DNA from: an uncultured Desulfuromonas sp.
GTDB taxonomy: Bacteria > Desulfobacterota > Desulfuromonadia > Desulfuromonadales > Desulfuromonadaceae
Assembly: GCF_963678835.1 (NCBI RefSeq)
Contig: NZ_OY787469.1
Coordinates: 372,001-436,000, forward strand
Direction of reading: 5' to 3'
DNA: 64,000 nt
Shown: positions 1 to 64,000 of the stretch, piece by piece
Numbering within the stretch: position 1 is the first letter of the stretch
Layout: every line of letters begins with the position of its first letter
Position numbers and translations under genes: made by a program
The notes under the pieces: model-generated
Seen by the model: only the letters and a program-made list of their open reading frames with translations
What the model was told of the DNA's origin: nothing
The model's database searches: none

Positions 1-60
1 AGACCATTGAAATCAATCAAACAAACCTTGTTTTATAATATTTATCAAATGTGAGAGGCG

Positions 61-95
61 TGCGCCCCGTTCAACATTATGTCAAACGGGGCGCA
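61..95. other. GC-rich stem-loop after the flavoprotein gene
   Basis: Perfect 11-bp inverted repeat (61-71 with 85-95) around a 13-nt loop, about 50 bases beyond the stop of the leftward flavoprotein gene. Neither side has a U-run, so it may be a 3'-end stabiliser or a weak terminator rather than a classical intrinsic terminator. Nothing else is recognised in bases 1-146. Confidence 0.4.
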
Positions 96-146
96 TGTCG
101 TTCACGATGCAGCAACGCCCTATAAAACCGGGCCGCCTGCTATGGG

Positions 147-1496
147 TTACAGCTGAATCAGGGCATTTTCCGCCGCGACCATCAGTTGATACATCACCGG
201 TGATGCGGTCAGCAATGGGTGGGTCGCGTACTGCATGAGGGACAGGTCATTCGCAGTCAGTTGCGCCTGAACCGCCACAGCAATGGCGTTGGCCAACTCG
301 GCGGAACTGTCACCACCGCAAACATGGCCACCGAGTAAGCGACCGGTTTGACGCTCAAAAATCAGTTTCACACGCATGTCGGCAATGGCATTGGGTAGTG
401 AACCGGGATGCATGTTGGAGGCCACGGCTTCGCCGATGACAACGTCGAGTTTCTGCTGCTTAGCGGCTTGGGTGGTCACCCCAGCTGCGGCAATACTGCG
501 CGTTCCCACTTTTGTTGCAAAGGCACCCAAGGCGCCAAGTGTTTCACGCTGTGTGTCGGCATAGAGGTTGGACGCAGCGATGGTCCCTTCGGATGCGGCA
601 ATCGACGCCAGGCGAATGGCACTGGGCTCCCCATTGAAAAACGAGAATTTTTCCGCGCAGTCGCCGGCGGCATAGATCGCCGGATCACTGGTTTGTAACG
701 TGCGTGACACCTTGACACCGCCCCGTGCATCACAGGCAATACCTGAACGCTCGGCCAGCTCAATATTCGGTGCCGCACCGATACCGATCACCACCACATC
801 GGCATCCAGCTGTCGGCCATCAGCCAACTCAACGGTCCGCACACCTGAATCACCGTGAATCGCCTTGACCTGGCAATTGGTCATCACTTCGACCCCTTCA
901 CGTTCCAGCTCTTTTTCGGCCACCACACAATACTCCTCCTCACAGGCCGTCATCAGGCAGTGAGGAAGCATTTCCACCAGACGGATATGGGCAGGGCGCG
1001 ATTCCATGCGGGCAATCTGCTCGGCCATCTCCACTCCGATAAATCCGCCACCGATCACCACGACATTCTGCGCCGGATTAAGGGCATCAAGAATGGTCTG
1101 CAAGTGGGCAGGGTCTTTGTGGATACAGAACACATTGGTTAAATCAACGCCGTCAATCGGCGGTAAAAACGGTTTGGACCCGGTACTGAGAATGAGCTTA
1201 TCGTAGCCAAGTGTCTCACCGTCATCAAATTCCACAACCTTGTTATCACGATCAATCACGTTAACGTGTTTGGTGATGATATTTACACCGGCATCACGAA
1301 ACTGGTTATCGGGGACGATGTTTTTATTCACCGCGCCCAACGTGCCATACACATACGGAATTCCACACGGCACAACGGTTTGAGTTACGTTGCGGATCAG
1401 GCTGATCCGTTTTTCAGGATAACGTCTCATCAGGGTGGTTGCAGCGGCCAGGCCAGCAGCTGAGCCACCGATAATCGCCACATCAGTTGTATTCAT
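147..1496 (-). CDS. CoA-disulfide reductase / NADH oxidase-like FAD-dependent oxidoreductase
   Basis: Cytoplasmic pyridine nucleotide-disulfide oxidoreductase of 449 aa. The N-terminus carries an FAD-binding Rossmann motif (IIGGSAAGLAAAT, about residues 8-20). Cys44 in VPCGIPY sits where CoA-disulfide reductases and NADH oxidases/peroxidases keep their single redox cysteine. A second Rossmann motif GGGFIGVEMAEQ binds NAD(P)H, GDCAE is the second FAD contact, and a dimerisation domain follows. The start at 1496 has a GGAGGG ribosome site; an upstream in-frame start would overlap the Fur-family gene by more than 100 bases and adds residues unlike the family. It lies 32 bp downstream of the regulator gene on the same strand. 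Substrate (CoA disulfide, polysulfide, O2 or peroxide) cannot be decided from sequence. Confidence 0.85.
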   Translation of the reverse strand: MNTTDVAIIGGSAAGLAAATTLMRRYPEKRISLIRNVTQTVVPCGIPYVYGTLGAVNKNIVPDNQFRDAGVNIITKHVNVIDRDNKVVEFDDGETLGYDKLILSTGSKPFLPPIDGVDLTNVFCIHKDPAHLQTILDALNPAQNVVVIGGGFIGVEMAEQIARMESRPAHIRLVEMLPHCLMTACEEEYCVVAEKELEREGVEVMTNCQVKAIHGDSGVRTVELADGRQLDADVVVIGIGAAPNIELAERSGIACDARGGVKVSRTLQTSDPAIYAAGDCAEKFSFFNGEPSAIRLASIAASEGTIAASNLYADTQRETLGALGAFATKVGTRSIAAAGVTTQAAKQQKLDVVIGEAVASNMHPGSLPNAIADMRVKLIFERQTGRLLGGHVCGGDSSAELANAIAVAVQAQLTANDLSLMQYATHPLLTASPVMYQLMVAAENALIQL

Positions 1497-1528
1497 TGTG
1501 TTCCCTCCATGGTTGATTTCAGCGCCTG

Positions 1529-1981
1529 CTAACAGACTCTCAGTCCTTTTTTCTGACAGTCCGGACACAGGGCAAAGATGCGTAAACTGTGCGATTCCAA
1601 CTGATAGCCGCGCTCTTCTGTAACGAGGCGGCAACTGTCGCAAATCTGCTTTTTTTCAACATCGGTCACTTTACCGCAACCGGTGCAGACCAAATGATCG
1701 TAAGCGCGAAATTTTCCGCATAAACTGTATAAATTGCTGCGATGATCCGAGGGCGACAGGCTGATGGTCCGCAGCAATCCCGATTCAAGCAGCAACTGCA
1801 ACGTCCGGTAAATAGTGGCTTTGGACGTTTTCACCTCGTGCTGCTTGAGATGAAACAGCAGTCCGTCGACATCAAAGGGCTTCTCAAAGTCGACTATCGC
1901 CTGAAAAATCCTGTCGCGTTCACGGGTAAACTTCAGCCCGCGCTGTTGCAAAAATTGTTTAAACTGATCAAGAGCTTCCAT
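1529..1981 (-). CDS. Fur-family transcriptional regulator (Fur/PerR/Zur type)
   Basis: Metal-dependent DNA-binding repressor, 150 aa, the usual family length. An N-terminal winged helix (about 1-85, recognition region KTSKATIYRTLQLLLESGL) is followed by a dimerisation domain with structural zinc CxxC pairs at C99/C102 and C139/C142; C114/C117 form an additional pair. The classical His-rich HHDH segment is absent (AYDHLVC instead), so which metal or oxidant it senses is unclear; PerR- or Zur-like roles are possible. ATG at 1981 is preceded by GGAGA. A Fur-box-like palindrome lies 13 bp upstream of the start. The redox flavoprotein downstream is probably co-transcribed, which would fit a peroxide or redox response. 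Confidence 0.85.
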   Translation of the reverse strand: MEALDQFKQFLQQRGLKFTRERDRIFQAIVDFEKPFDVDGLLFHLKQHEVKTSKATIYRTLQLLLESGLLRTISLSPSDHRSNLYSLCGKFRAYDHLVCTGCGKVTDVEKKQICDSCRLVTEERGYQLESHSLRIFALCPDCQKKGLRVC

Positions 1982-1993
1982 AGTTTCTCCAAT

Positions 1994-2008
1994 TGAGAAC
2001 GAGTCTCA
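1994..2008. promoter_or_regulatory. Fur-box-like palindrome before the Fur-family gene
   Basis: TGAGAACGAGTCTCA is a 15-bp 7-1-7 style palindrome (TGAGA/TCTCA arms) resembling Fur/PerR operators. It begins 13 bp upstream of the regulator start, a position suited to autoregulation. Which family member binds is not known. Confidence 0.55.
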
Positions 2009-2159
2009 GTCGCATAAGTGTTTTACGCCGTTGCCGATGCTCTGTCAAGAGGGTAAGGTTAAATCGTGTCTTAAACGCTTTGACCACCTGGCGTGGATGT
2101 GGGTTGAAATCCCTGTAGCCGCCTGTAACTGTTTCGTTTTCCCGGCAAGGAGACTGACG

Positions 2160-2744
2160 ATGTTTCAACGACTTTTGTTGATCAGTTATGCGATCATCTG
2201 GCTGCTTCTGGCCATCCAGCCACGCTATCGCGACGATTGGTTGCTGGAAAATCTCCTGGTGTTTGCGGCTCTGCCGGTTCTGTTCTGGCTCCATCGCCGC
2301 CGACCCTTCTCCAAGAGTGCCGCCGGACTGCTCTGGATTTTTTTTGTCCTCCATGCTATCGGCGCCCACTACACCTACGCACAGATGCCCTGGCTCAACG
2401 CGCTGGCTGATCATTTCAGTTGGCAGCGCAACCATTATGATCGGCTGGTTCATTTTTTGTTTGGTCTGTTGCTGTTTCGCCCCCTACAGGAACAACTGGC
2501 TGCAACATTCCATCGGTCAACACCGCGGCTGGTGGTCACACTGTTGATTCTGTTCAGCGCTTCTGGAGTCTATGAGATTGTCGAATGGCTGGCCACGGAA
2601 TGGACCCATCCGGAATTGGGGATTGCGTTTCTCGGTACACAAGGGGATCAATGGGATGCGCAGAAGGACATGGTTCTCGCCCATCTCGGCGCGCTGCTGG
2701 CTGCCTGGATTGAGCTCCACCGTTATGAAAAAAAGGCCGCCTGA
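2160..2744 (+). CDS. DUF2238 / YjdF-family inner membrane protein
   Basis: Polytopic membrane protein of 194 aa with about six hydrophobic segments. The family signature is clear in the C-terminal half: HFLFGLLLFRPLQE, then YEIVEWL, then FLGTQGDQWDAQKDM followed by a last membrane helix. Start chosen at ATG 2160, preceded by AAGGAG; a longer frame from 2031 has no ribosome site and adds atypical residues. Function of the family is unknown. It is transcribed alone and abuts the convergent GGDEF/EAL gene with no base between the two stop codons (2744/2745). Confidence 0.85.
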   Translation: MFQRLLLISYAIIWLLLAIQPRYRDDWLLENLLVFAALPVLFWLHRRRPFSKSAAGLLWIFFVLHAIGAHYTYAQMPWLNALADHFSWQRNHYDRLVHFLFGLLLFRPLQEQLAATFHRSTPRLVVTLLILFSASGVYEIVEWLATEWTHPELGIAFLGTQGDQWDAQKDMVLAHLGALLAAWIELHRYEKKAA

Positions 2745-5700
2745 TCAGCGCTTGTCCGGCGGGGATTGGCGACAGTCATCGGTGAAACGCTCGCGGCAAA
2801 ACTGACTGCACTGCGCCACCGGCAGAGGCCGACTGATGAGATAACCCTGACCGAACTGACAGCCACGCTGCTGCAAATAATCGAGCTGCTCCTGCTGTTC
2901 AATGCCTTCAGCCACAACCATCAGGTCCATTTTGCCGGCCAGCGCCAAGGTCGACTCGGCAATGGCCGCATCACTGGCGTCGGTGAGCAGATCGTCGACA
3001 AAGGATTTATCGATCTTAAGACTGCAAATGGGAAACTTTTTGAGATAACTCAGGGACGAATAGCCGGTGCCGAAATCATCGATCGCCAGTCGAACGCCCA
3101 GTTTCTTAAGCCGCATCATGGTGTCAATCGACGACTGGATATCGTACATCAACAGGCTCTCGGTAATCTCCAGCTCAAGCCACTGCGTCGGCACGCCGGT
3201 CTGCTCAAGAACCTTTTCAACACAGTGAACCAGATCGTAATGGTGGAACTGACGCGCTGAGATATTCACCGCCACCCGCAGCTGACGCCCATGTTCTTCA
3301 TTCCATATCCGGATCTGCCGACAGGCACTGCGCAGAATCCATTCTCCCATCGACACAATCAGTCCGGTCTCCTCGGCCAAGGGGATAAACTCCAACGGCG
3401 ACACCAAACCGCGTTCCGGATGATTCCAGCGCAACAACGCCTCAAAACCGACAATGCAGTTACTCTGCAGATCCTGTTGCGGTTGGTAGTACAACTCCAA
3501 CTGGTCACGGCTCAGGGCATGACGCAGATCGTTCTCCAGCAGCAGCAGTTCGTGGGTTTTCAGGTTCATACTGCGCTCATAAAATTTATAGGTATTGCGA
3601 CCGGCATCTTTGGCCTTGAACATGGCGATATCCGCGCATTTGATCAATTCATCCGGTTCGCGGGCATCCACCGGCGCCACGGTAATGCCGATACTGGCGG
3701 AGACATGTAGCGAATAATCATCGATCTGAAACGGTTGCGACAGCGCGTCGATCACGCGTTGAGCCGTGTCGGCCCCGACGACCGGTGTCACACAGTTAAA
3801 CATCAGGATAGCGAATTCATCGCCGCCCAGCCGAGCAAGAAGATCATCTGCGGCAATCAGTCCCCCGGCACGACGCGCCACAGCCTGAAGCAGCTTGTCG
3901 CCGATGCTGTGGCCAAGGGAATCGTTGATATTCTTAAACCGGTCAAGGTCAATAAACAACAGACTCAGATACTGACCATGCCCGACAGCTTCGCCAACGG
4001 AGGTTTCGAGCACTTCGGTAAAACGTAATCGGTTGGGCAACTGAGTCAGAGGATCGTGAAATGCCAGATAACTGAGTTGCTCACGGTGTTCGGCCAGAGC
4101 TTCGTCCGTCTTGAGACGCTCCAGCTCGGTGGCGGCACGCGCTGCAACAATGGACAAAACCTCGCGGGCATCCGGTGGCAGATGCATGCGTTGGCGAGAA
4201 AAGCCATTAAGCACACCAACCACTTTCTGCTCGGAATTGACCAATGGAACGCCAAAGTAACTCTCAATACCCATCTGCTTGAAATCAACATTCTCGGGAA
4301 ACAGTTCACGTACCCCGGACGGATAAAAGCACACCTCATTGCGCAGCACCTTCTCGCACGGCGTACCCGCTAACGGATAGGAGTAGTCATCGCGATAATA
4401 ACCGAGAAACAGCTTTGAAAGGCATTCGACATGGCCGCCGTCGTTGAGGACACCGATAAGAGCGCCATCCATCTCAAAATAGAGGCACAATTCCCGAAGA
4501 ATCTTCTCAAAGCATGATTTTCCCGTTGAGCCAACCGTACTGGTCACCAGAGCGTTAAGAGCACGCTGAGCCTGTTTGCGATCGGTGATATTGCGTGCCA
4601 CGCACACCAACATCTGTTGATCATCCAAATGTAACGGCTGCAGATTGATCTCAAAAGGCACTTTACGCCCCTGTTTTGTTACCATGGTCGTTTCAACCAA
4701 ACCGGGAACGAGCTGATCACCCTCCATTGAAATGTAACGAATATGGTCGCGCAGCGCAGAACTGTCGATGGCGCTGTCGATATCCATCGGCGTCATCTGC
4801 AGAAATTCAGCGCGCGAATAGCCGAGTTGATCGCTGGCAACACCATTAACCTCGACAAAGTTGCCAACCTTCTGGTTCTCATCAATCTCGCACATGAACA
4901 CCGCATCGTTGACGTTGTCAAACAACGCCTGAAAACGGTCGCGCTCACGGGATAATTCCGTTTCGCGCTCTTGAATAGCCCGGCCCAAGACACGAACATG
5001 CTTTGCCAGGGCTTTAGCCTCGGCAAAGCCGCTGACATCCACCGAGGTATCCCACTTGCCGCGAGCCATCTCCTTGACACAGGTTTCGAGTTGCGTCATC
5101 GGTTGAGACAGGCGACGGGCCACGGCAAATGCCACCAGCAAAGAGAGGACAATACAGCTGACACCACCGAAAAAAAACAGTTTCTGCAGATAACTGATCT
5201 CGGCATAGGCCTGGTGTTTCGGCTGCGCCACCAACACCAGCCAGCCGGTCTCGGGAATAATCAGCACATTGCCGATATATTCATCACCGTTCCATAAATA
5301 GTTGTAGCGTCCTTCAACGCCCCGTAATCCCTTCTGCACCGGCTCCATGGCACTCAAATCACTGTGCTGGGATATCTGTGGGCCACCACTGCTGAACAAC
5401 ACCCGGCCATTGCGGCCAATCACGGCAATCTCAGCGGTGGAATCCGTGGGCAGATGACTGGTGAGCGCAGTGAGACGGTTGAGATTGAGGTAGGCAAACA
5501 GCTGATACTGATGAAACGGCTGACACAGTGCCACTGCGGGTTCCCCGGTGACAATCGACGACACCACACTCGACCAGGAGATGCTGCGTTGCGCCTTACT
5601 GTGTTTTACTTCGTCACTGTTGGACAAATCGTAACCGACAAAGGTTTGTCGTTGCGTCTCCAGGGCATTGGGCAAGCCGGCATACAAAACAATATCGCGA

Positions 5701-6020
5701 TGATCGAGAATAAAAATCGCCTCGATAATTTCCGAACGGTTGACGACACTTTGTAAACGATTATTCAATCCGACATCACTACGAAAATCGTAGGTGGATA
5801 ATCCGGTGGTCATGTGACGCAGGGTGGATTCGGGCTTGTCGATGATAAATTGAATGGCGGTACGAATGTTTTCAGCCTTTTGTATAAGCTGATGATCAAG
5901 CTGATCGCGGGTGCTGTCGAGGATAAAGGTCACGCTGAACAAGCCCACAATAAACATGGGCAGGCAGGACACCAGAAGAAAGCGCCACAGCAGTGATACT
6001 TTAAACGTATTGACAACCAT
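2745..6020 (-). CDS. membrane sensor with HAMP, PAS, GAF, GGDEF and EAL domains
   Basis: Predicted cyclic-di-GMP turnover enzyme of 1091 aa. Order: membrane helix about 10-34, extracytoplasmic Cache-like sensor about 35-280, second helix about 281-303, HAMP about 304-356, PAS about 363-485, GAF about 495-645, GGDEF about 650-810, EAL about 825-1075. The cyclase motif is intact (RLGGDEFAI, near residue 730). The phosphodiesterase motifs are also intact (EALLRWNHP near 858, DDFGTGYSSLSYL, KIDKSFV), so either or both activities are possible. ATG at 6020 has GAGGA six bases upstream. It is a single gene; its input ligand is unknown. Confidence 0.9.
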   Translation of the reverse strand: MVVNTFKVSLLWRFLLVSCLPMFIVGLFSVTFILDSTRDQLDHQLIQKAENIRTAIQFIIDKPESTLRHMTTGLSTYDFRSDVGLNNRLQSVVNRSEIIEAIFILDHRDIVLYAGLPNALETQRQTFVGYDLSNSDEVKHSKAQRSISWSSVVSSIVTGEPAVALCQPFHQYQLFAYLNLNRLTALTSHLPTDSTAEIAVIGRNGRVLFSSGGPQISQHSDLSAMEPVQKGLRGVEGRYNYLWNGDEYIGNVLIIPETGWLVLVAQPKHQAYAEISYLQKLFFFGGVSCIVLSLLVAFAVARRLSQPMTQLETCVKEMARGKWDTSVDVSGFAEAKALAKHVRVLGRAIQERETELSRERDRFQALFDNVNDAVFMCEIDENQKVGNFVEVNGVASDQLGYSRAEFLQMTPMDIDSAIDSSALRDHIRYISMEGDQLVPGLVETTMVTKQGRKVPFEINLQPLHLDDQQMLVCVARNITDRKQAQRALNALVTSTVGSTGKSCFEKILRELCLYFEMDGALIGVLNDGGHVECLSKLFLGYYRDDYSYPLAGTPCEKVLRNEVCFYPSGVRELFPENVDFKQMGIESYFGVPLVNSEQKVVGVLNGFSRQRMHLPPDAREVLSIVAARAATELERLKTDEALAEHREQLSYLAFHDPLTQLPNRLRFTEVLETSVGEAVGHGQYLSLLFIDLDRFKNINDSLGHSIGDKLLQAVARRAGGLIAADDLLARLGGDEFAILMFNCVTPVVGADTAQRVIDALSQPFQIDDYSLHVSASIGITVAPVDAREPDELIKCADIAMFKAKDAGRNTYKFYERSMNLKTHELLLLENDLRHALSRDQLELYYQPQQDLQSNCIVGFEALLRWNHPERGLVSPLEFIPLAEETGLIVSMGEWILRSACRQIRIWNEEHGRQLRVAVNISARQFHHYDLVHCVEKVLEQTGVPTQWLELEITESLLMYDIQSSIDTMMRLKKLGVRLAIDDFGTGYSSLSYLKKFPICSLKIDKSFVDDLLTDASDAAIAESTLALAGKMDLMVVAEGIEQQEQLDYLQQRGCQFGQGYLISRPLPVAQCSQFCRERFTDDCRQSPPDKR

Positions 6021-6118
6021 GGTGTCCTCACAGGAAGAGGCGGCATGAAAAAGTTTGCTTCAGGGCCATGAGTACGCCGAAAAGCATGATATGAAATTAA
6101 TCCTATCTCCTGTTTATA

Positions 6119-6970
6119 TCATAGAATCTTATCATTATGCAGTCCTTCTTCATCAAGCAGCTGATCCAGAGCAAACGTCAGCGCCAAAATGTCGGCGACT
6201 CCGCCCATGGTCAGGTTCAACTGACGATAATGGTGGTTGCGCTGCACCAGCCAGTCCTCCACTTCGCCCCCGGCAGCCAGGCGCTTTTCCAGGACGATAC
6301 CATCATGGCGGACCACTGTGGCACCGTGCATTCCCACCCGGTGATAGCTGGTGGTATCTTCAACCACTTGCATCAGCCGTCCCATCAGAGCCAGCGCTGC
6401 GCGTGTTTCATCCATCCCCTGATTGCGGTAGCTCCGATAACAGGGCAACCCCTGTTCAAACAGGGCCGGCAGCCCGTCAAGACACTCTCCGACAATCCCC
6501 GTGCAACCATAGAGTTGCCGGCAAGCCGTGCCATGGCTGCTCTGGCGACCATCGGCAAAAAGCCGGCGACTCAATTGACGGATATTATGGCGCAGATCGC
6601 CACCACATCGCAGGGCGAGCAAAACCAGGCCGCTGAGAAACACATACCCTTTGTGCGTATTGGTGCCGCAATGGATCATCATCCGTTCTTCGGCAGCCAG
6701 ACCGATGGCACGAACCGCCTCAGAATCAAAGGGGCAGAGCGGAATGGCCATGAGCTCATGATAATACAGCGGCAGCAGGTCAATGGACTGCTGCATGACA
6801 ATCAGGTTGAGGTCGTCATGGGAGCCGTTGTCAAACACATCGACCAGACCCGGCTTGGGCGTCAGCAGCAGCTCACGGCGCGCACCGCGGCAAAACGCCT
6901 CACTGAGCCGATCATCGGGTAAAGTTTTGCAGATGGTGGTAAGCGGCGCGTATAACGGCATCCTGATCAT
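6119..6970 (-). CDS. citG: triphosphoribosyl-dephospho-CoA synthase
   Basis: CitG makes 2'-(5''-triphosphoribosyl)-3'-dephospho-CoA from dephospho-CoA and ATP, the precursor of the citrate lyase prosthetic group. Family motifs are TPKPGLVD (37-44), NGSHDD (48-53) and NTHKG with a downstream glycine-rich segment. 283 aa, close to the usual length. The start is the ATG at 6970, eight bases after AAGGAG; a GTG nine bases upstream would abut that Shine-Dalgarno and is less likely. It overlaps the 3' end of citX by about 59 bp and is the last gene of the leftward citrate lyase operon. Confidence 0.93.
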   Translation of the reverse strand: MIRMPLYAPLTTICKTLPDDRLSEAFCRGARRELLLTPKPGLVDVFDNGSHDDLNLIVMQQSIDLLPLYYHELMAIPLCPFDSEAVRAIGLAAEERMMIHCGTNTHKGYVFLSGLVLLALRCGGDLRHNIRQLSRRLFADGRQSSHGTACRQLYGCTGIVGECLDGLPALFEQGLPCYRSYRNQGMDETRAALALMGRLMQVVEDTTSYHRVGMHGATVVRHDGIVLEKRLAAGGEVEDWLVQRNHHYRQLNLTMGGVADILALTFALDQLLDEEGLHNDKIL

Positions 6971-7457
6971 GACGTTCACTCCTTATACAGTCCGTGGCAT
7001 TGGCTTCACACAACAAACAGGGGCGGGCCGGGTAACCCAACGCCTGGCGATGGATCTGGCCACTGAGCGCACCGTAAACATCAATATCGAGCAGCCGGGC
7101 AAACGGGCGTGACAGTTCAACATCAATCGCCACCTGTTTGCAGCGGATTGCCTCCTGCGAGCTGATCAGTAAGCTGTACACTCCGGCCCGATCACAGCTG
7201 TGCAGCACCGTCACCGCTTGCAACGATTCCTCAAGTTGCGTCTGCGCCCAGGCCACCAGGGCATCACAGCCATCGGGCGCCTTGTCGGCTCCGGGAATAT
7301 TGGTGGCAATCTGAATCACTGCGGCATGGCCCGATTGGACAAAGCGATCAATCTCCCATTGACGCTGTTCACGGGCATCGAGCAGGTCACGCCTTAATCC
7401 GTCGCACACAATCGATGATGGTTCCGTCTCGATATTCAATGACTGCAATAACATCAT
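6912..7457 (-). CDS. citX: apo-citrate lyase phosphoribosyl-dephospho-CoA transferase
   Basis: CitX transfers the phosphoribosyl-dephospho-CoA group made by CitG onto the serine of the acyl carrier subunit CitD. 181 aa; the family signature appears as ELSRPFARLLDIDVY, followed by a cysteine-containing region RPCLLCEANATDC. It overlaps citF by 71 bp and citG by about 59 bp, suggesting tight translational coupling. ATG 7457 has GGAG seven bases upstream. CitX and CitG are separate here, whereas some bacteria carry them fused. Confidence 0.92.
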   Translation of the reverse strand: MMLLQSLNIETEPSSIVCDGLRRDLLDAREQRQWEIDRFVQSGHAAVIQIATNIPGADKAPDGCDALVAWAQTQLEESLQAVTVLHSCDRAGVYSLLISSQEAIRCKQVAIDVELSRPFARLLDIDVYGALSGQIHRQALGYPARPCLLCEANATDCIRSERHDQDAVIRAAYHHLQNFTR

Positions 7458-8925
7458 CCTCGAACTCCACAGGCTTGGGTTGACCGGTCAGGGCAAGAAT
7501 CTCTTTCTGTAATTGGCGAATATCCTTGACTGGAAGATGGCGTTTCTCCAGTTCGCGGCGCAGATCATCGTGGCGTTCATTGACGGCAATACCGCGCTCG
7601 GTGACAATGACATCAATGGTCTCTCCCGGCGTGGTGATTGTCGTCACCGCATCACGTACAATCGGCAGCCGGCCACGAATGGACGGCACGGTAATCACCG
7701 ACAATTTGGCTCCGGCAGCGGTATCACTGTGGCCGCCGGTGTTGTGCAGCAGGTAGCCGTTGGACTCGGTATTGACATTGACGTTAAAGTCCACATCCAC
7801 CTCGGTGGCACCGAGCATTACCACATCGAGCTGGTTGACCACCGCCCCCCGATTGAACGGGTTGGCGTACATGTCCGCATCGATCTCAACATGGCCGGGA
7901 TGACGGCCGATGGACTGCACGGCCTGCAAATCAAAGCACTGCACATCAAACAAACTGCGGAACAGATCGTGTTCGAGCATGTCGACAAAATAGCCGGTGA
8001 TACCACCACTGCCGAAGCTGCCTTTGATCTTCCCGGCCAGCATCTTGTCGCGCACCTGCTCGGCCACAGCGAGGCTGGTGCCACCACTGCCGGTCTGAAA
8101 GGAAAAACCATCTTTGAGTAGACCCGACGCTTCAATCACCTCGGCCGCATAACCGGCAATCATCAGCCCGATGGGATCGGTGGTGGTGCGGGTGGTGGTG
8201 GAGACGATTTTCTGCGGATCACCAAGGCGCTCCACTTCCACCACATAGTCCACCTGGGTCTGGGCAATGGAGATCGGCGCGACCGGGTAGGGCTGCAGAT
8301 TGTCGGTCACGGCAATCACGGTTTGAGCACAGTCGGCATCTACCTTGGCATAGCCGAGAGAACCGCAAGCCGACGGCCCGGAAAAACCATTGATATTGCC
8401 GTAACAGTCGCAACAGGGTGCGGCAATAAACGCCACATCCACCTGCACTTCGCCACTCATCAGGGCGCGTGCCCGGCCACCATGGGTACGTACCGTGATG
8501 GGGCAGGTAATCTCCCCTTTGCTGGCCAGCTCACCGATTAAACCATTAACGCCACATTCAAACGCGGCAATGGTGCCGTCGTGAACATAGGGCAGCAATT
8601 CGGCATGCACCGGATGGATCGAGCTGGAAGCGATGACAATATCGCGCAAGCCCAAAGCGTGAATGGCCCGCACCACCATGCCAAGCAGGGCATCGCCGTT
8701 ACGCAAATGGTGGTGGGTGGCAATGCACATGCCGCTCTGGAGTCCGGCGGCTTCAATGGCCTCGGTCAGTGAAGCGATCACTTTACTCTGGCCGGGGTTG
8801 ATCCGTCGTAACGGACGACTGGCCCGTTGCTGGTCGGGTTGCCGTGAAAACGGGTCCTGATAGGGCTGACAACTCCGGCCGTGAAACGACTCCGGAATCC
8901 AGCGTCCCATACTAGTGCGCGCCAT
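7387..8925 (-). CDS. citF: citrate lyase alpha subunit (citrate CoA-transferase)
   Basis: CitF exchanges acetyl for citryl on the acyl carrier subunit in the first half-reaction of citrate cleavage to acetate and oxaloacetate. 512 aa, typical length. Recognisable regions are THHHLRNGD, a glycine/cysteine-rich segment APCCDCYGNINGFSGPSACG, FSFQTGSGGTSLA and the C-terminal VIVTERGIAVN. ATG 8925 follows GAGGTGA; the start overlaps the citE stop by 14 bp. Cytoplasmic, in the CitDEF complex. The gene lies between citE and citX, the standard order. Confidence 0.96.
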   Translation of the reverse strand: MARTSMGRWIPESFHGRSCQPYQDPFSRQPDQQRASRPLRRINPGQSKVIASLTEAIEAAGLQSGMCIATHHHLRNGDALLGMVVRAIHALGLRDIVIASSSIHPVHAELLPYVHDGTIAAFECGVNGLIGELASKGEITCPITVRTHGGRARALMSGEVQVDVAFIAAPCCDCYGNINGFSGPSACGSLGYAKVDADCAQTVIAVTDNLQPYPVAPISIAQTQVDYVVEVERLGDPQKIVSTTTRTTTDPIGLMIAGYAAEVIEASGLLKDGFSFQTGSGGTSLAVAEQVRDKMLAGKIKGSFGSGGITGYFVDMLEHDLFRSLFDVQCFDLQAVQSIGRHPGHVEIDADMYANPFNRGAVVNQLDVVMLGATEVDVDFNVNVNTESNGYLLHNTGGHSDTAAGAKLSVITVPSIRGRLPIVRDAVTTITTPGETIDVIVTERGIAVNERHDDLRRELEKRHLPVKDIRQLQKEILALTGQPKPVEFEDDVIAVIEYRDGTIIDCVRRIKA

Positions 8926-9835
8926 AGATCACCTCATCATCGAGTTCATACTCCAACAAGCCCTGAGACACGGCGGTTTTGATCATCCGCGCCGCCCGCT
9001 TGACCACCGGGGCATCGACCATTTTGCCGTCAAGGGAGATCACCCCGGTGCCCATTTCCCGCGCCCGGACAATCGCTTCAATCACTTGTAAGGCGTAATT
9101 GATCTCCCCCTGTTTTGGTGCAAACACCTCATGCACCACGCCAATCTGGCGGGGATTGACCAAAGACTTGCCGGTAAAGCCGAGATTCTTGATCAATTGC
9201 ACTTCATGGCGAAAGCTGTCCATGTCGCCGACATCGGCAAAGATGGTGTCAATCGCCTGAATGCCGGCAGCCTTGGCGGCCCACAACACCCGGGCCCGAG
9301 CATGGAACAGCTCTTCGCCCCCTTTGGTGCGCTCGATCTCCATACTGGCGGTGTAATCTTCGGCGCCAAACGCCAGAGCAATCACCCGCGATGAGCAGCG
9401 GGCGATTTTGATGGCATTGATCACGCCCAGAGCGCTCTCAATCGAGGGGATCACTTTAAACGTGCCAATGGTGACCCCGAGTTCCTCTTCCATCTCGGTA
9501 AGCAGGGTATCGAGCCGCTCGACAATCTCCGGGGTATCGGCCTTGGGCAGGCGAATCCCGTCCGGCCGTGACGGCAACACCTGACGCAAGTCGTCATGGC
9601 CCCATGGCGTATCCAGCGCATTGATGCGCACAAACACCTCTTTATTGCGCTGCCCATAGGAGGCAATAAAACGGCTGACAAGAATGCGCGCGGCGTCTTT
9701 TTCGTTGAGCGGCACCGCGTCTTCAAGATCGACAAACACCGCATCACAAGGGAACAACGGCACGTTCTGCAACATCGACGGCATATTGCCCGGCACATAG
9801 AGCAAAGAGCGCCGCAGGGAAAGCTCATCCTTCAT
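8912..9835 (-). CDS. citE: citrate lyase beta subunit (citryl-ACP oxaloacetate-lyase)
   Basis: CitE cleaves citryl-ACP to acetyl-ACP and oxaloacetate. It is a 307-aa HpcH/HpaI-type TIM barrel: RRSLLYVPGN at the N-terminus, metal-binding acidic residues in FVDLEDAVP, RINALDTPWG, PSIESALGV and the region around FGAEDYTASM. Ribosome site GGAGG eight bases before ATG 9835. The PPC-domain gene ends three bases upstream, so it belongs to the same transcription unit. Related CitE-like proteins exist outside citrate lyase, but the flanking citD and citF settle the assignment. Confidence 0.95.
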   Translation of the reverse strand: MKDELSLRRSLLYVPGNMPSMLQNVPLFPCDAVFVDLEDAVPLNEKDAARILVSRFIASYGQRNKEVFVRINALDTPWGHDDLRQVLPSRPDGIRLPKADTPEIVERLDTLLTEMEEELGVTIGTFKVIPSIESALGVINAIKIARCSSRVIALAFGAEDYTASMEIERTKGGEELFHARARVLWAAKAAGIQAIDTIFADVGDMDSFRHEVQLIKNLGFTGKSLVNPRQIGVVHEVFAPKQGEINYALQVIEAIVRAREMGTGVISLDGKMVDAPVVKRAARMIKTAVSQGLLEYELDDEVIYGAH

Positions 9836-9838
9836 GGC

Positions 9839-10306
9839 TTAATCCTCCAGATAGATGGTCGAAATCCCACCACTTTGCGACATGTGACGCTCAACGCCCG
9901 CACCGTGAAATTCACTGAGGATAATTTCACAACTGGCAAACACCCGCGCATCAAACAGATGACCACCGATCACTTCACCGGAGGAGCGCGACATGAGAAT
10001 ATGCACGTGGCAATCACATTGTTCCTGGTCGTTGGGCACCATATTGCCCTCCAGCCCGAGCAACTCGAGCGGACCCTCGACATCGTGAACCGTCATGCGC
10101 GCCTCGGTGATCGGCAACTTGGCGCCGGCTTTGATGCCACGAAAGGTCACCTGGGTCACCGAACCGACCGCCGAAAGGATCACCGCACTGCGGACACCCG
10201 CTTCAGCCGCAAAACGGCGCAGAGAGTCCACCAGCCATTCGCCCTGAGAAATCTTGACCAAAAAGCGACGCCCACCGGAACATTCTTTAAACCATATATT
10301 TTCCAT
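9839..10306 (-). CDS. PPC-domain (DUF296) protein inserted in the citrate lyase operon
   Basis: A 155-aa cytoplasmic protein with the PPC/DUF296 fold found in plant AT-hook proteins and in single-domain bacterial trimers. Typical features are a GSVTQVTFRG strand early on, CDCHVHILMSR in the middle and a GGHLFDARVFASCEIIL segment near the C-terminus. No AT-hook is present. Its ATG overlaps the citD stop (TAATG) and its stop is three bases before citE, so it is embedded in the operon with its own site GGGAGA. It is not one of the standard citrate lyase genes. A role as regulator, assembly factor or small-molecule binder is conjecture. Confidence 0.85.
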   Translation of the reverse strand: MENIWFKECSGGRRFLVKISQGEWLVDSLRRFAAEAGVRSAVILSAVGSVTQVTFRGIKAGAKLPITEARMTVHDVEGPLELLGLEGNMVPNDQEQCDCHVHILMSRSSGEVIGGHLFDARVFASCEIILSEFHGAGVERHMSQSGGISTIYLED

Positions 10307-10572
10307 TATTTTTCTCCCTGCGCCCGGCGGATCGCTGCTTCGATACGAGCATCAATGGCGTAATCCAACGCGCCGCGGTCACTGACCCGCATCTTGACCT
10401 GCATCACACCAAGTTCCTCTAATTTATCCTCAATCCGTTGACGGATCAGGTGTTCAAACTGTTTGAGAACCGTCGATTCGATCTCAATGACCAGTGTGTC
10501 AGCCGGTTCAACAAACACCATCAGGTCACTCGACTGCATTGTTCCAGCCTGGGCTTTACAACAAATATTCAT
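10306..10572 (-). CDS. citD: citrate lyase acyl carrier protein (gamma subunit)
   Basis: Small 88-aa acyl carrier subunit. AQAGTMQSSDLMV carries the modification serine (Ser14 by alignment to the family) that receives the phosphoribosyl-dephospho-CoA arm. The C-terminal half is charged, as usual. It starts within the citC stop codon (TGATG) and ends within the start of the PPC-domain gene (TAATG), so translation of three genes is coupled. Ribosome site GGGAGG. Confidence 0.94.
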   Translation of the reverse strand: MNICCKAQAGTMQSSDLMVFVEPADTLVIEIESTVLKQFEHLIRQRIEDKLEELGVMQVKMRVSDRGALDYAIDARIEAAIRRAQGEK

Positions 10573-11576
10573 CAGTGCCTCCCGGCCACCGGGCCCAGCC
10601 CGTTAAATGCGTCAGATTCCAGGTAATGCAACGTGGTCGACGGCACCAGTTTCTCCAGTGTGTTGATCGCACGTTGTTGCAACAGTTCGCGCACGGTTGA
10701 CGCACTGATCGCGCCACCACTGGTGGTTGTACGCGGCACTTCAACAACGTCAATCCCCAATGTGGGCAGAATTTTCTGCAACGCCTGGTTGTAACGCCGG
10801 GTCACGGCACAATAGGGCTCACTGCCGATAAAACGGCGGCAGATGGTAAAGCGGGGCGCCAACTGACGGGCAAACAGTACGGCATCAAGCTGATGCTGCT
10901 GCGCTTCAACCAGAGCACTGTCGCGCAGGAAATAACCGGGAAAAGTGATAGCGCTGACCGCATAGGGGCCGCTGGGCAAAACCTCGACATTATCCAGATC
11001 AGCAACACCCCGGCACACCAGATCGTAACGCACCGCAAAGGGAAAACTGGAACACTCCTCTTCGACCACAAACACATAAAGTCGGTCCACTTGCTGAGCC
11101 GCGGTCTCAATCAGATAGCGATGGCCAAGGGTAAACGGATTGGCATTGACCACCACGGCACCGTTGTTGCCGGGATGACGCGCGTGTTGATGGCGCTCAA
11201 CGTAGGCGCTCAGCCCCGGACCATATTCCAATAGCGCCACCTGGTCGGACAGGCACAGCAGACGAAAATTGACCGCTTCAAAACTCAGGGTATGTTGCGG
11301 GCGGGTGACGACAAAGAAGGTTTCGACACCGGTCTCAAAGCCACTTTTTACCAGGGCTCCAACCAGCTGACCAAACATCGGACTGTTCTGCTCGGCAGGA
11401 TCGATGGCGATCATTTTCAGCAAAGCCTGCTGACGGGCACCACATGCCACAATCCGGCCACGGGTATCCCACACCGCCAGCAAATCATCATATACCGGCT
11501 CATAGTCGAGATCGAACCGCGCTAGAAACTGTGCCACCGCACCGCGCTGTTCGTCCGTCACCACCTGTTGAACCAT
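10572..11576 (-). CDS. citC: citrate lyase ligase ([citrate (pro-3S)-lyase] ligase)
   Basis: CitC acetylates the thiol of the citrate lyase prosthetic group with acetate and ATP, activating the enzyme. 334 aa: an N-terminal GNAT-like region (about 1-120) is followed by a nucleotidyltransferase domain with the nucleotide-binding motif NANPFTLGH (144-152). First gene of the leftward operon. ATG 11576 is preceded by GGGAG. A sigma-54-like element sits about 80-95 bp upstream. A linked citrate transporter or oxaloacetate decarboxylase is not visible in the window. Confidence 0.94.
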   Translation of the reverse strand: MVQQVVTDEQRGAVAQFLARFDLDYEPVYDDLLAVWDTRGRIVACGARQQALLKMIAIDPAEQNSPMFGQLVGALVKSGFETGVETFFVVTRPQHTLSFEAVNFRLLCLSDQVALLEYGPGLSAYVERHQHARHPGNNGAVVVNANPFTLGHRYLIETAAQQVDRLYVFVVEEECSSFPFAVRYDLVCRGVADLDNVEVLPSGPYAVSAITFPGYFLRDSALVEAQQHQLDAVLFARQLAPRFTICRRFIGSEPYCAVTRRYNQALQKILPTLGIDVVEVPRTTTSGGAISASTVRELLQQRAINTLEKLVPSTTLHYLESDAFNGLGPVAGRH

Positions 11577-11654
11577 AGGTTATTCTCCCTTGAATGGGTT
11601 CTGCCCCTCACATGTGCTACCAACAGCACAGGAGGTGTGCCGCAACAAAGGAAT

Positions 11655-11671
11655 TGCAATAAAGACGCCTG
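11655..11671 (-). promoter_or_regulatory. candidate sigma-54 promoter for the citrate lyase operon
   Basis: Read on the minus strand this is CAGGCGTCTTTATTGCA: an invariant GG, ten bases, then GC inside a perfect TTGCA -12 element. The -24 half deviates from TGGCAC. Transcription would begin about 12 bases downstream, leaving a leader of roughly 65-70 nt before citC. Supported by the sigma-54 activator gene encoded divergently. Confidence 0.5.
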
Positions 11672-11741
11672 ATTTATCCAACCGGAACAAAACCAGAATT
11701 ATCCCTATATTTTCAATAAGTTAAAGAGATTTTCGCAAAAA

Positions 11742-11817
11742 ACGCTCTGCTGGGGTTACTCAAAGCGAATTTTCTCGCCGACACAGAGCGTCCCAATTTC
11801 GCACACCTGCGTCCCAA
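11742..11817. promoter_or_regulatory. repeats in the cit/sensor intergenic region (candidate enhancer)
   Basis: The region between citC and the divergent sensor gene (11577-12003) holds no gene. It contains a direct repeat GCGTCCCAA at 11788-11796 and 11809-11817 (21 bp apart, two helical turns) and an 8-bp inverted repeat ACGCTCTG (11742-11749) / CAGAGCGT (11784-11791). These lie about 75-150 bp upstream of both sigma-54 elements, a usual distance for NtrC-type activator sites. Binding is inferred from position only. Confidence 0.35.
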
Positions 11818-11890
11818 GATATGGCAGTGCCACTGGAAATAGCGGTGCCTTCAACAGCTCACAGGGGGGGATTCCACTCGTCGAAGGCAA

Positions 11891-11907
11891 TTGGTACCTT
11901 TTTTGCT
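11891..11907 (+). promoter_or_regulatory. sigma-54 promoter for the sensor/kinase/regulator operon
   Basis: TTGGTACCTTTTTTGCT matches YTGGCACGN4TTGCW with the invariant GG-N10-GC spacing, a perfect TTGC -12 element and one change (T for C) within the -24 TGGCAC core. The predicted start of transcription is near 11917, about 87 nt before the sensor ATG. Confidence 0.65.
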
Positions 11908-12003
11908 GTTTAACTGTTTATCCCCTTTTATCGGCTGACTATTGAGCATGCCAGTAACGGTGAAAAGCGCCTTATGCCTTATAACCTACTGAAAGGAATG
12001 ACA

Positions 12004-13923
12004 ATGTTTGCAGCCGCCCCCAACAGATTACGCCCGATCCTGATTGGTTTTGCCACGTTGGCCGGCGTGGCCGCACTGGTGTATATCACCTACGGATTCG
12101 GCTTCCTTCCACAGCTTAGCCACCTGGAACAGGAGGTGGCCTTTCATCATTGCGAGCAGGTTCAAACCCATGTCGAGGTTGAATTGGATGCGCTGAGTGC
12201 CCTGGCAAAGGACTACACCAGTGTGGACGCCTCCCAGGATGAAACAAACCGCGCCGAACGGTCGTGGTCGCGGCACCTGACCCAGGAGATGCTGCACCAC
12301 CACGGCCTTGATGAAGTGGTGGTCTATGATAAGCGGGGAACGTTATTGTTTAACCGGAGTAATGCCCAACGCGGCAATCATGACAGCGAACTGTGCCGCA
12401 CGGCATTCAATCTCACCCAGCTCAGCGCTCGGCCCGCCATCAGCGGTCTGCTGCACAGCGAGCAGGGCATCAGTCTGGTTGCAACCCGTACCGTAAGCAC
12501 GGATCACCCCGACCATGGCGGCGATACCGTAATCTTGTGCCGTCGACTCTCTCCGCAGGTGATCGCGGACTGGTCACGTCGACTGCACCTCGACATTGAC
12601 CTGACCGATTTGACAGAGATCACCCACAACAATCCCCAACAGCTCCGCAGGCTCCTGCAGCAGGCTCAAGAGCCGCACGTGACAGTCAACACGACGTTTT
12701 TAGAAGCAAATACCCTGCTTTTCGACATCGGCAAAACCCCAATTGCCCTGGTCCGAGTCAAAGCCCCTCGGCAATCCTCTATGGCGTCTCACACGACATC
12801 GGTGATGGCTCTGCTGGTGATGAGTCTTCTGCTGAGCGCCATCATCCTTATGACGGCACGGGTGTTTTCGCGCCGGGCGCAACAACCGTTCTCTGATCTG
12901 GCCATTCAGATTCGCAACCATCGCCAACACCATCAGCTCGAGCCGCTGTGTGAACAGCAAGGCACCACTGAGCTGGCCCGGCAAATCAACGGACTGCTTG
13001 ACGACCTCAACGAATGCCGCCAAAGTCAGATCCATACACAAATCACGACCAACCTGCTCAAACAGGTGGTCCCATGCGCGATTTTCACCGTCGACCACCG
13101 TCGTGTCATCACCAGCTGGAATGATCGCGCGGAACAACTCACTGGCTACCAAGCCGATGAAATGATCGGCAGCTCCTGTTACCGCTTTGCCCTGTCCCCC
13201 TGTCATCGCCAGTGCGGACTGTTTAATCAGCAGATCGATAAGCCGGTGATGGACCGGGAATGTACCATTCGTCACAAAAACGGCACTCTGCTCACCATCA
13301 GTAAAAATGCCAACCTGTTGCGTGACAATCAGGGCGAGGTGATCGGCGGCGTTGAATGCTTTGTCGATATGACCCATCACAAACGCGATGAACAGGCGTT
13401 GCAGTGGGAGGTTTCCCTCAACAGTCGTTTGGCCAGCCTGTCCCATGCCATTGTCCAGCAACACGCCGATCAGCATGAAGTCGCCCGACAATTGCTCAGC
13501 CATGCCCGCAATCTCACCGGCAGCCGCCATGGCTTTATCGCTGCGATCAATCCCGGCGGCAGCCAATCCTTATGGGACTGCACCTCGCTGTTTGAGGAGT
13601 TTTACGGCAACAACAGCGCCACCATTCCAGCGGCAGCAGCGGGACGCGGCTCCCTGTTGCACGCGGTGTACAATCGCAAGACCGGTGTCTACTTTAACGG
13701 GTTGGAACGTCTCAACGTTGCGCATCTGGCTGGGGGGATTCAGAAACCGTTGCGCCACTTTATGGCGGTGCCGGTGGATGATGGTGAGCGCATCGTCGGT
13801 CAGGTGGCGCTCGCCAACAATGACGAGGGCTACTCGGTGCGTGATCTGCAGGCCATTGAGCAGCTGGCTGAGCTGTTCGCCGTTTACCTGGCCCAGAAAC
13901 CGACTCCAGCACAAACCGCCTGA
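12004..13923 (+). CDS. membrane sensor with periplasmic, HAMP-like, PAS and GAF domains, no kinase
   Basis: 639-aa signalling protein. A membrane helix (about 10-32) precedes a periplasmic domain (about 33-260, CHASE4-like in size). A second helix (about 265-290) leads to a HAMP-like linker, a PAS domain (about 355-460) and a GAF domain (about 485-630). The PAS domain has Cys392, Cys400 and Cys404 (SSCYRFALSPCHRQCGLF), a spacing seen in PAS domains that may hold a cofactor. No DHp or ATPase domain follows, so it must act through a partner, most simply the kinase encoded 72 bp downstream. ATG 12004 is chosen because GAAAGGA lies six bases upstream; an ATG at 11974 has no such site. Promoter: sigma-54-like. 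Confidence 0.8.
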   Translation: MFAAAPNRLRPILIGFATLAGVAALVYITYGFGFLPQLSHLEQEVAFHHCEQVQTHVEVELDALSALAKDYTSVDASQDETNRAERSWSRHLTQEMLHHHGLDEVVVYDKRGTLLFNRSNAQRGNHDSELCRTAFNLTQLSARPAISGLLHSEQGISLVATRTVSTDHPDHGGDTVILCRRLSPQVIADWSRRLHLDIDLTDLTEITHNNPQQLRRLLQQAQEPHVTVNTTFLEANTLLFDIGKTPIALVRVKAPRQSSMASHTTSVMALLVMSLLLSAIILMTARVFSRRAQQPFSDLAIQIRNHRQHHQLEPLCEQQGTTELARQINGLLDDLNECRQSQIHTQITTNLLKQVVPCAIFTVDHRRVITSWNDRAEQLTGYQADEMIGSSCYRFALSPCHRQCGLFNQQIDKPVMDRECTIRHKNGTLLTISKNANLLRDNQGEVIGGVECFVDMTHHKRDEQALQWEVSLNSRLASLSHAIVQQHADQHEVARQLLSHARNLTGSRHGFIAAINPGGSQSLWDCTSLFEEFYGNNSATIPAAAAGRGSLLHAVYNRKTGVYFNGLERLNVAHLAGGIQKPLRHFMAVPVDDGERIVGQVALANNDEGYSVRDLQAIEQLAELFAVYLAQKPTPAQTA

Positions 13924-13995
13924 GATGGCATGCCCACGGCGTGCTGAGAGGTTTCTCTTGCCTTGAGGTTCAACAGGTTTCATACTGAAGCGGTT

Positions 13996-15258
13996 ATGAA
14001 CACCTCGCTGCAAATTATCAAAAACGGCCTGCTGCTGTGTCTGTTTGCCTTGCTGTTGGCCTACTTCAAAGGGCCGAGCCTGCTCTACGGCAGCCTGTCG
14101 TTTATTCTGATTGCCACCTACCACCTGGTGACGGACCAGCGCTTCACCGCTGAACAACTGGCGGATTCCGGACTGATGACACTCCACCTCGCCCTTTATC
14201 TGCTGTTGTGTACCTTGCTGATCTGGGCCACGACCGGCGAAGAGGAGAGCCATTACTGGATCATTTACTTCCTGCCCATTGTTGTTGCCGGAACCAACCT
14301 GACGCTGCTCCACACCTTGGGCACCTGTTTGTTTTCATCGCTGTTTTATCTGGTTCTGATCCCCAGCGCTATCTGGAAAAACCCTGTTGAACTGGCGGAT
14401 GACCTGCCGGAATTCCTTATTTCCTGCGTGACGTTTTTTATTGTCGGCATTCTCATCCACGGCTTCGCGGAGCAACATCGCCGGCAACTGAAACAGCAAA
14501 AACATCTCAATGATCTGCTGCTCGACAACCGCAACGCCCTGCAAAGCTCTCTGCGCAAACTGGAAGCGGCCGAAGAGACCCTACGCCGCAAAGACCGCCT
14601 GGCCGCCTTGGGGGAGATGTCCGCAGGACTGGCTCATGAAATCCGCAACCCGCTGGGCATCATTGCCTCCTCAGCACAACTGCTGCAGAGTCAGCTTAAA
14701 AATGCCAACACCGGGCAACTGGATCTGCTTGATGTCATCCGCGAGGAGAGCACGCGCCTCAACGATCTGGTGACAACATTTCTCCGTTTTGGCCGCCCCG
14801 GCGAACCCCGACTCAAATCACAGCAGCTGGAATCTCTGATCCAGAAAACCGTCGAACAGCTGCGCCCCATTGCCGAGCAACATCAGGTTGCTCTCAACTT
14901 CACACCGGACCACCCGACAATAATGCTCCATGTCGATGCGGACATGATTCAACAGCTGCTGCTCAACCTGTTACTCAATGCCATCGAGGCCTGCCCGCAA
15001 CAGGGAAAGGTCACGATTGAAGCCCTGTGCAAAGAAGGTCAGGCGCACATCGACATCACGGACACCGGTAGCGGTATCTCCCAAGACATTTTGCCGAATA
15101 TCTTCAATCCTTTTTTTACCACCAAGGATCACGGCACCGGTCTGGGACTGGCCACGGCACACAATATTGCCCAGAGTCACGGTGGTGATATCCATGTCAC
15201 CAGCCAGCCCGGGCGCGGCAGCCGCTTCCGTGTCACCCTGCCCCTGGAGACCCATTAG
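13996..15258 (+). CDS. membrane histidine kinase (NtrB/HydH-like)
   Basis: 420-aa sensor kinase. Five or six membrane helices fill residues 1-160 without a sizeable periplasmic loop. A coiled linker (about 165-200) leads to the DHp domain with His214 in LAHEIRNPLG. The ATPase domain has all boxes: N (NLLLNAIEACPQ), G1 (DTGSGI), F (FNPFFTTK) and G2 (GTGLGLA). It lacks a PAS domain, which the upstream sensor carries. ATG 13996 is preferred over a TTG 33 bases upstream. Its TAG stop touches the ATG of the response regulator gene. Confidence 0.9.
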   Translation: MNTSLQIIKNGLLLCLFALLLAYFKGPSLLYGSLSFILIATYHLVTDQRFTAEQLADSGLMTLHLALYLLLCTLLIWATTGEEESHYWIIYFLPIVVAGTNLTLLHTLGTCLFSSLFYLVLIPSAIWKNPVELADDLPEFLISCVTFFIVGILIHGFAEQHRRQLKQQKHLNDLLLDNRNALQSSLRKLEAAEETLRRKDRLAALGEMSAGLAHEIRNPLGIIASSAQLLQSQLKNANTGQLDLLDVIREESTRLNDLVTTFLRFGRPGEPRLKSQQLESLIQKTVEQLRPIAEQHQVALNFTPDHPTIMLHVDADMIQQLLLNLLLNAIEACPQQGKVTIEALCKEGQAHIDITDTGSGISQDILPNIFNPFFTTKDHGTGLGLATAHNIAQSHGGDIHVTSQPGRGSRFRVTLPLETH

Positions 15259-16626
15259 ATGGCACATATTCTCATCGTCGACGACGAAAAAAACTATCGC
15301 ATTGTTCTCGGCCAATTACTCGAAGGGGCCGGCCATCATGTGACCAGTGCCGACAATCCTTATGCGGCTCTGGACATTCTGGCCCGGGAACAGGTTGATC
15401 TGATTGTTTCGGATCTGAAAATGCCGCGCATGAGCGGTCTCGATCTTCTGCGCCATGTCAATGACGAGATCGGTCCCTTGCCGTTTATCATGTTGACGGC
15501 CTTTGCCACGGTAGAGACGGCCTTGGAGGCCATGAAGATTGGGGCCTTTGACTATCTGCTCAAGCCGTTTGATAACGAGGAGATTCTGCTCACCGTCGAC
15601 AAAGCGCTGGACTATTCCAAACTGCAGAACGAAAACTGGTTGCTGCGCCGCGAGCTGGAGCAAAATCGCGACCGCACCCTGGTTGGCAACAGTCCGGCCA
15701 TGGAAACCCTGCGCAACCAGATCGCCCAGGTGGCACCAGCCAAAACCTCCATTCTCATCACCGGAGAAAGCGGCACCGGCAAGGAGCTGGTCGCCCAGGC
15801 ATTGCACCGACTCAGCCCGCGCGGTAACAAGGCGCTGGTCTCCATCAACTGCGCTGCCTTTGCCGAAAACCTGTTGGAAAGCGAACTGTTCGGCCACGAA
15901 CGTGGTGCCTTTACCGGGGCTCTGGAGCGAAAGAAAGGGCTGATGGAAGTGTCGGACGGCGGCACGCTGTTTTTGGATGAAATCGGCGAATTCCCCCTCA
16001 ATCTGCAACCGAAATTACTCCGTGTCCTGCAGGAAAAAACCTTCCGTCGGGTCGGTGGAACGGCCGAGATCAGCAGCGACGTCCGCATCATCGCCGCCAC
16101 GCATCGTAACCTGGAACAGATGATCACAGAGGGGACATTTCGCGAAGACCTGTATTACCGCCTCAATGTGGTGTCTCTACATCTGCCGCCACTGCGTCAT
16201 CGCCGCGAGGATATCCCGTTACTTTCACAGCTGTTTCTCGAACGTCTTTCCCGCGACATGGGTTGCCCGCTGCCACAGCTGTCGTCGCAGGCGCAGCACG
16301 ACCTGTATCACTACAATTGGCCCGGCAATGTCCGCGAGCTGCAGAACATTCTCGAACGTGGTCTGCTGTTCTGCGACGGTCCCACTCTTGAACAAAACCA
16401 TCTGCCACAACAATTCCACTGCCAAGCACCACAACGAAACAGTTGCCCAGAAACAGCAGCAATGCCGCTCGAGAAGCCACTTCCCGAGCACCTGGAAACC
16501 ATTGAACAGAAACTGATCCAGGCCGCCCTCATTGAGGCACGCGGCGTCCAGGCCAAAGCGGCGGAACTGCTCGGGATCAGTCGCAGCAACCTGCAGTACA
16601 AACTGAAAAAATACCACCTTGTCTGA
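15259..16626 (+). CDS. sigma-54-dependent response regulator (NtrC family)
   Basis: 455-aa activator: receiver with Asp8/Asp9 acid pair and phosphoacceptor Asp52 (SDLKMP), AAA+ domain with Walker A GESGTGKE (about 169-176), sigma-54 contact loop GAFTGA (216-221) and Walker B region LFLDEIGE, then a Fis-type helix-turn-helix (AAELLGISRSNLQYKLKKY) at the extreme C-terminus. Everything needed to drive sigma-54 promoters is intact. Start codon immediately follows the kinase stop. Probable targets are its own operon and the divergent citrate lyase operon, both with sigma-54-like promoters. Confidence 0.92.
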   Translation: MAHILIVDDEKNYRIVLGQLLEGAGHHVTSADNPYAALDILAREQVDLIVSDLKMPRMSGLDLLRHVNDEIGPLPFIMLTAFATVETALEAMKIGAFDYLLKPFDNEEILLTVDKALDYSKLQNENWLLRRELEQNRDRTLVGNSPAMETLRNQIAQVAPAKTSILITGESGTGKELVAQALHRLSPRGNKALVSINCAAFAENLLESELFGHERGAFTGALERKKGLMEVSDGGTLFLDEIGEFPLNLQPKLLRVLQEKTFRRVGGTAEISSDVRIIAATHRNLEQMITEGTFREDLYYRLNVVSLHLPPLRHRREDIPLLSQLFLERLSRDMGCPLPQLSSQAQHDLYHYNWPGNVRELQNILERGLLFCDGPTLEQNHLPQQFHCQAPQRNSCPETAAMPLEKPLPEHLETIEQKLIQAALIEARGVQAKAAELLGISRSNLQYKLKKYHLV

Positions 16627-16678
16627 CCGACCTGGGGCTGTAAAAATTTTTATCTATAGAACGCTCAAACCGAACTTC

Positions 16679-16746
16679 TTGTACAAATTTTTATACAAAT
16701 CGACCACTAAAAAAACATTTTCCCTTTAATTTACAACACCTTACAA
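16679..16746. promoter_or_regulatory. TACAA repeats before the methyltransferase operon
   Basis: In the 203-bp gap 16627-16829, TTGTACAAAT (16679-16688) and TTATACAAAT (16691-16700) are 12 bp apart, and TTACAA occurs at 16731-16736 and 16741-16746 with a 10-bp period. Phased direct repeats of this sort often bind OmpR/PhoB-type regulators; the regulator is not known. The stretch is AT-rich and part of the pattern could be chance. Confidence 0.3.
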
Positions 16747-16829
16747 ACCGGCAAACTCTTTGCAAAATAGAGTCATGATCGCAATCGGGCACGTTTCATG
16801 ATTCACCTCATTTTGCAAAGGATTTCCAC

Positions 16830-17516
16830 ATGTATGAATTGGCTTCGACCGCGTCCGCGGTTACAAAGGTCAAAACTGAGCAGGATCATCGCCAACGCAT
16901 CAAACACAGCCTCGACAAGGCTGAAAAATACTCTTCGCGTAAGCTGCACAAACATGCGGCTGAAATGGCTCTGCTCTCACGAGCCGTCGATCACCTTTCC
17001 CCCATGCCGCACACCTGGCTCGATGCCCCGTGCGGTGTTGGCCGGGCCACCATTTTACTGGCACATCGTGGACTCGATGTCACTGGAGTCGATCTGGGCG
17101 AAGGAGCGCTGCACGTGGCCCAGCAGGCTGTGGCGCGCCAAGGCCTGAACGCGCGGGTCGAAAAAGCGGATTTGCTTGACCTGCCTTACTCTGACCAGCA
17201 GTTTGACGGGCTGCTGTGTTTTCGCCTGATCCACCATCTGCCCACACCGCAGCATCGCCGCGAGATTATCGACGAGCTGTGCCGGGTCACGCACGATACC
17301 GTGCTGATCTCCTACCTGAGTCCCTGGTCACCAACCAGCGCCAAACGGGCTCTGCGATACCGTTTAACCGGATGCAAATCGGTGCAGAACATCACCCCCT
17401 TGACGGAATTGAAAAAACACTTTTCCGCCAACGGCTTCACCCTGATCAAAGACCTGGCACAACTACCGTTGGTGCATTCCCTGCACCTGGCTGTGTTTAA
17501 ACGCCTCAATAAGTAA
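16830..17516 (+). CDS. class I SAM-dependent methyltransferase
   Basis: 228-aa soluble methyltransferase with SAM motif I TWLDAPCGVGRAT (about 63-75), acidic motif II GVDLGEGAL, motif III KADLLDLPY and the post-motif segment FDGLLCFRLIHHL. The substrate is not evident. AAAGGA lies about eight bases before the ATG. The PAP2 phosphatase gene follows within a few bases, then the LTA-synthase-like gene, so a role in modifying a lipid, glycan or envelope component is suggested by context only. Confidence 0.8.
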   Translation: MYELASTASAVTKVKTEQDHRQRIKHSLDKAEKYSSRKLHKHAAEMALLSRAVDHLSPMPHTWLDAPCGVGRATILLAHRGLDVTGVDLGEGALHVAQQAVARQGLNARVEKADLLDLPYSDQQFDGLLCFRLIHHLPTPQHRREIIDELCRVTHDTVLISYLSPWSPTSAKRALRYRLTGCKSVQNITPLTELKKHFSANGFTLIKDLAQLPLVHSLHLAVFKRLNK

Positions 17517-17521
17517 GAGTG

Positions 17522-18235
17522 ATGCGTCGTTTTTATTTTCATCATCTTGCAATCCCGCTGGCCCTGCTTTTCGTCCTGTTCTACCTGTTTGATGGACGGG
17601 GCTGGGATCTGCTGTGCAGCGATGCGTACTTTAACGCCAGCCAAGGTCTGTGGCCGTATAAACACCGTTGGTGGGCCAATGAATTACTTCACGACGGTGG
17701 CCGTCATCTGATCGTGGTCATTGCCGCAACCGACCTGCTTCTTTTTGCGTTGTCGTTTTCCCACCATTCGTACTGGCGCCAGGCGCGCCGCGTCAGTGGC
17801 TACCTGTTGTTATGTATCGCGCTGGGAACGGGTTTGACCGCTATCGGTAAAAAAATCACCCACCGCCACTGCCCCAAGCACTACCAGCGCTATGGCGGCA
17901 CAATTCCGTACCAGCCCATTCTGGCACTGAACAACAAACGGCAGGCGACAACCAAAGGCGGTCCCGGACATTGTTTTCCAGCCGGACACGCCTCCGGCGC
18001 TTTTTCCCTCATCGGCCTGTATTTTATCGGCCAGCGCCATTCGCGGTCGTTCGCCATGGCCGGACTGTCCTTCAGCATGATTCTTGGAATTCTGTTCACA
18101 TTCGGCCAGCTGGTCCGTGGCGCTCATTTTATTTCACACAGCATTGCCACACTGATCCTGTGCTGGACGATTGCCGTTCTGTTCGCCCCGCTGGTGGTAA
18201 ACCCCGCTGAACGTCCTCTGCCCACGAAAAATTAG
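17522..18235 (+). CDS. PAP2-family membrane phosphatase
   Basis: 237-aa integral membrane phosphatase of the acid-phosphatase/PAP2 superfamily with about six helices. The three catalytic motifs are present in modified form: KKITHRHCPKH (normally KX6RP), CFPAGHASG (PSGH) with the essential His, and VRGAHFISHSIATLI (SRX5HX3D), where the last Asp is not obvious. The arrangement resembles lipid A phosphatase or undecaprenyl-diphosphatase subgroups. GTG 17519 or ATG 17522 can start it. It sits between a methyltransferase and an LTA-synthase-like transferase. Confidence 0.8.
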   Translation: MRRFYFHHLAIPLALLFVLFYLFDGRGWDLLCSDAYFNASQGLWPYKHRWWANELLHDGGRHLIVVIAATDLLLFALSFSHHSYWRQARRVSGYLLLCIALGTGLTAIGKKITHRHCPKHYQRYGGTIPYQPILALNNKRQATTKGGPGHCFPAGHASGAFSLIGLYFIGQRHSRSFAMAGLSFSMILGILFTFGQLVRGAHFISHSIATLILCWTIAVLFAPLVVNPAERPLPTKN

Positions 18236-18243
18236 GAAAAACG

Positions 18244-20361
18244 ATGAACCGTTGCCTGAAACTCAAAGTGCGCGGCAAGCGCCTGACCCGTCAGTTTATT
18301 TCCCACGAGAGCCGCTTTATCCTCAAGTGGTATCTGGTGCTGTTAGGCGTGTTTGGCTTGCAGCGAGCAGCTCTATTGGTCTACAACCATTCGCTGACAA
18401 AAGGTGTCGATACCACAACATTGCTCAACAGTTTTGTGGTTGGGTTGCGATTTGATCTGGCGACAGCGACCTATCTGCTGGCACCGTTATTTCTGCTGTT
18501 GGTTTCCTGCTATCGCAGCCGACGCATGCTCAGCTGGCTGATGCCGTTGTTGCTGGCAATCCTCATTATCGGCGGGATTGCCGAGTTAAACTTTTATCGT
18601 GAATTTGAAAGTCGTTACAACAGCCTGGTGTTCGAATACCTCAGCCATCCTTTTACCGTCGGCGGCATGGTATGGGACGGCTATCCGGTTGTACGCCATC
18701 TGCTGGTTGCAGCCTTGGTTTTTGGCACCTTATGGCCTATTCATCGCCGCATTCTGCGCTCACTGCGCCAAACACCTGCACCGCCGCTGGCGATTCGTGA
18801 TCGCCTCGGGCGCACCATGGGCAACACTCTGTTCATCGTTTTGATGGTGTTTGCCATGCGCGGCGGATTCCAGCATGAGCCGCTGCGTTGGGGCGACGCG
18901 TTCTTTTCCGAACAGCCTTTTGCCAATCATCTGGCTCTCAATGGCATGTTCACTCTGGGGCGCACGGCCTGGGACCAGATCTACAGCACTCAGGAATCCT
19001 GGACTGCGGCCATGAAGGATGAAGAGGCGCTCAAGGCCACCCGCCAACTGGTCCTGACCCAGCGCGACACCCTGCAGCAGCCCGATATTTTCCCCCTGCT
19101 GCGTCAGTCGCAAAACCCTGCGCCATTACAGCCGGTCTCTGATCGCCCCCCCAATGTTGTGGTTATCCTGATGGAAAGCTTTGCCGGGCGGATGGTCGGG
19201 GCTCTCGGCCAAGCCGCGCCGATCACGCCGGACTTTGACCAGTTGGCCAAACAGGGTGTGCTGTTCACCCGCGCGTTTTCCAACGGCACCCACACCCATC
19301 AGGGGGTCTACGCCAGCATGGCATCATGGCCTAACCTGCCCGGTTATGAGTACCTGATGAAGATGATGGAAGCCAACCAGGCCATGTCCTGTCTTCCGGA
19401 ACTTCTCAAGCGACGGGGCTACCAGACTCTGTTTCTCTATAATGGTGAATTTTCCTGGGACAATAAGGAAGGATTTTTCCGCCAGCACGGTATGGAGGAG
19501 TTCATCGGCCGGGATGATTATGTCAATCCCTATTTTGTCGACCCGGTGTGGGGTGTTTCCGATATTGATGTGTTTCGTCGCGCCAACGCGGAGTTCCGTG
19601 AGCGGGCCAAGAAGGGACCGTTCTGCGCCACCATTCTGACCCTGTCGAATCATTCTCCGTTCAATCTGCCTGATCCTCTGCCTTTCACAGCGGTTGACGC
19701 CCCGGCAGGCCAGGAAGGGCGCTACAACGCCATGCGTTTTTCCGACTGGAGCCTGGGAGAATTTTTCCGACTGGCCCGTCAGGAGGATTATTTCGACAAC
19801 ACGCTGTTTGTCATCACCGGCGACCACGGCTTTGCCAGCGCACCGATGGTCACCAGCATGAATCTGTCGCGTTTTCATGTGCCACTGTTGTTTTACGCGC
19901 CAGCGATGTTGGCTCCGCAAACACGAACCACGGTCGCCAGCCAGGTCGATATTGTTCCCAGCATCCTTGGCCTGCTCTCTGAAAACACGCGGCATCAGAG
20001 CTGGGGTCGCAATCTTTTCGCTCTGCCGGAAGGTGATGGTGGTTTTGCCATGATCAAACCGTCGGGTGGCGAGGAGCGGGTTGCCCTGATCGAGGATAAT
20101 TATCTGCTGCAGATCGCGCCGAAAGAGAAGCCGCGCCTTTATCGTTATCAGCTCGGCAGCCAGCCATCATCAAGCAAAGATCTTGCTGCAGAGCAAGCGT
20201 CTCGAGTCACCAGAATGAGCCATCAGGTTGAGGCGTATGTTGAAACAGCGATCCTGTCGCTGCGCCAACGGATCGTCGGCGTTCCACAGCGCCAACCGTC
20301 ACCAACCGCAATCGCAACCCGGCCCGCAGAGTTGCCGGCGCGGCAAGTCGCTCGCCAATAA
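18244..20361 (+). CDS. LTA synthase-like membrane sulfatase-fold transferase
   Basis: 705-aa membrane enzyme. About five helices occupy residues 25-200, then a periplasmic alkaline-phosphatase/sulfatase-fold domain runs from about 300 to 640. PNVVVILMESFAGRMVG carries the first metal ligand Glu, the catalytic Thr is expected in FSNGTHTHQGVYASM, and ITGDHGFAS holds the Asp-His metal pair. Family members transfer glycerol-phosphate or phosphoethanolamine from phospholipids onto glycans or lipids. In a Gram-negative cell an OpgB-like or lipid A/LPS-modifying role is likelier than teichoic acid synthesis. Starts eight bases after the phosphatase stop. Confidence 0.85.
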   Translation: MNRCLKLKVRGKRLTRQFISHESRFILKWYLVLLGVFGLQRAALLVYNHSLTKGVDTTTLLNSFVVGLRFDLATATYLLAPLFLLLVSCYRSRRMLSWLMPLLLAILIIGGIAELNFYREFESRYNSLVFEYLSHPFTVGGMVWDGYPVVRHLLVAALVFGTLWPIHRRILRSLRQTPAPPLAIRDRLGRTMGNTLFIVLMVFAMRGGFQHEPLRWGDAFFSEQPFANHLALNGMFTLGRTAWDQIYSTQESWTAAMKDEEALKATRQLVLTQRDTLQQPDIFPLLRQSQNPAPLQPVSDRPPNVVVILMESFAGRMVGALGQAAPITPDFDQLAKQGVLFTRAFSNGTHTHQGVYASMASWPNLPGYEYLMKMMEANQAMSCLPELLKRRGYQTLFLYNGEFSWDNKEGFFRQHGMEEFIGRDDYVNPYFVDPVWGVSDIDVFRRANAEFRERAKKGPFCATILTLSNHSPFNLPDPLPFTAVDAPAGQEGRYNAMRFSDWSLGEFFRLARQEDYFDNTLFVITGDHGFASAPMVTSMNLSRFHVPLLFYAPAMLAPQTRTTVASQVDIVPSILGLLSENTRHQSWGRNLFALPEGDGGFAMIKPSGGEERVALIEDNYLLQIAPKEKPRLYRYQLGSQPSSSKDLAAEQASRVTRMSHQVEAYVETAILSLRQRIVGVPQRQPSPTAIATRPAELPARQVARQ

Positions 20362-20396
20362 GTGCTGCTATCCGCTCTTCGCCTTCCATTACACGG

Positions 20397-20428
20397 GTGA
20401 TGGTCTGAACCTCATTTCAGACCATCAC
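20397..20428. other. 13-bp stem-loop after the LTA synthase-like gene
   Basis: GTGATGGTCTGAA (20397-20409) and its exact complement at 20416-20428 enclose a 6-nt loop. No U-run follows, so it is either an atypical terminator or an RNA-stabilising hairpin closing the three-gene operon. Confidence 0.45.
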
Positions 20429-20446
20429 CATTCCCCATGCAGATAA

Positions 20447-20500
20447 CGACATCTTTGTCGAAACCAACAAGTTTCGTCGAAGAACTCCGTTAAACCGACA
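20447..20500. promoter_or_regulatory. TGTCG-type half-sites upstream of the sigma-54 promoter
   Basis: CGACA (20447-20451), TTTGTCGAA (20454-20462), TTCGTCGAA (20473-20481) and CGACA (20496-20500) cluster about 55-110 bp before the -24 element, where an NtrC-type activator would bind. The same TGTCGA core recurs before the opposing operon encoding a sigma-54 regulator (26590-26630). Confidence 0.45.
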
Positions 20501-20555
20501 CGTCATTGATATTTATAACCATCTGAAAAAACAGTATTTTTATCTTTTTTTCAAG

Positions 20556-20572
20556 TTGGCACACCGGTTGCT
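20556..20572 (+). promoter_or_regulatory. near-perfect sigma-54 promoter
   Basis: TTGGCACACCGGTTGCT fits YTGGCACGN4TTGCW at every position but one. The predicted transcription start near 20583 leaves about 45 nt before the small secreted protein gene. This is the best -24/-12 element in the window. Confidence 0.85.
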
Positions 20573-20627
20573 CATGTCTGAGGGTACAGCGCTGAAACCC
20601 CAACCTCTAACGTGAAAGGACATAGCA

Positions 20628-20975
20628 ATGACTGTGATGAATTCTGTAAAAATCGTTTCTGCTGTCGTACTGATGATGGCAATCACCTCTCTGCCCTATA
20701 CCGCTGATGCCAGCTCCCGCTTCCGTGGCGAAAGTGCCGGAACCGGCCTCTACTTGGTGGATACCGATGGTGACGGTATCGGCGATACCCGTCCGGAACC
20801 CGGTACCGGCATGGGTGCCAACGCAACCAATTTTGTCGATGCTGATGGTGATGGTGTGTGCGACACCTATGCAGCAGGTGGTCAGCAACTGCTCGACGGC
20901 TCGGGTGTTCCTGAAGATGCTCTGCAGCTTCAAACCCAGGAGCGGATCCGTCTGCGGACCCAATCCGGCCGTTAA
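20628..20975 (+). CDS. small secreted protein with two calcium-loop (DxDGDGxxD) motifs
   Basis: 115 aa with a signal peptide (hydrophobic 7-22, likely cleavage after TADA at about 28). The mature part holds two acidic loops, DTDGDGIGD (45-53) and DADGDGVCD (71-79), matching the calcium-binding pattern of EF-hand, dockerin and thrombospondin type 3 repeats. A Gly/Thr/Pro linker lies between them, and the C-terminus is Gln/Arg-rich. A lone Cys78 is present. The function is not recognised. ATG 20628 has AAAGGA eight bases upstream. It is directly behind the sigma-54 promoter, and a strong terminator follows seven bases after the stop, so it is probably the most abundant product of this transcription unit. 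Confidence 0.8.
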   Translation: MTVMNSVKIVSAVVLMMAITSLPYTADASSRFRGESAGTGLYLVDTDGDGIGDTRPEPGTGMGANATNFVDADGDGVCDTYAAGGQQLLDGSGVPEDALQLQTQERIRLRTQSGR

Positions 20976-20981
20976 TCGCAC

Positions 20982-21018
20982 AGCCGTTCCTCTCCGACGG
21001 GAGAGGAACGGCTTCTTT
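20982..21018 (+). terminator. intrinsic terminator after the small secreted protein gene
   Basis: Perfect 14-bp stem (20982-20995 with 21000-21013), 4-nt loop, followed by TCTTTTC. It separates the small gene from the barrel gene starting 27 bases later, so partial read-through would set the ratio of the two products. Confidence 0.85.
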
Positions 21019-21044
21019 TCACCCCCAAATCGAAAGAGCCCCCT

Positions 21045-22085
21045 ATGAAGCTGACCACACGTATTTGTCTCGTACTATGTGTCGTCCTGTTACCGACACT
21101 GTGCCTAGCAGACTCCACAGAAACTAACTGGCCCGAAGCCGTGCAACAATCACCGGAGACCAGTTGGGTCCATGGTGTCTCGGCACGCATCACCTATATG
21201 TGGCTGGATGAGACCGAATATCTCGAAGAAATTGACGATGATATCTATCGCTGGAAAGAGCGTAACCTGATGGTTCAGGTGGACAAAGCCCTTGGTAAAG
21301 CCCGGTTTGGACTCGGCTATATTGATGGCACCATCAAACAGGAAAACGAACTCTTTAACGATACCGATTTCGCCCTGACCCGCAAGGCACCCTTTGCCAA
21401 TTTTGACTATCAGTGGTCTCCCCATCTGCTCACCCGAGCCCGGTTGCGCTACGAGCAATTCAGCGACGACGGCAATTCCGGTTTTTACCAAGTGGGCGAT
21501 GACGAGGAGTTGTGGACCGGCTATGCCGTGGTCAGTTATCTCAATCAACAGTGGTGGGTGAATGTCAGCTATGCCCGCGAGCGCGATCCGGAACCGATCT
21601 ACGATGCCGCCAGTGACCGCGTTGAACTCGATATTACTGCTCAGGCCCTGACCGGCACCACTTTTGGTTGGGTGTGGACACCACAATGGGAAACCTCGGC
21701 CGGTATCTACTATGAAAGTTATGGCTCTGATCGTCCGGACCAGTTCAACTACACCGGCCAGGTGACCCATCAACCTGCCTGGTTCACGCCACTACGCGCC
21801 TCTCTGGGGGTCGGTTATTACACCGAAGAAAAAGATACCCTGATCAACCTAACGCTGAATTATCGCCATAAAATTGCTGAAGGTGTCGATTTCCAGCTAG
21901 AGTATCAACTTGAATACTCCGATGACGAGCAATCGCTACTCAATCAGGGTCAGGCGGTGATCCGCTACAGTTTTGCTGAGCACTGGAGTCTGGTAATACT
22001 GGGAGAATACAGTCGTGAATCAGGGGATGACAAAGATACCACCCTGTTTGCGGCGGGCAGTTTGGAGTACCGATTCGATTCGTAA
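21045..22085 (+). CDS. predicted outer-membrane beta-barrel protein (346 aa)
   Basis: Signal peptide (about 1-22, cleavage after LCLA) followed by alternating amphipathic strands rich in Tyr, Trp, Asp and Glu (for example YAVVSYLNQQWWVNVSYAR and LRASLGVGYYTEE). The end is SLEYRFDS, close to the aromatic C-terminal strand of barrel proteins. About 14-16 strands are plausible. No named family is recognised. It lies behind the small calcium-loop gene and its terminator, with only a weak AAAGAG ribosome site. The partner barrel of 338 aa is in the opposing operon. Confidence 0.75.
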   Translation: MKLTTRICLVLCVVLLPTLCLADSTETNWPEAVQQSPETSWVHGVSARITYMWLDETEYLEEIDDDIYRWKERNLMVQVDKALGKARFGLGYIDGTIKQENELFNDTDFALTRKAPFANFDYQWSPHLLTRARLRYEQFSDDGNSGFYQVGDDEELWTGYAVVSYLNQQWWVNVSYARERDPEPIYDAASDRVELDITAQALTGTTFGWVWTPQWETSAGIYYESYGSDRPDQFNYTGQVTHQPAWFTPLRASLGVGYYTEEKDTLINLTLNYRHKIAEGVDFQLEYQLEYSDDEQSLLNQGQAVIRYSFAEHWSLVILGEYSRESGDDKDTTLFAAGSLEYRFDS

Positions 22086-22205
22086 TTTTCTAGCTGTCCT
22101 GTTGTAAAAAGGGCAGCGCAGCCGATGGAAGGGCGACCAGAATGGTCGGCTTCGTTTACAACCCGGCGATTGTGCAAGGTTTTGGAAATCCTCCTGAGAA
22201 CCGGT

Positions 22206-22239
22206 AAGGGCCGGTGACTTACGTCACCGGCCCTTTTTA
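22206..22239 (+). terminator. intrinsic terminator after the barrel gene
   Basis: 13-bp stem (22206-22218 with 22223-22235), loop TTAC, then T residues. It ends rightward transcription of the barrel gene and faces the convergent regulator gene. The preceding 120 bases (22086-22205) hold no recognised gene. Confidence 0.8.
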
Positions 22240-22270
22240 TCGTCCGTCAGCAAGCCAGCGCCTGCCGCAC

Positions 22271-23614
22271 TTATTTCAGGTCCTCTTTATTGAGCTTGTA
22301 TTTGGTCATTTTATAGCGCAGTACCCGCTCGCTGATGCCAAGAGCCTCGGCAGCACGGGTCTGTACCCCATGATACTGGCGCAGGGTCTCGAGCAACATC
22401 TGCCGCTCCACCGCTTCCACCCGTTCGGTCAACAGCCCGGAGTTGTTTTCCGGTTGGGGCTGTTGCAACAAGTGAGCGGGCAAATCAACCCGGCGAATCA
22501 CGGGACTGCGCACCAGGGTGGCCAGGCGTTGAATCAGATGCTCCAGCTCACGGACATTACCGGGATAATCGTATTTGATCAAGGCATCCAGGGCTGCAGG
22601 TTCAATCTGAATCGGTCGCAGCGCATATTGTTCAAGAAAGTTTTCCACCAGCATGGGAATATCTTCACGGCGCTGGCGCAATGGCGGAATCTGCATTTCA
22701 AACACGTTCAACCGATAATAGAGATCTTCGCGAAACGTCCCTTCCTGAACCATTTTAGGTAGATCACAGTTGGTTGCAACCAACACCCGTGCATCCACTT
22801 CGCGCTCCAGCTCAGCGCCGACAGGACAGATCTTTTTTTCCTGCAGAGCACGCAACAGTTTGGCCTGCAGGGCCAGTGGCAATTCACCGATCTCATCGAG
22901 AAACAGGGTGCCGCCCTGGGCAGCCTCAAAACGTCCGCTGCGACGCGATGTCGCGCCGGTGAACGATCCTTTTTCATGTCCAAACAGCTCGGACTCAAAC
23001 AGATTGTCCGGCAGAGCAGCACAGTTTACCTCGACAAACGGGCCATGGCTCCGTTCGCTGAGCTGATGGAGCAGGCGGGCAATACGCTCTTTTCCGGTGC
23101 CGGTTTCGCCATGAATCAACACGGTCCACGGGCTGCGCGCCACCCGGCGCACCAGTGATAACAGATGTTGCATGGCTTCGCTGCTTGCCGCCACCGGCAA
23201 CGGCAGTTCCTCGTCTTCAAGGTCCTGCTCCATCTCACTGAGATCTTGCTCGACAAACTGTTGTTGCTCGCAACGTTCAATAAGCTGAGCGAGCTCAGTA
23301 AGATCCACCGGCTTTTCAAGAAAGTCACTGGCACCAAGTTTCATCACCTTGACCGCCGTTTCCACCGAACCAAAGGCAGTGATCAGGATCACTCGCAACA
23401 ACGGATTTGATTCCCGCAGCCGCTCCAGTACTTCATCCCCATTCAAACCGGGCATACATAAATCCATCAATACCAGACTGATCGGGTAACGGGCACACAG
23501 CTCCAAAGCCTCTTCGCCGTTGGAGGCGGTCAGAACTTTGTAACCGCGCTTATGCAGAAAACCCTGCAGCATTTCCCGTTGCACTTGTTCATCATCAACG
23601 ACAAGGATGGTCAT
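22271..23614 (-). CDS. sigma-54-dependent response regulator (NtrC family)
   Basis: 447 aa: receiver with phosphoacceptor Asp51 (LMDLCMPG), AAA+ domain with Walker A GETGTGKE (169-176), loop GSFTGA (216-221; Ser replaces the usual Ala of GAFTGA, a tolerated variant) and LFLDEIGELPL, then a Fis-type helix-turn-helix (AAEALGISERVLRYKMTKY). Its ATG overlaps the stop of the kinase gene by four bases. Likely targets are the two promoters with TGTCGA repeats at about 20.5 and 26.6 kb, inferred from position and shared motif. Confidence 0.92.
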   Translation of the reverse strand: MTILVVDDEQVQREMLQGFLHKRGYKVLTASNGEEALELCARYPISLVLMDLCMPGLNGDEVLERLRESNPLLRVILITAFGSVETAVKVMKLGASDFLEKPVDLTELAQLIERCEQQQFVEQDLSEMEQDLEDEELPLPVAASSEAMQHLLSLVRRVARSPWTVLIHGETGTGKERIARLLHQLSERSHGPFVEVNCAALPDNLFESELFGHEKGSFTGATSRRSGRFEAAQGGTLFLDEIGELPLALQAKLLRALQEKKICPVGAELEREVDARVLVATNCDLPKMVQEGTFREDLYYRLNVFEMQIPPLRQRREDIPMLVENFLEQYALRPIQIEPAALDALIKYDYPGNVRELEHLIQRLATLVRSPVIRRVDLPAHLLQQPQPENNSGLLTERVEAVERQMLLETLRQYHGVQTRAAEALGISERVLRYKMTKYKLNKEDLK

Positions 23615-25149
23615 ATTTTTCTCTTCAGGGGGAGTTGGACCAACGCCCGGAAACAGTCATTTTCGACAATCGACAATGTGATCTGCCCACCGTGAGCGAC
23701 GGCAATCTTGCGTACCAGGGTCAAGCCGAGTCCGGTTTGTCGGTCCTTGGTTGTAAAATAGGGTTCAAGCAGATTGTTGAGATCACCACTGATGTCATGA
23801 GTGCGATTTTCAATACTCAGTTTGGCCTGCCCCTGTTCCGTCAGCAGGCTGACACTGACAAAGCCGCCGCGCGGTTGCGCCTCCAGGGCATTTTTGAGCA
23901 GATTTTCCACCAGCTGGCCAAGCAAACCGCCATCGGCCTCAAATTCGATCGATTGCAGCTGGCTGTTAACACGGATGTGGTGGGCATCAAATTGCGGTCG
24001 ATACAGATTGACAATGCGCTCAATCAGCTCATGGAAGGTGACGTTTTTCATCTCGGGTTTCAATGGCAGGGCGTAGCGCTGCAGGCCATGGACAATCTCG
24101 TTGGTCCGCTTCACAGCATCGCTCATGGCCACCAGCAGCTCTTCGTGCTCCCCTTCAAGACCGCTGGACTCCATCTGCAAACGCTGTAAGCCCATACTGA
24201 TGGCATTGAGCGGATTGCGAATTTCGTGGCTAATGGTGGCCGCAGCCCGGCCCAGAGAAGCGTCTTCACGCTGGACAGCCAACTGCTGATGCAGTTGCCA
24301 CAGATCTTCTACATGGCGGTTCTGATAACGGTACAGTTGCCAGGAAAGCAGCAGGCCCGCAGCAAACAGAAAACCGCTGAAAATGAAAAATTCCTGCCAC
24401 AGTCCAGTGATACGCTCATTGAGACTGGTCGATTCCACTTCCAGCAGCAGGGTCTGCTGACCAAGGACAATCTGTCGCTGTGACGCTGAAGATCTCTGAC
24501 TGTACAACTCATTTTGACGGGTCATTTTTGCCGTCGGCTCAAGGCGCAGACTGTCGATACCGGCAAGACGACTCAGGGTGGCCAACAGTTGCTTAACCCC
24601 CATCTGCTCCTTCAATTGTTCCAAAGACCGAGCCGGCAGTCCCACGGCAATCAGCCGCGCACTGTCGGGAACTTTCCACAGCAGGATATATTCATGGCGT
24701 TGCTCGCGGTGAATCAACAGATGCTTCTGCTGGCTGACATCGAACAGCGGCTGCTCAAACCAGGCGGGCGGCGACATCACGGCTCCCTCGCCGGGTCTCT
24801 TGATCCAGATTCCCTCAAGCCCGTTCTCTTGGGCATAGGCTGCGAGTTCACGCGCATTGAACGGCTCCACCTCATCAAGGTAGGCGATAAACCGGGCGAT
24901 ATTGACAAGAAAATCACTGACGATCTGTTCAACAACTTCCTGGGAGCGACTGGCTGCTTTGACATTGGTGGCAACGATTTCAGCCACCAGTTGCGCATGT
25001 TCATTGACGTGTTCTTCAAACGCATGGCGCGTCTGCGCCATTTGCCAGGAAAAATAGCCCAGAACCATGGCAACCAGCACAGCAAAAACAATCAGATTGG
25101 CCTGCCACAGGACAAAGCGGCCCTGATCTTTGATTTCTCTGGGACTCAA
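23611..25149 (-). CDS. membrane histidine kinase
   Basis: 512 aa. Helices at about 14-34 and 254-274 enclose a roughly 220-residue periplasmic sensor. The DHp domain has His308 in ATISHEIRNPLNAIS, and the ATPase domain has the N box (NLLKNALEAQP), a poorly kept G1 region (IENRTHDISGD), F box (LEPYFTTKD) and G2 box (TGLGLTLV). It overlaps the Gly/His-rich gene upstream and the regulator gene downstream by four bases each, so kinase, regulator and envelope proteins are translated together. The ligand is unknown; an envelope signal is suggested by the neighbours. Confidence 0.9.
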   Translation of the reverse strand: MSPREIKDQGRFVLWQANLIVFAVLVAMVLGYFSWQMAQTRHAFEEHVNEHAQLVAEIVATNVKAASRSQEVVEQIVSDFLVNIARFIAYLDEVEPFNARELAAYAQENGLEGIWIKRPGEGAVMSPPAWFEQPLFDVSQQKHLLIHREQRHEYILLWKVPDSARLIAVGLPARSLEQLKEQMGVKQLLATLSRLAGIDSLRLEPTAKMTRQNELYSQRSSASQRQIVLGQQTLLLEVESTSLNERITGLWQEFFIFSGFLFAAGLLLSWQLYRYQNRHVEDLWQLHQQLAVQREDASLGRAAATISHEIRNPLNAISMGLQRLQMESSGLEGEHEELLVAMSDAVKRTNEIVHGLQRYALPLKPEMKNVTFHELIERIVNLYRPQFDAHHIRVNSQLQSIEFEADGGLLGQLVENLLKNALEAQPRGGFVSVSLLTEQGQAKLSIENRTHDISGDLNNLLEPYFTTKDRQTGLGLTLVRKIAVAHGGQITLSIVENDCFRALVQLPLKRKI

Positions 25150-25553
25150 TGGTGCCCCCGGCCTTGACCTTGCCCATGGCCCTGTCCTCGACCAGCCCCC
25201 AGTCCACCTCCTCGGTGGCTCTTGCCGTTTTGGGCTTTACGCAGCCGGGAACGGACACCGGTCTTGTCGTTGTTGGCGGCACGTCCGAAGGGGTTTTTCA
25301 CGTTTCCGAAAACAAACGCTGACCCTAGGTCGCCGGACTCGTTTTTCACCAGAATCGTTTCACCCAGGCGGATATCGGCAGGGATGCTTTCAACCTGGAC
25401 GGTCACTTCGCGGATGGTTTCATTTTCATCCATCACTTCAAGCGTCACAGCACCCTTCTGGCGATCCACATCCATAACACGCCCGTGGAGTTCCGCGGCC
25501 TGCGCGGAGATCACCCCGCCCATCAGGATTAAAACAACCAATATAATCCGCAT
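25146..25553 (-). CDS. secreted small protein with Gly/His/Gln-rich tail
   Basis: 135 aa. Signal peptide 1-19 (MRIILVVLILMGGVISAQA), then a beta-rich domain (about 20-90) of OB-fold-like appearance similar to DUF5666-type proteins, then a basic linker and a low-complexity tail (110-135) with GGGLGAG and GHGQGQGRGHH. The tail could bind metal or a polyanion; that is inference. It starts inside the 3' end of the barrel gene (25-bp overlap) and ends inside the kinase start. Not assigned to a named family with confidence. Confidence 0.7.
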   Translation of the reverse strand: MRIILVVLILMGGVISAQAAELHGRVMDVDRQKGAVTLEVMDENETIREVTVQVESIPADIRLGETILVKNESGDLGSAFVFGNVKNPFGRAANNDKTGVRSRLRKAQNGKSHRGGGLGAGRGQGHGQGQGRGHH

Positions 25554-26545
25554 ATCGCCACCTTTTTCGTATAATCACCGTCTGAAAAATCAGAGTTTTG
25601 CCAGATCTGTTGCATCTGCACATAAGCGCTCAGATTTTTATGCCATTGCCAGTCCAACCGAACCGCCGCAGTCCATTGACGGTCATCACTCTCGTCATAA
25701 TCACGTGCCAGCCAACTGCCCCACAATTCGCCGCTCATGCTGGAGGTAAAAAAAATCTGCCAGCCATGTTCAACACCATAGCCCTGGTACGATTCCCAAG
25801 ACAGGGTGGAGTCGTTATCCTGATAAAACAATTTCACATCACACAACAGATCCGCTGTGAAACGGTACTCCCCTTGACCAATGATTCCGAACTCGCGGTC
25901 ACGACGCGATTCGTTGATCTCGACCAGAGTTCCCCGCGTTGTCGTTTGTCCATTGTTACCATTGCCATTGCCGTGGCCACCTGGAGTTTCCGTCTCTTCG
26001 CAAATCGTCGGCACCCAGTTGTACCCCTGACGGTAGTCAGCATAGCGAAAGTAACCGCTCACCCCCAGGCTGATCTGTTCATTAATAAACCGTTCAACCT
26101 GGCACCCCACCTCAAGGGCATCGAACTCGTCTTCGCCAACCAGATCGTCGCGGTAGGAACGCCCTTCGACATAAAACAGGCTGTGCCAGATGCCGTCTTG
26201 CCAGCGTTTGAGGCAGGAGGCTCCGAGTAAAAATTCCTGACGGTCCTCCAGCCGGGTAAAAGCATCGTATGACGCCCAACCATAACCCTCAACATACAGG
26301 TCCGGTTGATCGACAAGTGGTTGATACAACTGCACCTGGTAACGCATGAAAGGCGACCCTTGTTTGTCGGTACTGGCGGCCACATTATCATCATAACCGC
26401 ACGCCAGATCGACTCGGCCAGCCAAGGCCAGACAGTGTTGCGGGATCAGGCTGGTCAGAACCAGCAGCGTTCCAGCCACAATCGGAGCGGAACGCCACCA
26501 TGTTTTAAAGATACGGATGATACAGGTATAAAAAGCAAAAGCCAT
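25529..26545 (-). CDS. predicted outer-membrane beta-barrel protein (338 aa)
   Basis: Hydrophobic signal region followed by GRVDLACGYDDNVAAS and many amphipathic Tyr/Trp-rich strands, ending in AICGLYWLF with the C-terminal Phe typical of outer-membrane barrels. A Gly/Asn-rich loop (GGHGNGNGNNGQTTTRG) sits in the middle. The start is uncertain: ATG 26545 lies inside the sigma-54-like -12 element and has no ribosome site, whereas a downstream GTG at 26479 would give a shorter signal peptide with little positive charge. First gene of the leftward barrel/secreted protein/kinase/regulator operon. Confidence 0.75.
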   Translation of the reverse strand: MAFAFYTCIIRIFKTWWRSAPIVAGTLLVLTSLIPQHCLALAGRVDLACGYDDNVAASTDKQGSPFMRYQVQLYQPLVDQPDLYVEGYGWASYDAFTRLEDRQEFLLGASCLKRWQDGIWHSLFYVEGRSYRDDLVGEDEFDALEVGCQVERFINEQISLGVSGYFRYADYRQGYNWVPTICEETETPGGHGNGNGNNGQTTTRGTLVEINESRRDREFGIIGQGEYRFTADLLCDVKLFYQDNDSTLSWESYQGYGVEHGWQIFFTSSMSGELWGSWLARDYDESDDRQWTAAVRLDWQWHKNLSAYVQMQQIWQNSDFSDGDYTKKVAICGLYWLF

Positions 26546-26550
26546 TCCAA
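26534..26550 (-). promoter_or_regulatory. candidate sigma-54 promoter for the barrel/kinase/regulator operon
   Basis: On the minus strand TTGGAATGGCTTTTGCT has the invariant GG-N10-GC, a perfect TTTTGCT -12 region and two mismatches in the -24 half. It overlaps the first possible ATG of the barrel gene, so if real the protein must start downstream. TGTCGA repeats lie 40-80 bp upstream. Confidence 0.5.
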
Positions 26551-26589
26551 GCCACCAAATGGGTTGTTTTAGGAGATAAGCCTCTCTAT

Positions 26590-26630
26590 TGTCGACATTT
26601 TTGCCGGATTTTGTCGACTTTTTTGTCGAA
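26590..26630. promoter_or_regulatory. TGTCGA repeats (candidate activator sites)
   Basis: TGTCGACA (26590-26597, palindromic), TGTCGAC (26612-26618) and TGTCGAA (26624-26630) lie in the gap between the chaperone terminator and the barrel gene. Start-to-start spacing is 22 and 12 bp, near two and one helical turns. The core matches the half-sites before the 20.6-kb promoter. Confidence 0.45.
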
Positions 26631-26667
26631 AAAAAACACCCCGTCGCAAAAAATTCGCGGCGGGGTG
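26629..26667 (-). terminator. intrinsic terminator of the mfd/chaperone unit
   Basis: On the minus strand an 11-bp stem (26657-26667 with 26637-26647, one G-U pair) is followed by eight T residues. It ends leftward transcription beyond the SurA-like gene. Confidence 0.85.
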
Positions 26668-26704
26668 GCGCAACAGAGGCAAAATAACGTCAATGACGGA
26701 TGAA

Positions 26705-27616
26705 TTACAGGCGAACATCCACGTAGGATTCGGAACGCAGACTTTCACGCCACTCCTGTAGCTTCTGATCCATTTTTTGCTGACGTAATTCGCCGCGGAT
26801 CTGCTCTTCAACCGTGGCAATATCCGCCACACTTCCTGGGATCCGTTCTTCCACCTTCAGGATATGCAAGGCATCCCCCAAGGGAACAAGCGGGGTATGG
26901 TCACCGCTGTCAAGATCGGCAATGGCCCGCTCAAAGGTTTCGGACAGCTCCCCATCAACAAAACTGCCCATCTCACCACCTTCAATGCGGGTGCGTGGCG
27001 ACATGTTGATCAGAATGTCATCAACACTCTCCCCATCGTCGAGCTTACGCAATGCGATTGCGGCGTTTTCCTGCGCCGCAGTCGGATCATCGCCCAACGG
27101 GAAGGTCAGACGGCTGAGGCGTACACGCGGCGCCTGGCGATACTGGTCGAGATGCTCCTGATAGTAATTGCGCACCTCCTGACGGGTGATATCCACTTTG
27201 CTTTTAACTTCATAGCCCATTAGTTTGTAACGCAGAATCTGTCCGCCCAACTGCTCGCGGTAGCCGGACATGGTCAGCCCTTGGGCGACCAATGCCTGTT
27301 CCAGCTGGTCACGGGTGATGTTGTTCTGCTGCTGGACATCATTGATGGCGGTTTCGATATCGTCAGGCGTCACCTCAAGACCGAGTTCACGGCTGCGTTG
27401 CTCCATGAGCCGTTCATTAATCATGTTATCCAGTTCCTGGCGCTTTTGGGCATCCGTGGCCGAAAGTTCACCTCGGCTGGCAAGACGCTGGTCCAACTGG
27501 CGGGTGGTAATGATCTCATCATTGACAACCGCGGCAATTTTGCTGAGCGGTTCGGCCCACACCGATGGGGCAATCAGACTGAAAAACAGAGAGGTAAGGA
27601 CAATTTTCTTTAACAT
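26705..27616 (-). CDS. SurA-like periplasmic peptidyl-prolyl isomerase/chaperone
   Basis: 303 aa with a signal peptide (cleavage after SVWA, about 21). A SurA-type N-terminal chaperone region begins KIAAVVNDEIITTRQLDQRL and runs to about 165. One parvulin-like domain follows (about 168-265), recognisable in EGGEMGSFVDGELSETF and LGDALHILKVEER, and a C-terminal helix closes the chaperone domain. E. coli SurA has two parvulin domains, so this is the shorter form. It assists outer-membrane protein folding by family analogy. It starts 55 bases after mfd and probably shares its transcript. Confidence 0.85.
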   Translation of the reverse strand: MLKKIVLTSLFFSLIAPSVWAEPLSKIAAVVNDEIITTRQLDQRLASRGELSATDAQKRQELDNMINERLMEQRSRELGLEVTPDDIETAINDVQQQNNITRDQLEQALVAQGLTMSGYREQLGGQILRYKLMGYEVKSKVDITRQEVRNYYQEHLDQYRQAPRVRLSRLTFPLGDDPTAAQENAAIALRKLDDGESVDDILINMSPRTRIEGGEMGSFVDGELSETFERAIADLDSGDHTPLVPLGDALHILKVEERIPGSVADIATVEEQIRGELRQQKMDQKLQEWRESLRSESYVDVRL

Positions 27617-27671
27617 AGGGGGTTAAACCTCAAAGTAGAAAGTTAACAGAATGGTGAATTGCTGCACGTTA

Positions 27672-30600
27672 TCACGGTCCGCAAAATGCCTGCAATTGCT
27701 TTTTAGCTTCGTCAATCAGCTCTAAATCGCTGCCACGTTCGTTGAGTCGCACAGCAATGCGGAAATCCGGTGACAAACTATAGCGTTGTGGATCCTCCTG
27801 GATCAGCGCGAGCAGGGCATCCGGAGACACGGTGGTGGTGGGATGAAAGCCAAACACCAGCCGGCGGCCGTCAAATTCGGCCAGATCGATGCGCAGCCGT
27901 TTCAGCTCAACACGCAGCTTCATCATCTCAAGAAGAATGTTGCCCGGCTGCGGCACCTCACCATAGCGATCCTGAAGTTCATCGACAATATCGTAAAGCG
28001 TCGCCTCTTCCTCAGCAGCGGCCATTTTTTTATAGAATACCAGGCGCTGGTTGGGGTCCACCACATAATTGTCAGGCAGAAAGGCGTGTAAGCCAAGGCG
28101 GATTTCCGGATCAATACGCCCTTCGCTTTCCATTCCTTTGAGTTCCTGAATGGTTTCTTCAAGCAGTTCCGTGTACATCTCAAAACCGATGGCGGCGATC
28201 TGACCGGCCTGACGGCCGCCAAGCAGATCTCCGGCACCACGCAGTTCGAGGTCATGACTGGCCACGCGGAAACCGGCGCCGAGTTCGGTCAAGTCCTGAA
28301 GCACCTGCAAACGGGCACGCGCATCCTTGGTCAGGGTTGCTTCGCCGGGAATCAACAGATAGGCATAACCACGGTTTTTACTGCGTCCCACCCGGCCACG
28401 CAGCTGATAGAGCTGCGACAAACCAAAGCAATCGGCACGGTTGATGATAATCGTGTTGGCGCGCGGAATATCCAGACCATTTTCGATAATGGTACTGGCC
28501 ACCAGCACGTTGGTTTCGCCTTCAATGAACCCCAACATCACTTTTTCCAACTCTTTTTCAGCCATCTGACCGTGCCCGACGGCAATAGTGGCTTCGGGGA
28601 CCAGGGTCGCGAGAAATTCAGCCATGGCACCGATGGACTGAACCCGGTTGTGGACAAAGTAAACCTGGCCGCCACGCTGCAGTTCGCGCAGGATGGCATT
28701 GCGGATCAAATCGTCATCAAATCGGGTGACATAGGTACGGATTGCCAGCCGGTCAACCGGCGGGGTGTCGATAATCGACAGATCACGCATGCCGATCATG
28801 CCCATATTCAATGTGCGGGGAATGGGGGTGGCGCTCAACGTTAACATGGCCACCTGGGCACGCATCTTCTTCAGACGCTCCTTGTGCGCCACGCCGAAAC
28901 GTTGCTCTTCATCGATCACCACCATGCCCAGGTCTTTAAAATGGACATCACGCTGTAACAGACGATGGGTACCGATCACCACATCGACCTGGCCTTCGGC
29001 CAGCTCTTTGAGCACCCGTTTCTGATCGGCGGCACTGCGAAAACGGGAAATCATCTCCACATGGACAGGGTAACCGTGAAAACGTTCGATAAACGTTTCA
29101 TAGTGTTGGCGGGCCAGAATCGTGGTCGGGACCACCACGGCCACCTGTTTGCTGTCCAGGGCGGCTTTAAATGCGGCGCGAATAGCCACTTCGGTCTTGC
29201 CGTAACCAACATCACCACAGATCAGCCGGTCCATGGGGCGTCCGGACTGCATATCTTCGAGCACATCTTGGATGGCCGCCATCTGGTCCGGCGTTTCCTC
29301 ATACGGAAAGGCGGCTTCAAAGGAGCGGAACACATCATCGGGCGGTGAAAAGGTGAAGGCCTCGGCCATTTCCCGCCGGGCGTAGATGGTCAACAGCTCC
29401 CGCGCCATCTCCTCGACCGCGGCGCGGGCTTTCTGACAGGTTTTAGCCCAGGCCGTGCCCCCCATTTTATCGAGGCGCACCGACTGCAGATCACCGGCGG
29501 CGTATTTCTGAACCTTTTCAATGCGTTCCACCGGCAGATAGAGCATGTCGCCACCGGCGTATTCCAGCTTGAGAAAATCACCGCTCATGCCGCTGCTGGA
29601 CAATTGCTCCAACCCAAGATAGAGACCGATGCCGTGGTCGGCGTGGACAACATAATCGCGCTCTTTGAGTTCTGCCAGGGAGGAGAGGGCGGCCTTGGCA
29701 CGTAATTCATCGCGGCGACGCCGTTTGACCCGCTGACCAAACACTTCCTCTTCAGTAACCACTACCAGTTTCTCATCCGGCAGTTGAAAACCGCGGCTGA
29801 TGTCAGCACATACCCATTGCAACGTTCCGCGCTGTTCATTCCACGGCAGGGTGGTCAGGGGCTGGGGAACAAGGGCGTAAGGCTTTAACAGGTCCATGAG
29901 GCGCTGCGCCTGGCCGGCACGTCGGCAGACCAGCAAAATGCTCCACTGCTGCTCCCCCCAGGTGGTTAAGCGCTCAGCCAGGTGGCGAATGCGTTGTGGT
30001 TCAGCCTGCTGAAGAAACTCGCCATTTCCACAACTCTCAACCCGCAACACGGTTTTGTCATGATCAAGATCGTAAATATGCAGATCCGCGAGATGAATCT
30101 GCCGTTTCACCCTAAGGTGCTGTTCAAGTTCCTGAGGAGCCAGATAGAGCTGATGGGGTTCAACATAGGGTTCTTCGCCTGCCGCCATATGGGCCACGCC
30201 CTGCTCAATGCTGCGACTGAACTGGTCGAGACTCTGCTCAACGGCTGGCGCATCTACGGTGATCACGGTATCCGTGGCAAGATAATCGAACAGGCTGTCG
30301 AGCTGGTCGTAATTGAGCGGCAGCAAAAATGAGCGGCCGGGTGATAACAGGCCTTCGCGCACCTCTTCAAGAATGGCTTCACGCTTGGTGCGGGGCAGCT
30401 CCAGCGCGTCACAACGCTGCTTGAGCTGGCGGCTGAACTGGTCGAGGTAGTTACCGGTCAGTACCATCTCGCGTGATGGCAGTAGCGTCAGCCGGTCAAG
30501 CTGTTGGTCACCGCTGCGTTGGGTCAGGGCATCGTAGACGCGCATCCGCTCAATGTAATCACCAAAAAAATCGATGCGCACCGGTTGTTCAAGTGTCGGC

Positions 30601-31148
30601 GGAAACAAATCGAGAATATCACCACGAAACGAGTATGTGCCTCGGTCTTCCACCAGGGGAACTGAACGATAGCCGAGATCGTACAACCGTTGCTGCAACT
30701 GATGACGGTTATACTCTTCTTCGAGGACCAGCTCTTCACACAGGTTGTGCAGGGCCTGACGAGGAATAACGCGTTGCTGCAGAGCGGCAGGAGTCGTGAC
30801 CACCGCTTCGACCTCTCCCTGCAGCACTCCATACAGGGTGGCCAAGCGGGTGGCTTCGATCTCACTGTGGGGAATCAATGGTTCAAACGGAGCCATTTCC
30901 CACTGGGGGAACAGGCGGATAGCTGCGGGGCGGGGACTGAAAAAAGCCAACTCTGCCGTCAGTTGTCTCGCCTGGTCGAGATCGGCAACCACCACCAAGA
31001 GTGCGGGGCCGGTCGGTGTCAGCAGACCGGCGAGAAATCGCGCGGCAGCGGATCCGTGTAATCCGAGAACTTCGGCATTCCCCGCCAATCCGTTCACTGT
31101 CTGAACAAAAGCATGTCGGGTAGTATGGGCCTGTTCTTCACTGGCCAT
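27672..31148 (-). CDS. mfd: transcription-repair coupling factor
   Basis: Mfd removes RNA polymerase stalled at DNA lesions and recruits UvrA. 1158 aa, full length. The UvrB-like module fills about 1-340, the RNA polymerase interaction domain about 490-560 (LKERDYVVHADHGIGLYLGL), and the RecG-like translocase about 590-960 with Walker A GDVGYGKTEVA, DEEQ box VIDEEQRFG, SATPIPRTL and QLRGRVGR. The C-terminal TRCF domain follows to the end. It lies between nadA, closed by a terminator, and the SurA-like gene. Confidence 0.98.
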   Translation of the reverse strand: MASEEQAHTTRHAFVQTVNGLAGNAEVLGLHGSAAARFLAGLLTPTGPALLVVVADLDQARQLTAELAFFSPRPAAIRLFPQWEMAPFEPLIPHSEIEATRLATLYGVLQGEVEAVVTTPAALQQRVIPRQALHNLCEELVLEEEYNRHQLQQRLYDLGYRSVPLVEDRGTYSFRGDILDLFPPTLEQPVRIDFFGDYIERMRVYDALTQRSGDQQLDRLTLLPSREMVLTGNYLDQFSRQLKQRCDALELPRTKREAILEEVREGLLSPGRSFLLPLNYDQLDSLFDYLATDTVITVDAPAVEQSLDQFSRSIEQGVAHMAAGEEPYVEPHQLYLAPQELEQHLRVKRQIHLADLHIYDLDHDKTVLRVESCGNGEFLQQAEPQRIRHLAERLTTWGEQQWSILLVCRRAGQAQRLMDLLKPYALVPQPLTTLPWNEQRGTLQWVCADISRGFQLPDEKLVVVTEEEVFGQRVKRRRRDELRAKAALSSLAELKERDYVVHADHGIGLYLGLEQLSSSGMSGDFLKLEYAGGDMLYLPVERIEKVQKYAAGDLQSVRLDKMGGTAWAKTCQKARAAVEEMARELLTIYARREMAEAFTFSPPDDVFRSFEAAFPYEETPDQMAAIQDVLEDMQSGRPMDRLICGDVGYGKTEVAIRAAFKAALDSKQVAVVVPTTILARQHYETFIERFHGYPVHVEMISRFRSAADQKRVLKELAEGQVDVVIGTHRLLQRDVHFKDLGMVVIDEEQRFGVAHKERLKKMRAQVAMLTLSATPIPRTLNMGMIGMRDLSIIDTPPVDRLAIRTYVTRFDDDLIRNAILRELQRGGQVYFVHNRVQSIGAMAEFLATLVPEATIAVGHGQMAEKELEKVMLGFIEGETNVLVASTIIENGLDIPRANTIIINRADCFGLSQLYQLRGRVGRSKNRGYAYLLIPGEATLTKDARARLQVLQDLTELGAGFRVASHDLELRGAGDLLGGRQAGQIAAIGFEMYTELLEETIQELKGMESEGRIDPEIRLGLHAFLPDNYVVDPNQRLVFYKKMAAAEEEATLYDIVDELQDRYGEVPQPGNILLEMMKLRVELKRLRIDLAEFDGRRLVFGFHPTTTVSPDALLALIQEDPQRYSLSPDFRIAVRLNERGSDLELIDEAKKQLQAFCGP

Positions 31149-31159
31149 GGTCTCTCCCC

Positions 31160-31189
31160 AAAAAACAAAGGGCGTGTCGAAACACGCCC
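31160..31189 (-). terminator. intrinsic terminator of nadA
   Basis: On the minus strand an 8-bp GC-rich stem (31182-31189 with 31170-31177) with a 4-nt loop is followed by TTTGTTTTTT. It lies between nadA and mfd, so mfd needs its own promoter or read-through. Confidence 0.85.
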
Positions 31190-31214
31190 CAGGTAAGCTG
31201 TGTGTAAAATTACA

Positions 31215-32129
31215 TTAATCGCGAGGAATAGCCAGCATCCTCTCAAGGGAACGACGCGCAGCCACACTGACCTCTTCCGGAACGGTGATTTGAGGCTGCA
31301 TGGTCTGCAGGCAGGTTAACAATTGTTCCAAGGTAATTTTCTTCATATCTTCGCAGATAAACTCGTATTCAGGAAAGAAAAACTCCTTATCCGGGTTGTC
31401 CTTGCGCAACTGACAGAGAATACCCCGTTCCGTTGCGATAATAAATTTCTTTTCTGAGCTGTTGCGCACATACTCCAGCATGCCACCGGTCGACAAGATG
31501 TGATCGACACTCTCAAGAACTTCCGGCGGACACTCCGGATGTGCCAGACACACGGCATCGGGGTGTTCTTCGCGACACGCCTGAACCTGTTTAAGGTGCA
31601 ACTGATCGTGAACCGGACAGAACCCAGGCCACAAATGGCAGGTTTTGTCGACATGGGAGGCAATATAGTTCCCCAGATTGCGGTCGGGAATCAAGATCAC
31701 TTCTTGGTCCGGCAGTGAGTTGACCACTTTAACGGCATTGGCACTGGTGCAGCAGATATCGCTCAAGGCCTTGGTCTCGGCACTGGTGTTCACGTAGGCA
31801 ACCACCGGCGCTTCGGGATATTCCTCGCGCATGGTTTGAAGTGCTTCCGGTGTGACCATATCCGCCATTGGACAACCGGCACCTTGATCAGGCAAAAGAA
31901 CAATCTTATCTGGAGCTAAAACGGCTGCGCTTTCCGCCATAAAATGGACACCACAAAAAACGATTACCTTTTTATCCGTTTTTGATGCCGCAATCGAGAG
32001 GGCCAGAGAGTCCCCTGTGACATCCGCAATATCCTGGATTTCATCACGCTGGTAATTGTGAGCAAGAATAAGCGCATCGTGCTCTTTAGCCAGCTTGAGA
32101 ATCTCTTGTTTGATTTGTTGTTCAGTCAT
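31215..32129 (-). CDS. nadA: quinolinate synthase
   Basis: NadA condenses iminoaspartate with dihydroxyacetone phosphate to quinolinate in NAD biosynthesis, using an oxygen-sensitive 4Fe-4S cluster. 304 aa, the short form found in thermophiles and anaerobes. Cluster cysteines by position are Cys86 (GAGCPMAD), Cys171 (GFCPVHDQL) and Cys259 (FICED). Substrate residues lie in [14 protein letters not shown] and [12 protein letters not shown] 32129 has AAAGGAA upstream and a good sigma-70 promoter. nadB and nadC are not in the window. Confidence 0.97.
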
Positions 32130-32159
32130 ATGAAGTCGCAGTTCCTTTCACTTTTGCGC

Positions 32160-32189
32160 ATAGTAAAGGAAAACAATCGCCGCTGTCAA
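32160..32189 (-). promoter_or_regulatory. sigma-70-type promoter of nadA
   Basis: On the minus strand TTGACA (32189-32184), an 18-bp spacer and TACTAT (32165-32160). The start of transcription would fall about 20-25 nt before the nadA ATG. Confidence 0.6.
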
Positions 32190-32490
32190 ACGATTCCAAG
32201 CCATTAATTCCTCGTATTTTTTATGGACTTAGAGATCATTTTGTCAGGAGAGGCGTTTTGCATTTTTTCACGTCGTCGCAGCACAGGGGGGCACAGACTC
32301 TTTCTAACAATAAAACCGGTCTCGTCTCGAATACAGAAAAGGCCTTCTCTATAAGGATCTTGAACGCACATAAGGAATAACAATTAATCCATGAACCCAC
32401 CGTCGCAATACATCAAATTCTAACAATTTAAAAAAATCATTTTAGGCTCTCGCTCCTGCGGTAACTGTGGTAATGTTGCCAGACAAATTC
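32190..32490. other. intergenic stretch between nadA and pal
   Basis: The nadA-pal gap (32130-32594) holds the nadA and pal promoters at its ends. In this middle part no convincing open frame, RNA gene or repeat was recognised. Confidence 0.4.
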
Positions 32491-32518
32491 TTGTTTTTTC
32501 TGTGACTCTCTGTATACT
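32491..32518 (+). promoter_or_regulatory. candidate sigma-70 promoter of pal
   Basis: TTGTTT (32491-32496), 16-bp spacer, TATACT (32513-32518), giving a leader of about 70 nt before pal. The -35 half is only partly conserved. Confidence 0.4.
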
Positions 32519-32594
32519 GAAATTTGTTTTTTAAGAATCTGGAAAGAACTTGTTATCATTGTTTGTTGAGTTCATATCAAGGAGATGAATTAAA

Positions 32595-33125
32595 ATGAAA
32601 ACGTTCAAGCTACTGTGCCTTTTTGCGTTGATCCTGATTCTCGCAGCCGGCTGTGCAAAACCTGTCACTGAAGACACGAGCACAGAAGAAGCCTGTGAAG
32701 TAACAGAAGTGGCTCCCACAACTGAAACCGTCCCCAGTTACACAGATTCAGCTGTAACTGAAACCACTCCTGTTGTTGAGCCTGTTGCCACCCCGGTTCT
32801 TGGCACAATTTATTTTGAGTTTGATCAATACACCTTGTCTGCCGAAGCGCGTGACACCCTAGCAGAAAACATGCGTTACCTGCAGGCTAATCCTGGAACA
32901 ACCTTGGTGATCGAAGGCCATTGTGACGAGCGCGGCTCGGACGAATACAACCTGGCTCTGGGTGAACGCCGTGCTATTGCTGCCCAGCAATATCTGACCT
33001 CCATGGGCGTTGCAACGGATCGTCTCTCCACCATCTCCTACGGTGAGGAAAAACCCGTTGATACGGCCAGCACAGAAGAGGCGTGGGCTAAAAACCGTCG
33101 CGCCGCGTTTGTACCCAAACCTTAA
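32595..33125 (+). CDS. pal: peptidoglycan-associated lipoprotein
   Basis: Outer-membrane lipoprotein of 176 aa that ties the outer membrane to peptidoglycan in the Tol-Pal system. The signal peptide ends in a lipobox LAAGC with Cys20 as the lipidated residue. A Glu/Thr/Val/Pro-rich linker (21-70) is followed by an OmpA-like domain with IYFEFDQYTL, the binding loop IEGHCDERGSDEYNLALGE and NRRAAF. AAGGAG precedes the ATG. cpoB follows after a terminator-like hairpin; tolB, tolA, tolQ and tolR are not in the window. Confidence 0.95.
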   Translation: MKTFKLLCLFALILILAAGCAKPVTEDTSTEEACEVTEVAPTTETVPSYTDSAVTETTPVVEPVATPVLGTIYFEFDQYTLSAEARDTLAENMRYLQANPGTTLVIEGHCDERGSDEYNLALGERRAIAAQQYLTSMGVATDRLSTISYGEEKPVDTASTEEAWAKNRRAAFVPKP

Positions 33126-33153
33126 TTTTTCCCGTTTGACTGCAACAACCAAG

Positions 33154-33188
33154 GGGGACTGTGCCTAAATGGGTACAGTCCCCTTTTT
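33154..33188 (+). terminator. intrinsic terminator/attenuator between pal and cpoB
   Basis: 9-bp GC-rich stem (33154-33162 with 33175-33183) and five T residues. It ends 15 bases before the cpoB start, so cpoB is probably expressed by read-through at a lower level than pal. Confidence 0.75.
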
Positions 33189-33203
33189 GTCTGAGGAGAC
33201 GTT

Positions 33204-34079
33204 ATGCGCCCCTGTTCTTATATCACTGTCATCGGCCTCTTGCTGCTGTCCAGCTGTGTTCCTCTGCAACAGACAACATCCAGTCAAGATGCACAGATTA
33301 ATGCCTTGAAACAGCGCCTGACCGCACTGGAACAGCGCAGCACCAGCCAACCCCCATCAACAGACGCGGCTCAATTGCGCAATATCGCCCGGCAACAGGC
33401 CAACCTGAAGGCAGAGATCGATACATTACGTGTCGACCTGCAAAGCCTGAACGGACGCCTGGAAGACCAGCAACACGGCATCATGCAATTACGTGACGAG
33501 CTGACCCTGTCACAAAACGACCTGAGCCTGCGTGTTGCTGCCCTTGAGGAAGCCAAAATCCAGACACCCGCGGAGATCGTGCAACAGCCCGTCACCCCTG
33601 TGCAACCTCCAGTCGTCGAGACGCCCACAGCACAACCGACTGCCCCCACTGTCGCACCAAGCCAAAACGCGCAGGCGGCGCCTGCTGAGCCAGCGCCGCA
33701 GGATAAACCTGAAGAGCTTTACCATCAGGCCCTGCAACTGGTTCAACAGGGATCGGACTTCACCAAGTCACGTGATCTGTTCCGGCAGTTTATCCAGAGC
33801 TACCCGCAACACGATCTGGCGGTAAATGCCATGTACTGGATTGGCGAGACACTCTACGGAGACAAACAGTACGAAAGTGCGATTCTGCAATTTCAGGATG
33901 TGATCCAGAAATACCCTAACCACCCCAAAATGCCTGCCGCCCTGATGAAACAGGGGCTGGCTTTTTACGCCTTGGGCGATGTACGTAATGCAAAGATTAT
34001 TCTTCAAAAGGTGGTGGATAACTATCCTCAGACTCCGGAAGCTGACAAGGCTCAGGAGCGTCTGAAAAGTTGGCAATAA
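33204..34079 (+). CDS. cpoB: cell division coordinator CpoB/YbgF, lipoprotein form
   Basis: 291 aa. The signal peptide carries a lipobox-like LLSSC (Cys18), so it may be lipidated, unlike soluble E. coli CpoB. A coiled-coil trimerisation region (about 25-115) leads to a Pro/Ala/Gln-rich linker (about 120-165) and TPR repeats (about 170-290: YHQALQLVQQG, AMYWIGETLYGDKQYESAI, ALMKQGLAFYALGD). In E. coli the protein couples peptidoglycan synthesis to outer-membrane constriction with Tol-Pal. GAGGAG precedes the ATG. Confidence 0.92.
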   Translation: MRPCSYITVIGLLLLSSCVPLQQTTSSQDAQINALKQRLTALEQRSTSQPPSTDAAQLRNIARQQANLKAEIDTLRVDLQSLNGRLEDQQHGIMQLRDELTLSQNDLSLRVAALEEAKIQTPAEIVQQPVTPVQPPVVETPTAQPTAPTVAPSQNAQAAPAEPAPQDKPEELYHQALQLVQQGSDFTKSRDLFRQFIQSYPQHDLAVNAMYWIGETLYGDKQYESAILQFQDVIQKYPNHPKMPAALMKQGLAFYALGDVRNAKIILQKVVDNYPQTPEADKAQERLKSWQ

Positions 34080-34091
34080 CGAGGAGAGGGC

Positions 34092-34973
34092 ATGTCTGAT
34101 CAACTGATTCGGGTGTTAAGTCACGACAAACAAATTCGTGCTTCGTTTGCCGTTACCACGGAATTAACCAAAGAGATCTGCCTGTTGCAACAGACCGACC
34201 CTACTGCCAGTGTGGCCCTGGGTCGCCTGACCACAGCGGCGGCTTTGATGGGCTCACTGCTCAAAGGCGACCAACGGCTCGGCCTGACGATTGAGGGCAA
34301 CGGGCCGTTAAAAAAACTGCAGGCGGAAACGGATGCCCACGGCGTTGTCCGGGCGACCATCAAGGTTCCTCAATGCCATCTGCCCCCCGTTGACGGCCAC
34401 TTTGATGTGTCTGGAGCCATCGGCAAAGCCGGTTTTCTTCATGTCACCAAAGATCTCGGTATGAAAGAGCCTTATCAGGGTATGGTGCAATTGGTTACGA
34501 GCGAAATTGGCGAGGATATCGCCCACTATTTCTCTACGTCCGAGCAGACCCCCACGTCCATCGCTCTGGGGGTTCTTCTGGACCGTTCGGCACATATTGC
34601 TGCCAGTGGTGGCTACTTTATCCAGGCCATGCCCGATTGTGATGAAAAGGTTCTCGCATCTCTGGACAGCCATTTGGCCAATCTGCCACCCATTTCCTCG
34701 CTGATCCGCGAGGGCTTATCGCCCATCGAGTTGGCCCAACAGGTTCTTAACGACAGTCATTTCAAACTGCAAGACACCGTTGATCTTGAATTTAAGTGCA
34801 ATTGCAGCCGCCGCCATGTCCTGTCCATGCTCGCCGGTTTTCCCGGCGAGGAGCTGGAGGCCTTGAGTCAACGAGAGGAAGACACCGAGATCACCTGTGA
34901 GTATTGCAAGACAAACTATCGGTTTACACCCGCAGAACTCAGCCATATCGCGCAGGGCAAGAACTCCGCGTAG
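34092..34973 (+). CDS. hslO: redox-regulated chaperone Hsp33
   Basis: 293-aa cytoplasmic holdase activated by oxidation. The N-terminal domain starts LIRVLSHDKQIRASFAVTTEL and has the family's GRLTTAAALMGSLLKGD. The C-terminal zinc switch has the CxC (CNCSRR) and CxxC (CEYC) cysteine pairs intact. It lies 12 bases after cpoB with GAGGAG before the ATG and may share the pal-cpoB transcript. The gap behind it (34974-35267) contains no recognised gene. Confidence 0.97.
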   Translation: MSDQLIRVLSHDKQIRASFAVTTELTKEICLLQQTDPTASVALGRLTTAAALMGSLLKGDQRLGLTIEGNGPLKKLQAETDAHGVVRATIKVPQCHLPPVDGHFDVSGAIGKAGFLHVTKDLGMKEPYQGMVQLVTSEIGEDIAHYFSTSEQTPTSIALGVLLDRSAHIAASGGYFIQAMPDCDEKVLASLDSHLANLPPISSLIREGLSPIELAQQVLNDSHFKLQDTVDLEFKCNCSRRHVLSMLAGFPGEELEALSQREEDTEITCEYCKTNYRFTPAELSHIAQGKNSA

Positions 34974-35267
34974 TAAAAAAATCAAGCCGACTGTTAAGAA
35001 CGTCCTATTCGGGTCTTTTAAATCGCGCAACCCGAAGAACTTGACATCTATATTACATAATAAAATCAACCACTTGAAATACTATCTTAAATTTTAGTTG
35101 TCTGTCTAGGGATACCGAAAGCTTTTTCTCAACGGCCTGTCAAAAATTAAAAGGTGGTTAGAGCAAATACTTGATTTTCCGATCAGAACTGATAGGTTAT
35201 CAACAAATTAAAGTTAGACATCAATTGTTTCCTACAATGTATTTCGTTATACGGACAGGTGGGTGTC

Positions 35268-36131
35268 ATGGCAAAGCGAAAAAAATTTGGTGAAGTGCTT
35301 GTTGATGAAGGCGTTATTGATGAAAAAGTCCTGCAAAGTGCTTTAGCCAGGCAATCGGGAACTGGAAAACGCCTGGGTCAGATACTTGAAGAGCAAAAGG
35401 TTATTTCTGAACGAGACATCGCGCTGGTTCTTGCACGGCAGTTTGGTTTGAAAACCGTCAAAAATATTGCCGATCACAATTTTTCGGAAAAGATTCTCGA
35501 CCTCATCGACAGTGAAAAAGCCCTGCAGAAACTGATTTTTCCTCTGAAAGTCGAAGAGAAAACCCTTTATTTGGCCATGGTCAACCCGTTGGACATGGAA
35601 ACCCTCGACACCCTGTCATTCGGTACCGGTCTGCGGATTGTTCCCTATTTAACCACCCCCCAGGAAATTCATGCTGCCATCAATAAGCACTACATGAAGT
35701 CGATTCAGGTTCCCGCCGAAGGGAAGTGGTGGCGCATTATGCTGGTCGACACGCAACTGCCAACACTGTCAGCGCCGCTCTCGGCGCTCAGTCAGGAGGG
35801 ATTTGACATCATTCAGTGCGGCAATGCCATTGAAGCCGTACCGATAGCGGTTAAAGCCCATCCCCATCTCATCATCACCGAAGCCAATATGCCCAAAATA
35901 AGTGGCGCGGATCTGTTCAATTCGCTGAAAAAAAATCCTCAGACCGCGACGATTCCGGTCATCGCTTTATCGGGGCGGGCAACAGCTAAAGAGGAAGCCC
36001 AACTGCTCGATATGGGCTTTATCGATTTTATCGCCAAACCGGTCAATGCCATCCGCTTGTCTGCCAGGATCAAACGGGTCCTTAAATTACTCTATGAAGA
36101 CCTCAGTGCGCCTCCGGAGCGACGGCGTTAA
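35268..36131 (+). CDS. MshEN-domain protein fused to a degenerate receiver domain
   Basis: 287 aa. Two MshEN/GspE-N motifs at the N-terminus (KKFGEVLVDEGVIDEKVLQ and KRLGQILEEQKVISERDI, about 4-60) match the c-di-GMP-binding repeat of type II secretion and pilus ATPases, but no ATPase follows. A receiver-like domain occupies about 155-275. Its usual phosphoacceptor Asp is Glu (LIITEANMP), and the acidic pair is reduced to one Asp (MLVDTQLP), while the late Lys (FIAKPVN) remains. It is probably a non-phosphorylatable pseudo-receiver. ATG 35268 follows AGGTGG. Its end overlaps the convergent radical SAM gene by 29 bp. Confidence 0.8.
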   Translation: MAKRKKFGEVLVDEGVIDEKVLQSALARQSGTGKRLGQILEEQKVISERDIALVLARQFGLKTVKNIADHNFSEKILDLIDSEKALQKLIFPLKVEEKTLYLAMVNPLDMETLDTLSFGTGLRIVPYLTTPQEIHAAINKHYMKSIQVPAEGKWWRIMLVDTQLPTLSAPLSALSQEGFDIIQCGNAIEAVPIAVKAHPHLIITEANMPKISGADLFNSLKKNPQTATIPVIALSGRATAKEEAQLLDMGFIDFIAKPVNAIRLSARIKRVLKLLYEDLSAPPERRR

Positions 36132-37947
36132 GTAGACCATAGTCAACCGCCTGGTGAAGCCAGTGAAGGTAATCATCCCCATCCACGACGGCATCAAGCT
36201 GCAGCAACGCATCATAGGACGGCAGGTCGACACCCGTAGGAAAATGCCCGGCATCAATGCCTTCGATGGTGACGCATTGAGCCTGATTGTCGCTACGGAA
36301 AAACACCGCCACACTGCCACTCTGTTCGCCGTATTCAGCCTGTTCGACCAGATCCCCATCAATCAGCAGCCAATCATTGATGTTGTAATAAAACCGCTGA
36401 ACCTTTACCTGGTCCGCCCAGCGCCAGGATTGCTGCTCGACTAAAAATTTTCCACTGCGGTCAGAACAGTCCGGCTGCGGCACATCTTCCACGAGCTGGG
36501 CCTGAGCCCAACAAGCATGAAAGCTGATCAGATCATCAATGGCTCCTGTCAGATTTTCATGACCATTGTTCGCCAGCCAGCCACTGAAAAACGCCTTCTG
36601 CCACGCAACCACCTGATCGCTGGCCAATATGTCTTCCGCCAAAACCTCCGTTGTTAGACCACGCGTTGCCAGCAACCAGTGGCCAAACGCCTCAATCATG
36701 GCCACACCGCTTTGGTTGACAGCCTGACATACGTCGAGGAAATAACCCATGGCACGACCGGTGTTATAAAAAACATCGGTCCACACGGCCAGGTCACGAC
36801 AATGCTTCATGGCGTCTTCAGTCATACTGTCGCTGCACAGCAGTCGGTAGGGCGGTTCAGACTCGGCATGGAGTCCGTATTGACTGTGTTGATGATAGAG
36901 CTCAGTGCCGGGTAACACGGCCAACGGAAACAGATCGATATGATTGGGCTGCAGTTGCAGGACAAATTCCAAGCTGTGGCGCATTCCCGCCTCATCGTCG
37001 CCGGGAAGTCCATACATCAGATCAATGCCGTAGGTCACCTCGGCATAATGCAGCAGAGCAATTTTTTCCTGAAACAGTTCGGCATCAAAATGGCGATGAA
37101 CATGGCGAACAACATCGGGGTTAGCCGATTGCAGACCAATCTGTACCGAACAGTGGATTTCCGACAGCAGTTGAGCCAGTTCCTCGTCAATAAACTCGAT
37201 TTTGGCTTCAAGGTGAAAATGAAGATGTGGAGCAACCCGTTTGATCAGACGCAGCAAGTTCTTGCCTCGCTCAGCGGGATAATTAAACGTGGAATCGAGC
37301 ACCCACACCTGGGAGACCCGATGTTTGACAAACAGGGCTAACTCCTGTTCGAGACGGGAAAACGCCATGGTCCGTACGCCATGGTCTCCGCGCGCATCAA
37401 AGCAAAACGAGCAGCGAAACGGACAGCCCCGCGACACTTCCCACAGCACACCTTCACCCGGCACCAGAGAACCATCCAACCATGGCGAAACCTGATGCAA
37501 CAGATCGATCGGTCCGCTATTGCGGTACAACGGCTCCAGCGCATTGTGCCGATCGGCGGCATCAACGATCTGGTGAATCACCTGTTCCCCTTCACCACAC
37601 ACCAGTGTATCGAACAGTCCGGTGTCTGCGAACGTCTGCGGGGCCGCAGTGACTTCCGGTCCACCGGCCACGACAACCAGCTCCGGGCAGCGCTTCCTCA
37701 ATTCGGTAGCCAAAGCGACCATCGCCCGATGGCTCCACACATAGATGCTCAACGCCACCAGCGAGGCCCCGGTACGCATGACCGTGGTCACCATCTGGTT
37801 AAGATCCTGATGGAGAAATAATTCCACCTGGACGGCGCGTTTTTTTATATCATTTGGAAGGGAAGCAGCCACCGAGGCCGATCCGAGAGGCACCGCCTGG
37901 GCGCAAGGCTGCACATGCAGCGTAACAAAAGCTATGGATTCGGACAT
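36103..37947 (-). CDS. B12-binding-domain radical SAM protein
   Basis: 614 aa. The N-terminus (about 1-135) resembles a cobalamin-binding domain (VAGGPEVTAAPQTF, LVCGEGEQVIHQIV). The radical SAM core (about 165-390) has the cluster motif CPFRCSFC and SAM-binding segments YGLPGDDEAG and IDLFPLAVLPGTELY. The C-terminal 200 residues are not recognised. Substrate unknown; relatives modify tetrapyrroles, lipids or peptides. ATG 37947 lies six bases after the coiled-coil gene's stop. A longer reading frame would overlap that gene. The 3' end overlaps the opposing MshEN gene by 29 bp. Confidence 0.85.
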   Translation of the reverse strand: MSESIAFVTLHVQPCAQAVPLGSASVAASLPNDIKKRAVQVELFLHQDLNQMVTTVMRTGASLVALSIYVWSHRAMVALATELRKRCPELVVVAGGPEVTAAPQTFADTGLFDTLVCGEGEQVIHQIVDAADRHNALEPLYRNSGPIDLLHQVSPWLDGSLVPGEGVLWEVSRGCPFRCSFCFDARGDHGVRTMAFSRLEQELALFVKHRVSQVWVLDSTFNYPAERGKNLLRLIKRVAPHLHFHLEAKIEFIDEELAQLLSEIHCSVQIGLQSANPDVVRHVHRHFDAELFQEKIALLHYAEVTYGIDLMYGLPGDDEAGMRHSLEFVLQLQPNHIDLFPLAVLPGTELYHQHSQYGLHAESEPPYRLLCSDSMTEDAMKHCRDLAVWTDVFYNTGRAMGYFLDVCQAVNQSGVAMIEAFGHWLLATRGLTTEVLAEDILASDQVVAWQKAFFSGWLANNGHENLTGAIDDLISFHACWAQAQLVEDVPQPDCSDRSGKFLVEQQSWRWADQVKVQRFYYNINDWLLIDGDLVEQAEYGEQSGSVAVFFRSDNQAQCVTIEGIDAGHFPTGVDLPSYDALLQLDAVVDGDDYLHWLHQAVDYGLLNAVAPEAH

Positions 37948-37952
37948 CGGTT

Positions 37953-38483
37953 TCAACGCTTGAGATTGACGGTAATTTTCGGTTTCCCTTGATCGTTGAC
38001 CACGCGAAAACTGCATTCGACATTACCGTATTTCTGCCGGATACTCTCTTTTTGCTTTGCGATAAACGACTCGAGTTGTTCTTTGGGGGGCACATTGCGC
38101 TGACATTCGCGACAGATTGCCTGGTAATCGTGATAAACGCGATCAATCTCTCGTTGTTGCGGCGCGGAACTGTCCATGCTACTGGTTTTATGGCGATGGT
38201 AGCGACCTTCATCCATTTCCCGCTGAATCCGGTCCCACATATTCTGATAGGAATAAAAACTTCCACTGAGGTTCTGAAAACGATATCGTAGGTCGGTTTG
38301 AATGATGCGGCGTTGATTAAGGCGACGGATTTCGCGCTCAAGGGCTTCACGTTCGCGAATCGGAGCACGCTTTTCAACACCGGCAAAATATTGCTCGTAA
38401 CGGATGCGCAAATCTTTGAGCTTCAGCTCGATCTCCGCCAGATGTTGACTGATTTTTTTCCGATCATCAAGAACTTTGGCCAA
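37953..38483 (-). CDS. coiled-coil protein with MXAN_5187-like C-terminal domain
   Basis: 176 aa, highly charged. A helical N-terminal half (about 1-110) shows EIELKLKDLRIRYEQYFAG and a run of Arg/Gln. The C-terminal part has CRECQRNVP and YGNVECSFRVV and resembles the MXAN_5187 C-terminal family of delta-proteobacteria; this is from memory of the family. Function unknown. The start is taken as TTG 38483 because a strong AAGGAGG lies six bases upstream; no ATG there has a ribosome site. It probably forms an operon with the radical SAM gene, and its promoter must overlap that of divergent glmU. Confidence 0.7.
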   Translation of the reverse strand: MAKVLDDRKKISQHLAEIELKLKDLRIRYEQYFAGVEKRAPIREREALEREIRRLNQRRIIQTDLRYRFQNLSGSFYSYQNMWDRIQREMDEGRYHRHKTSSMDSSAPQQREIDRVYHDYQAICRECQRNVPPKEQLESFIAKQKESIRQKYGNVECSFRVVNDQGKPKITVNLKR

Positions 38484-38586
38484 CGTCAGCCTCCTTAGTT
38501 TTCCCAACCGACTGTGGGGATCACGCTTGACTCCGCCGGTCAATTCGGTTAGAAGAGTTTTAACATATTCTAAGAGGATATTCTAT

Positions 38587-39960
38587 ATGCCTACACAGAA
38601 TCTCGCAGCCGTTATCCTTGCCGCCGGCAAGGGCACACGAATGAAATCCCAACAGCCTAAAGTCCTGCACCAGATTGCCGGTCAGCCCCTTGCCTTGTTT
38701 CCCGTCCAGTGGTGCCAGTCTCTGGGATGTTGCAAAACCGTCATGGTTGTCGGCCATCAGGCTGATCGCGTTAAAGAAACCTTTGCACCGTACCCGGTCG
38801 ACTTTGTTGTTCAGGAACAACAACTGGGCACCGGTCACGCTCTGATGGTCACTGAATCAGCGCTGCAATCGTTCAGTGGCACATTGCTACTATTGTGTGG
38901 CGATGTTCCACTGCTGCGTGAAGAGACATTGAAACAACTCATTGATGCGCACCGGACATCCGAGGCTGCGGTTACCGTATTGACGACCCATATGGAAAAT
39001 CCCTACGGCTACGGTAGAATTATTCGCAACTCAGGTCAAATTGAAAAAATTGTCGAAGAAAAAGATGCGACCAGCGAACAAAAAAGCGTCACTGAGATCA
39101 ATACCGGAATCTATGCCTTTGAAGCACCATTGGTCTACGAATTGTTGCATCGCATCGGTAACGACAATGCCCAGGGGGAATATTATCTGACCGACATCAT
39201 CTCCCTGGCCCAGAGCTCGGGTTTAAAAGCTGCGAGCTGTATCCTCGAAGATCCGCGCGAATGCATGGGCATCAATGACCGGGTGCAACTGGCCGAAGCC
39301 GGAGAAATTTTGCGCCAACGCATCAACCACGAGCATATGGTTAATGGCGTTACCCTGCAAAACCCTGCAGCAACCTATATTGACCATGCCGTTACCATTG
39401 AGGCTGATACGGTGATTGAAGCCAACTGCCATGTGCGCGGTGCCAGTCATATCGGGCCTTTTTGCCATGTGGAAACCGGCAGCGTTATTGACGGCTGTCA
39501 TATTGGCCCGTCAACCCGCATCAAAGCGGGATCTGTTGTTGAGCAGTCGCAGATTGGCGAGCACTGTGCCATTGGCCCCATGGCCCATCTGCGCCCCGGC
39601 ACGATTCTTCACGGCCACAATAAACTGGGTAATTTTGTCGAAACCAAAAAAGCGGTTCTGGGTCCACGCTCGCAAGCCAGTCATCTTACCTATATCGGCG
39701 ATGCGGAACTGGGCAGCGATATCAACCTCGGCTGTGGTACCATCACCTGCAATTACGATGGCGTTAACAAACATAAAACCGTAATTGAAGATGGAGTTTT
39801 CGTCGGCAGCGACTGTCAACTCATTGCACCGGTCACCCTGGGTCGTAACTGCCTGATCGGCGCCGGCTCAACAATTACTAAAGATGTGCCGCCGGATTCT
39901 CTGGCGCTGTCGCGCAGTGAACAAAAAGTGATTAAGGGTTGGCGCAAACGAAAAAAATAG
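38587..39960 (+). CDS. glmU: bifunctional GlcNAc-1-P uridyltransferase / GlcN-1-P acetyltransferase
   Basis: GlmU makes UDP-GlcNAc for peptidoglycan and lipopolysaccharide. 457 aa. The uridyltransferase domain (about 1-230) starts LAAGKGTRMKSQQPKVLH and has QLGTGHA and CGDVPL. The acetyltransferase domain (about 250-457) is a left-handed beta helix of hexapeptide repeats with GNFVETKKAVLG and NYDGVNKHKT. ATG 38587 has AAGAGGA upstream; an in-frame extension to 38476 would run into the divergent gene. glmS follows after a hairpin. Confidence 0.97.
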   Translation: MPTQNLAAVILAAGKGTRMKSQQPKVLHQIAGQPLALFPVQWCQSLGCCKTVMVVGHQADRVKETFAPYPVDFVVQEQQLGTGHALMVTESALQSFSGTLLLLCGDVPLLREETLKQLIDAHRTSEAAVTVLTTHMENPYGYGRIIRNSGQIEKIVEEKDATSEQKSVTEINTGIYAFEAPLVYELLHRIGNDNAQGEYYLTDIISLAQSSGLKAASCILEDPRECMGINDRVQLAEAGEILRQRINHEHMVNGVTLQNPAATYIDHAVTIEADTVIEANCHVRGASHIGPFCHVETGSVIDGCHIGPSTRIKAGSVVEQSQIGEHCAIGPMAHLRPGTILHGHNKLGNFVETKKAVLGPRSQASHLTYIGDAELGSDINLGCGTITCNYDGVNKHKTVIEDGVFVGSDCQLIAPVTLGRNCLIGAGSTITKDVPPDSLALSRSEQKVIKGWRKRKK

Positions 39961-39986
39961 GACATGGCCTGATATATTACGTGTTT

Positions 39987-40028
39987 GATGTGCGTTTTAT
40001 TGTGTCAATAAGACGCACATCTTGTTTT
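39987..40028 (+). terminator. terminator/attenuator between glmU and glmS
   Basis: 16-bp stem (39987-40002 with 40006-40021, one G-U pair), 3-nt loop, then TTGTTTT. It lies 69 bases before the glmS ATG. glmS may have its own promoter or depend on read-through. Confidence 0.8.
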
Positions 40029-40096
40029 CAGCCAGCGTTATGGATTCATCCCGTCAGTGGGATGTGACACTATTTTGTTAAGGAGAATTCCTGTTT

Positions 40097-41926
40097 ATGT
40101 GCGGAATCGTCGGTTATATCGGTCAGAAACCTGCTGTGGAGATTGTTTTAGAGGGTCTGCGTCGCCTTGAATACCGCGGCTACGACTCAGCAGGCATTGC
40201 CACGCTTGATCTCGGTCAACTGAACACCTCGCGAGCTGAAGGAAAACTGACCAACCTGGAGCAGAAACTCAAGGCCACACCGTTGACGGGATCTCTGGGG
40301 ATCGGCCATACCCGCTGGGCCACCCACGGTAAACCATCGGAAGAAAACGCCCATCCTCATCGCTCCGGAGATTTTGTCGTTGTCCACAACGGCATCATTG
40401 AAAACTATTTGGCCCTCAAGCAACGTCTTGTCGACCAGGGTCATGTCTTCAATTCACAAACCGACAGCGAGATTATCGCCCACCTGATTGAGCACCATTA
40501 CCGTGCCAGTCAAGACTTCGAAGCCGCCGTTCGTCACACACTGCATGAACTGCGTGGTGCTTTTGCCATTGCGGTCATCTGCCAGTCTCATCCCGATCAG
40601 CTTATTGCCGCCAAAGCTGGTTCCCCGCTGGTGATCGGCCAGGGTATCGGGGAATATTTTGTCGCCTCTGATATTCCGGCCATGTTGTCTCATACCCGCG
40701 AGATGATTTTTCTCAACGACGGTGAGATGGTTGTGTTCAGTCGTGAGGCCATGACCATCACCACCCTCGACGGCCAGCCGGTGGACAAACAATCGAAAAC
40801 CATCACCTGGAATCCGATGATGGCGGAAAAGGGCGGTTATCGCCATTTTATGCTTAAAGAGATTCATGAACAACCGCGCGCTATCTCCGATACCATTGCC
40901 GGACGCATTAACGAAGATAAGGACAGGGTTCTGCTGCATGATCTCAACCTGACCGATGACCAGCTCGCCCAGTTTGACCGGCTGTATATTGTTGCCTGCG
41001 GCACCTCGTGGCATGCCGGTCTGGTGGGTAAATTTCTCATCGAAAAACTGGCCCGGTTAAGTGTTGAGGTGGATATTGCCAGCGAATTTCGCTACCGCCA
41101 GCCGTTGGTCAATGAGCGTACCCTGACTCTGGTAATCAGCCAGAGTGGTGAGACGGCTGACACCCTGGCCGCATTGCGTGAGTCCCATGAACGCGGCGGT
41201 AAAGTCGTTGCCATTTGTAATGTGGTTGAATCGTCGATTGCCCGGGAAAGTGATGGTGTCATCTATACCCATGCCGGACCGGAGATCGGTGTCGCGTCAA
41301 CCAAAGCATTTACGACTCAGCTTGTGGCGTTATTCCTGCTTGCTTTACACCTGGGGCGTGTCCGTTCAATATTGCCGAGTGAACAACTCCGTAAACAGAT
41401 TCAGGCCCTGTTGACATTGCCCCGCAAACTGGAACAGGCGCTGGAACTCGATGAGCAGATCGAATCAGTCGCTCGCCAGTTTATGCACGCATCCGATTTT
41501 CTGTATCTCGGTCGTGGCAATCAGTATCCTATTGCACTAGAGGGGGCTTTGAAACTCAAGGAGATCTCCTATATTCACGCCGAAGGCTATCCTGCCGGTG
41601 AGATGAAACACGGGCCCATTGCCCTGATCGATGAGAACCTGCCGGTGGTGGTCGTGGTGCCTAAAAATGACACCTATGAAAAAGTGGTATCCAATATGGA
41701 AGAGGTTCGGGCACGGGGAGGGCAGATAATCTCAATCAGTGACTGTGATTCTTCGGATTTGCACAGTGCCTCAGACGCCGTTTTTGCCGTTCCAACGATC
41801 AGTGATGATCTGATGCCGGTGATCACCTCGGTTCCCTTACAACTGCTCTCGTATCACATCGCTGTGTTTAAAGGCACGGATGTGGATCAACCACGAAATC
41901 TGGCCAAAAGTGTCACCGTGGAATAA
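40097..41926 (+). CDS. glmS: glutamine-fructose-6-phosphate aminotransferase (isomerizing)
   Basis: GlmS forms glucosamine-6-phosphate from fructose-6-phosphate and glutamine. 609 aa. After Met removal Cys2 (MCGIVGYIG) is the glutaminase nucleophile; RWATHGKP and HNGIIENY belong to the same domain. Two SIS sugar-isomerase domains follow (about 285-430 and 455-595: [37 protein letters not shown]). It ends in the conserved KSVTVE. AAGGAG lies upstream. No glmS ribozyme was recognised in the short leader. Confidence 0.98.
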
Positions 41927-41933
41927 CCAAGGG

Positions 41934-41958
41934 GCCGGATGATTCATCCGGCTTTTTT
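41934..41958 (+). terminator. terminator hairpin just before the penicillin-binding protein gene
   Basis: 8-bp GC-rich stem (41934-41941 with 41945-41952), 3-nt loop and six T residues. It ends only six bases before the next ATG, so it occupies the place of that gene's leader and ribosome site. Confidence 0.85.
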
Positions 41959-41964
41959 ATTAAG

Positions 41965-44373
41965 ATGCCTCTATTTAAAAAAATATTTAAAATCGTATCT
42001 TTGTTGGGTTTGTCACTGGCTATTGTGGCTTTTTTCGGCCTTGCCGGTGCCTATTTTTACGTCAACAGCTCCTTGCCTGAATTTGATACCCTCGAAGATT
42101 ATCAGCCACCGGCGATCACCCGCGCCTACAGTGAAGATGGTCAGACCATTGCCGAATTTTACCGCGAACGACGCATCGTGGTGCCGGTGACCCGCATGCC
42201 CAAACCATTAATCCAGGCTTTTGTCGCTGCTGAGGATGCCAATTTTTTCGAGCATCAGGGCATCGACCTGATTTCCATTTTCCGCGCAGCGTTAAAAAAC
42301 ATCAAAGCCGGCGGCATTGTTCAGGGCGGCAGTACCATTACCCAGCAGGTGGCGAAAAGTCTTCTATTAACTCCGGAGCGGAAGTTCTCCCGAAAATTTA
42401 AAGAAGCGATTCTCGCATGGCGTATGGAACAGCGCTTCTCCAAGCGTGAAATACTTTATCTCTATCTCAACCAGATCTACCTTGGTCACGGTGCATATGG
42501 TGTTCAGGCCGCTGCGGAAAATTACTTTGACAAGAACGTTGAAGATCTCAATCTGGCCGAGTGCACGGTGCTTGCCGGTTTGCCGCAGGCGCCCAGCCGT
42601 TACTCCCCATATCGCCACTATAATCGAGCCAAAGACCGTCAGCTTTATGTTCTTGAACGGATGATTGCCAACGGTTACATCACTCCAGATCAGGCGCACA
42701 AAGCATATACCGATCCTCTGGTGGTTCATCCGCGCAGTGACAACTCTGCTGCCGGTACCGGCTATTTCAGTGAACAGGTGCGCCGTTATATTGAAAAAAA
42801 TTACGGCCGTGATTTGCTTTACAGTGGTGGGTTGCAGGTCTATACCACCATGAATCTGTCCATGCAGCAGGTGGCTCAAAAAGCGGTGCGTGACAATTTG
42901 CAGCGTCATGATCGACGTCAGGGTTATCGTGGTCCGGTGCGGGTTCTCAACCAGCAGGAAGCACTGGCGTTCGTTGATCAGCAAACTGCTGAGCTTAACA
43001 AAAACCCGTTAGAGCCCGGCCAGGTGATTGAAGCTTTACTGGTCGATTCAAGCGATCAGCAACTGGTGGTCCGTATCGGTGCTTATGAAGCCGTTTTGCC
43101 CCGCCAGAAACTTAAATGGGCTGAACCGTTCGACGTTATCCCGTATGAGGTTTTTGCCGCTCTGGATCAGGATCAAAAAAACAGCGGTGAGAAGATGTTG
43201 TTACCTATCGGTTCGGTCATCCAGGTAACGATTCGTAGTGTGAAGCAGAGTCACCCAACGGACATTGACCTATTTCAGTATCCACTGGCTCAAGGAGCGC
43301 TGTTGGCGCTCGATCCTCAGGATGGTGCGGTCAAAGCCATGGTGGGTGGCTATGACTTTGCCAAGAGTCAGTTCAATCGGGTGCTGCAGTCGTCCCGGCT
43401 GCCGGGTTCGGCGATTAAACCACTGATCTATGCCGCAGCGTTTGATAAAGGCTATACGCCGGCATCGGTTATTCTTGATACCCCGCTCATTTACAAAGAA
43501 ACCGATGATCAGGGTGAAGAGAGGGAATGGAAGCCGAAAAACTATGGCAATAAATTTTATGGCCCGACCTCTTTGCGAACGGCGCTGACCCATTCCTACA
43601 ACATTATCACCATCAAATTACTCAATAATATCGGCATCAATTACACCGCGCGTTATTTGCACAAGTTGGGCATCACCTCGCCGCTGAACCGTGATCTGAC
43701 CATGTCGCTTGGCTCCAGCGCTTTGACGCCTCTCGAGTTAGCCAGTGCCTATTCGGTCTTCGCCAGCGGCGGCATCAAAACCGCACCGACCTATATCACC
43801 AAGATCACCGATCGCAACGGTCGCATACTCGAATCCATTGATCCCGCCGATTTTCCCAATGGTCTTGAAGCGGATCAGAAACTGATTCGTCTCGAGCGTC
43901 AACGGGTCATTTCTCAGGAGACAGCTTGTTTGATCACCAATATGCTCGAGAGTGTCGTTCAACGGGGCACGGGGTGGCGGGCTAAGGTTCTCAATCGTCC
44001 GGTTGCCGGCAAAACCGGTACGACCAATAACCTGAAGGATGCTTGGTTTGTCGGCTATGTTCCGCAACTTGTGACCATTTCGTGGGTGGGATATGATCAG
44101 GAAAAACCGCTCGGTAAGAATGAAACCGGTTCTAAAGCAGCCGCACCAGCCTGGGTTGATTTTATGAAGCAGACTCTGGCCGGGATGCCGGCAAAAAACT
44201 TTACGGTCCCTGATACCATGGAATTCCATCCGGTGGACCCGAAAACCGGTTTGTTGGAACCGGAAGACAGTCCGACATCTGTCATTGAGATGTTTGCCCC
44301 CGGTACCGCGCCGACCCGCTACGCGCTGGATGAAAAGAAACCGCAGGCCCGTGATTTCTTTCGCTTGGATTAA
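41965..44373 (+). CDS. mrcA: class A penicillin-binding protein 1A
   Basis: Bifunctional peptidoglycan synthase, 802 aa. One membrane anchor (about 10-32). The glycosyltransferase domain (about 55-235) has catalytic Glu90 (AAEDANFFEHQG) and GGSTITQQVAK. An OB-like insert follows, then a transpeptidase domain (about 435-730) with Ser482 in GSAIKP, SYN and KTGTTNN. The basic MPLFKKIFKI before the anchor supports this start although only TTAAG precedes it. It follows glmS across a terminator hairpin. Confidence 0.95.
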   Translation: MPLFKKIFKIVSLLGLSLAIVAFFGLAGAYFYVNSSLPEFDTLEDYQPPAITRAYSEDGQTIAEFYRERRIVVPVTRMPKPLIQAFVAAEDANFFEHQGIDLISIFRAALKNIKAGGIVQGGSTITQQVAKSLLLTPERKFSRKFKEAILAWRMEQRFSKREILYLYLNQIYLGHGAYGVQAAAENYFDKNVEDLNLAECTVLAGLPQAPSRYSPYRHYNRAKDRQLYVLERMIANGYITPDQAHKAYTDPLVVHPRSDNSAAGTGYFSEQVRRYIEKNYGRDLLYSGGLQVYTTMNLSMQQVAQKAVRDNLQRHDRRQGYRGPVRVLNQQEALAFVDQQTAELNKNPLEPGQVIEALLVDSSDQQLVVRIGAYEAVLPRQKLKWAEPFDVIPYEVFAALDQDQKNSGEKMLLPIGSVIQVTIRSVKQSHPTDIDLFQYPLAQGALLALDPQDGAVKAMVGGYDFAKSQFNRVLQSSRLPGSAIKPLIYAAAFDKGYTPASVILDTPLIYKETDDQGEEREWKPKNYGNKFYGPTSLRTALTHSYNIITIKLLNNIGINYTARYLHKLGITSPLNRDLTMSLGSSALTPLELASAYSVFASGGIKTAPTYITKITDRNGRILESIDPADFPNGLEADQKLIRLERQRVISQETACLITNMLESVVQRGTGWRAKVLNRPVAGKTGTTNNLKDAWFVGYVPQLVTISWVGYDQEKPLGKNETGSKAAAPAWVDFMKQTLAGMPAKNFTVPDTMEFHPVDPKTGLLEPEDSPTSVIEMFAPGTAPTRYALDEKKPQARDFFRLD

Positions 44374-44405
44374 ACCTGCAAATTTCAATTCTAAGCAACT
44401 CAAAA

Positions 44406-44450
44406 ACAAAAAGCGATGTGCATATCATTCTGCACATCGCTTTTTGTTTT
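44406..44450. terminator. bidirectional intrinsic terminator between mrcA and nth
   Basis: 17-bp stem (44406-44422 with 44431-44447) flanked by A-rich left and T-rich right ends, 8-nt loop. It can stop rightward mrcA and leftward nth transcription. Confidence 0.88.
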
Positions 44451-44468
44451 AAAGGGTATTTTCAGGCT

Positions 44469-45104
44469 TTAAAAAACCTTTTTACACTGGTCTTCGACCG
44501 GACATCGTTCACACTGCGGCGACCGCGCTTTGCAAATTTCGCGGCCGTGGTAAATCAGGAGATGGGACGTATGGCCCCACAATGGGGGCTCTATATAGCG
44601 ACACAATTCAGTTTCAATCTTAACCGGGTCGCTCTGTCGGGTCCATCCCAACCGCCGCGCCACCCGTTTAACATGCGTATCAACGGGAAATCCCGGCTTA
44701 TCAAAAGCATTACTCAGCACAACATTGGCGGTCTTGCGACCAACTCCGGGTAACTGAATCAGATCTTCCAATTGATCCGGGACCTGACCGGAAAATTTCT
44801 GACATAACAATTGAGCAGCGGCCACGATATGTTTTGCTTTAACCCGATAACACCCAATACTGCGGATAATCTCTTCCACTTCCTGAATGTCGGCTTGAGC
44901 ATACGCGTGAACATCACGATAACGTTCAAACAGTTTTTGGGTCACTAAATTGACACGGATATCGGTTGTCTGAGCGGAAAGTAGCGTTGCAATTACCAGT
45001 TCCAGGGGATTGGAGAAGTTCAGTGAACACTGGGCTTCGGGATAATGTTGATCCAGAACGGTGATGATGGCGTTAAACCAATTTTTCTTTTCTTGTTTTG
45101 TCAC
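44469..45104 (-). CDS. nth: endonuclease III
   Basis: Base-excision repair glycosylase/AP lyase, 211 aa with this start, equal to the E. coli enzyme. The helix-hairpin-helix has the catalytic Lys (LPGVGRKTANVV), the catalytic Asp is in FPVDTHVKRV, and the 4Fe-4S cluster cysteines are C-X6-C-X2-C-X5-C at the end. The start is GTG 45104 with AAAGG upstream. A further GTG at 45167 would add 21 residues (repeated VDN) that the family lacks and that are encoded by a cluster of DnaA-box-like 9-mers. The gene order is EEP-like gene then nth. Confidence 0.93.
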   Translation of the reverse strand: MTKQEKKNWFNAIITVLDQHYPEAQCSLNFSNPLELVIATLLSAQTTDIRVNLVTQKLFERYRDVHAYAQADIQEVEEIIRSIGCYRVKAKHIVAAAQLLCQKFSGQVPDQLEDLIQLPGVGRKTANVVLSNAFDKPGFPVDTHVKRVARRLGWTRQSDPVKIETELCRYIEPPLWGHTSHLLIYHGREICKARSPQCERCPVEDQCKKVF

Positions 45105-45132
45105 AAATTTGCCTTTGTCTATTTTTTCCACA

Positions 45133-45232
45133 TTATCAACAATGTTATCCACAGGCTGATTATCCACTAAAAACCCCAGCTGGTGCGGCTTTGGATAATT
45201 TTTTATTTTTCAAGGCAATGCGATTATCCACG
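45133..45232. promoter_or_regulatory. cluster of DnaA-box-like 9-mers
   Basis: Within 100 bp: TTATCAACA (45133-45141), TTATCCACA (45145-45153, perfect), TTATCCACT (45160-45168) and TTATCCACG (45224-45232), plus TTATCCAAA on the other strand near 45190. They span the junction between the EEP-like gene and nth. They could be a DnaA titration or regulatory site, or a by-product of coding for VDN repeats. Confidence 0.45.
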
Positions 45233-45879
45233 ATCATAACATCGATAATCAAGGGCAAATGACGACTGCCACTGCGTGCTTTCTCGCTGCGATCAATAAA
45301 ACTATTTTCGACAACCACACCATTTTTTCCATAAGCTTTATCACGGGCAAACAAAGGAAATAAGGCGGGATAGGTTCCATGATAAAATGGGGGAGACAGA
45401 GACGTCATCTGTTTATGAAAACGAAGAGAACCCACCATCCAGATCACATCGAGGAAATCACCAAGGACAATGGTTGGAAAACTCAGTTGATGGTGGTTAA
45501 GAAGGTCGGGGCCAAGAAGTCGACGAATTTGGACCCATCGCTTATAGAGGCCGCCATGTAAACACACATTATAAAGCAGACAGCGTTTGTCATCGGCAAT
45601 CAATTCAGCGCGCATACATCCGGCACCATAACCGAGATCGTAGGTCTGGATCATTTTAACCGGTTGGCGACACAGTAATGCCAGATCGCGGGTTTCGCCC
45701 TGGCTGGCGATCTCCATGCCGCAAAACGCGGCCAGCGCCTCAAGAGTCTGGCCGTGGGGCAAATCCTGAATATTCTGCAGTGCAACATAATCCGCATGAT
45801 AATGATCTATCAATTGGAACACAGCTCCACTGTTCCGGCAACCTTGCAGGTTATAAGAGATGATGCGGACAGTGGTCAT
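45160..45879 (-). CDS. endonuclease/exonuclease/phosphatase-fold protein with altered active site
   Basis: 239 aa with the overall EEP (DNase I-like) pattern: RIISYNLQG at the N-terminus, VALQNIQD where active enzymes have LQE, VLGDFLD in place of GDFN, and SRHLPLIIDV in place of SDHxP. Metal-binding Glu, the Asn of GDFN and the Asp of SDH are all replaced, so hydrolytic activity is doubtful. No signal peptide is evident. It lies between cyclophilin and nth on the same strand. A divergent but active subgroup cannot be excluded. Confidence 0.7.
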   Translation of the reverse strand: MTTVRIISYNLQGCRNSGAVFQLIDHYHADYVALQNIQDLPHGQTLEALAAFCGMEIASQGETRDLALLCRQPVKMIQTYDLGYGAGCMRAELIADDKRCLLYNVCLHGGLYKRWVQIRRLLGPDLLNHHQLSFPTIVLGDFLDVIWMVGSLRFHKQMTSLSPPFYHGTYPALFPLFARDKAYGKNGVVVENSFIDRSEKARSGSRHLPLIIDVMIVDNRIALKNKKLSKAAPAGVFSG

Positions 45880-45906
45880 AATGGCCCCTTATTCCGCGTT
45901 GAGCTG

Positions 45907-46482
45907 TTATGGCGCTACGACCCGCTCAACTGATTCGATAACCACACTTTGAGATGGCACATCCGCCATCCCTTTTTTGCGGCCTGTTTTCACCATAGCA
46001 ATTTTATCGACAACATCCATTCCTTCGACCACTTTTCCGAAAACAGCATAGCCGTAACCACGGGCTGTTTTGCTTTTATGATCGAGAAACGCATTGTCGA
46101 CCAGATTGATAAAAAACTGGCTTGTCGCGCTATCAACACGACCTGTTCGCGCCATGGCAATGGTACCACGCAAATTTTTCAGGCCATTGGTCGCTTCGTT
46201 TTTAATCGGTTGGCGGGTAACCTTACGATCCATCTTTTTGGTAAAGCCTCCACCTTGAATCATAAAACCCGGTATAACACGGTGAAAAATTGTTCCATTG
46301 TAGAAACCGCCATCAACATAGCGCAGGAAATTATTCACAGACACAGGTGCATGAGCCTCATCCAGTTCGATGACAATTGAACCGTAGTTGGTTGTCAACT
46401 TTACCTGAGTTCCGGCAAAACACAGTGTCGGAACCACTAACAATAACGCTATGAAAATTATTTTTTTAATTGATAACGTCAT
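45907..46482 (-). CDS. cyclophilin-type peptidyl-prolyl isomerase, exported
   Basis: 191 aa with a signal peptide (cleavage after LCFA, about 23). Cyclophilin core: [32 protein letters not shown] (read as VNNFLRYV, then [13 protein letters not shown]), [19 protein letters not shown] with the catalytic-site Phe/Arg/Gln set, and [17 protein letters not shown]. Periplasmic like E. coli PpiA. Its start codon shares a base with the gpsA stop, so both are probably co-translated. Confidence 0.92.
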
Positions 46483-47486
46483 CAGACATACTCCGATTTG
46501 AGTTCACGTTGCATCAGTTCAACTACGGCCTGCCGAGGATCTTTATCTTCATAAAGAATGGCATACATCTGCTCGACAATGGGAACTTCCACTTTGATTT
46601 TTTTCGCCAGTTCAAAGGTCGATAGAGTTGTTTTAACCCCCTCAGCTATCATCGTCATTTCAGACAGAATCTCGTTGAGTTTACGTCCCTTGCCTAATTC
46701 GACACCAACCGTTCGGTTACGGGAGAGATCTCCGGTACAGGTCAACACCAGATCACCCATACCTGCCAGACCGGCAAAAGTTTCGGCTTTGGCTCCCATG
46801 GCCAGACCAAGGCGCTTCATTTCAGCCAGGCCCCTGGTGATCAGAGCAGCACGGGTATTATAACCGTAGTTGAGCCCGTCACAGACTCCCGCGGCTAAAG
46901 CGATCACATTTTTAATGGCCCCGCCGAGTTCAACACCAATGACATCACCGTTGGTATAGACCCGAAAATAATCCGTGTTAAACACGATCTGCGCCAGCTG
47001 AGCAATCGACTGGTCATGTGCCGCAGCGACGACAGCCGAGGGTTGTTCAAGAGCCACTTCTTTAGCAAAAGTGGGTCCAGACAAAAAGGCAGTTCGATTT
47101 GTCAATCCGCTTGGCAGTAACGCTTCAAAAATGTCCGACATGGGGCACAGTGTGTCGTTTTCAATCCCTTTGGAAGCTGAAATGATCAGCGCCTCAGAGG
47201 ACAGATGATCGACGCATGAAGATAACACGGCGCGCATGGCCTGTGACGGAGGTACAAACAGGACAACGTCTTTATCCGCAGCCAACCCAATTTCATTGGT
47301 GAAAGAGAGATTATTCGACAGTTTTATCTCTGGAAGATACAGATCATTAATATGCGTCTGTTTTATCCGGGCGACAAGGTCTGCTTCATAGGCCCACAAA
47401 GTGACCTGATGACCCTTTTTTGCCAGCAAGTTCGCTAAGCTGGTCCCCCAACTTCCAGCACCAATGACACCAATCTGTTTAACCAC
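46482..47486 (-). CDS. gpsA: glycerol-3-phosphate dehydrogenase (NAD(P)+)
   Basis: Reduces dihydroxyacetone phosphate to sn-glycerol-3-phosphate for phospholipid synthesis. 334 aa. The N-terminal Rossmann motif [18 protein letters not shown] is followed by [18 protein letters not shown], the catalytic Lys in [13 protein letters not shown] and [20 protein letters not shown]. Cytoplasmic. It begins two bases after the gyrA stop. Confidence 0.97.
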
Positions 47487-47488
47487 TG

Positions 47489-49990
47489 TTATTCGTCCTC
47501 TTGATCAGCAGCGGGTTCTTCCTCAGAGTCATTTTCAATCAACTCTTGAGGTAATTCTTCTTCTTTCTCAGCGAGTTTGGCGACAGCGACGATCCGTTCT
47601 TCATCTTCCAGAACCATAAGTCGCACGCCCTGGGTGTTGCGCCCAATGATCGACAGCGAGCCGACACGGGTACGTAGAATCTTACCCCGGTCCGTGATAA
47701 ACATCAGATCTTCTTCATCTGTCACCAATTTAATATCAACAACATAACCATTTCGATCAGATGTTTTAATCGTGATAATCCCTTTACCACTACGGCTTTG
47801 TACGCGGTATTCACTGAGGTTGGTGCGTTTTCCATAACCGTTCTCAGTCACGCTGACCAATGAAGCCGAGGTATTATCATTGACCACTTCCATTCCGATA
47901 ATCGTATCATCGCCTTCCAGCTGCATGCCACGCACACCTCGTGCCGTACGCCCCATAGGACGCACATCCGTTTCGGAGAAACGGATCGACTTGCCATGGT
48001 GGCTGGCAAGAAGAACATCCATGCTTCCGTCGGTAATACGGGTGGCAACCAGAGAATCACCTTCGTCAATGGTCATGGAAATGATGCCGCCTTGACGGGG
48101 ATTAGCATAGGCCATTAATTCTGTTTTTTTGACCACACCGTTTTTCGTCGCAGCAATGATGTATTTGTCTTCGACAAACTCCTTAACCGGCAAAATGGTC
48201 ATGACCCGTTCTTCCGGAGCCAGTTGCAACAGGTTGACTATCGCTTTACCTCGAGCAGCGCGACCGCCTTGGGGAATCTCATGGACTTTTAACCAGTAGA
48301 CTTTTCCTTGATCAGTGAAGACGAGAATATAGGAATGGGTCGAGGCGATGAAGAGTTTCTCAACAAAATCCTCCTCTTTGGGTCGCATCCCGGTTTTCCC
48401 TTTTCCACCACGTCGTTGTGAACGGTAGAGTGATACAGCATTCCGTTTGATATAGCCGGAGTGGGAGACCGTTACCACCATATCCTCTTCGACAATCAGA
48501 TCTTCAATCGACAAATCTTTAGTTTTCGCAATAATTTCAGTTCGCCGTGGATCATCGTAATTTTCCTTAATTTCGATCAGTTCGGCACGAATAATTTTTA
48601 AAATCTCAACTTCGCTGCCGAGAATCTCTTTAAGACGGGCAATCTGAGCGAGCACCTCATTATATTCGTTAATTATTTTGTCCCGCTCAAGACCGGTTAA
48701 GCGATGCAGCCGCATATCCAGGATCGCCTGAGCTTGAATATCACTGAAGCTGAATCGTTCGATCAATCGCGCTTTAGCTTCTTGAGAGTTGGCCGACGTT
48801 TTGATGATCTGGATCAATTCATCCAGATTTTCCAACGCAATTTTAAAACCCTCCAAAATATGCGCACGCGCTTCGGCCTTTTTCAGTTCAAAGACACAAC
48901 GTCGGGTGACAATCTCCTTACGGTGGTCGATAAACTGATCGAGAACCTCTCGCAGCGTCAGAATCTTCGGTTGACCGGCGACAATCGCCAACATGATGAT
49001 ACCGAACGAACTTTGCATTGCCGTCATTTTATAGAGCTGATTCAGAACAACACCGGCAACAGCTTCTCTTTTTAAATCAATCACAATTCTCATACCATCG
49101 CGGTCAGACTCATCGCGCAGGTCAGAGATGCCTTCAATCTTTTTCTCTTTAATCAGATTAGCGATCTTTTCAATCAGTTTCGCTTTATTGACCTGATACG
49201 GAATTTCATTAATAACGATGCTTTCCCGACTGGTGCGGCGGTCAATTTCGACCATCGCCTTTGCCCGCATCTGAATAATACCGCGACCGGTGCGATAAGC
49301 TTCCTGAATATCTTCCTGCCCAAGAATAAAACCGGCAGTCGGAAAATCGGGTCCGGGAATAATTTGAATCAGATCCTCAAAGTTCAGTGTCGGATCATCG
49401 ATAATGGCAACCAGACCATTAATCACCTCACCAAGGTTATGGGGAGGTATTTTTGTTGCCATACCGACTGCAATACCTTCAGAACCATTGACGAGAAGAT
49501 TTGGAAACTTGCAGGGCAAAACGATGGGCTCAGAAAGGGAATCATCGTAGTTAGGACCGAAATCAACCGTCTCCTTTTCAATATCAGCCAGAAGTTCGTG
49601 AGAAAGTTTTGCCATTCGAACTTCTGTATAACGCATAGCAGCCGCAGAATCACCATCAATGGAACCAAAGTTTCCCTGACCATCAACCAGAGGACTCCTC
49701 ATGGAAAAGTTTTGCGCCATACGCACGATAGTGTCATAAACAGCACTGTCGCCGTGAGGATGGTATTTACCTATAACATCACCAACGACACGTGCTGATT
49801 TTTTATAGGGTTTATTGTACTCATTGCCTAGTTCATGCATGGCAAATAAGACGCGACGATGAACCGGTTTAAGCCCATCGCGAATATCGGGTAAAGCACG
49901 ACCGATAATGACACTCATTGCATAGTCCATGTAGGACTTACGCATTTCATTTTCTATATTGACGCTGACTTTATTTTGCTGAGAGAGCAT
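47489..49990 (-). CDS. gyrA: DNA gyrase subunit A
   Basis: 833 aa. Type IIA topoisomerase breakage-reunion subunit with active-site Tyr121 (AMRYTEVRM). The quinolone-determining region [14 protein letters not shown] has Ser82 and Asp86 in the sensitive-type state. The coiled coil and C-gate follow, then a C-terminal beta-pinwheel with the GyrA box QRRGGKG. It ends in an acidic tail. The ATG has only a moderate ribosome site (AAGGGAT) 23 bases after gyrB. Base composition returns to the genome-like level here. Confidence 0.98.
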
Positions 49991-50013
49991 GTAAATATCC
50001 CTTGCAATATTGG

Positions 50014-52392
<2,379 letters not shown>

Positions 52393-52401
52393 TCACCCAG
52401 C

Positions 52402-53397
52402 TTAATTATGGTTATTAATATTAATAATATTAAAATTATCTATATTCAGTCTATCAATATTTGTTATTAAAACCTGTTTTTTTATCTTTGATAAATATTC
52501 TATTATCTTATTAATTGTTATAAAATCAAGTTCACTCGATAGATCATCAACAATAAATGCTTGATTACTCGCATAGAGTTCAGACAAACTTAAATGGGAT
52601 AATTTCAATAATAGTAGATATAGTTTTTTTTGGCCATTAGAGGAATAGCAATTTATATTTATACCATCAATAAATAATTTATAATCTTCTAAATGATGAC
52701 CAAATAATGTTCTGCCTATTTTTATTTCCTTATTCTCAATACCTTGAAAATATTCTCTCCTATCTAGTTCTATAGCAAAATCAATTTCTTTTCCTAATAA
52801 TTCTTTAGCTACTTTTTTAAAAGTATCAGATAAATCAGCAATATATTTTTTTTTCTTAGCAGTAATGCTATTATTTATTTCTTTTAGATATTCAGTCCAA
52901 ATTTCATTTTCTAGTAAATTTTGTTTTTTATATTGTATGTTTCTATTTTTTAAAATTTTAAAATACTTCTGTATAAGAAGAAGATAACTTGAATCTAAGT
53001 TAAAAATAAGTTGATCAAAATATTTTCTTCTTGATGATGGTTTACTAAAGAAGATATAAATTTCATCTGCTAGAAAGAAAACGCATTTAAATGATTTTAC
53101 AAAAGACAAAACATCTGATTCAAAACCGTCTATATATATATATTTGTTTTTTGATATCGATAATTTTAATTCTTTTTTTGTTTTTATTTCTATTTCTGCT
53201 TTTTCAGAATTAAATTTTATAAGTTCATTGTTTTTAGTTTTAGAATTTAAAGTTCTATAATTACTACATATATATATTGATTCAACAATATTTGTTTTAC
53301 CGCTACCATTTTGACCACAGATAATATTTTTTTCACTTAAAGATAATTCTAAATAGTCGAAACATCTAAAATTTTTAAGTTTTATTTTATCTATCAT
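52402..53397 (-). CDS. recF: recombination mediator RecF
   Basis: SMC-like ATPase that helps load RecA at gaps. 331 aa, slightly shorter than the usual 350-370. It starts IDKIKLKNFRCFDYLELSL; Walker A is CGQNGSGKTNIVESIY, the signature region is around CYSSNGQKKLYLLLLKL, and Walker B is FIVDDLSSELD. Very rich in Lys, Asn and Ile in line with the local AT-richness. Its ATG overlaps the dnaN stop by one base. Confidence 0.93.
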   Translation of the reverse strand: MIDKIKLKNFRCFDYLELSLSEKNIICGQNGSGKTNIVESIYICSNYRTLNSKTKNNELIKFNSEKAEIEIKTKKELKLSISKNKYIYIDGFESDVLSFVKSFKCVFFLADEIYIFFSKPSSRRKYFDQLIFNLDSSYLLLIQKYFKILKNRNIQYKKQNLLENEIWTEYLKEINNSITAKKKKYIADLSDTFKKVAKELLGKEIDFAIELDRREYFQGIENKEIKIGRTLFGHHLEDYKLFIDGININCYSSNGQKKLYLLLLKLSHLSLSELYASNQAFIVDDLSSELDFITINKIIEYLSKIKKQVLITNIDRLNIDNFNIININNHN

Positions 53398-54515
53398 CAG
53401 ATACGCATAGGCATTATGACTGCTAAATAATTATCAGTATCTTCAGGTAAAATTAGACAGGGTGACATATTATCTTTGATATAAATTCTTATTTCTTTAT
53501 CAATAACATTTGAAATTACATCTATTAAATATTTAGAGTTGAATCCAATTTTTACTTCATTTCCTTCGTAAATTGTCTTTATTGTTTCACTTGCATCCCC
53601 ATATTCTGGATTAGAAGATGTGACTTTTATTTCGTTTTGTGAAAACTCGATATTTATTCCTTTTGATTTTTCATTTGCCAGCAAAGAAATTCTTCGGAGT
53701 GTATGTAATAAAATTTCTCCATTTATATGACAACAATTGTCACTCATTTCAGGGATTACACGTTTATAGTCAGGAAAGTCTCCATCAATCAATCTCATCA
53801 CAAGTGTAGTTTTATCTATATTGATGATTGCATTATTATCTAAGATTGATATTTTTATTTCCTGATTTTCTTGATCTATTATTTTTCTTAATTCTGCTAA
53901 ACCTTTTTTGGGAAATATAACTCCCTTTTGATCAAGTATGTTTGTGTCTGTTTCTATTTGCATCAAAGAAAGTCTATGACCATCTGTAGATACAAATTTT
54001 ATATATCTATTATCATCTATTGTTTCATTATGTAAATATATACCATTTAAATTAAATTTACTTTCATCACTTGAAATTGCATAAAATGTTTTATCGATTA
54101 TATTTTTGAAAGTTTGTCCATCAATTTCAAGATTATTTTCTGTTTGTTTATCAGTTATTAATGGAAATTCTTCTGAAGATAACCCAACAATATTAAATTT
54201 AGATTTTCCATTTATAATTTCAACCCAATTATTTTCTTTAACTTTTAAAGTTATATCAGAATCAGCAAGTTCTTTTACTATTTCATAAAGTTTTTTAGCT
54301 GAAATTGTTATTTTACCTTCATTTATAATTTCTGCTTTTATATGAGTTTTTATACCAATTTCTAAATCTGTTGCAGTTAAAATAAGTTGTGAATTGTCTC
54401 TATCTGTTTCTAAGAGCACATTAGAAAGAATCGGGAGGGTTTTCTTTTTTTCAACGACGCCTTGTACCAAAGTAAGACCTTTGAGCAGATCATTTTTTTT
54501 GGTGGTTATTTTCAT
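53397..54515 (-). CDS. dnaN: DNA polymerase III beta sliding clamp
   Basis: 372 aa, three repeated clamp domains. Recognisable features are LTLVQGVVEKKKTLPILSN at the N-terminus, FVSTDGHRLSL in domain 2 and the C-terminal YLAVIMPMRI, which forms part of the partner-binding pocket. Strongly AT-rich. Separated from dnaA by 208 bases holding DnaA boxes. dnaN, recF and gyrB are tightly packed and probably co-transcribed. Confidence 0.97.
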   Translation of the reverse strand: MKITTKKNDLLKGLTLVQGVVEKKKTLPILSNVLLETDRDNSQLILTATDLEIGIKTHIKAEIINEGKITISAKKLYEIVKELADSDITLKVKENNWVEIINGKSKFNIVGLSSEEFPLITDKQTENNLEIDGQTFKNIIDKTFYAISSDESKFNLNGIYLHNETIDDNRYIKFVSTDGHRLSLMQIETDTNILDQKGVIFPKKGLAELRKIIDQENQEIKISILDNNAIINIDKTTLVMRLIDGDFPDYKRVIPEMSDNCCHINGEILLHTLRRISLLANEKSKGINIEFSQNEIKVTSSNPEYGDASETIKTIYEGNEVKIGFNSKYLIDVISNVIDKEIRIYIKDNMSPCLILPEDTDNYLAVIMPMRI

Positions 54516-54723
54516 ATCGACATCCTTTGTTTTTATTAGTTTTTAAAGGTTTTATAGCCGTAGATAGTAAGTGCTGTGGATATGTTTAAATTATCTATCT
54601 CGCTGTTTTCGCAGTTTTTTTTGGTTTCATTGACTGTTTATAGAGCTGTTGATGATAATTTTTTTCTGTGGAAAACTCAACGGTGTTTATTTATCCACAG
54701 TTTTACTCCACTTTTAAACAGCT
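54516..54723. other. candidate oriC (dnaA-dnaN intergenic region)
   Basis: AT-rich 208-bp gap with one perfect DnaA box, TTATCCACA (54691-54699), and two near matches on the other strand, ATATCCACA (54575-54583) and TTTTCCACA (54667-54675). T-rich tracts could serve as the unwinding element. The flanking gene order and the strand switch just beyond dnaA favour an origin here. Only three boxes are seen, so the origin may also include the gap upstream of dnaA. Confidence 0.5.
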
Positions 54724-56061
54724 TTATGAGGGTAGTAATGTGTTTTTGATCGTTTTTATTGTTGATCTTAAATAGCTGTCATCTTCAATATTTTTCTCAA
54801 TTTTTTTTATTGCATGTATTACTGTAGAATGATCTTTACCACCAAAATGATCACCAATTTCTGGATATGAGCATGAAGTTAGTTGTCTACATAAATACAT
54901 TGCGATTTGTCTTGGCACTACTAGATTTTTAACTCTTTTAGCTGATTTTATTTCTGAAATTTTTATATTGAAATGATTTGATACTTTTTTTTGTATGTCT
55001 TCTATTGTTAATTCTTTATTTGATTCAACAATTATATCTTTTAAAATATTTTTTGCCATTTCAATTGATATTGGTGTTGATGTTAAACTTGAATAGGCAC
55101 CAATTCGTACAAGATATCCTTCTAATTCTCTTATATTACTTATTACTGAACTTGATAAAAATAGTGCTACCTCTTGGGGTAAAATTATATTATTTTGTTC
55201 TGCTTTTGCCTCAAGTATTGCCTGTTTTGTTTCAATATCTGGGGGTTGTATATCTGCTATTAATCCCCATTCAAATCGTGATCTTAAACGTTCTTCCAAT
55301 CCAGGAATTTCTTTTGGAAATTTATCAGAAGTGACAACAATTTGTTTATGCGATTCGTATAGCGAATTGAACGTGTGAAAAAATTCTTCTTGTGTTCTTT
55401 CTTTCCCGGCAATGAATTGTACATCATCTATAAGTAGTACATCTATAGATCTGAACTTATTTCTAAATTCATCCATTTTTCCATATCTGATTGAATTAAT
55501 TAGTTCATTTGTGAATTTTTCAGAAGAATAATAACTTACTTTTATATTTTTATTGTTCTTTATGATCTCATTACCGATGGCATTGATAAGGTGTGTCTTT
55601 CCGAGACCGACTCCACCGTATATGAATAGTGGATTGTATATAGTCGCAGGATTATTTGCTACTGCCATAGCTGCGGCTGAAGCAAATTGATTTGATGATC
55701 CTGAAATGAATTTAGAAAAAGTGTATTCTGGATTTATATTTATATTACTATTTATTTTGTTATTTTTTATTTCGCTTTTTTGCTCATTTTCAGGTTCTTT
55801 AATTTTTGTTTTTTTTATTGTTTTGTCTGTTTTTAAATTTATATTTTCAATAGCGCTGTTTATTTTTTTTGCTTCAGATAAAATTAAATCACGATAATTT
55901 TTTTCAATCCAATCTTTGATAAATTTATTGGAAACTGAAATGTTTATTGTGTTTTCTTCGATACCGTCAAATTCTATAGGTTCGATCCAGGTCGAATAAT
56001 GTTGTTTATTTAATTTTTTCTGTAGTATTTTTTTTATGTCCTGCCAAAAAATTTCTGCCAT
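54724..56061 (-). CDS. dnaA: chromosomal replication initiator DnaA
   Basis: 445 aa. Domain I (about 1-75) begins IFWQDIKKILQKKL. Domain II (about 76-105) is a Lys/Asn/Ile-rich linker. The AAA+ domain III has Walker A GGVGLGKTHL, Walker B LLIDDVQF and the sensor RLRSRFEWG. The C-terminal box-binding domain IV has LVVPRQIAMYLCRQL and FGGKDHSTVIHA. Translation leftward. The gene is among the most AT-rich in the window. Confidence 0.98.
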   Translation of the reverse strand: MAEIFWQDIKKILQKKLNKQHYSTWIEPIEFDGIEENTINISVSNKFIKDWIEKNYRDLILSEAKKINSAIENINLKTDKTIKKTKIKEPENEQKSEIKNNKINSNININPEYTFSKFISGSSNQFASAAAMAVANNPATIYNPLFIYGGVGLGKTHLINAIGNEIIKNNKNIKVSYYSSEKFTNELINSIRYGKMDEFRNKFRSIDVLLIDDVQFIAGKERTQEEFFHTFNSLYESHKQIVVTSDKFPKEIPGLEERLRSRFEWGLIADIQPPDIETKQAILEAKAEQNNIILPQEVALFLSSSVISNIRELEGYLVRIGAYSSLTSTPISIEMAKNILKDIIVESNKELTIEDIQKKVSNHFNIKISEIKSAKRVKNLVVPRQIAMYLCRQLTSCSYPEIGDHFGGKDHSTVIHAIKKIEKNIEDDSYLRSTIKTIKNTLLPS

Positions 56062-56073
56062 CGTTCCTCGCTG

Positions 56074-56103
56074 TTTTCAACAGCTTATAAACAGTGTTGA
56101 AAA
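56074..56103. promoter_or_regulatory. inverted repeat before dnaA
   Basis: TTTTCAACA (56074-56082) and its exact complement TGTTGAAAA (56095-56103) lie 13 bp upstream of dnaA. The sequence is one step from DnaA-box variants, so it may take part in dnaA autoregulation or in oriC. The gap 56062-56300 otherwise holds the rpmH promoter. Confidence 0.35.
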
Positions 56104-56228
56104 GTGAATAAAACCTATATTATCAATAGTTTATGTTTAAATATTGTGTTTTTCTCTTTCTAAAAATATCCTACCGGAGAGGTTGTTGTATAGTTTTTTT
56201 TTAGTGATCAAAAGTTTAAACAAATAAG

Positions 56229-56258
56229 TTGACAAGGGTTCTTTTCTAGGCATATAAT
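56229..56258 (+). promoter_or_regulatory. sigma-70 promoter of the rpmH operon
   Basis: TTGACA (56229-56234), 18-bp spacer, TATAAT (56253-56258): both hexamers are exact consensus. Transcription starts about 35 nt before rpmH, as expected for a highly expressed ribosomal protein gene. Confidence 0.85.
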
Positions 56259-56300
56259 CCCCAGTTCTTGTTAATAATAAATTTTTGGAGGACTTACTAT

Positions 56301-56450
56301 ATGAAAAGAACATATCAACCCAGTCGTGTGAGCCGTAAGCGTACTCATGGTTTCCGTAAAAGGATGTCTACAAGTAATGGTCGCAATGTAATCAAACGCC
56401 GCCGTAATCGTGGCAGAAAAGCTTTGGCTGCGACAATATCATCCAAATAG
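56301..56450 (+). CDS. rpmH: 50S ribosomal protein L34
   Basis: 49-aa basic ribosomal protein, [18 protein letters not shown] at the N-terminus with the conserved RMSTSNGR and [13 protein letters not shown] 56301 follows GGAGG; an in-frame upstream start has no ribosome site and would add 11 unrelated residues. First gene of the rightward operon behind a consensus promoter. Confidence 0.98.
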
Positions 56451-56459
56451 TTTTTTATT

Positions 56460-56771
56460 TTGTTTATAAAAAACAAGACGGATTATTCACGTTGCTATCA
56501 GTTGGGTGTTAAAAAGCATACCCGGTATTTCATCTTGTTTTTCATTGCTACAGACAGCCCTGCCAGATTTGGTTTTACAGTCAGTAAAAAAATTGGCGGG
56601 GCTGTTGTTCGAAATCGCATCAAACGCCTATTGAGAGAGTTTGTCAGAAATCATTATTCTGATGACCTTTTTTATGACGTTGTTATTGTAGCGAAGCGTC
56701 GAGCCGCATTATTTAATAAAAAAAAATATGCTGAACTCGCTGATGATCTTTTACCTCAGTTAATGCCATGA
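56460..56771 (+). CDS. rnpA: ribonuclease P protein component
   Basis: 103 aa, binds the RNase P RNA for tRNA 5' maturation. The family signature is [21 protein letters not shown], followed by [10 protein letters not shown]. The start is uncertain: TTG 56460, nine bases after the rpmH stop, gives a protein of normal size but no clear Shine-Dalgarno is visible, which suggests coupling to rpmH. Overlaps yidD by four bases (ATGA). Confidence 0.93.
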
Positions 56772-56992
56772 ATACCAATCCTTTGGTAAATTTATCACTT
56801 TTCCTTATCAAGGTTTATCAGCGCACTATTTCCCCCCTTACACCGCCTTCTTGTCGATTTATTCCCACCTGTTCTGAATACGCAATTTTATCGATAAAAA
56901 AATATGGTTTTTTTGTCGGCGTATTTAAATCTATCTTAAGGATTTTGAGATGTAATCCACTTTTTAAAGGTGGGTATGATCCTGTTAAATAG
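56768..56992 (+). CDS. yidD: membrane protein insertion efficiency factor YidD
   Basis: 74 aa, family DUF37. It has the signature [23 protein letters not shown] with its cysteines (read as [15 protein letters not shown]), then a second [12 protein letters not shown]. An N-terminal amphipathic or membrane helix is present. Helps YidC-dependent insertion. Overlaps rnpA by four bases and precedes yidC by eight. Confidence 0.96.
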
Positions 56993-57000
56993 AGGCTTTT

Positions 57001-58584
57001 ATGGAAAACAAAAATACACTGGTCGCTTTGATTTTAATGCTCATTGTCTGGACGGGTTTCACGTTCTTATTTCCCCACTCTGAAAATCAATCTCCAGATT
57101 CAGAGGTTGCTGTTAAGGTTGAAGATCAATCTTTGCTGGCAAATTCAGTTGTTGATGCACAGACAGTTGTTAATGTTGAAGATAATACTTCAACGGTAAA
57201 CACATCAGATCGTTTTATAACATTCGAAAATGATGTTTTTGAAGCAACTATCTCAGTTTCATCATCTTCTTTAGTCGATTTGAAACTCAAAGATTATAAG
57301 AGGGATATTGATAATGATTCTGATTTAGTATCGTTGCTTGATAAGAACGATAATATTAAATCGCTTGTTTTTTATGGTAATAACGATTTTAGTCAATTAT
57401 CTAATGCTGTTTTTGAATCTAATATTTCTGACGATCATGTAATAATTTCTCAAAATAGTTTAAAAGTTGATTTTTATTCTACTGTTGATAATTATAAAAT
57501 AAATAAAAGATATATCTTTTATAAAAATAAATATGATTTCGATATTATTTATTCTTTAAAAAATACATCTACAGAGTCAACTAGTGGAAATATTGTTTTA
57601 TCTTTATCTAATTTTTGGTCCGAAGATATAAAAGGTAATCGGCTGGAATTTGTTGGACCTGTTTATTTTTCTGATGATGAATTGACTACAATTGATGTTG
57701 AAGATATTGACAATGAGATTTATTCAAATATTGATTGGTCTGGTTTTGAAAATAAGTATTTTTTCTCGGCCGTAATAGGGAATGATAAATTTTCAAACTT
57801 ATTAGTAAAACATCAAAATAATTATGTTCAAACTAATCTGATTTCTTCCGATTTAAATATTTCGAATGGTCAGCAGATAGATTTTAATACTAAAGTTTTT
57901 TATGGTCCTAAAGACGTTCAAATTCTCAAAGGGGTTGATGATAATTTAGTACGTGTTGTTGATTATGGTTTTTTTAAAATATTAGCTAAGCCTTTGCACA
58001 CGGTTCTCAATTTCTTTTATGGGTATATTGGCAATTATGGTTTTTCAATTATTTTACTGACTGTCATTATAAAAATGCTTTTCTGGCCGTTAACTCAAAA
58101 GAGTTATGTATCAATGAAGGCGATGCAGAAAATCCAGCCAGAAATGAAAAAACTCAGAGAAAAATATGGTAATGACCGCGAGTCTCTTAATCGTAAAATG
58201 ATGGAGTTATATCGCGAACATCGTGTTAATCCTCTGGGAGGTTGTCTGCCGATGTTGGTGCAGATTCCTGTCTTTTTTGCGCTCTATAAGGTTCTTCTTG
58301 GAACGATTGAGTTGCGTCATGCACCCTTTATTTTCTGGATCACTGATTTATCTGTAAAGGACCCTTATTACATAACGCCATTGGTTATGGGTTTAACGAT
58401 GTTTATTCAACAAAAATTGACTCCAAATACAATGGATCCTATGCAGGCTAAAATGATGTTGGCCATGCCTGTTGTTTTTACATTTCTGTTTCTGAATTTT
58501 CCAGCTGGGCTTGTTGTCTATTGGTTGGTGAATAATCTTTTGACTATTTTCCAGCAATATTTAATTTATAAAAAGCCTGCTTGA
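57001..58584 (+). CDS. yidC: membrane protein insertase YidC
   Basis: 527 aa. N-terminal membrane helix (about 6-24), a large periplasmic domain (about 60-320) unusually rich in Asp, Asn and Ser, and the conserved five-helix insertase core (about 330-525: YGFSIILLTVIIKMLFWPLT, MQKIQPEMKKLREKYG with the preceding KSYVSMKA, NPLGGCLPMLVQIPVFFALY). The first residues of the core include the cytoplasmic coiled loop. Strongly AT-rich. A jag/khpB gene, which often follows, is absent; mnmE comes next. Confidence 0.96.
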   Translation: MENKNTLVALILMLIVWTGFTFLFPHSENQSPDSEVAVKVEDQSLLANSVVDAQTVVNVEDNTSTVNTSDRFITFENDVFEATISVSSSSLVDLKLKDYKRDIDNDSDLVSLLDKNDNIKSLVFYGNNDFSQLSNAVFESNISDDHVIISQNSLKVDFYSTVDNYKINKRYIFYKNKYDFDIIYSLKNTSTESTSGNIVLSLSNFWSEDIKGNRLEFVGPVYFSDDELTTIDVEDIDNEIYSNIDWSGFENKYFFSAVIGNDKFSNLLVKHQNNYVQTNLISSDLNISNGQQIDFNTKVFYGPKDVQILKGVDDNLVRVVDYGFFKILAKPLHTVLNFFYGYIGNYGFSIILLTVIIKMLFWPLTQKSYVSMKAMQKIQPEMKKLREKYGNDRESLNRKMMELYREHRVNPLGGCLPMLVQIPVFFALYKVLLGTIELRHAPFIFWITDLSVKDPYYITPLVMGLTMFIQQKLTPNTMDPMQAKMMLAMPVVFTFLFLNFPAGLVVYWLVNNLLTIFQQYLIYKKPA

Positions 58585-58605
58585 TTTTTACTTTCAATAA
58601 TTTAT

Positions 58606-58642
58606 CTAAAAGACCGATTTGTTTTTCAAATCGGTCTTTTAG
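58606..58642 (+). terminator. stem-loop between yidC and mnmE
   Basis: Perfect 16-bp stem (58606-58621 with 58627-58642) and a 5-nt T loop. The T-run lies in the 3' arm (TCTTTTAG) and it ends just before the mnmE ribosome site, so it may act as terminator, attenuator or translation control. Confidence 0.65.
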
Positions 58643-58654
58643 TTGGGGAATGGT

Positions 58655-60028
58655 ATGTTCTCAGATGATGATACAATTATTGCTCCACTAACAGCACCTG
58701 GTCATGGAGCTGTTACTATTTTACGACTTTCTGGTTCTAATTCTTTAGATATTGTTTTACCTCATTTTTTCACTAAATCTCTAAACAGGTTTAAGTCGTT
58801 ATCTTCACATTTTTTTTATTATGGTTTTATCTGTGATAAGGGTGTCTCTCTTGATGAGGTTATGGTTGTCTATATGGCAGCACCTAAATCTTATACGTGT
58901 GAAGATGTTGTAGAAATACATTGTCATGCCAGCGTTGCAGTTGTTCGAGCTATTATTGATGTTTTCGTCAAATCTGGAGTACGGATAGCTGAGCCTGGTG
59001 AATTTACTTATCGCGCTTTTAAAAATGGTCGTATTGATCTTTCACATGCTGAAGCAATCGCAGATTTGATTGCAGCTAAGTCAAGCATGGCCAGCCAGTT
59101 AGCATTACGACAGATGAAGGGCGCTCTGTCGGATCGTGTTTATGGGTTTAAGGATAAAATACTGTCGATGTTGGCTTTAATTGAAGCTTATATTGATTTT
59201 CCTGAGGAAGATATTGAAACGCAACATGCTTTATCTATCCAAGGTGACTGCGAATTTCTTTTATTGAAAATCGAAGAAACTCTTTCCGGCTATGATGAGG
59301 GTAAAATACTTCGTGATGGTTTTTCTCTGTTGATTCTTGGCAAACCTAATGTAGGTAAAAGTTCCCTGTTAAATTTGCTTGTGGGTGAGGATAGGGCAAT
59401 TGTTACCAATATTCCTGGCACGACACGAGATATTATCCAAGAGACCATCACTCTTCACGGTTATCCGATCACAGTTATTGATACTGCTGGTATTCGTGAG
59501 TCTGATGATCCTATTGAGCAAGATGGGGTATTGAGAGCAAAAAAACAGATACAGTCTGCTGATGTAGTTTTATATATGATCGATGGTTCACAACCGTTTG
59601 ACGGCTCTATTTTTCAAGATATTGAGCTTTTGCCGTCTGATCGTTTTATTTTTGTTATCAATAAGTGCGACAAACCTGATTTTGATTTTCCGAAGGAACA
59701 CCTTTCTAGTTTTTTAAATTTCTCAATATCTGTAAAAGAAAACATTGATGTTGATCGATTGATCAATGGTATTCTTGATAAACTCAATCTTAAAAGCCAG
59801 CACTATGATGAATCTGTCATATTATCTGATAGACGTCACAAAGAAGTTCTTATTCGTTGTTATAGTTACCTTAAGGATTTTAAGGCAGCTTTTGAATCAG
59901 GCCAGTCGGATGAGTTTTTAGCTTTGCATTTACGTGAAGCCTTGCAGGCCTTGGGTGAAATAACGGGTGAAACAACGCCTGATGATATCTTAAACGATAT
60001 TTTTGGCCGTTTCTGTATTGGTAAATAA
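58655..60028 (+). CDS. mnmE: tRNA modification GTPase MnmE
   Basis: With MnmG installs carboxymethylaminomethyl groups on wobble uridine 34. 457 aa. The N-terminal tetrahydrofolate-binding domain has IIAPLTAPGHGAVTILRLSG and PGEFTYRAFKNGRIDL. An all-helical domain carries an inserted G domain (GKPNVGKSSLLN, the TTRD switch, DTAGIRES, NKCD), and the C-terminal CIGK includes the conserved Cys. ATG 58655 has GGGG about seven bases upstream; a TTG 12 bases earlier is less likely. Confidence 0.97.
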   Translation: MFSDDDTIIAPLTAPGHGAVTILRLSGSNSLDIVLPHFFTKSLNRFKSLSSHFFYYGFICDKGVSLDEVMVVYMAAPKSYTCEDVVEIHCHASVAVVRAIIDVFVKSGVRIAEPGEFTYRAFKNGRIDLSHAEAIADLIAAKSSMASQLALRQMKGALSDRVYGFKDKILSMLALIEAYIDFPEEDIETQHALSIQGDCEFLLLKIEETLSGYDEGKILRDGFSLLILGKPNVGKSSLLNLLVGEDRAIVTNIPGTTRDIIQETITLHGYPITVIDTAGIRESDDPIEQDGVLRAKKQIQSADVVLYMIDGSQPFDGSIFQDIELLPSDRFIFVINKCDKPDFDFPKEHLSSFLNFSISVKENIDVDRLINGILDKLNLKSQHYDESVILSDRRHKEVLIRCYSYLKDFKAAFESGQSDEFLALHLREALQALGEITGETTPDDILNDIFGRFCIGK

Positions 60029-60030
60029 AA

Positions 60031-60046
60031 TGTTTCACGTGAAACA
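60031..60046. promoter_or_regulatory. parS: parS centromere site
   Basis: TGTTTCACGTGAAACA is an exact 16-bp palindrome matching the bacterial parS consensus. It occupies the gap between mnmE and mnmG, about 3.4 kb from the parB start. ParB encoded in this window should load here to start chromosome segregation. Confidence 0.95.
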
Positions 60047-60058
60047 GTGGTGAATAAA

Positions 60059-61927
60059 ATGATTGTCAACGATAAAAAATATGAAGTGGTTGTTGTCGGT
60101 GCAGGGCACGCTGGTTGTGAGGCGGCACTGGCTGCTGCACGAATGGGCCATGAAACGCTTTTGTTGAATATGAATCTGGATGCTGTTGCTCAAATGTCAT
60201 GCAATCCGGCAATTGGCGGCTTAGCCAAGGGCCATCTTGTTAGGGAGGTTGACGCCCTGGGCGGTGAAATGGCAAAGAATATCGATAAAACCGGCATTCA
60301 GTTTCGGGTTTTAAATACAAAGAAAGGTCCAGCTGTTCAAGCATCTCGAGCTCAAGCCGACAGATTTTTGTATTCTCAATCGATGAAATTAGTTGTTGAA
60401 AATCAAAATATGCTCGATTTGAAGCAAGGTACCGTGAGCCGTCTCGTTGTTGAAAATAATCAAATTGTTGCGGTTGAGATCAAAGAAGGGTGGCGTTTTG
60501 ATTGCCAGTGTGTTGTTTTGACCACTGGAACCTTTATGCGAGGTTTGATTCATGTCGGACTCAATCATTATCCCGGCGGTCGTTCAGGGGAACCCCCATC
60601 GTTAGGTTTGTCCGATCAATTAAAAGAATTGGGTTTTGATGTTGGTCGATTGAAAACAGGTACGCCTCCTAGACTCTATCGAGGCAGTATTGATTTCTCT
60701 AAAACTGAAGAGCAACCTGGAGATGACACGTTCAGGCCTTTTTCTTATGTGAGTGAACACGTAAATCAGCAACAAGTGTCGTGTTACATTACGGCGACCA
60801 ACGAAAAAACCCATGATATTATCCGATCAGGATTGGACCGTTCTCCATTGTATAGCGGAGTTATTGAGGGAGTGGGGCCCCGCTATTGTCCTTCGATTGA
60901 GGATAAAGTTGTTCGTTTTCCAGAAAAAACTACCCATCAAATTTTTCTTGAACCAGAGGGTTTAAATTCTTCAGAGATCTATCCTAATGGACTGCCCACA
61001 TCGTTGCCCGCAGATGTACAGTTGAAATTTTTAAGAACGATTCCTGGTCTTGAAAATGTTGAAATAATGCGCGTCGGTTATGCAATCGAGTATGACTATG
61101 TAGATCCTATTCAACTCAAACCCAGCTTAGAAACAAAGTTGATCGCGGGGCTCTTTCATGCCGGACAGGTTAATGGTACTTCAGGCTATGAGGAGGCGGC
61201 TGCCCAAGGGTTAATGGCTGGTATCAATGCAGTCAGAAAAATTGAAGATAAATCACCTGTCGTTTTGCGGCGTGACCAGGCTTATATTGGGGTTCTTATT
61301 GATGATCTTATTAATCTTGGATCTAAAGAACCGTATCGTATGTTTACATCACGCGCTGAATACCGATTGTTGCTGCGTGAAGATAATGCCGACGAACGCT
61401 TAACTGAATTGGGTTATCAGGTTGGTCTGGTTGATGAACAAAGGTGGGAACAATATTCTATAAAAAAACAACACATTGATGAGGCATTAAAGCTTCTTGT
61501 TGATGAGCGGATTACAGCTAAAGATAAGGATAAAATAGCTGCTCTGAAGGTTGAAAAAATAAGTAATGGGCAGTCAGCGAAAGACCTTTTAAAGCGTCCA
61601 GATATAACGATTGCGCAACTAAAAAGTGTCGTTAAGGGACTGGATGCCTATTCAGATGAAGTTTTGCTGCAGGTTGAAATTGCAATAAAATATGATGGAT
61701 ATATTAAACGTCAAAATGACCAGGTTGAAAAATTTAAAAAAAATGAGTTGGTGAAAATCCCTGAGACATTTGATTACACAAAGGTTCATAGTCTGTCAGC
61801 GGAAGTGATCGAAAAATTGTGTAAAATCCGCCCTGAAAACCTTGGGCAGGCTTCTCGTATTCCTGGCGTTACTCCCGCAGCGATAACAATCCTCTCTGTT
61901 TTGCTTCGAGGCAAAAATGACCATTGA
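60059..61927 (+). CDS. mnmG: tRNA uridine-5-carboxymethylaminomethyl modification enzyme MnmG
   Basis: FAD-dependent partner of MnmE, 622 aa. FAD motif VVVGAGHAGCEAALAAARMG, then MSCNPAIGGLAKGHLVREVD, a Cys in MSCNPAIGG, GTFMRGLIHVG, GRLKTGTPPR and the C-terminal helical domain. ATG 60059 is taken; GTG codons at 60047 and 60050 directly after parS are alternatives, and the ribosome site is weak. Its end overlaps rsmG by 11 bases. Confidence 0.97.
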   Translation: MIVNDKKYEVVVVGAGHAGCEAALAAARMGHETLLLNMNLDAVAQMSCNPAIGGLAKGHLVREVDALGGEMAKNIDKTGIQFRVLNTKKGPAVQASRAQADRFLYSQSMKLVVENQNMLDLKQGTVSRLVVENNQIVAVEIKEGWRFDCQCVVLTTGTFMRGLIHVGLNHYPGGRSGEPPSLGLSDQLKELGFDVGRLKTGTPPRLYRGSIDFSKTEEQPGDDTFRPFSYVSEHVNQQQVSCYITATNEKTHDIIRSGLDRSPLYSGVIEGVGPRYCPSIEDKVVRFPEKTTHQIFLEPEGLNSSEIYPNGLPTSLPADVQLKFLRTIPGLENVEIMRVGYAIEYDYVDPIQLKPSLETKLIAGLFHAGQVNGTSGYEEAAAQGLMAGINAVRKIEDKSPVVLRRDQAYIGVLIDDLINLGSKEPYRMFTSRAEYRLLLREDNADERLTELGYQVGLVDEQRWEQYSIKKQHIDEALKLLVDERITAKDKDKIAALKVEKISNGQSAKDLLKRPDITIAQLKSVVKGLDAYSDEVLLQVEIAIKYDGYIKRQNDQVEKFKKNELVKIPETFDYTKVHSLSAEVIEKLCKIRPENLGQASRIPGVTPAAITILSVLLRGKNDH

Positions 61928-62576
61928 AGAGGTCAATAGCTGCTTACCCACTATGCTGAGGCTATCATCTGAACACTATGCGCTGATAGACCGCTATCTT
62001 GATGAACTGTTAATTTGGAATCGTAAAATAAATTTGACAGCAATTCGTCAAAAAAAAATATGTTGGCAAAAACATATTATTGATTCCCTACTGCTGGGTG
62101 AGTTTATTGATTCCGATTCCCATCTGCTTGACATCGGTTCTGGGGCAGGGTTGCCGTCAATTCCACTGAAAATATATTATCCACAATTGACGGTAACTTC
62201 TGTTGATACCGTCAGTAAAAAAATTCAATTTCAAAAACATTGTGTCAGGAAATTACACCTGACTGACTATCAGGCACTTTCAACACGAATTGAAAATCTT
62301 AACAATCAATCTAAACAACGCTACCCGTATATCACCTCACGGGCGTTTAGTTCCCTTTCACAGTTCTGTCAACTCAGCCATGATTATTTAGCGCAGAATG
62401 GTGTTTTGGTTGCAATGAAGGGTGCTGATTACAAGAGAGAAATTGAAGAAGCAACAGATATCTTGTCAAAGTTGAACATCGAAATAGTGACAATCCATGA
62501 GCGAATTCTTCAGCCCCTGGATGAAAAAAGGGCATTTATTGTCCTGAGTAAGAGTAATCAGTTGACCGAATGCTAA
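61917..62576 (+). CDS. rsmG: 16S rRNA (guanine527-N7)-methyltransferase
   Basis: 219 aa SAM-dependent methyltransferase of the 530 loop of 16S rRNA. Motif I is LLDIGSGAGLPSIPLKI, the upstream segment LIWNRKINLTAIR is characteristic, and ITSRAF follows. Contains an internal DnaA-box sequence by chance or design (62177-62185). The start overlaps mnmG. A 62-base gap with its own TAGGAG site separates it from parA. Confidence 0.95.
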   Translation: MTIEEVNSCLPTMLRLSSEHYALIDRYLDELLIWNRKINLTAIRQKKICWQKHIIDSLLLGEFIDSDSHLLDIGSGAGLPSIPLKIYYPQLTVTSVDTVSKKIQFQKHCVRKLHLTDYQALSTRIENLNNQSKQRYPYITSRAFSSLSQFCQLSHDYLAQNGVLVAMKGADYKREIEEATDILSKLNIEIVTIHERILQPLDEKRAFIVLSKSNQLTEC

Positions 62577-62638
62577 TTGCAGTTTAAGCACAGTCATGAG
62601 TGTGATATTATGCACTCTTCTCGGATATAGGAGTTAAT

Positions 62639-63406
62639 ATGGCCGAAATCATTGCCATTGCGAATCAGAAAGGTGGCGTTGGTAAAACGACAACCGCTGT
62701 TAATCTTTCTGCCTCATTGGCTGTTGCTGAGAAAAAAACCCTGCTTGTCGATATGGACCCTCAGGGCAATGCTTGTAGTGGTGTTGGCGTTGTCACTGAA
62801 GACCTTGATGTCACTGTCTACGATACCTTGCATGACCCGTTGCTTGTTAAAGAAGGAATTGTTAAAACCGAATTGGGTTTTCTTAATATTTTACCTTCGA
62901 CAACGGATCTGATTGGTGCCGAACTCGAATTGGTTGCAGCAGATCGTCGTGAATATCGTCTGCGTAGCGTGATCAATCACGTGTCTGAGGACTATGATTA
63001 TATTATTATCGATTGTCCTCCATCATTGGGATTGCTGACCATTAATTCATTGACTGCCGCCGGTTCGGTTATCGTTCCTCTCCAGTGTGAGTATTATGCC
63101 ATGGAAGGATTGAGTCAGTTGATGAAAACCATAGGTCTCGTCCAGCAAGGTCTGAATACCGGATTATCCTTGCGTGGCATCGTCTTGACCATGTTTGATC
63201 GGCGCAACAATCTGTCCCACCAAGTGAGCGAGGAGGTGCGGGAGCATTTCCAGGAAAAAGTGTTTAAATCGGTGATCCCGCGAAATGTCCGGTTATCCGA
63301 AGCGCCAAGTCATGGTGCACCAGTGCTCCTTTATGATGTCTCATCACGTGGTGCTACCGCCTATCTGGACTTGGCCCAGGAAGTGATTAATACAAGGAAA
63401 ACATGA
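62639..63406 (+). CDS. parA: chromosome partitioning ATPase ParA
   Basis: 255 aa Soj/ParA family ATPase that positions the origin with ParB. Deviant Walker A motif NQKGGVGKTTTAVNLS with the signature lysine, then LLVDMDPQGNACSG, YIIIDCPPSLG and LRGIVLTMFDRRNNLS. No N-terminal DNA-binding extension, as in chromosomal ParA. TAGGAG precedes the ATG. Overlaps parB by four bases. Confidence 0.97.
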   Translation: MAEIIAIANQKGGVGKTTTAVNLSASLAVAEKKTLLVDMDPQGNACSGVGVVTEDLDVTVYDTLHDPLLVKEGIVKTELGFLNILPSTTDLIGAELELVAADRREYRLRSVINHVSEDYDYIIIDCPPSLGLLTINSLTAAGSVIVPLQCEYYAMEGLSQLMKTIGLVQQGLNTGLSLRGIVLTMFDRRNNLSHQVSEEVREHFQEKVFKSVIPRNVRLSEAPSHGAPVLLYDVSSRGATAYLDLAQEVINTRKT

Positions 63407-64000
63407 TGGCGAAACGACCCGCTTTAGGTAAAGGGATGGGAGCTCTGCTTAGCGCAGCAACACCGGCTTCCAACGGTAAATATTTTCTCTGTGGCATCGA
63501 GGATCTTAAACCTCACCATAGCCAGCCGAGAAAGACCTTCAATGATGAGAAGATGGAGGAGCTGGTTGCCTCCATTAAAGAGAAGGGCGTCATACAGCCT
63601 TTGGTTGTGCGTCGTGTTGATGATTTTTATCAGATTATCGCCGGAGAGCGACGTTGGCGTGCCGCGCAAAAAGCTGGATTAACGGAAGTTCCGGTAACGA
63701 TTCAGGATGTCTCTGAAGACTGGGCGCTTGAGATTGCTCTGATTGAGAATATACAGCGTGAAGACCTTAACGCAATTGAAGAAGCTGAAGCGTATAAGCA
63801 TCTGATTGAAAATTTTGATCTGGCTCAAGAAGATGTCGCGAAACGTGTGGGTAAAAGTCGTTCTGCTGTGACTAATTCACTGCGCTTATTGCGGTTGCCT
63901 GAATCGATTCGGCAGGATGTGTTGGAAGAAAAATTGAGTATGGGACATGCCCGTTGTCTTCTGTCATTAGAGAGTGAAGAGGACATGGTTGAGGCCCGCG
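63403..64000 (+). CDS. parB: chromosome partitioning protein ParB (truncated by the window end)
   Basis: About 199 residues are visible and the frame is still open at the window edge. The N-terminal LGKGMGALLS matches the ParA-interacting tip. The CTP-binding ParB/Srx-like domain has DLKPHHSQPRKTF, IAGERRWRAAQKAG and ENIQREDLNAIEEA. The parS-binding helix-turn-helix follows (LAQEDVAKRVGKSRSAVTNSLRLLRLP). Start at ATG 63403 (overlapping the parA stop) or the adjacent ATG 63406; AAGGA fits either. Confidence 0.96.
   Translation, partial: MMAKRPALGKGMGALLSAATPASNGKYFLCGIEDLKPHHSQPRKTFNDEKMEELVASIKEKGVIQPLVVRRVDDFYQIIAGERRWRAAQKAGLTEVPVTIQDVSEDWALEIALIENIQREDLNAIEEAEAYKHLIENFDLAQEDVAKRVGKSRSAVTNSLRLLRLPESIRQDVLEEKLSMGHARCLLSLESEEDMVEAR

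Follow-up and report, generated by a model that had tools for sequence, protein, structure and literature searches.

Genes and promoters of the locus

The window, that is the whole 64-kb stretch of DNA analysed here, carries at 20446-26630 two convergent units with six genes, as deduced from its list of open reading frames. Unit 1 consists of efp, which encodes a small Ca-loop protein, and barrel 1; unit 2, a single tightly packed unit as judged from the sequence, consists of barrel 2, GH, HK and RR. All six open reading frames of the original prediction could be located, and the sigma-54-like promoters and TGTCGA repeats that it described are present at both units, where the repeats form the dyad TCGACA-N4-TGTCGA. 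The features are the following:

20446-20461, + strand: operator dyad ACGACATCTTTGTCGA before unit 1, with the core CGACA-N4-TGTCG (from the sequence)
20473-20480, + strand: half-site TTCGTCGA near the unit 1 dyad
20556-20572, + strand: sigma-54 promoter TTGGCACACCGGTTGCT (-24/-12) of unit 1, 13/13 scored positions
20628-20975, + strand: efp, small secreted protein, 115 aa, with two DxDGDGxxD (Ca-type DxDxDGxxD) loops
21045-22085, + strand: barrel 1, 346 aa, 16-strand outer-membrane barrel resembling PelB/BcsC/PgaA (predicted structure)
22271-23614, - strand: RR, NtrC-type response regulator (Pfam domains), 447 aa, with a conserved SERVLRYK recognition helix
23611-25149, - strand: HK, histidine kinase, 512 aa, with a predicted periplasmic PDC/Cache-like domain
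25146-25553, - strand: GH, secreted, 135 aa, with a D-K-TGVRSR motif and a Gly/His/Arg tail
25529-26545, - strand: barrel 2, BBP2_2-like, 338 aa from the first ATG, with a Gly-rich central loop
25529-26479, - strand: barrel 2 with its probable GTG start (inferred)
26534-26550, - strand: sigma-54 promoter TTGGAATGGCTTTTGCT of unit 2, 11/13 scored positions
26592-26607, - strand: weaker second dyad before unit 2
26614-26629, - strand: operator dyad TCGACAAAAAAGTCGA before unit 2, one mismatch

The inverted repeat upstream of the sigma-54 promoters is common to both units, in agreement with the proposal of one shared operator. Its 14-base core has a single exact copy in the window, at 20447, and the distance from dyad to promoter in unit 1 is 109 bp. 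None of 300 shuffles of the efp promoter region reached a dyad with at most one mismatch and none of 300 scored as well as the 13/13 of TTGGCACACCGGTTGCT, while three of 300 were as good as the 11/13 of TTGGAATGGCTTTTGCT. Because the sigma-54 element of barrel 2 overlaps the first ATG of this gene, translation probably starts at GTG 26479, 66 bases further in.

Pfam assigns a Response_reg (4e-31), a Sigma54_activat (2.6e-71) and a Fis-type HTH_8 domain (6e-13) to RR, and HisKA and HATPase_c domains to HK. The window RR contains a loop that reads GSFTGA and, in several orthologues, GAFTGA, which we take to be the GAFTGA-type sigma-54 contact loop. Its domains, this loop and the upstream dyad with -24/-12 targets identify RR, at the level of sequence, as an NtrC-type sigma-54 activator. 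A weak structural model assigns, with modest confidence, a PDC/Cache-type sensor fold to the periplasmic part of HK.

Co-conservation of the two units

Barrel 1 and barrel 2 are each found in the same 8/98 genomes, and all six genes are clustered in 7/7 orthologous loci fetched, as expected for the single co-conserved sigma-54 envelope module that had been postulated. Genes that are not co-conserved, or units that answer to different signals and regulators, had been set beforehand as refuting outcomes; clustering was found throughout the seven loci, and the dyad is common to both units.

The operator is conserved along with the genes. A dyad with at most one mismatch is present in 15/15 promoter regions (8 of efp and 7 of barrel 2), a result reached by at most 1/300 shuffles per region. 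The exact core occurs in 8/8 orthologous efp promoters and 4/7 barrel-2 regions, and the other three barrel-2 regions have one mismatch, which places all seven within this limit. Seven of the eight efp promoters score 12-13 of 13 positions; the remaining one (L026) scores 9, a value matched by 22/300 shuffles. The unit 2 promoter scores 10-12 of 13 in the seven orthologous regions, 76-90 bp past the dyad, as long as GC at -12 is not demanded; with this demand, the unit 2 promoters of L022 and L025 are no better than shuffles (92/300 and 232/300, respectively). Across the window's family, the dyad of either unit lies 76-164 bp upstream of the respective -24/-12 promoter. Sigma-54 promoters of this type are also found elsewhere in the genome, as would be expected if two units without any relationship, each with an ordinary promoter of its own, had become neighbours by chance, but the co-occurrence in the same eight genomes, always in a cluster and with a shared operator, makes this explanation very improbable.

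A core that recurs across the phylum

GH is defined by the motif D-x-TG-[VM]-[RK]-x-R, conserved in 21 aligned sequences, and a Gly/His/Arg tail. The family occurs in 26/395 phylum genomes (E<=0.01) and matches no known family, including those of Pfam; the best PDB match (E 0.083) is not significant. An origin from DUF5666 was considered and dropped on account of the weak profile comparison, as hhalign against PF18914 gave a probability of 5% with 8 GH rows and of 24% with 21 rows, and there was no Pfam match.

Twenty GH loci, drawn from 25 other genomes and partly related (six come from one family), were examined. GH directly precedes a kinase of the HK family in 20/20 of them, 19 at E<=1e-110 and the twentieth with the kinase cut by the contig end, and RR comes next after HK in 18/20 and is present wherever the contig continues. 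The recognition helix SER[VA]LRYK is found in 17/17 complete distant RRs, in 7 family RRs and in the window RR, and was not found in two control RRs. The exact core CGACA-N4-TGTCG is present in 15/20 GH loci, with 0.1 expected and 0/18 in control loci. Among the five loci without it, L211, L213 and L221 are cut near the head of the unit; L219 and L220 are not, and L220 has a one-mismatch copy. A -24-type element (>=11/13) follows 85-111 bp past the dyad in 13/14 non-coding distant copies, compared with 43/4200 (about 1%) random positions of the same loci that have such an element at 60-170 bp. GC at -12 is absent from 7/13 of these distant promoter-like elements. The putative targets in the distant loci are varied small secreted proteins.

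The idea of a two-component system dedicated to the module is not supported, since the core of GH, HK and RR is also found in 10 further families, in 4 of which it is accompanied by barrel 2. The putative target formed by the Ca-loop protein and barrel 1, by contrast, is specific to this lineage. Because core, recognition helix and operator recur in distant families, the six-gene module is probably one family's version of a phylum-wide sigma-54 envelope regulon, which is our best explanation.

In Escherichia coli, the ZraPSR system is induced by zinc and ZraP acts as a modulator. The module shares with ZraPSR and other AtoSC/ZraSR-type sigma-54 systems a membrane kinase next to which a small secreted protein is encoded, an NtrC-type regulator, an upstream dyad, -24/-12 promoters and a likely autoregulation. 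A Zra-like response to metal or envelope stress, in which zinc or another metal is sensed and GH serves as metal-binding periplasmic modulator, would account for this architecture of kinase, sigma-54 regulator and small secreted protein and for the His residues in many GH tails, and HK and RR reach 119 bits against the ZraS and 370.6 bits against the ZraR model. These scores are, however, far below the curated cut-offs (479 for ZraS and 760 for ZraR), the best matches being AtoS and AtoC, there is no ZraP match and some GH tails are devoid of His; such a response is therefore considered rather unlikely. Unlike ZraPSR, the module has a GH protein outside all known families and an apparent regulon with barrels and several unrelated secreted families.

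The Ca-loop protein and the two barrels

The efp product has two DxDxDG/NG loops with conserved acidic ligands, as in EF-hand, dockerin and TSP3 proteins; D45, D47, D49 and D53 as well as D71, D73 and D79 are invariant in the 8 sequences. No curated EF-hand, dockerin or TSP3 entry of Pfam matched over its cut-off. Matches to the efp profile were obtained in 21/395 phylum genomes at E<=0.01. Besides the own genome, a strong match is found in G252 only (8e-25), where an in-frame stop interrupts the gene and the contig showed no obvious barrel; the remaining matches are weak (E 5e-6 or worse) and lie mostly across the loops. Among nine such loci, namely eight with weak matches and L051 of G252, the exact dyad is present in one, L054. 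L054 lies on another contig of a distant genome; there, the gene of a Ca-loop protein has the exact dyad, and a -24 element follows it at 89 bp. The promoter-region test at the efp-match loci covered a subset, as a signal-peptide filter left out the genes of L052, L054 and L058.

The two Ca-type loops with their conserved ligand residues would fit a calcium-responsive surface system. Nothing links calcium to the sensor, however; the PDC/Cache-like fold predicted for HK does not point to calcium, and the small secreted proteins inspected near distant cores are without such loops. This reading appears quite unlikely.

In the predicted structure of barrel 1, residues 1-41 without confident structure are followed by a 16-strand barrel. 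The family is nearly limited to one family of bacteria, with the own genome as the only one among 395 phylum genomes and 4 loci in a pattern-limited scan of an 84,980-genome collection. Sequence searches with either barrel gave no significant PDB match, and a relationship between barrel 1 and barrel 2 was rejected (hhalign probability 1.2%). The original prediction regarded all four envelope proteins as unrecognised, which needs correction for barrel 2. Like the BBP2_2 (PF10082) putative porins, barrel 2 exceeds the gathering cut-off, although weakly (24.6 vs 23.7 bits); unlike them, it has a Gly-rich central loop and sits in a kinase-regulator operon.

Barrel 1 shares its predicted 16 strands with the export barrels PelB, BcsC and PgaA. 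It differs from them as a stand-alone protein of 346 aa without the N-terminal TPR part and without a TPR Pfam match, with 7-10% identity, and with a small secreted protein as partner. The fold likeness might suggest a port through which barrel 1 passes an exopolysaccharide, with the Ca-loop and Gly/His proteins cross-linking the matrix at the surface. None of the six genes encodes a polysaccharide synthase, though, barrel 1 lacks a TPR domain and matches neither BCSC_C nor PgaA of Pfam at E<=1, and likeness of fold alone proves no function; we hold a matrix port to be a doubtful candidate.

In Slam/type XI pairs, a barrel is encoded beside one small secreted protein. The barrel 1 gene likewise adjoins the gene of one small secreted protein, efp, in the window and in 7/7 family loci, and the two are also neighbours in L029, a distant locus. 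This adjacency, which in L029 persists without orthologous HK, RR or GH, argues for a dedicated export in which the outer-membrane passage of the Ca-loop protein would be provided in a Slam-like manner by barrel 1, a TPR-less member of another barrel family. In contrast to Slam/type XI barrels, barrel 1 is without a TPR domain and without a SlipAM (DUF560) Pfam match at E<=1, and the exit of the Ca-loop protein from the periplasm is an assumption; export in this strict sense is rather improbable. Because L029, from a distant metagenome-assembled genome, has the pair without orthologous HK, RR, GH or operator and with an unrelated hybrid kinase nearby, the efp-barrel 1 pair can apparently exist outside, and independently of, the GH-HK-RR control. 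A DUF5666 lipoprotein gene and a DUF6502 gene also lie beside the pair in L029. In 18 DUF6502/DUF5666 loci, the only proteins with the loop pattern were two of considerable length (416 and 476 aa) and no small one was among them, a further reason for dropping a DUF5666 origin of GH.

A possible mode of action

In the regulon reading preferred here, the PDC/Cache-like domain of HK would sense an envelope signal, and the secreted GH from the same operon may tune this sensing. Phosphorylated RR would then bind the dyad, reach the sigma-54 polymerase via looping, and activate its own operon together with a payload of small secreted proteins. The payload here would be the acidic Ca-loop protein and the neighbouring 16-strand barrel 1, most likely as its outer-membrane port or anchor, and the outcome an altered cell surface under some envelope condition. 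Only tentatively can this be extended to a phylum-wide core of secreted D-x-TGVR protein, PDC kinase and SERVLRYK regulator that acts through one operator on exchangeable secreted payloads; the Ca-loop protein of this family would then have a TPR-less PelB/PgaA-type barrel of its own for export or anchoring, and this would be a dedicated outer-membrane route of a new kind.

A search of the accessible literature, which included PMC3162934 and PMC7762298, gave no description of this system, and TGTCG and CGACA are absent from the main texts of PMC4641369 and PMC3333781. The regulon would bring several families of no known function (GH, a YGIGP-type protein, DUF1104, DUF2202, Ca-loop proteins and two barrel families) under a single regulator and a common DNA tag; their roles would therefore be testable together, and the signal, once found, would be informative for every family. 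How barrels of this kind select their cargo could be studied in a simple system, the TPR-less barrel with its small secreted neighbour.

Dyads elsewhere in the genomes

The exact 16-base dyad occurs in 20 copies in 8 family genomes, 6 of them at the module; the two copies of the own genome are both away from it. A minor-pilin/PilY1-like operon was not counted as a regulon member despite the exact dyad before it in G000 and G008. This dyad lies within a longer palindrome with a -24-like element (10/13) more than 200 bp off, and no exact or one-mismatch dyad was found near the homologues of the operon in G013 and G009. One-mismatch dyads of the own genome, which include both module sites, number 34, compared with 15 for a reversed control pattern, and are too numerous to define a regulon without a promoter filter. 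With the operator and its promoter spacing taken together, members of the regulon should be predictable in further genomes from the phylum. All 14 off-module exact dyads were inspected: 10 lie inside open reading frames of at least 120 aa and 4 outside, and L079, the only one with an 11/13 element at 60-170 bp, precedes a DUF2202 gene.

Module layout and promoters

The 4.5-Mb genome of the uncultured Desulfuromonas sp., assembled in two contigs, carries a six-gene module arranged as two units facing one another at 20446 to 26630 of the window:

efp, 20628-20975, rightward unit: small secreted calcium-loop protein of 115 aa with two DxDGDGxxD loops
barrel 1, rightward unit: barrel protein of 346 aa
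barrel 2, GH (secreted, Gly/His-tailed), HK (histidine kinase) and RR (NtrC-type response regulator), leftward unit: gene ends overlap

A sequence scan located a sigma-54 promoter in each unit, as the original prediction had proposed: TTGGCACACCGGTTGCT before efp matches 13 of the 13 scored positions and TTGGAATGGCTTTTGCT before barrel 2 matches 11. Because the latter overlaps the first ATG of barrel 2, the start of this gene is likely GTG 26479. One invariant cysteine of efp, residue 78, lies within the second loop and is the sole cysteine in six of eight sequences.

Conservation within the family

The expected co-conservation of the six gene families was confirmed. Barrel 1 and barrel 2, each searched for across 98 genomes spanning the family and order (E<=0.001), occur in the same eight genomes, own genome included, all belonging to the window's family; six of the family's 14 genomes lack both. 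The six-gene cluster is kept in all seven other family loci fetched, counting L020, where barrel 2 is truncated at a contig edge, and L022, where barrel 1 is fragmented. Of the envelope proteins, efp is conserved best: its identity in the most divergent members of the family is 54-57%, against 40-42% for barrel 1, 25-30% for barrel 2 and 24-30% for GH. Transposase genes, IS3-like by reading, separate barrel 1 from RR in genome G008 (L024:8714-9990).

A shared operator

The predicted TGTCGA-type repeats correspond to a dyad, TCGACA-N4-TGTCGA. It was compared across 15 promoter regions, eight of efp and seven of barrel 2 (the eighth barrel-2 region lies beyond a contig end), and is present with at most one mismatch in all 15, whereas no region had it in more than 1 of its 300 dinucleotide shuffles. 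The core dyad, CGACA-N4-TGTCG, is exact in 8/8 efp and 4/7 barrel-2 regions, the remaining three having one mismatch. The distance from dyad to promoter is 109-110 bp (five) or 153-164 bp (three) for efp and 76-90 bp for the seven barrel-2 regions. Promoters are less even than dyads: that of efp in L026 scores 9, equaled by 22 of 300 shuffles, and requiring GC at -12 leaves the barrel-2 regions of L022 and L025 with nothing above shuffles (92 and 232 of 300); the sites behind the distances quoted for these two come from a scan without this requirement and with a later start.

Four control promoters elsewhere in the genome, within one mismatch of the efp type, have no dyad at up to one mismatch in the surrounding 3 kb; by reading of the ORFs, they precede an ammonium transporter, a receiver-domain gene, an aldehyde dehydrogenase and a transporter. 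The first three, at position 1501 of L178, L180 and L181, are near-identical sigma-54 sites.

Exact 16-base dyads number 20 across the eight family genomes, versus two for a control pattern; six copies are module sites, and both exact copies in the own genome lie outside the module. Ten of the 14 non-module copies fall inside ORFs of 120 aa or more. A single one has a -24-type (sigma-54 promoter-like) element (11/13) at 60-170 bp, found at 31 of 3600 random positions in nine loci, and precedes a DUF2202 gene (Pfam E 4e-45). Upstream of a minor-pilin/PilY1-like operon (L076:7474-12357; own genome, C1 about 2136473), the exact dyad is part of a longer palindrome; pilW of this operon is interrupted by an insertion element in the own genome and intact in G008.

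A phylum-wide core

GH profile matches (E<=0.01) were obtained in 26 of 395 phylum genomes from 13 families, own genome included, and 20 of the 25 other loci, from ten families, were fetched. These 20 are not all independent, since six belong to one family. In every one, the gene directly after GH encodes a kinase matching the family's HK profile (E<=1e-110 in 19, 3e-33 in the contig-cut one; other kinases there reach at best 4e-26), and RR comes next in 18, the contig stopping in the other two. Eleven loci have a barrel-2 relative, immediately upstream of GH in nine; neither barrel 1 nor efp has a match at E<=0.1 in the 20. The GH motif D-x-TG-[VM]-[RK]-x-R is found in 21/21 aligned sequences, most of which have the Gly/His/Arg-rich tail. 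The helix SER[VA]LRYK is shared by the window RR, 7/7 family RRs and 17/17 complete distant RRs (one further is incomplete) and is missing from two other NtrC-type regulators compared. In two loci of one distant family, RR is followed by a lipoprotein carrying CsgG and peptidoglycan-binding domains (L206:983-2038, L209:2632-3657).

The exact core dyad occurs once each in 15 of the 20 GH loci (216.8 kb), against 0.1 expected from shuffles, and in none of 18 control loci (178.6 kb; 0.1 expected). The copy in L225 lies inside the HK gene and may be a chance occurrence; the other 14 span eight of the ten families. The contigs of L211, L213, L221 and L225 end near the head of the unit, and the uncut L219 and L220 have no exact core dyad, L220 carrying a one-mismatch copy. 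A -24-type element (11-13 of 13) follows 13 of the 14 core dyads at 85-89, 97 or 109-111 bp, counted in L216 and L222 solely on the side of a divergent DUF2202 gene; such an element lies at 60-170 bp from 43 of 4200 random positions in these loci. That of L224 is near 293 bp. At -12, six of the 13 distant elements have GC and seven GA or GT.

Proposed mechanism and relation to known systems

Gene order, operator, promoters, spacing and regulator helix, with the conservation of each, are established at the sequence level. A signal would reach the PDC-type domain of HK, GH would modulate the system, and RR would bind the dyad and, with sigma-54, activate its own operon and a secreted payload. 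The most uncertain points are the signal itself and the role of barrel 1, which could pass efp, pass a polysaccharide or act as a plain porin. In kind, this belongs to the sigma-54 two-component envelope responses, and its mode of action may resemble that of ZraPSR. It is not ZraPSR, however, because HK and RR of the window fall far below the curated cut-offs and GH matches no curated family. Literature searches found no published description of the system.

Candidate target genes

The genes separating operator from GH vary among distant loci, and candidates stand there or beside the core (GH, HK and RR):

secreted 'YGIGP' protein, operator-GH interval: seven aligned
DUF1104, operator-GH interval: above cut-off in L218 (E 2.8e-7), below it in L209 (0.0022) and L206 (0.07)
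Gly/Asp-rich proteins with DGTG motifs, operator-GH interval
DUF2202 protein, divergent, beside the core: L216 (3.7e-59), L222 (5e-55)

In G006, of the window's genus, an exact dyad upstream of a DUF2202 gene is followed by GTGGCACATAACTTGAA at 110 bp, and the same 17 bases, GTGGCACATAACTTGAA, recur at 111 bp before the core-adjacent DUF2202 gene of L222, from another family. In G126, whose core is in L223, an exact dyad precedes a calcium-loop protein gene on a separate contig (L054), with TTGGCACATTCCTTGGA, which has GG rather than GC at -12, 89 bp past it. On this basis, calcium-loop proteins seem to belong to the regulon in two families, the outside case being one of nine fetched loci. Calcium-loop relatives in L055 and L056, from genomes also carrying the core, have a sigma-54-like site and no dyad.

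Related stand-alone, lipoprotein-like calcium-loop proteins (DxNGDGxCD) occur in an unrelated setting, with no dyad, in L053 and L057 (G291, G150). In G252, of another family, an isolated efp-like gene with an in-frame TAA (L051:4712-5123) has the sigma-54-like TTGGCATACATATTGAA upstream and no barrel noticed on its 7.4-kb contig. In a distant MAG, an efp-barrel 1 pair (L029:7058-11819), with no orthologous kinase or regulator, adjoins genes for a DUF5666 lipoprotein, a DUF6502 protein and another barrel-like protein that has a Gly-rich loop.
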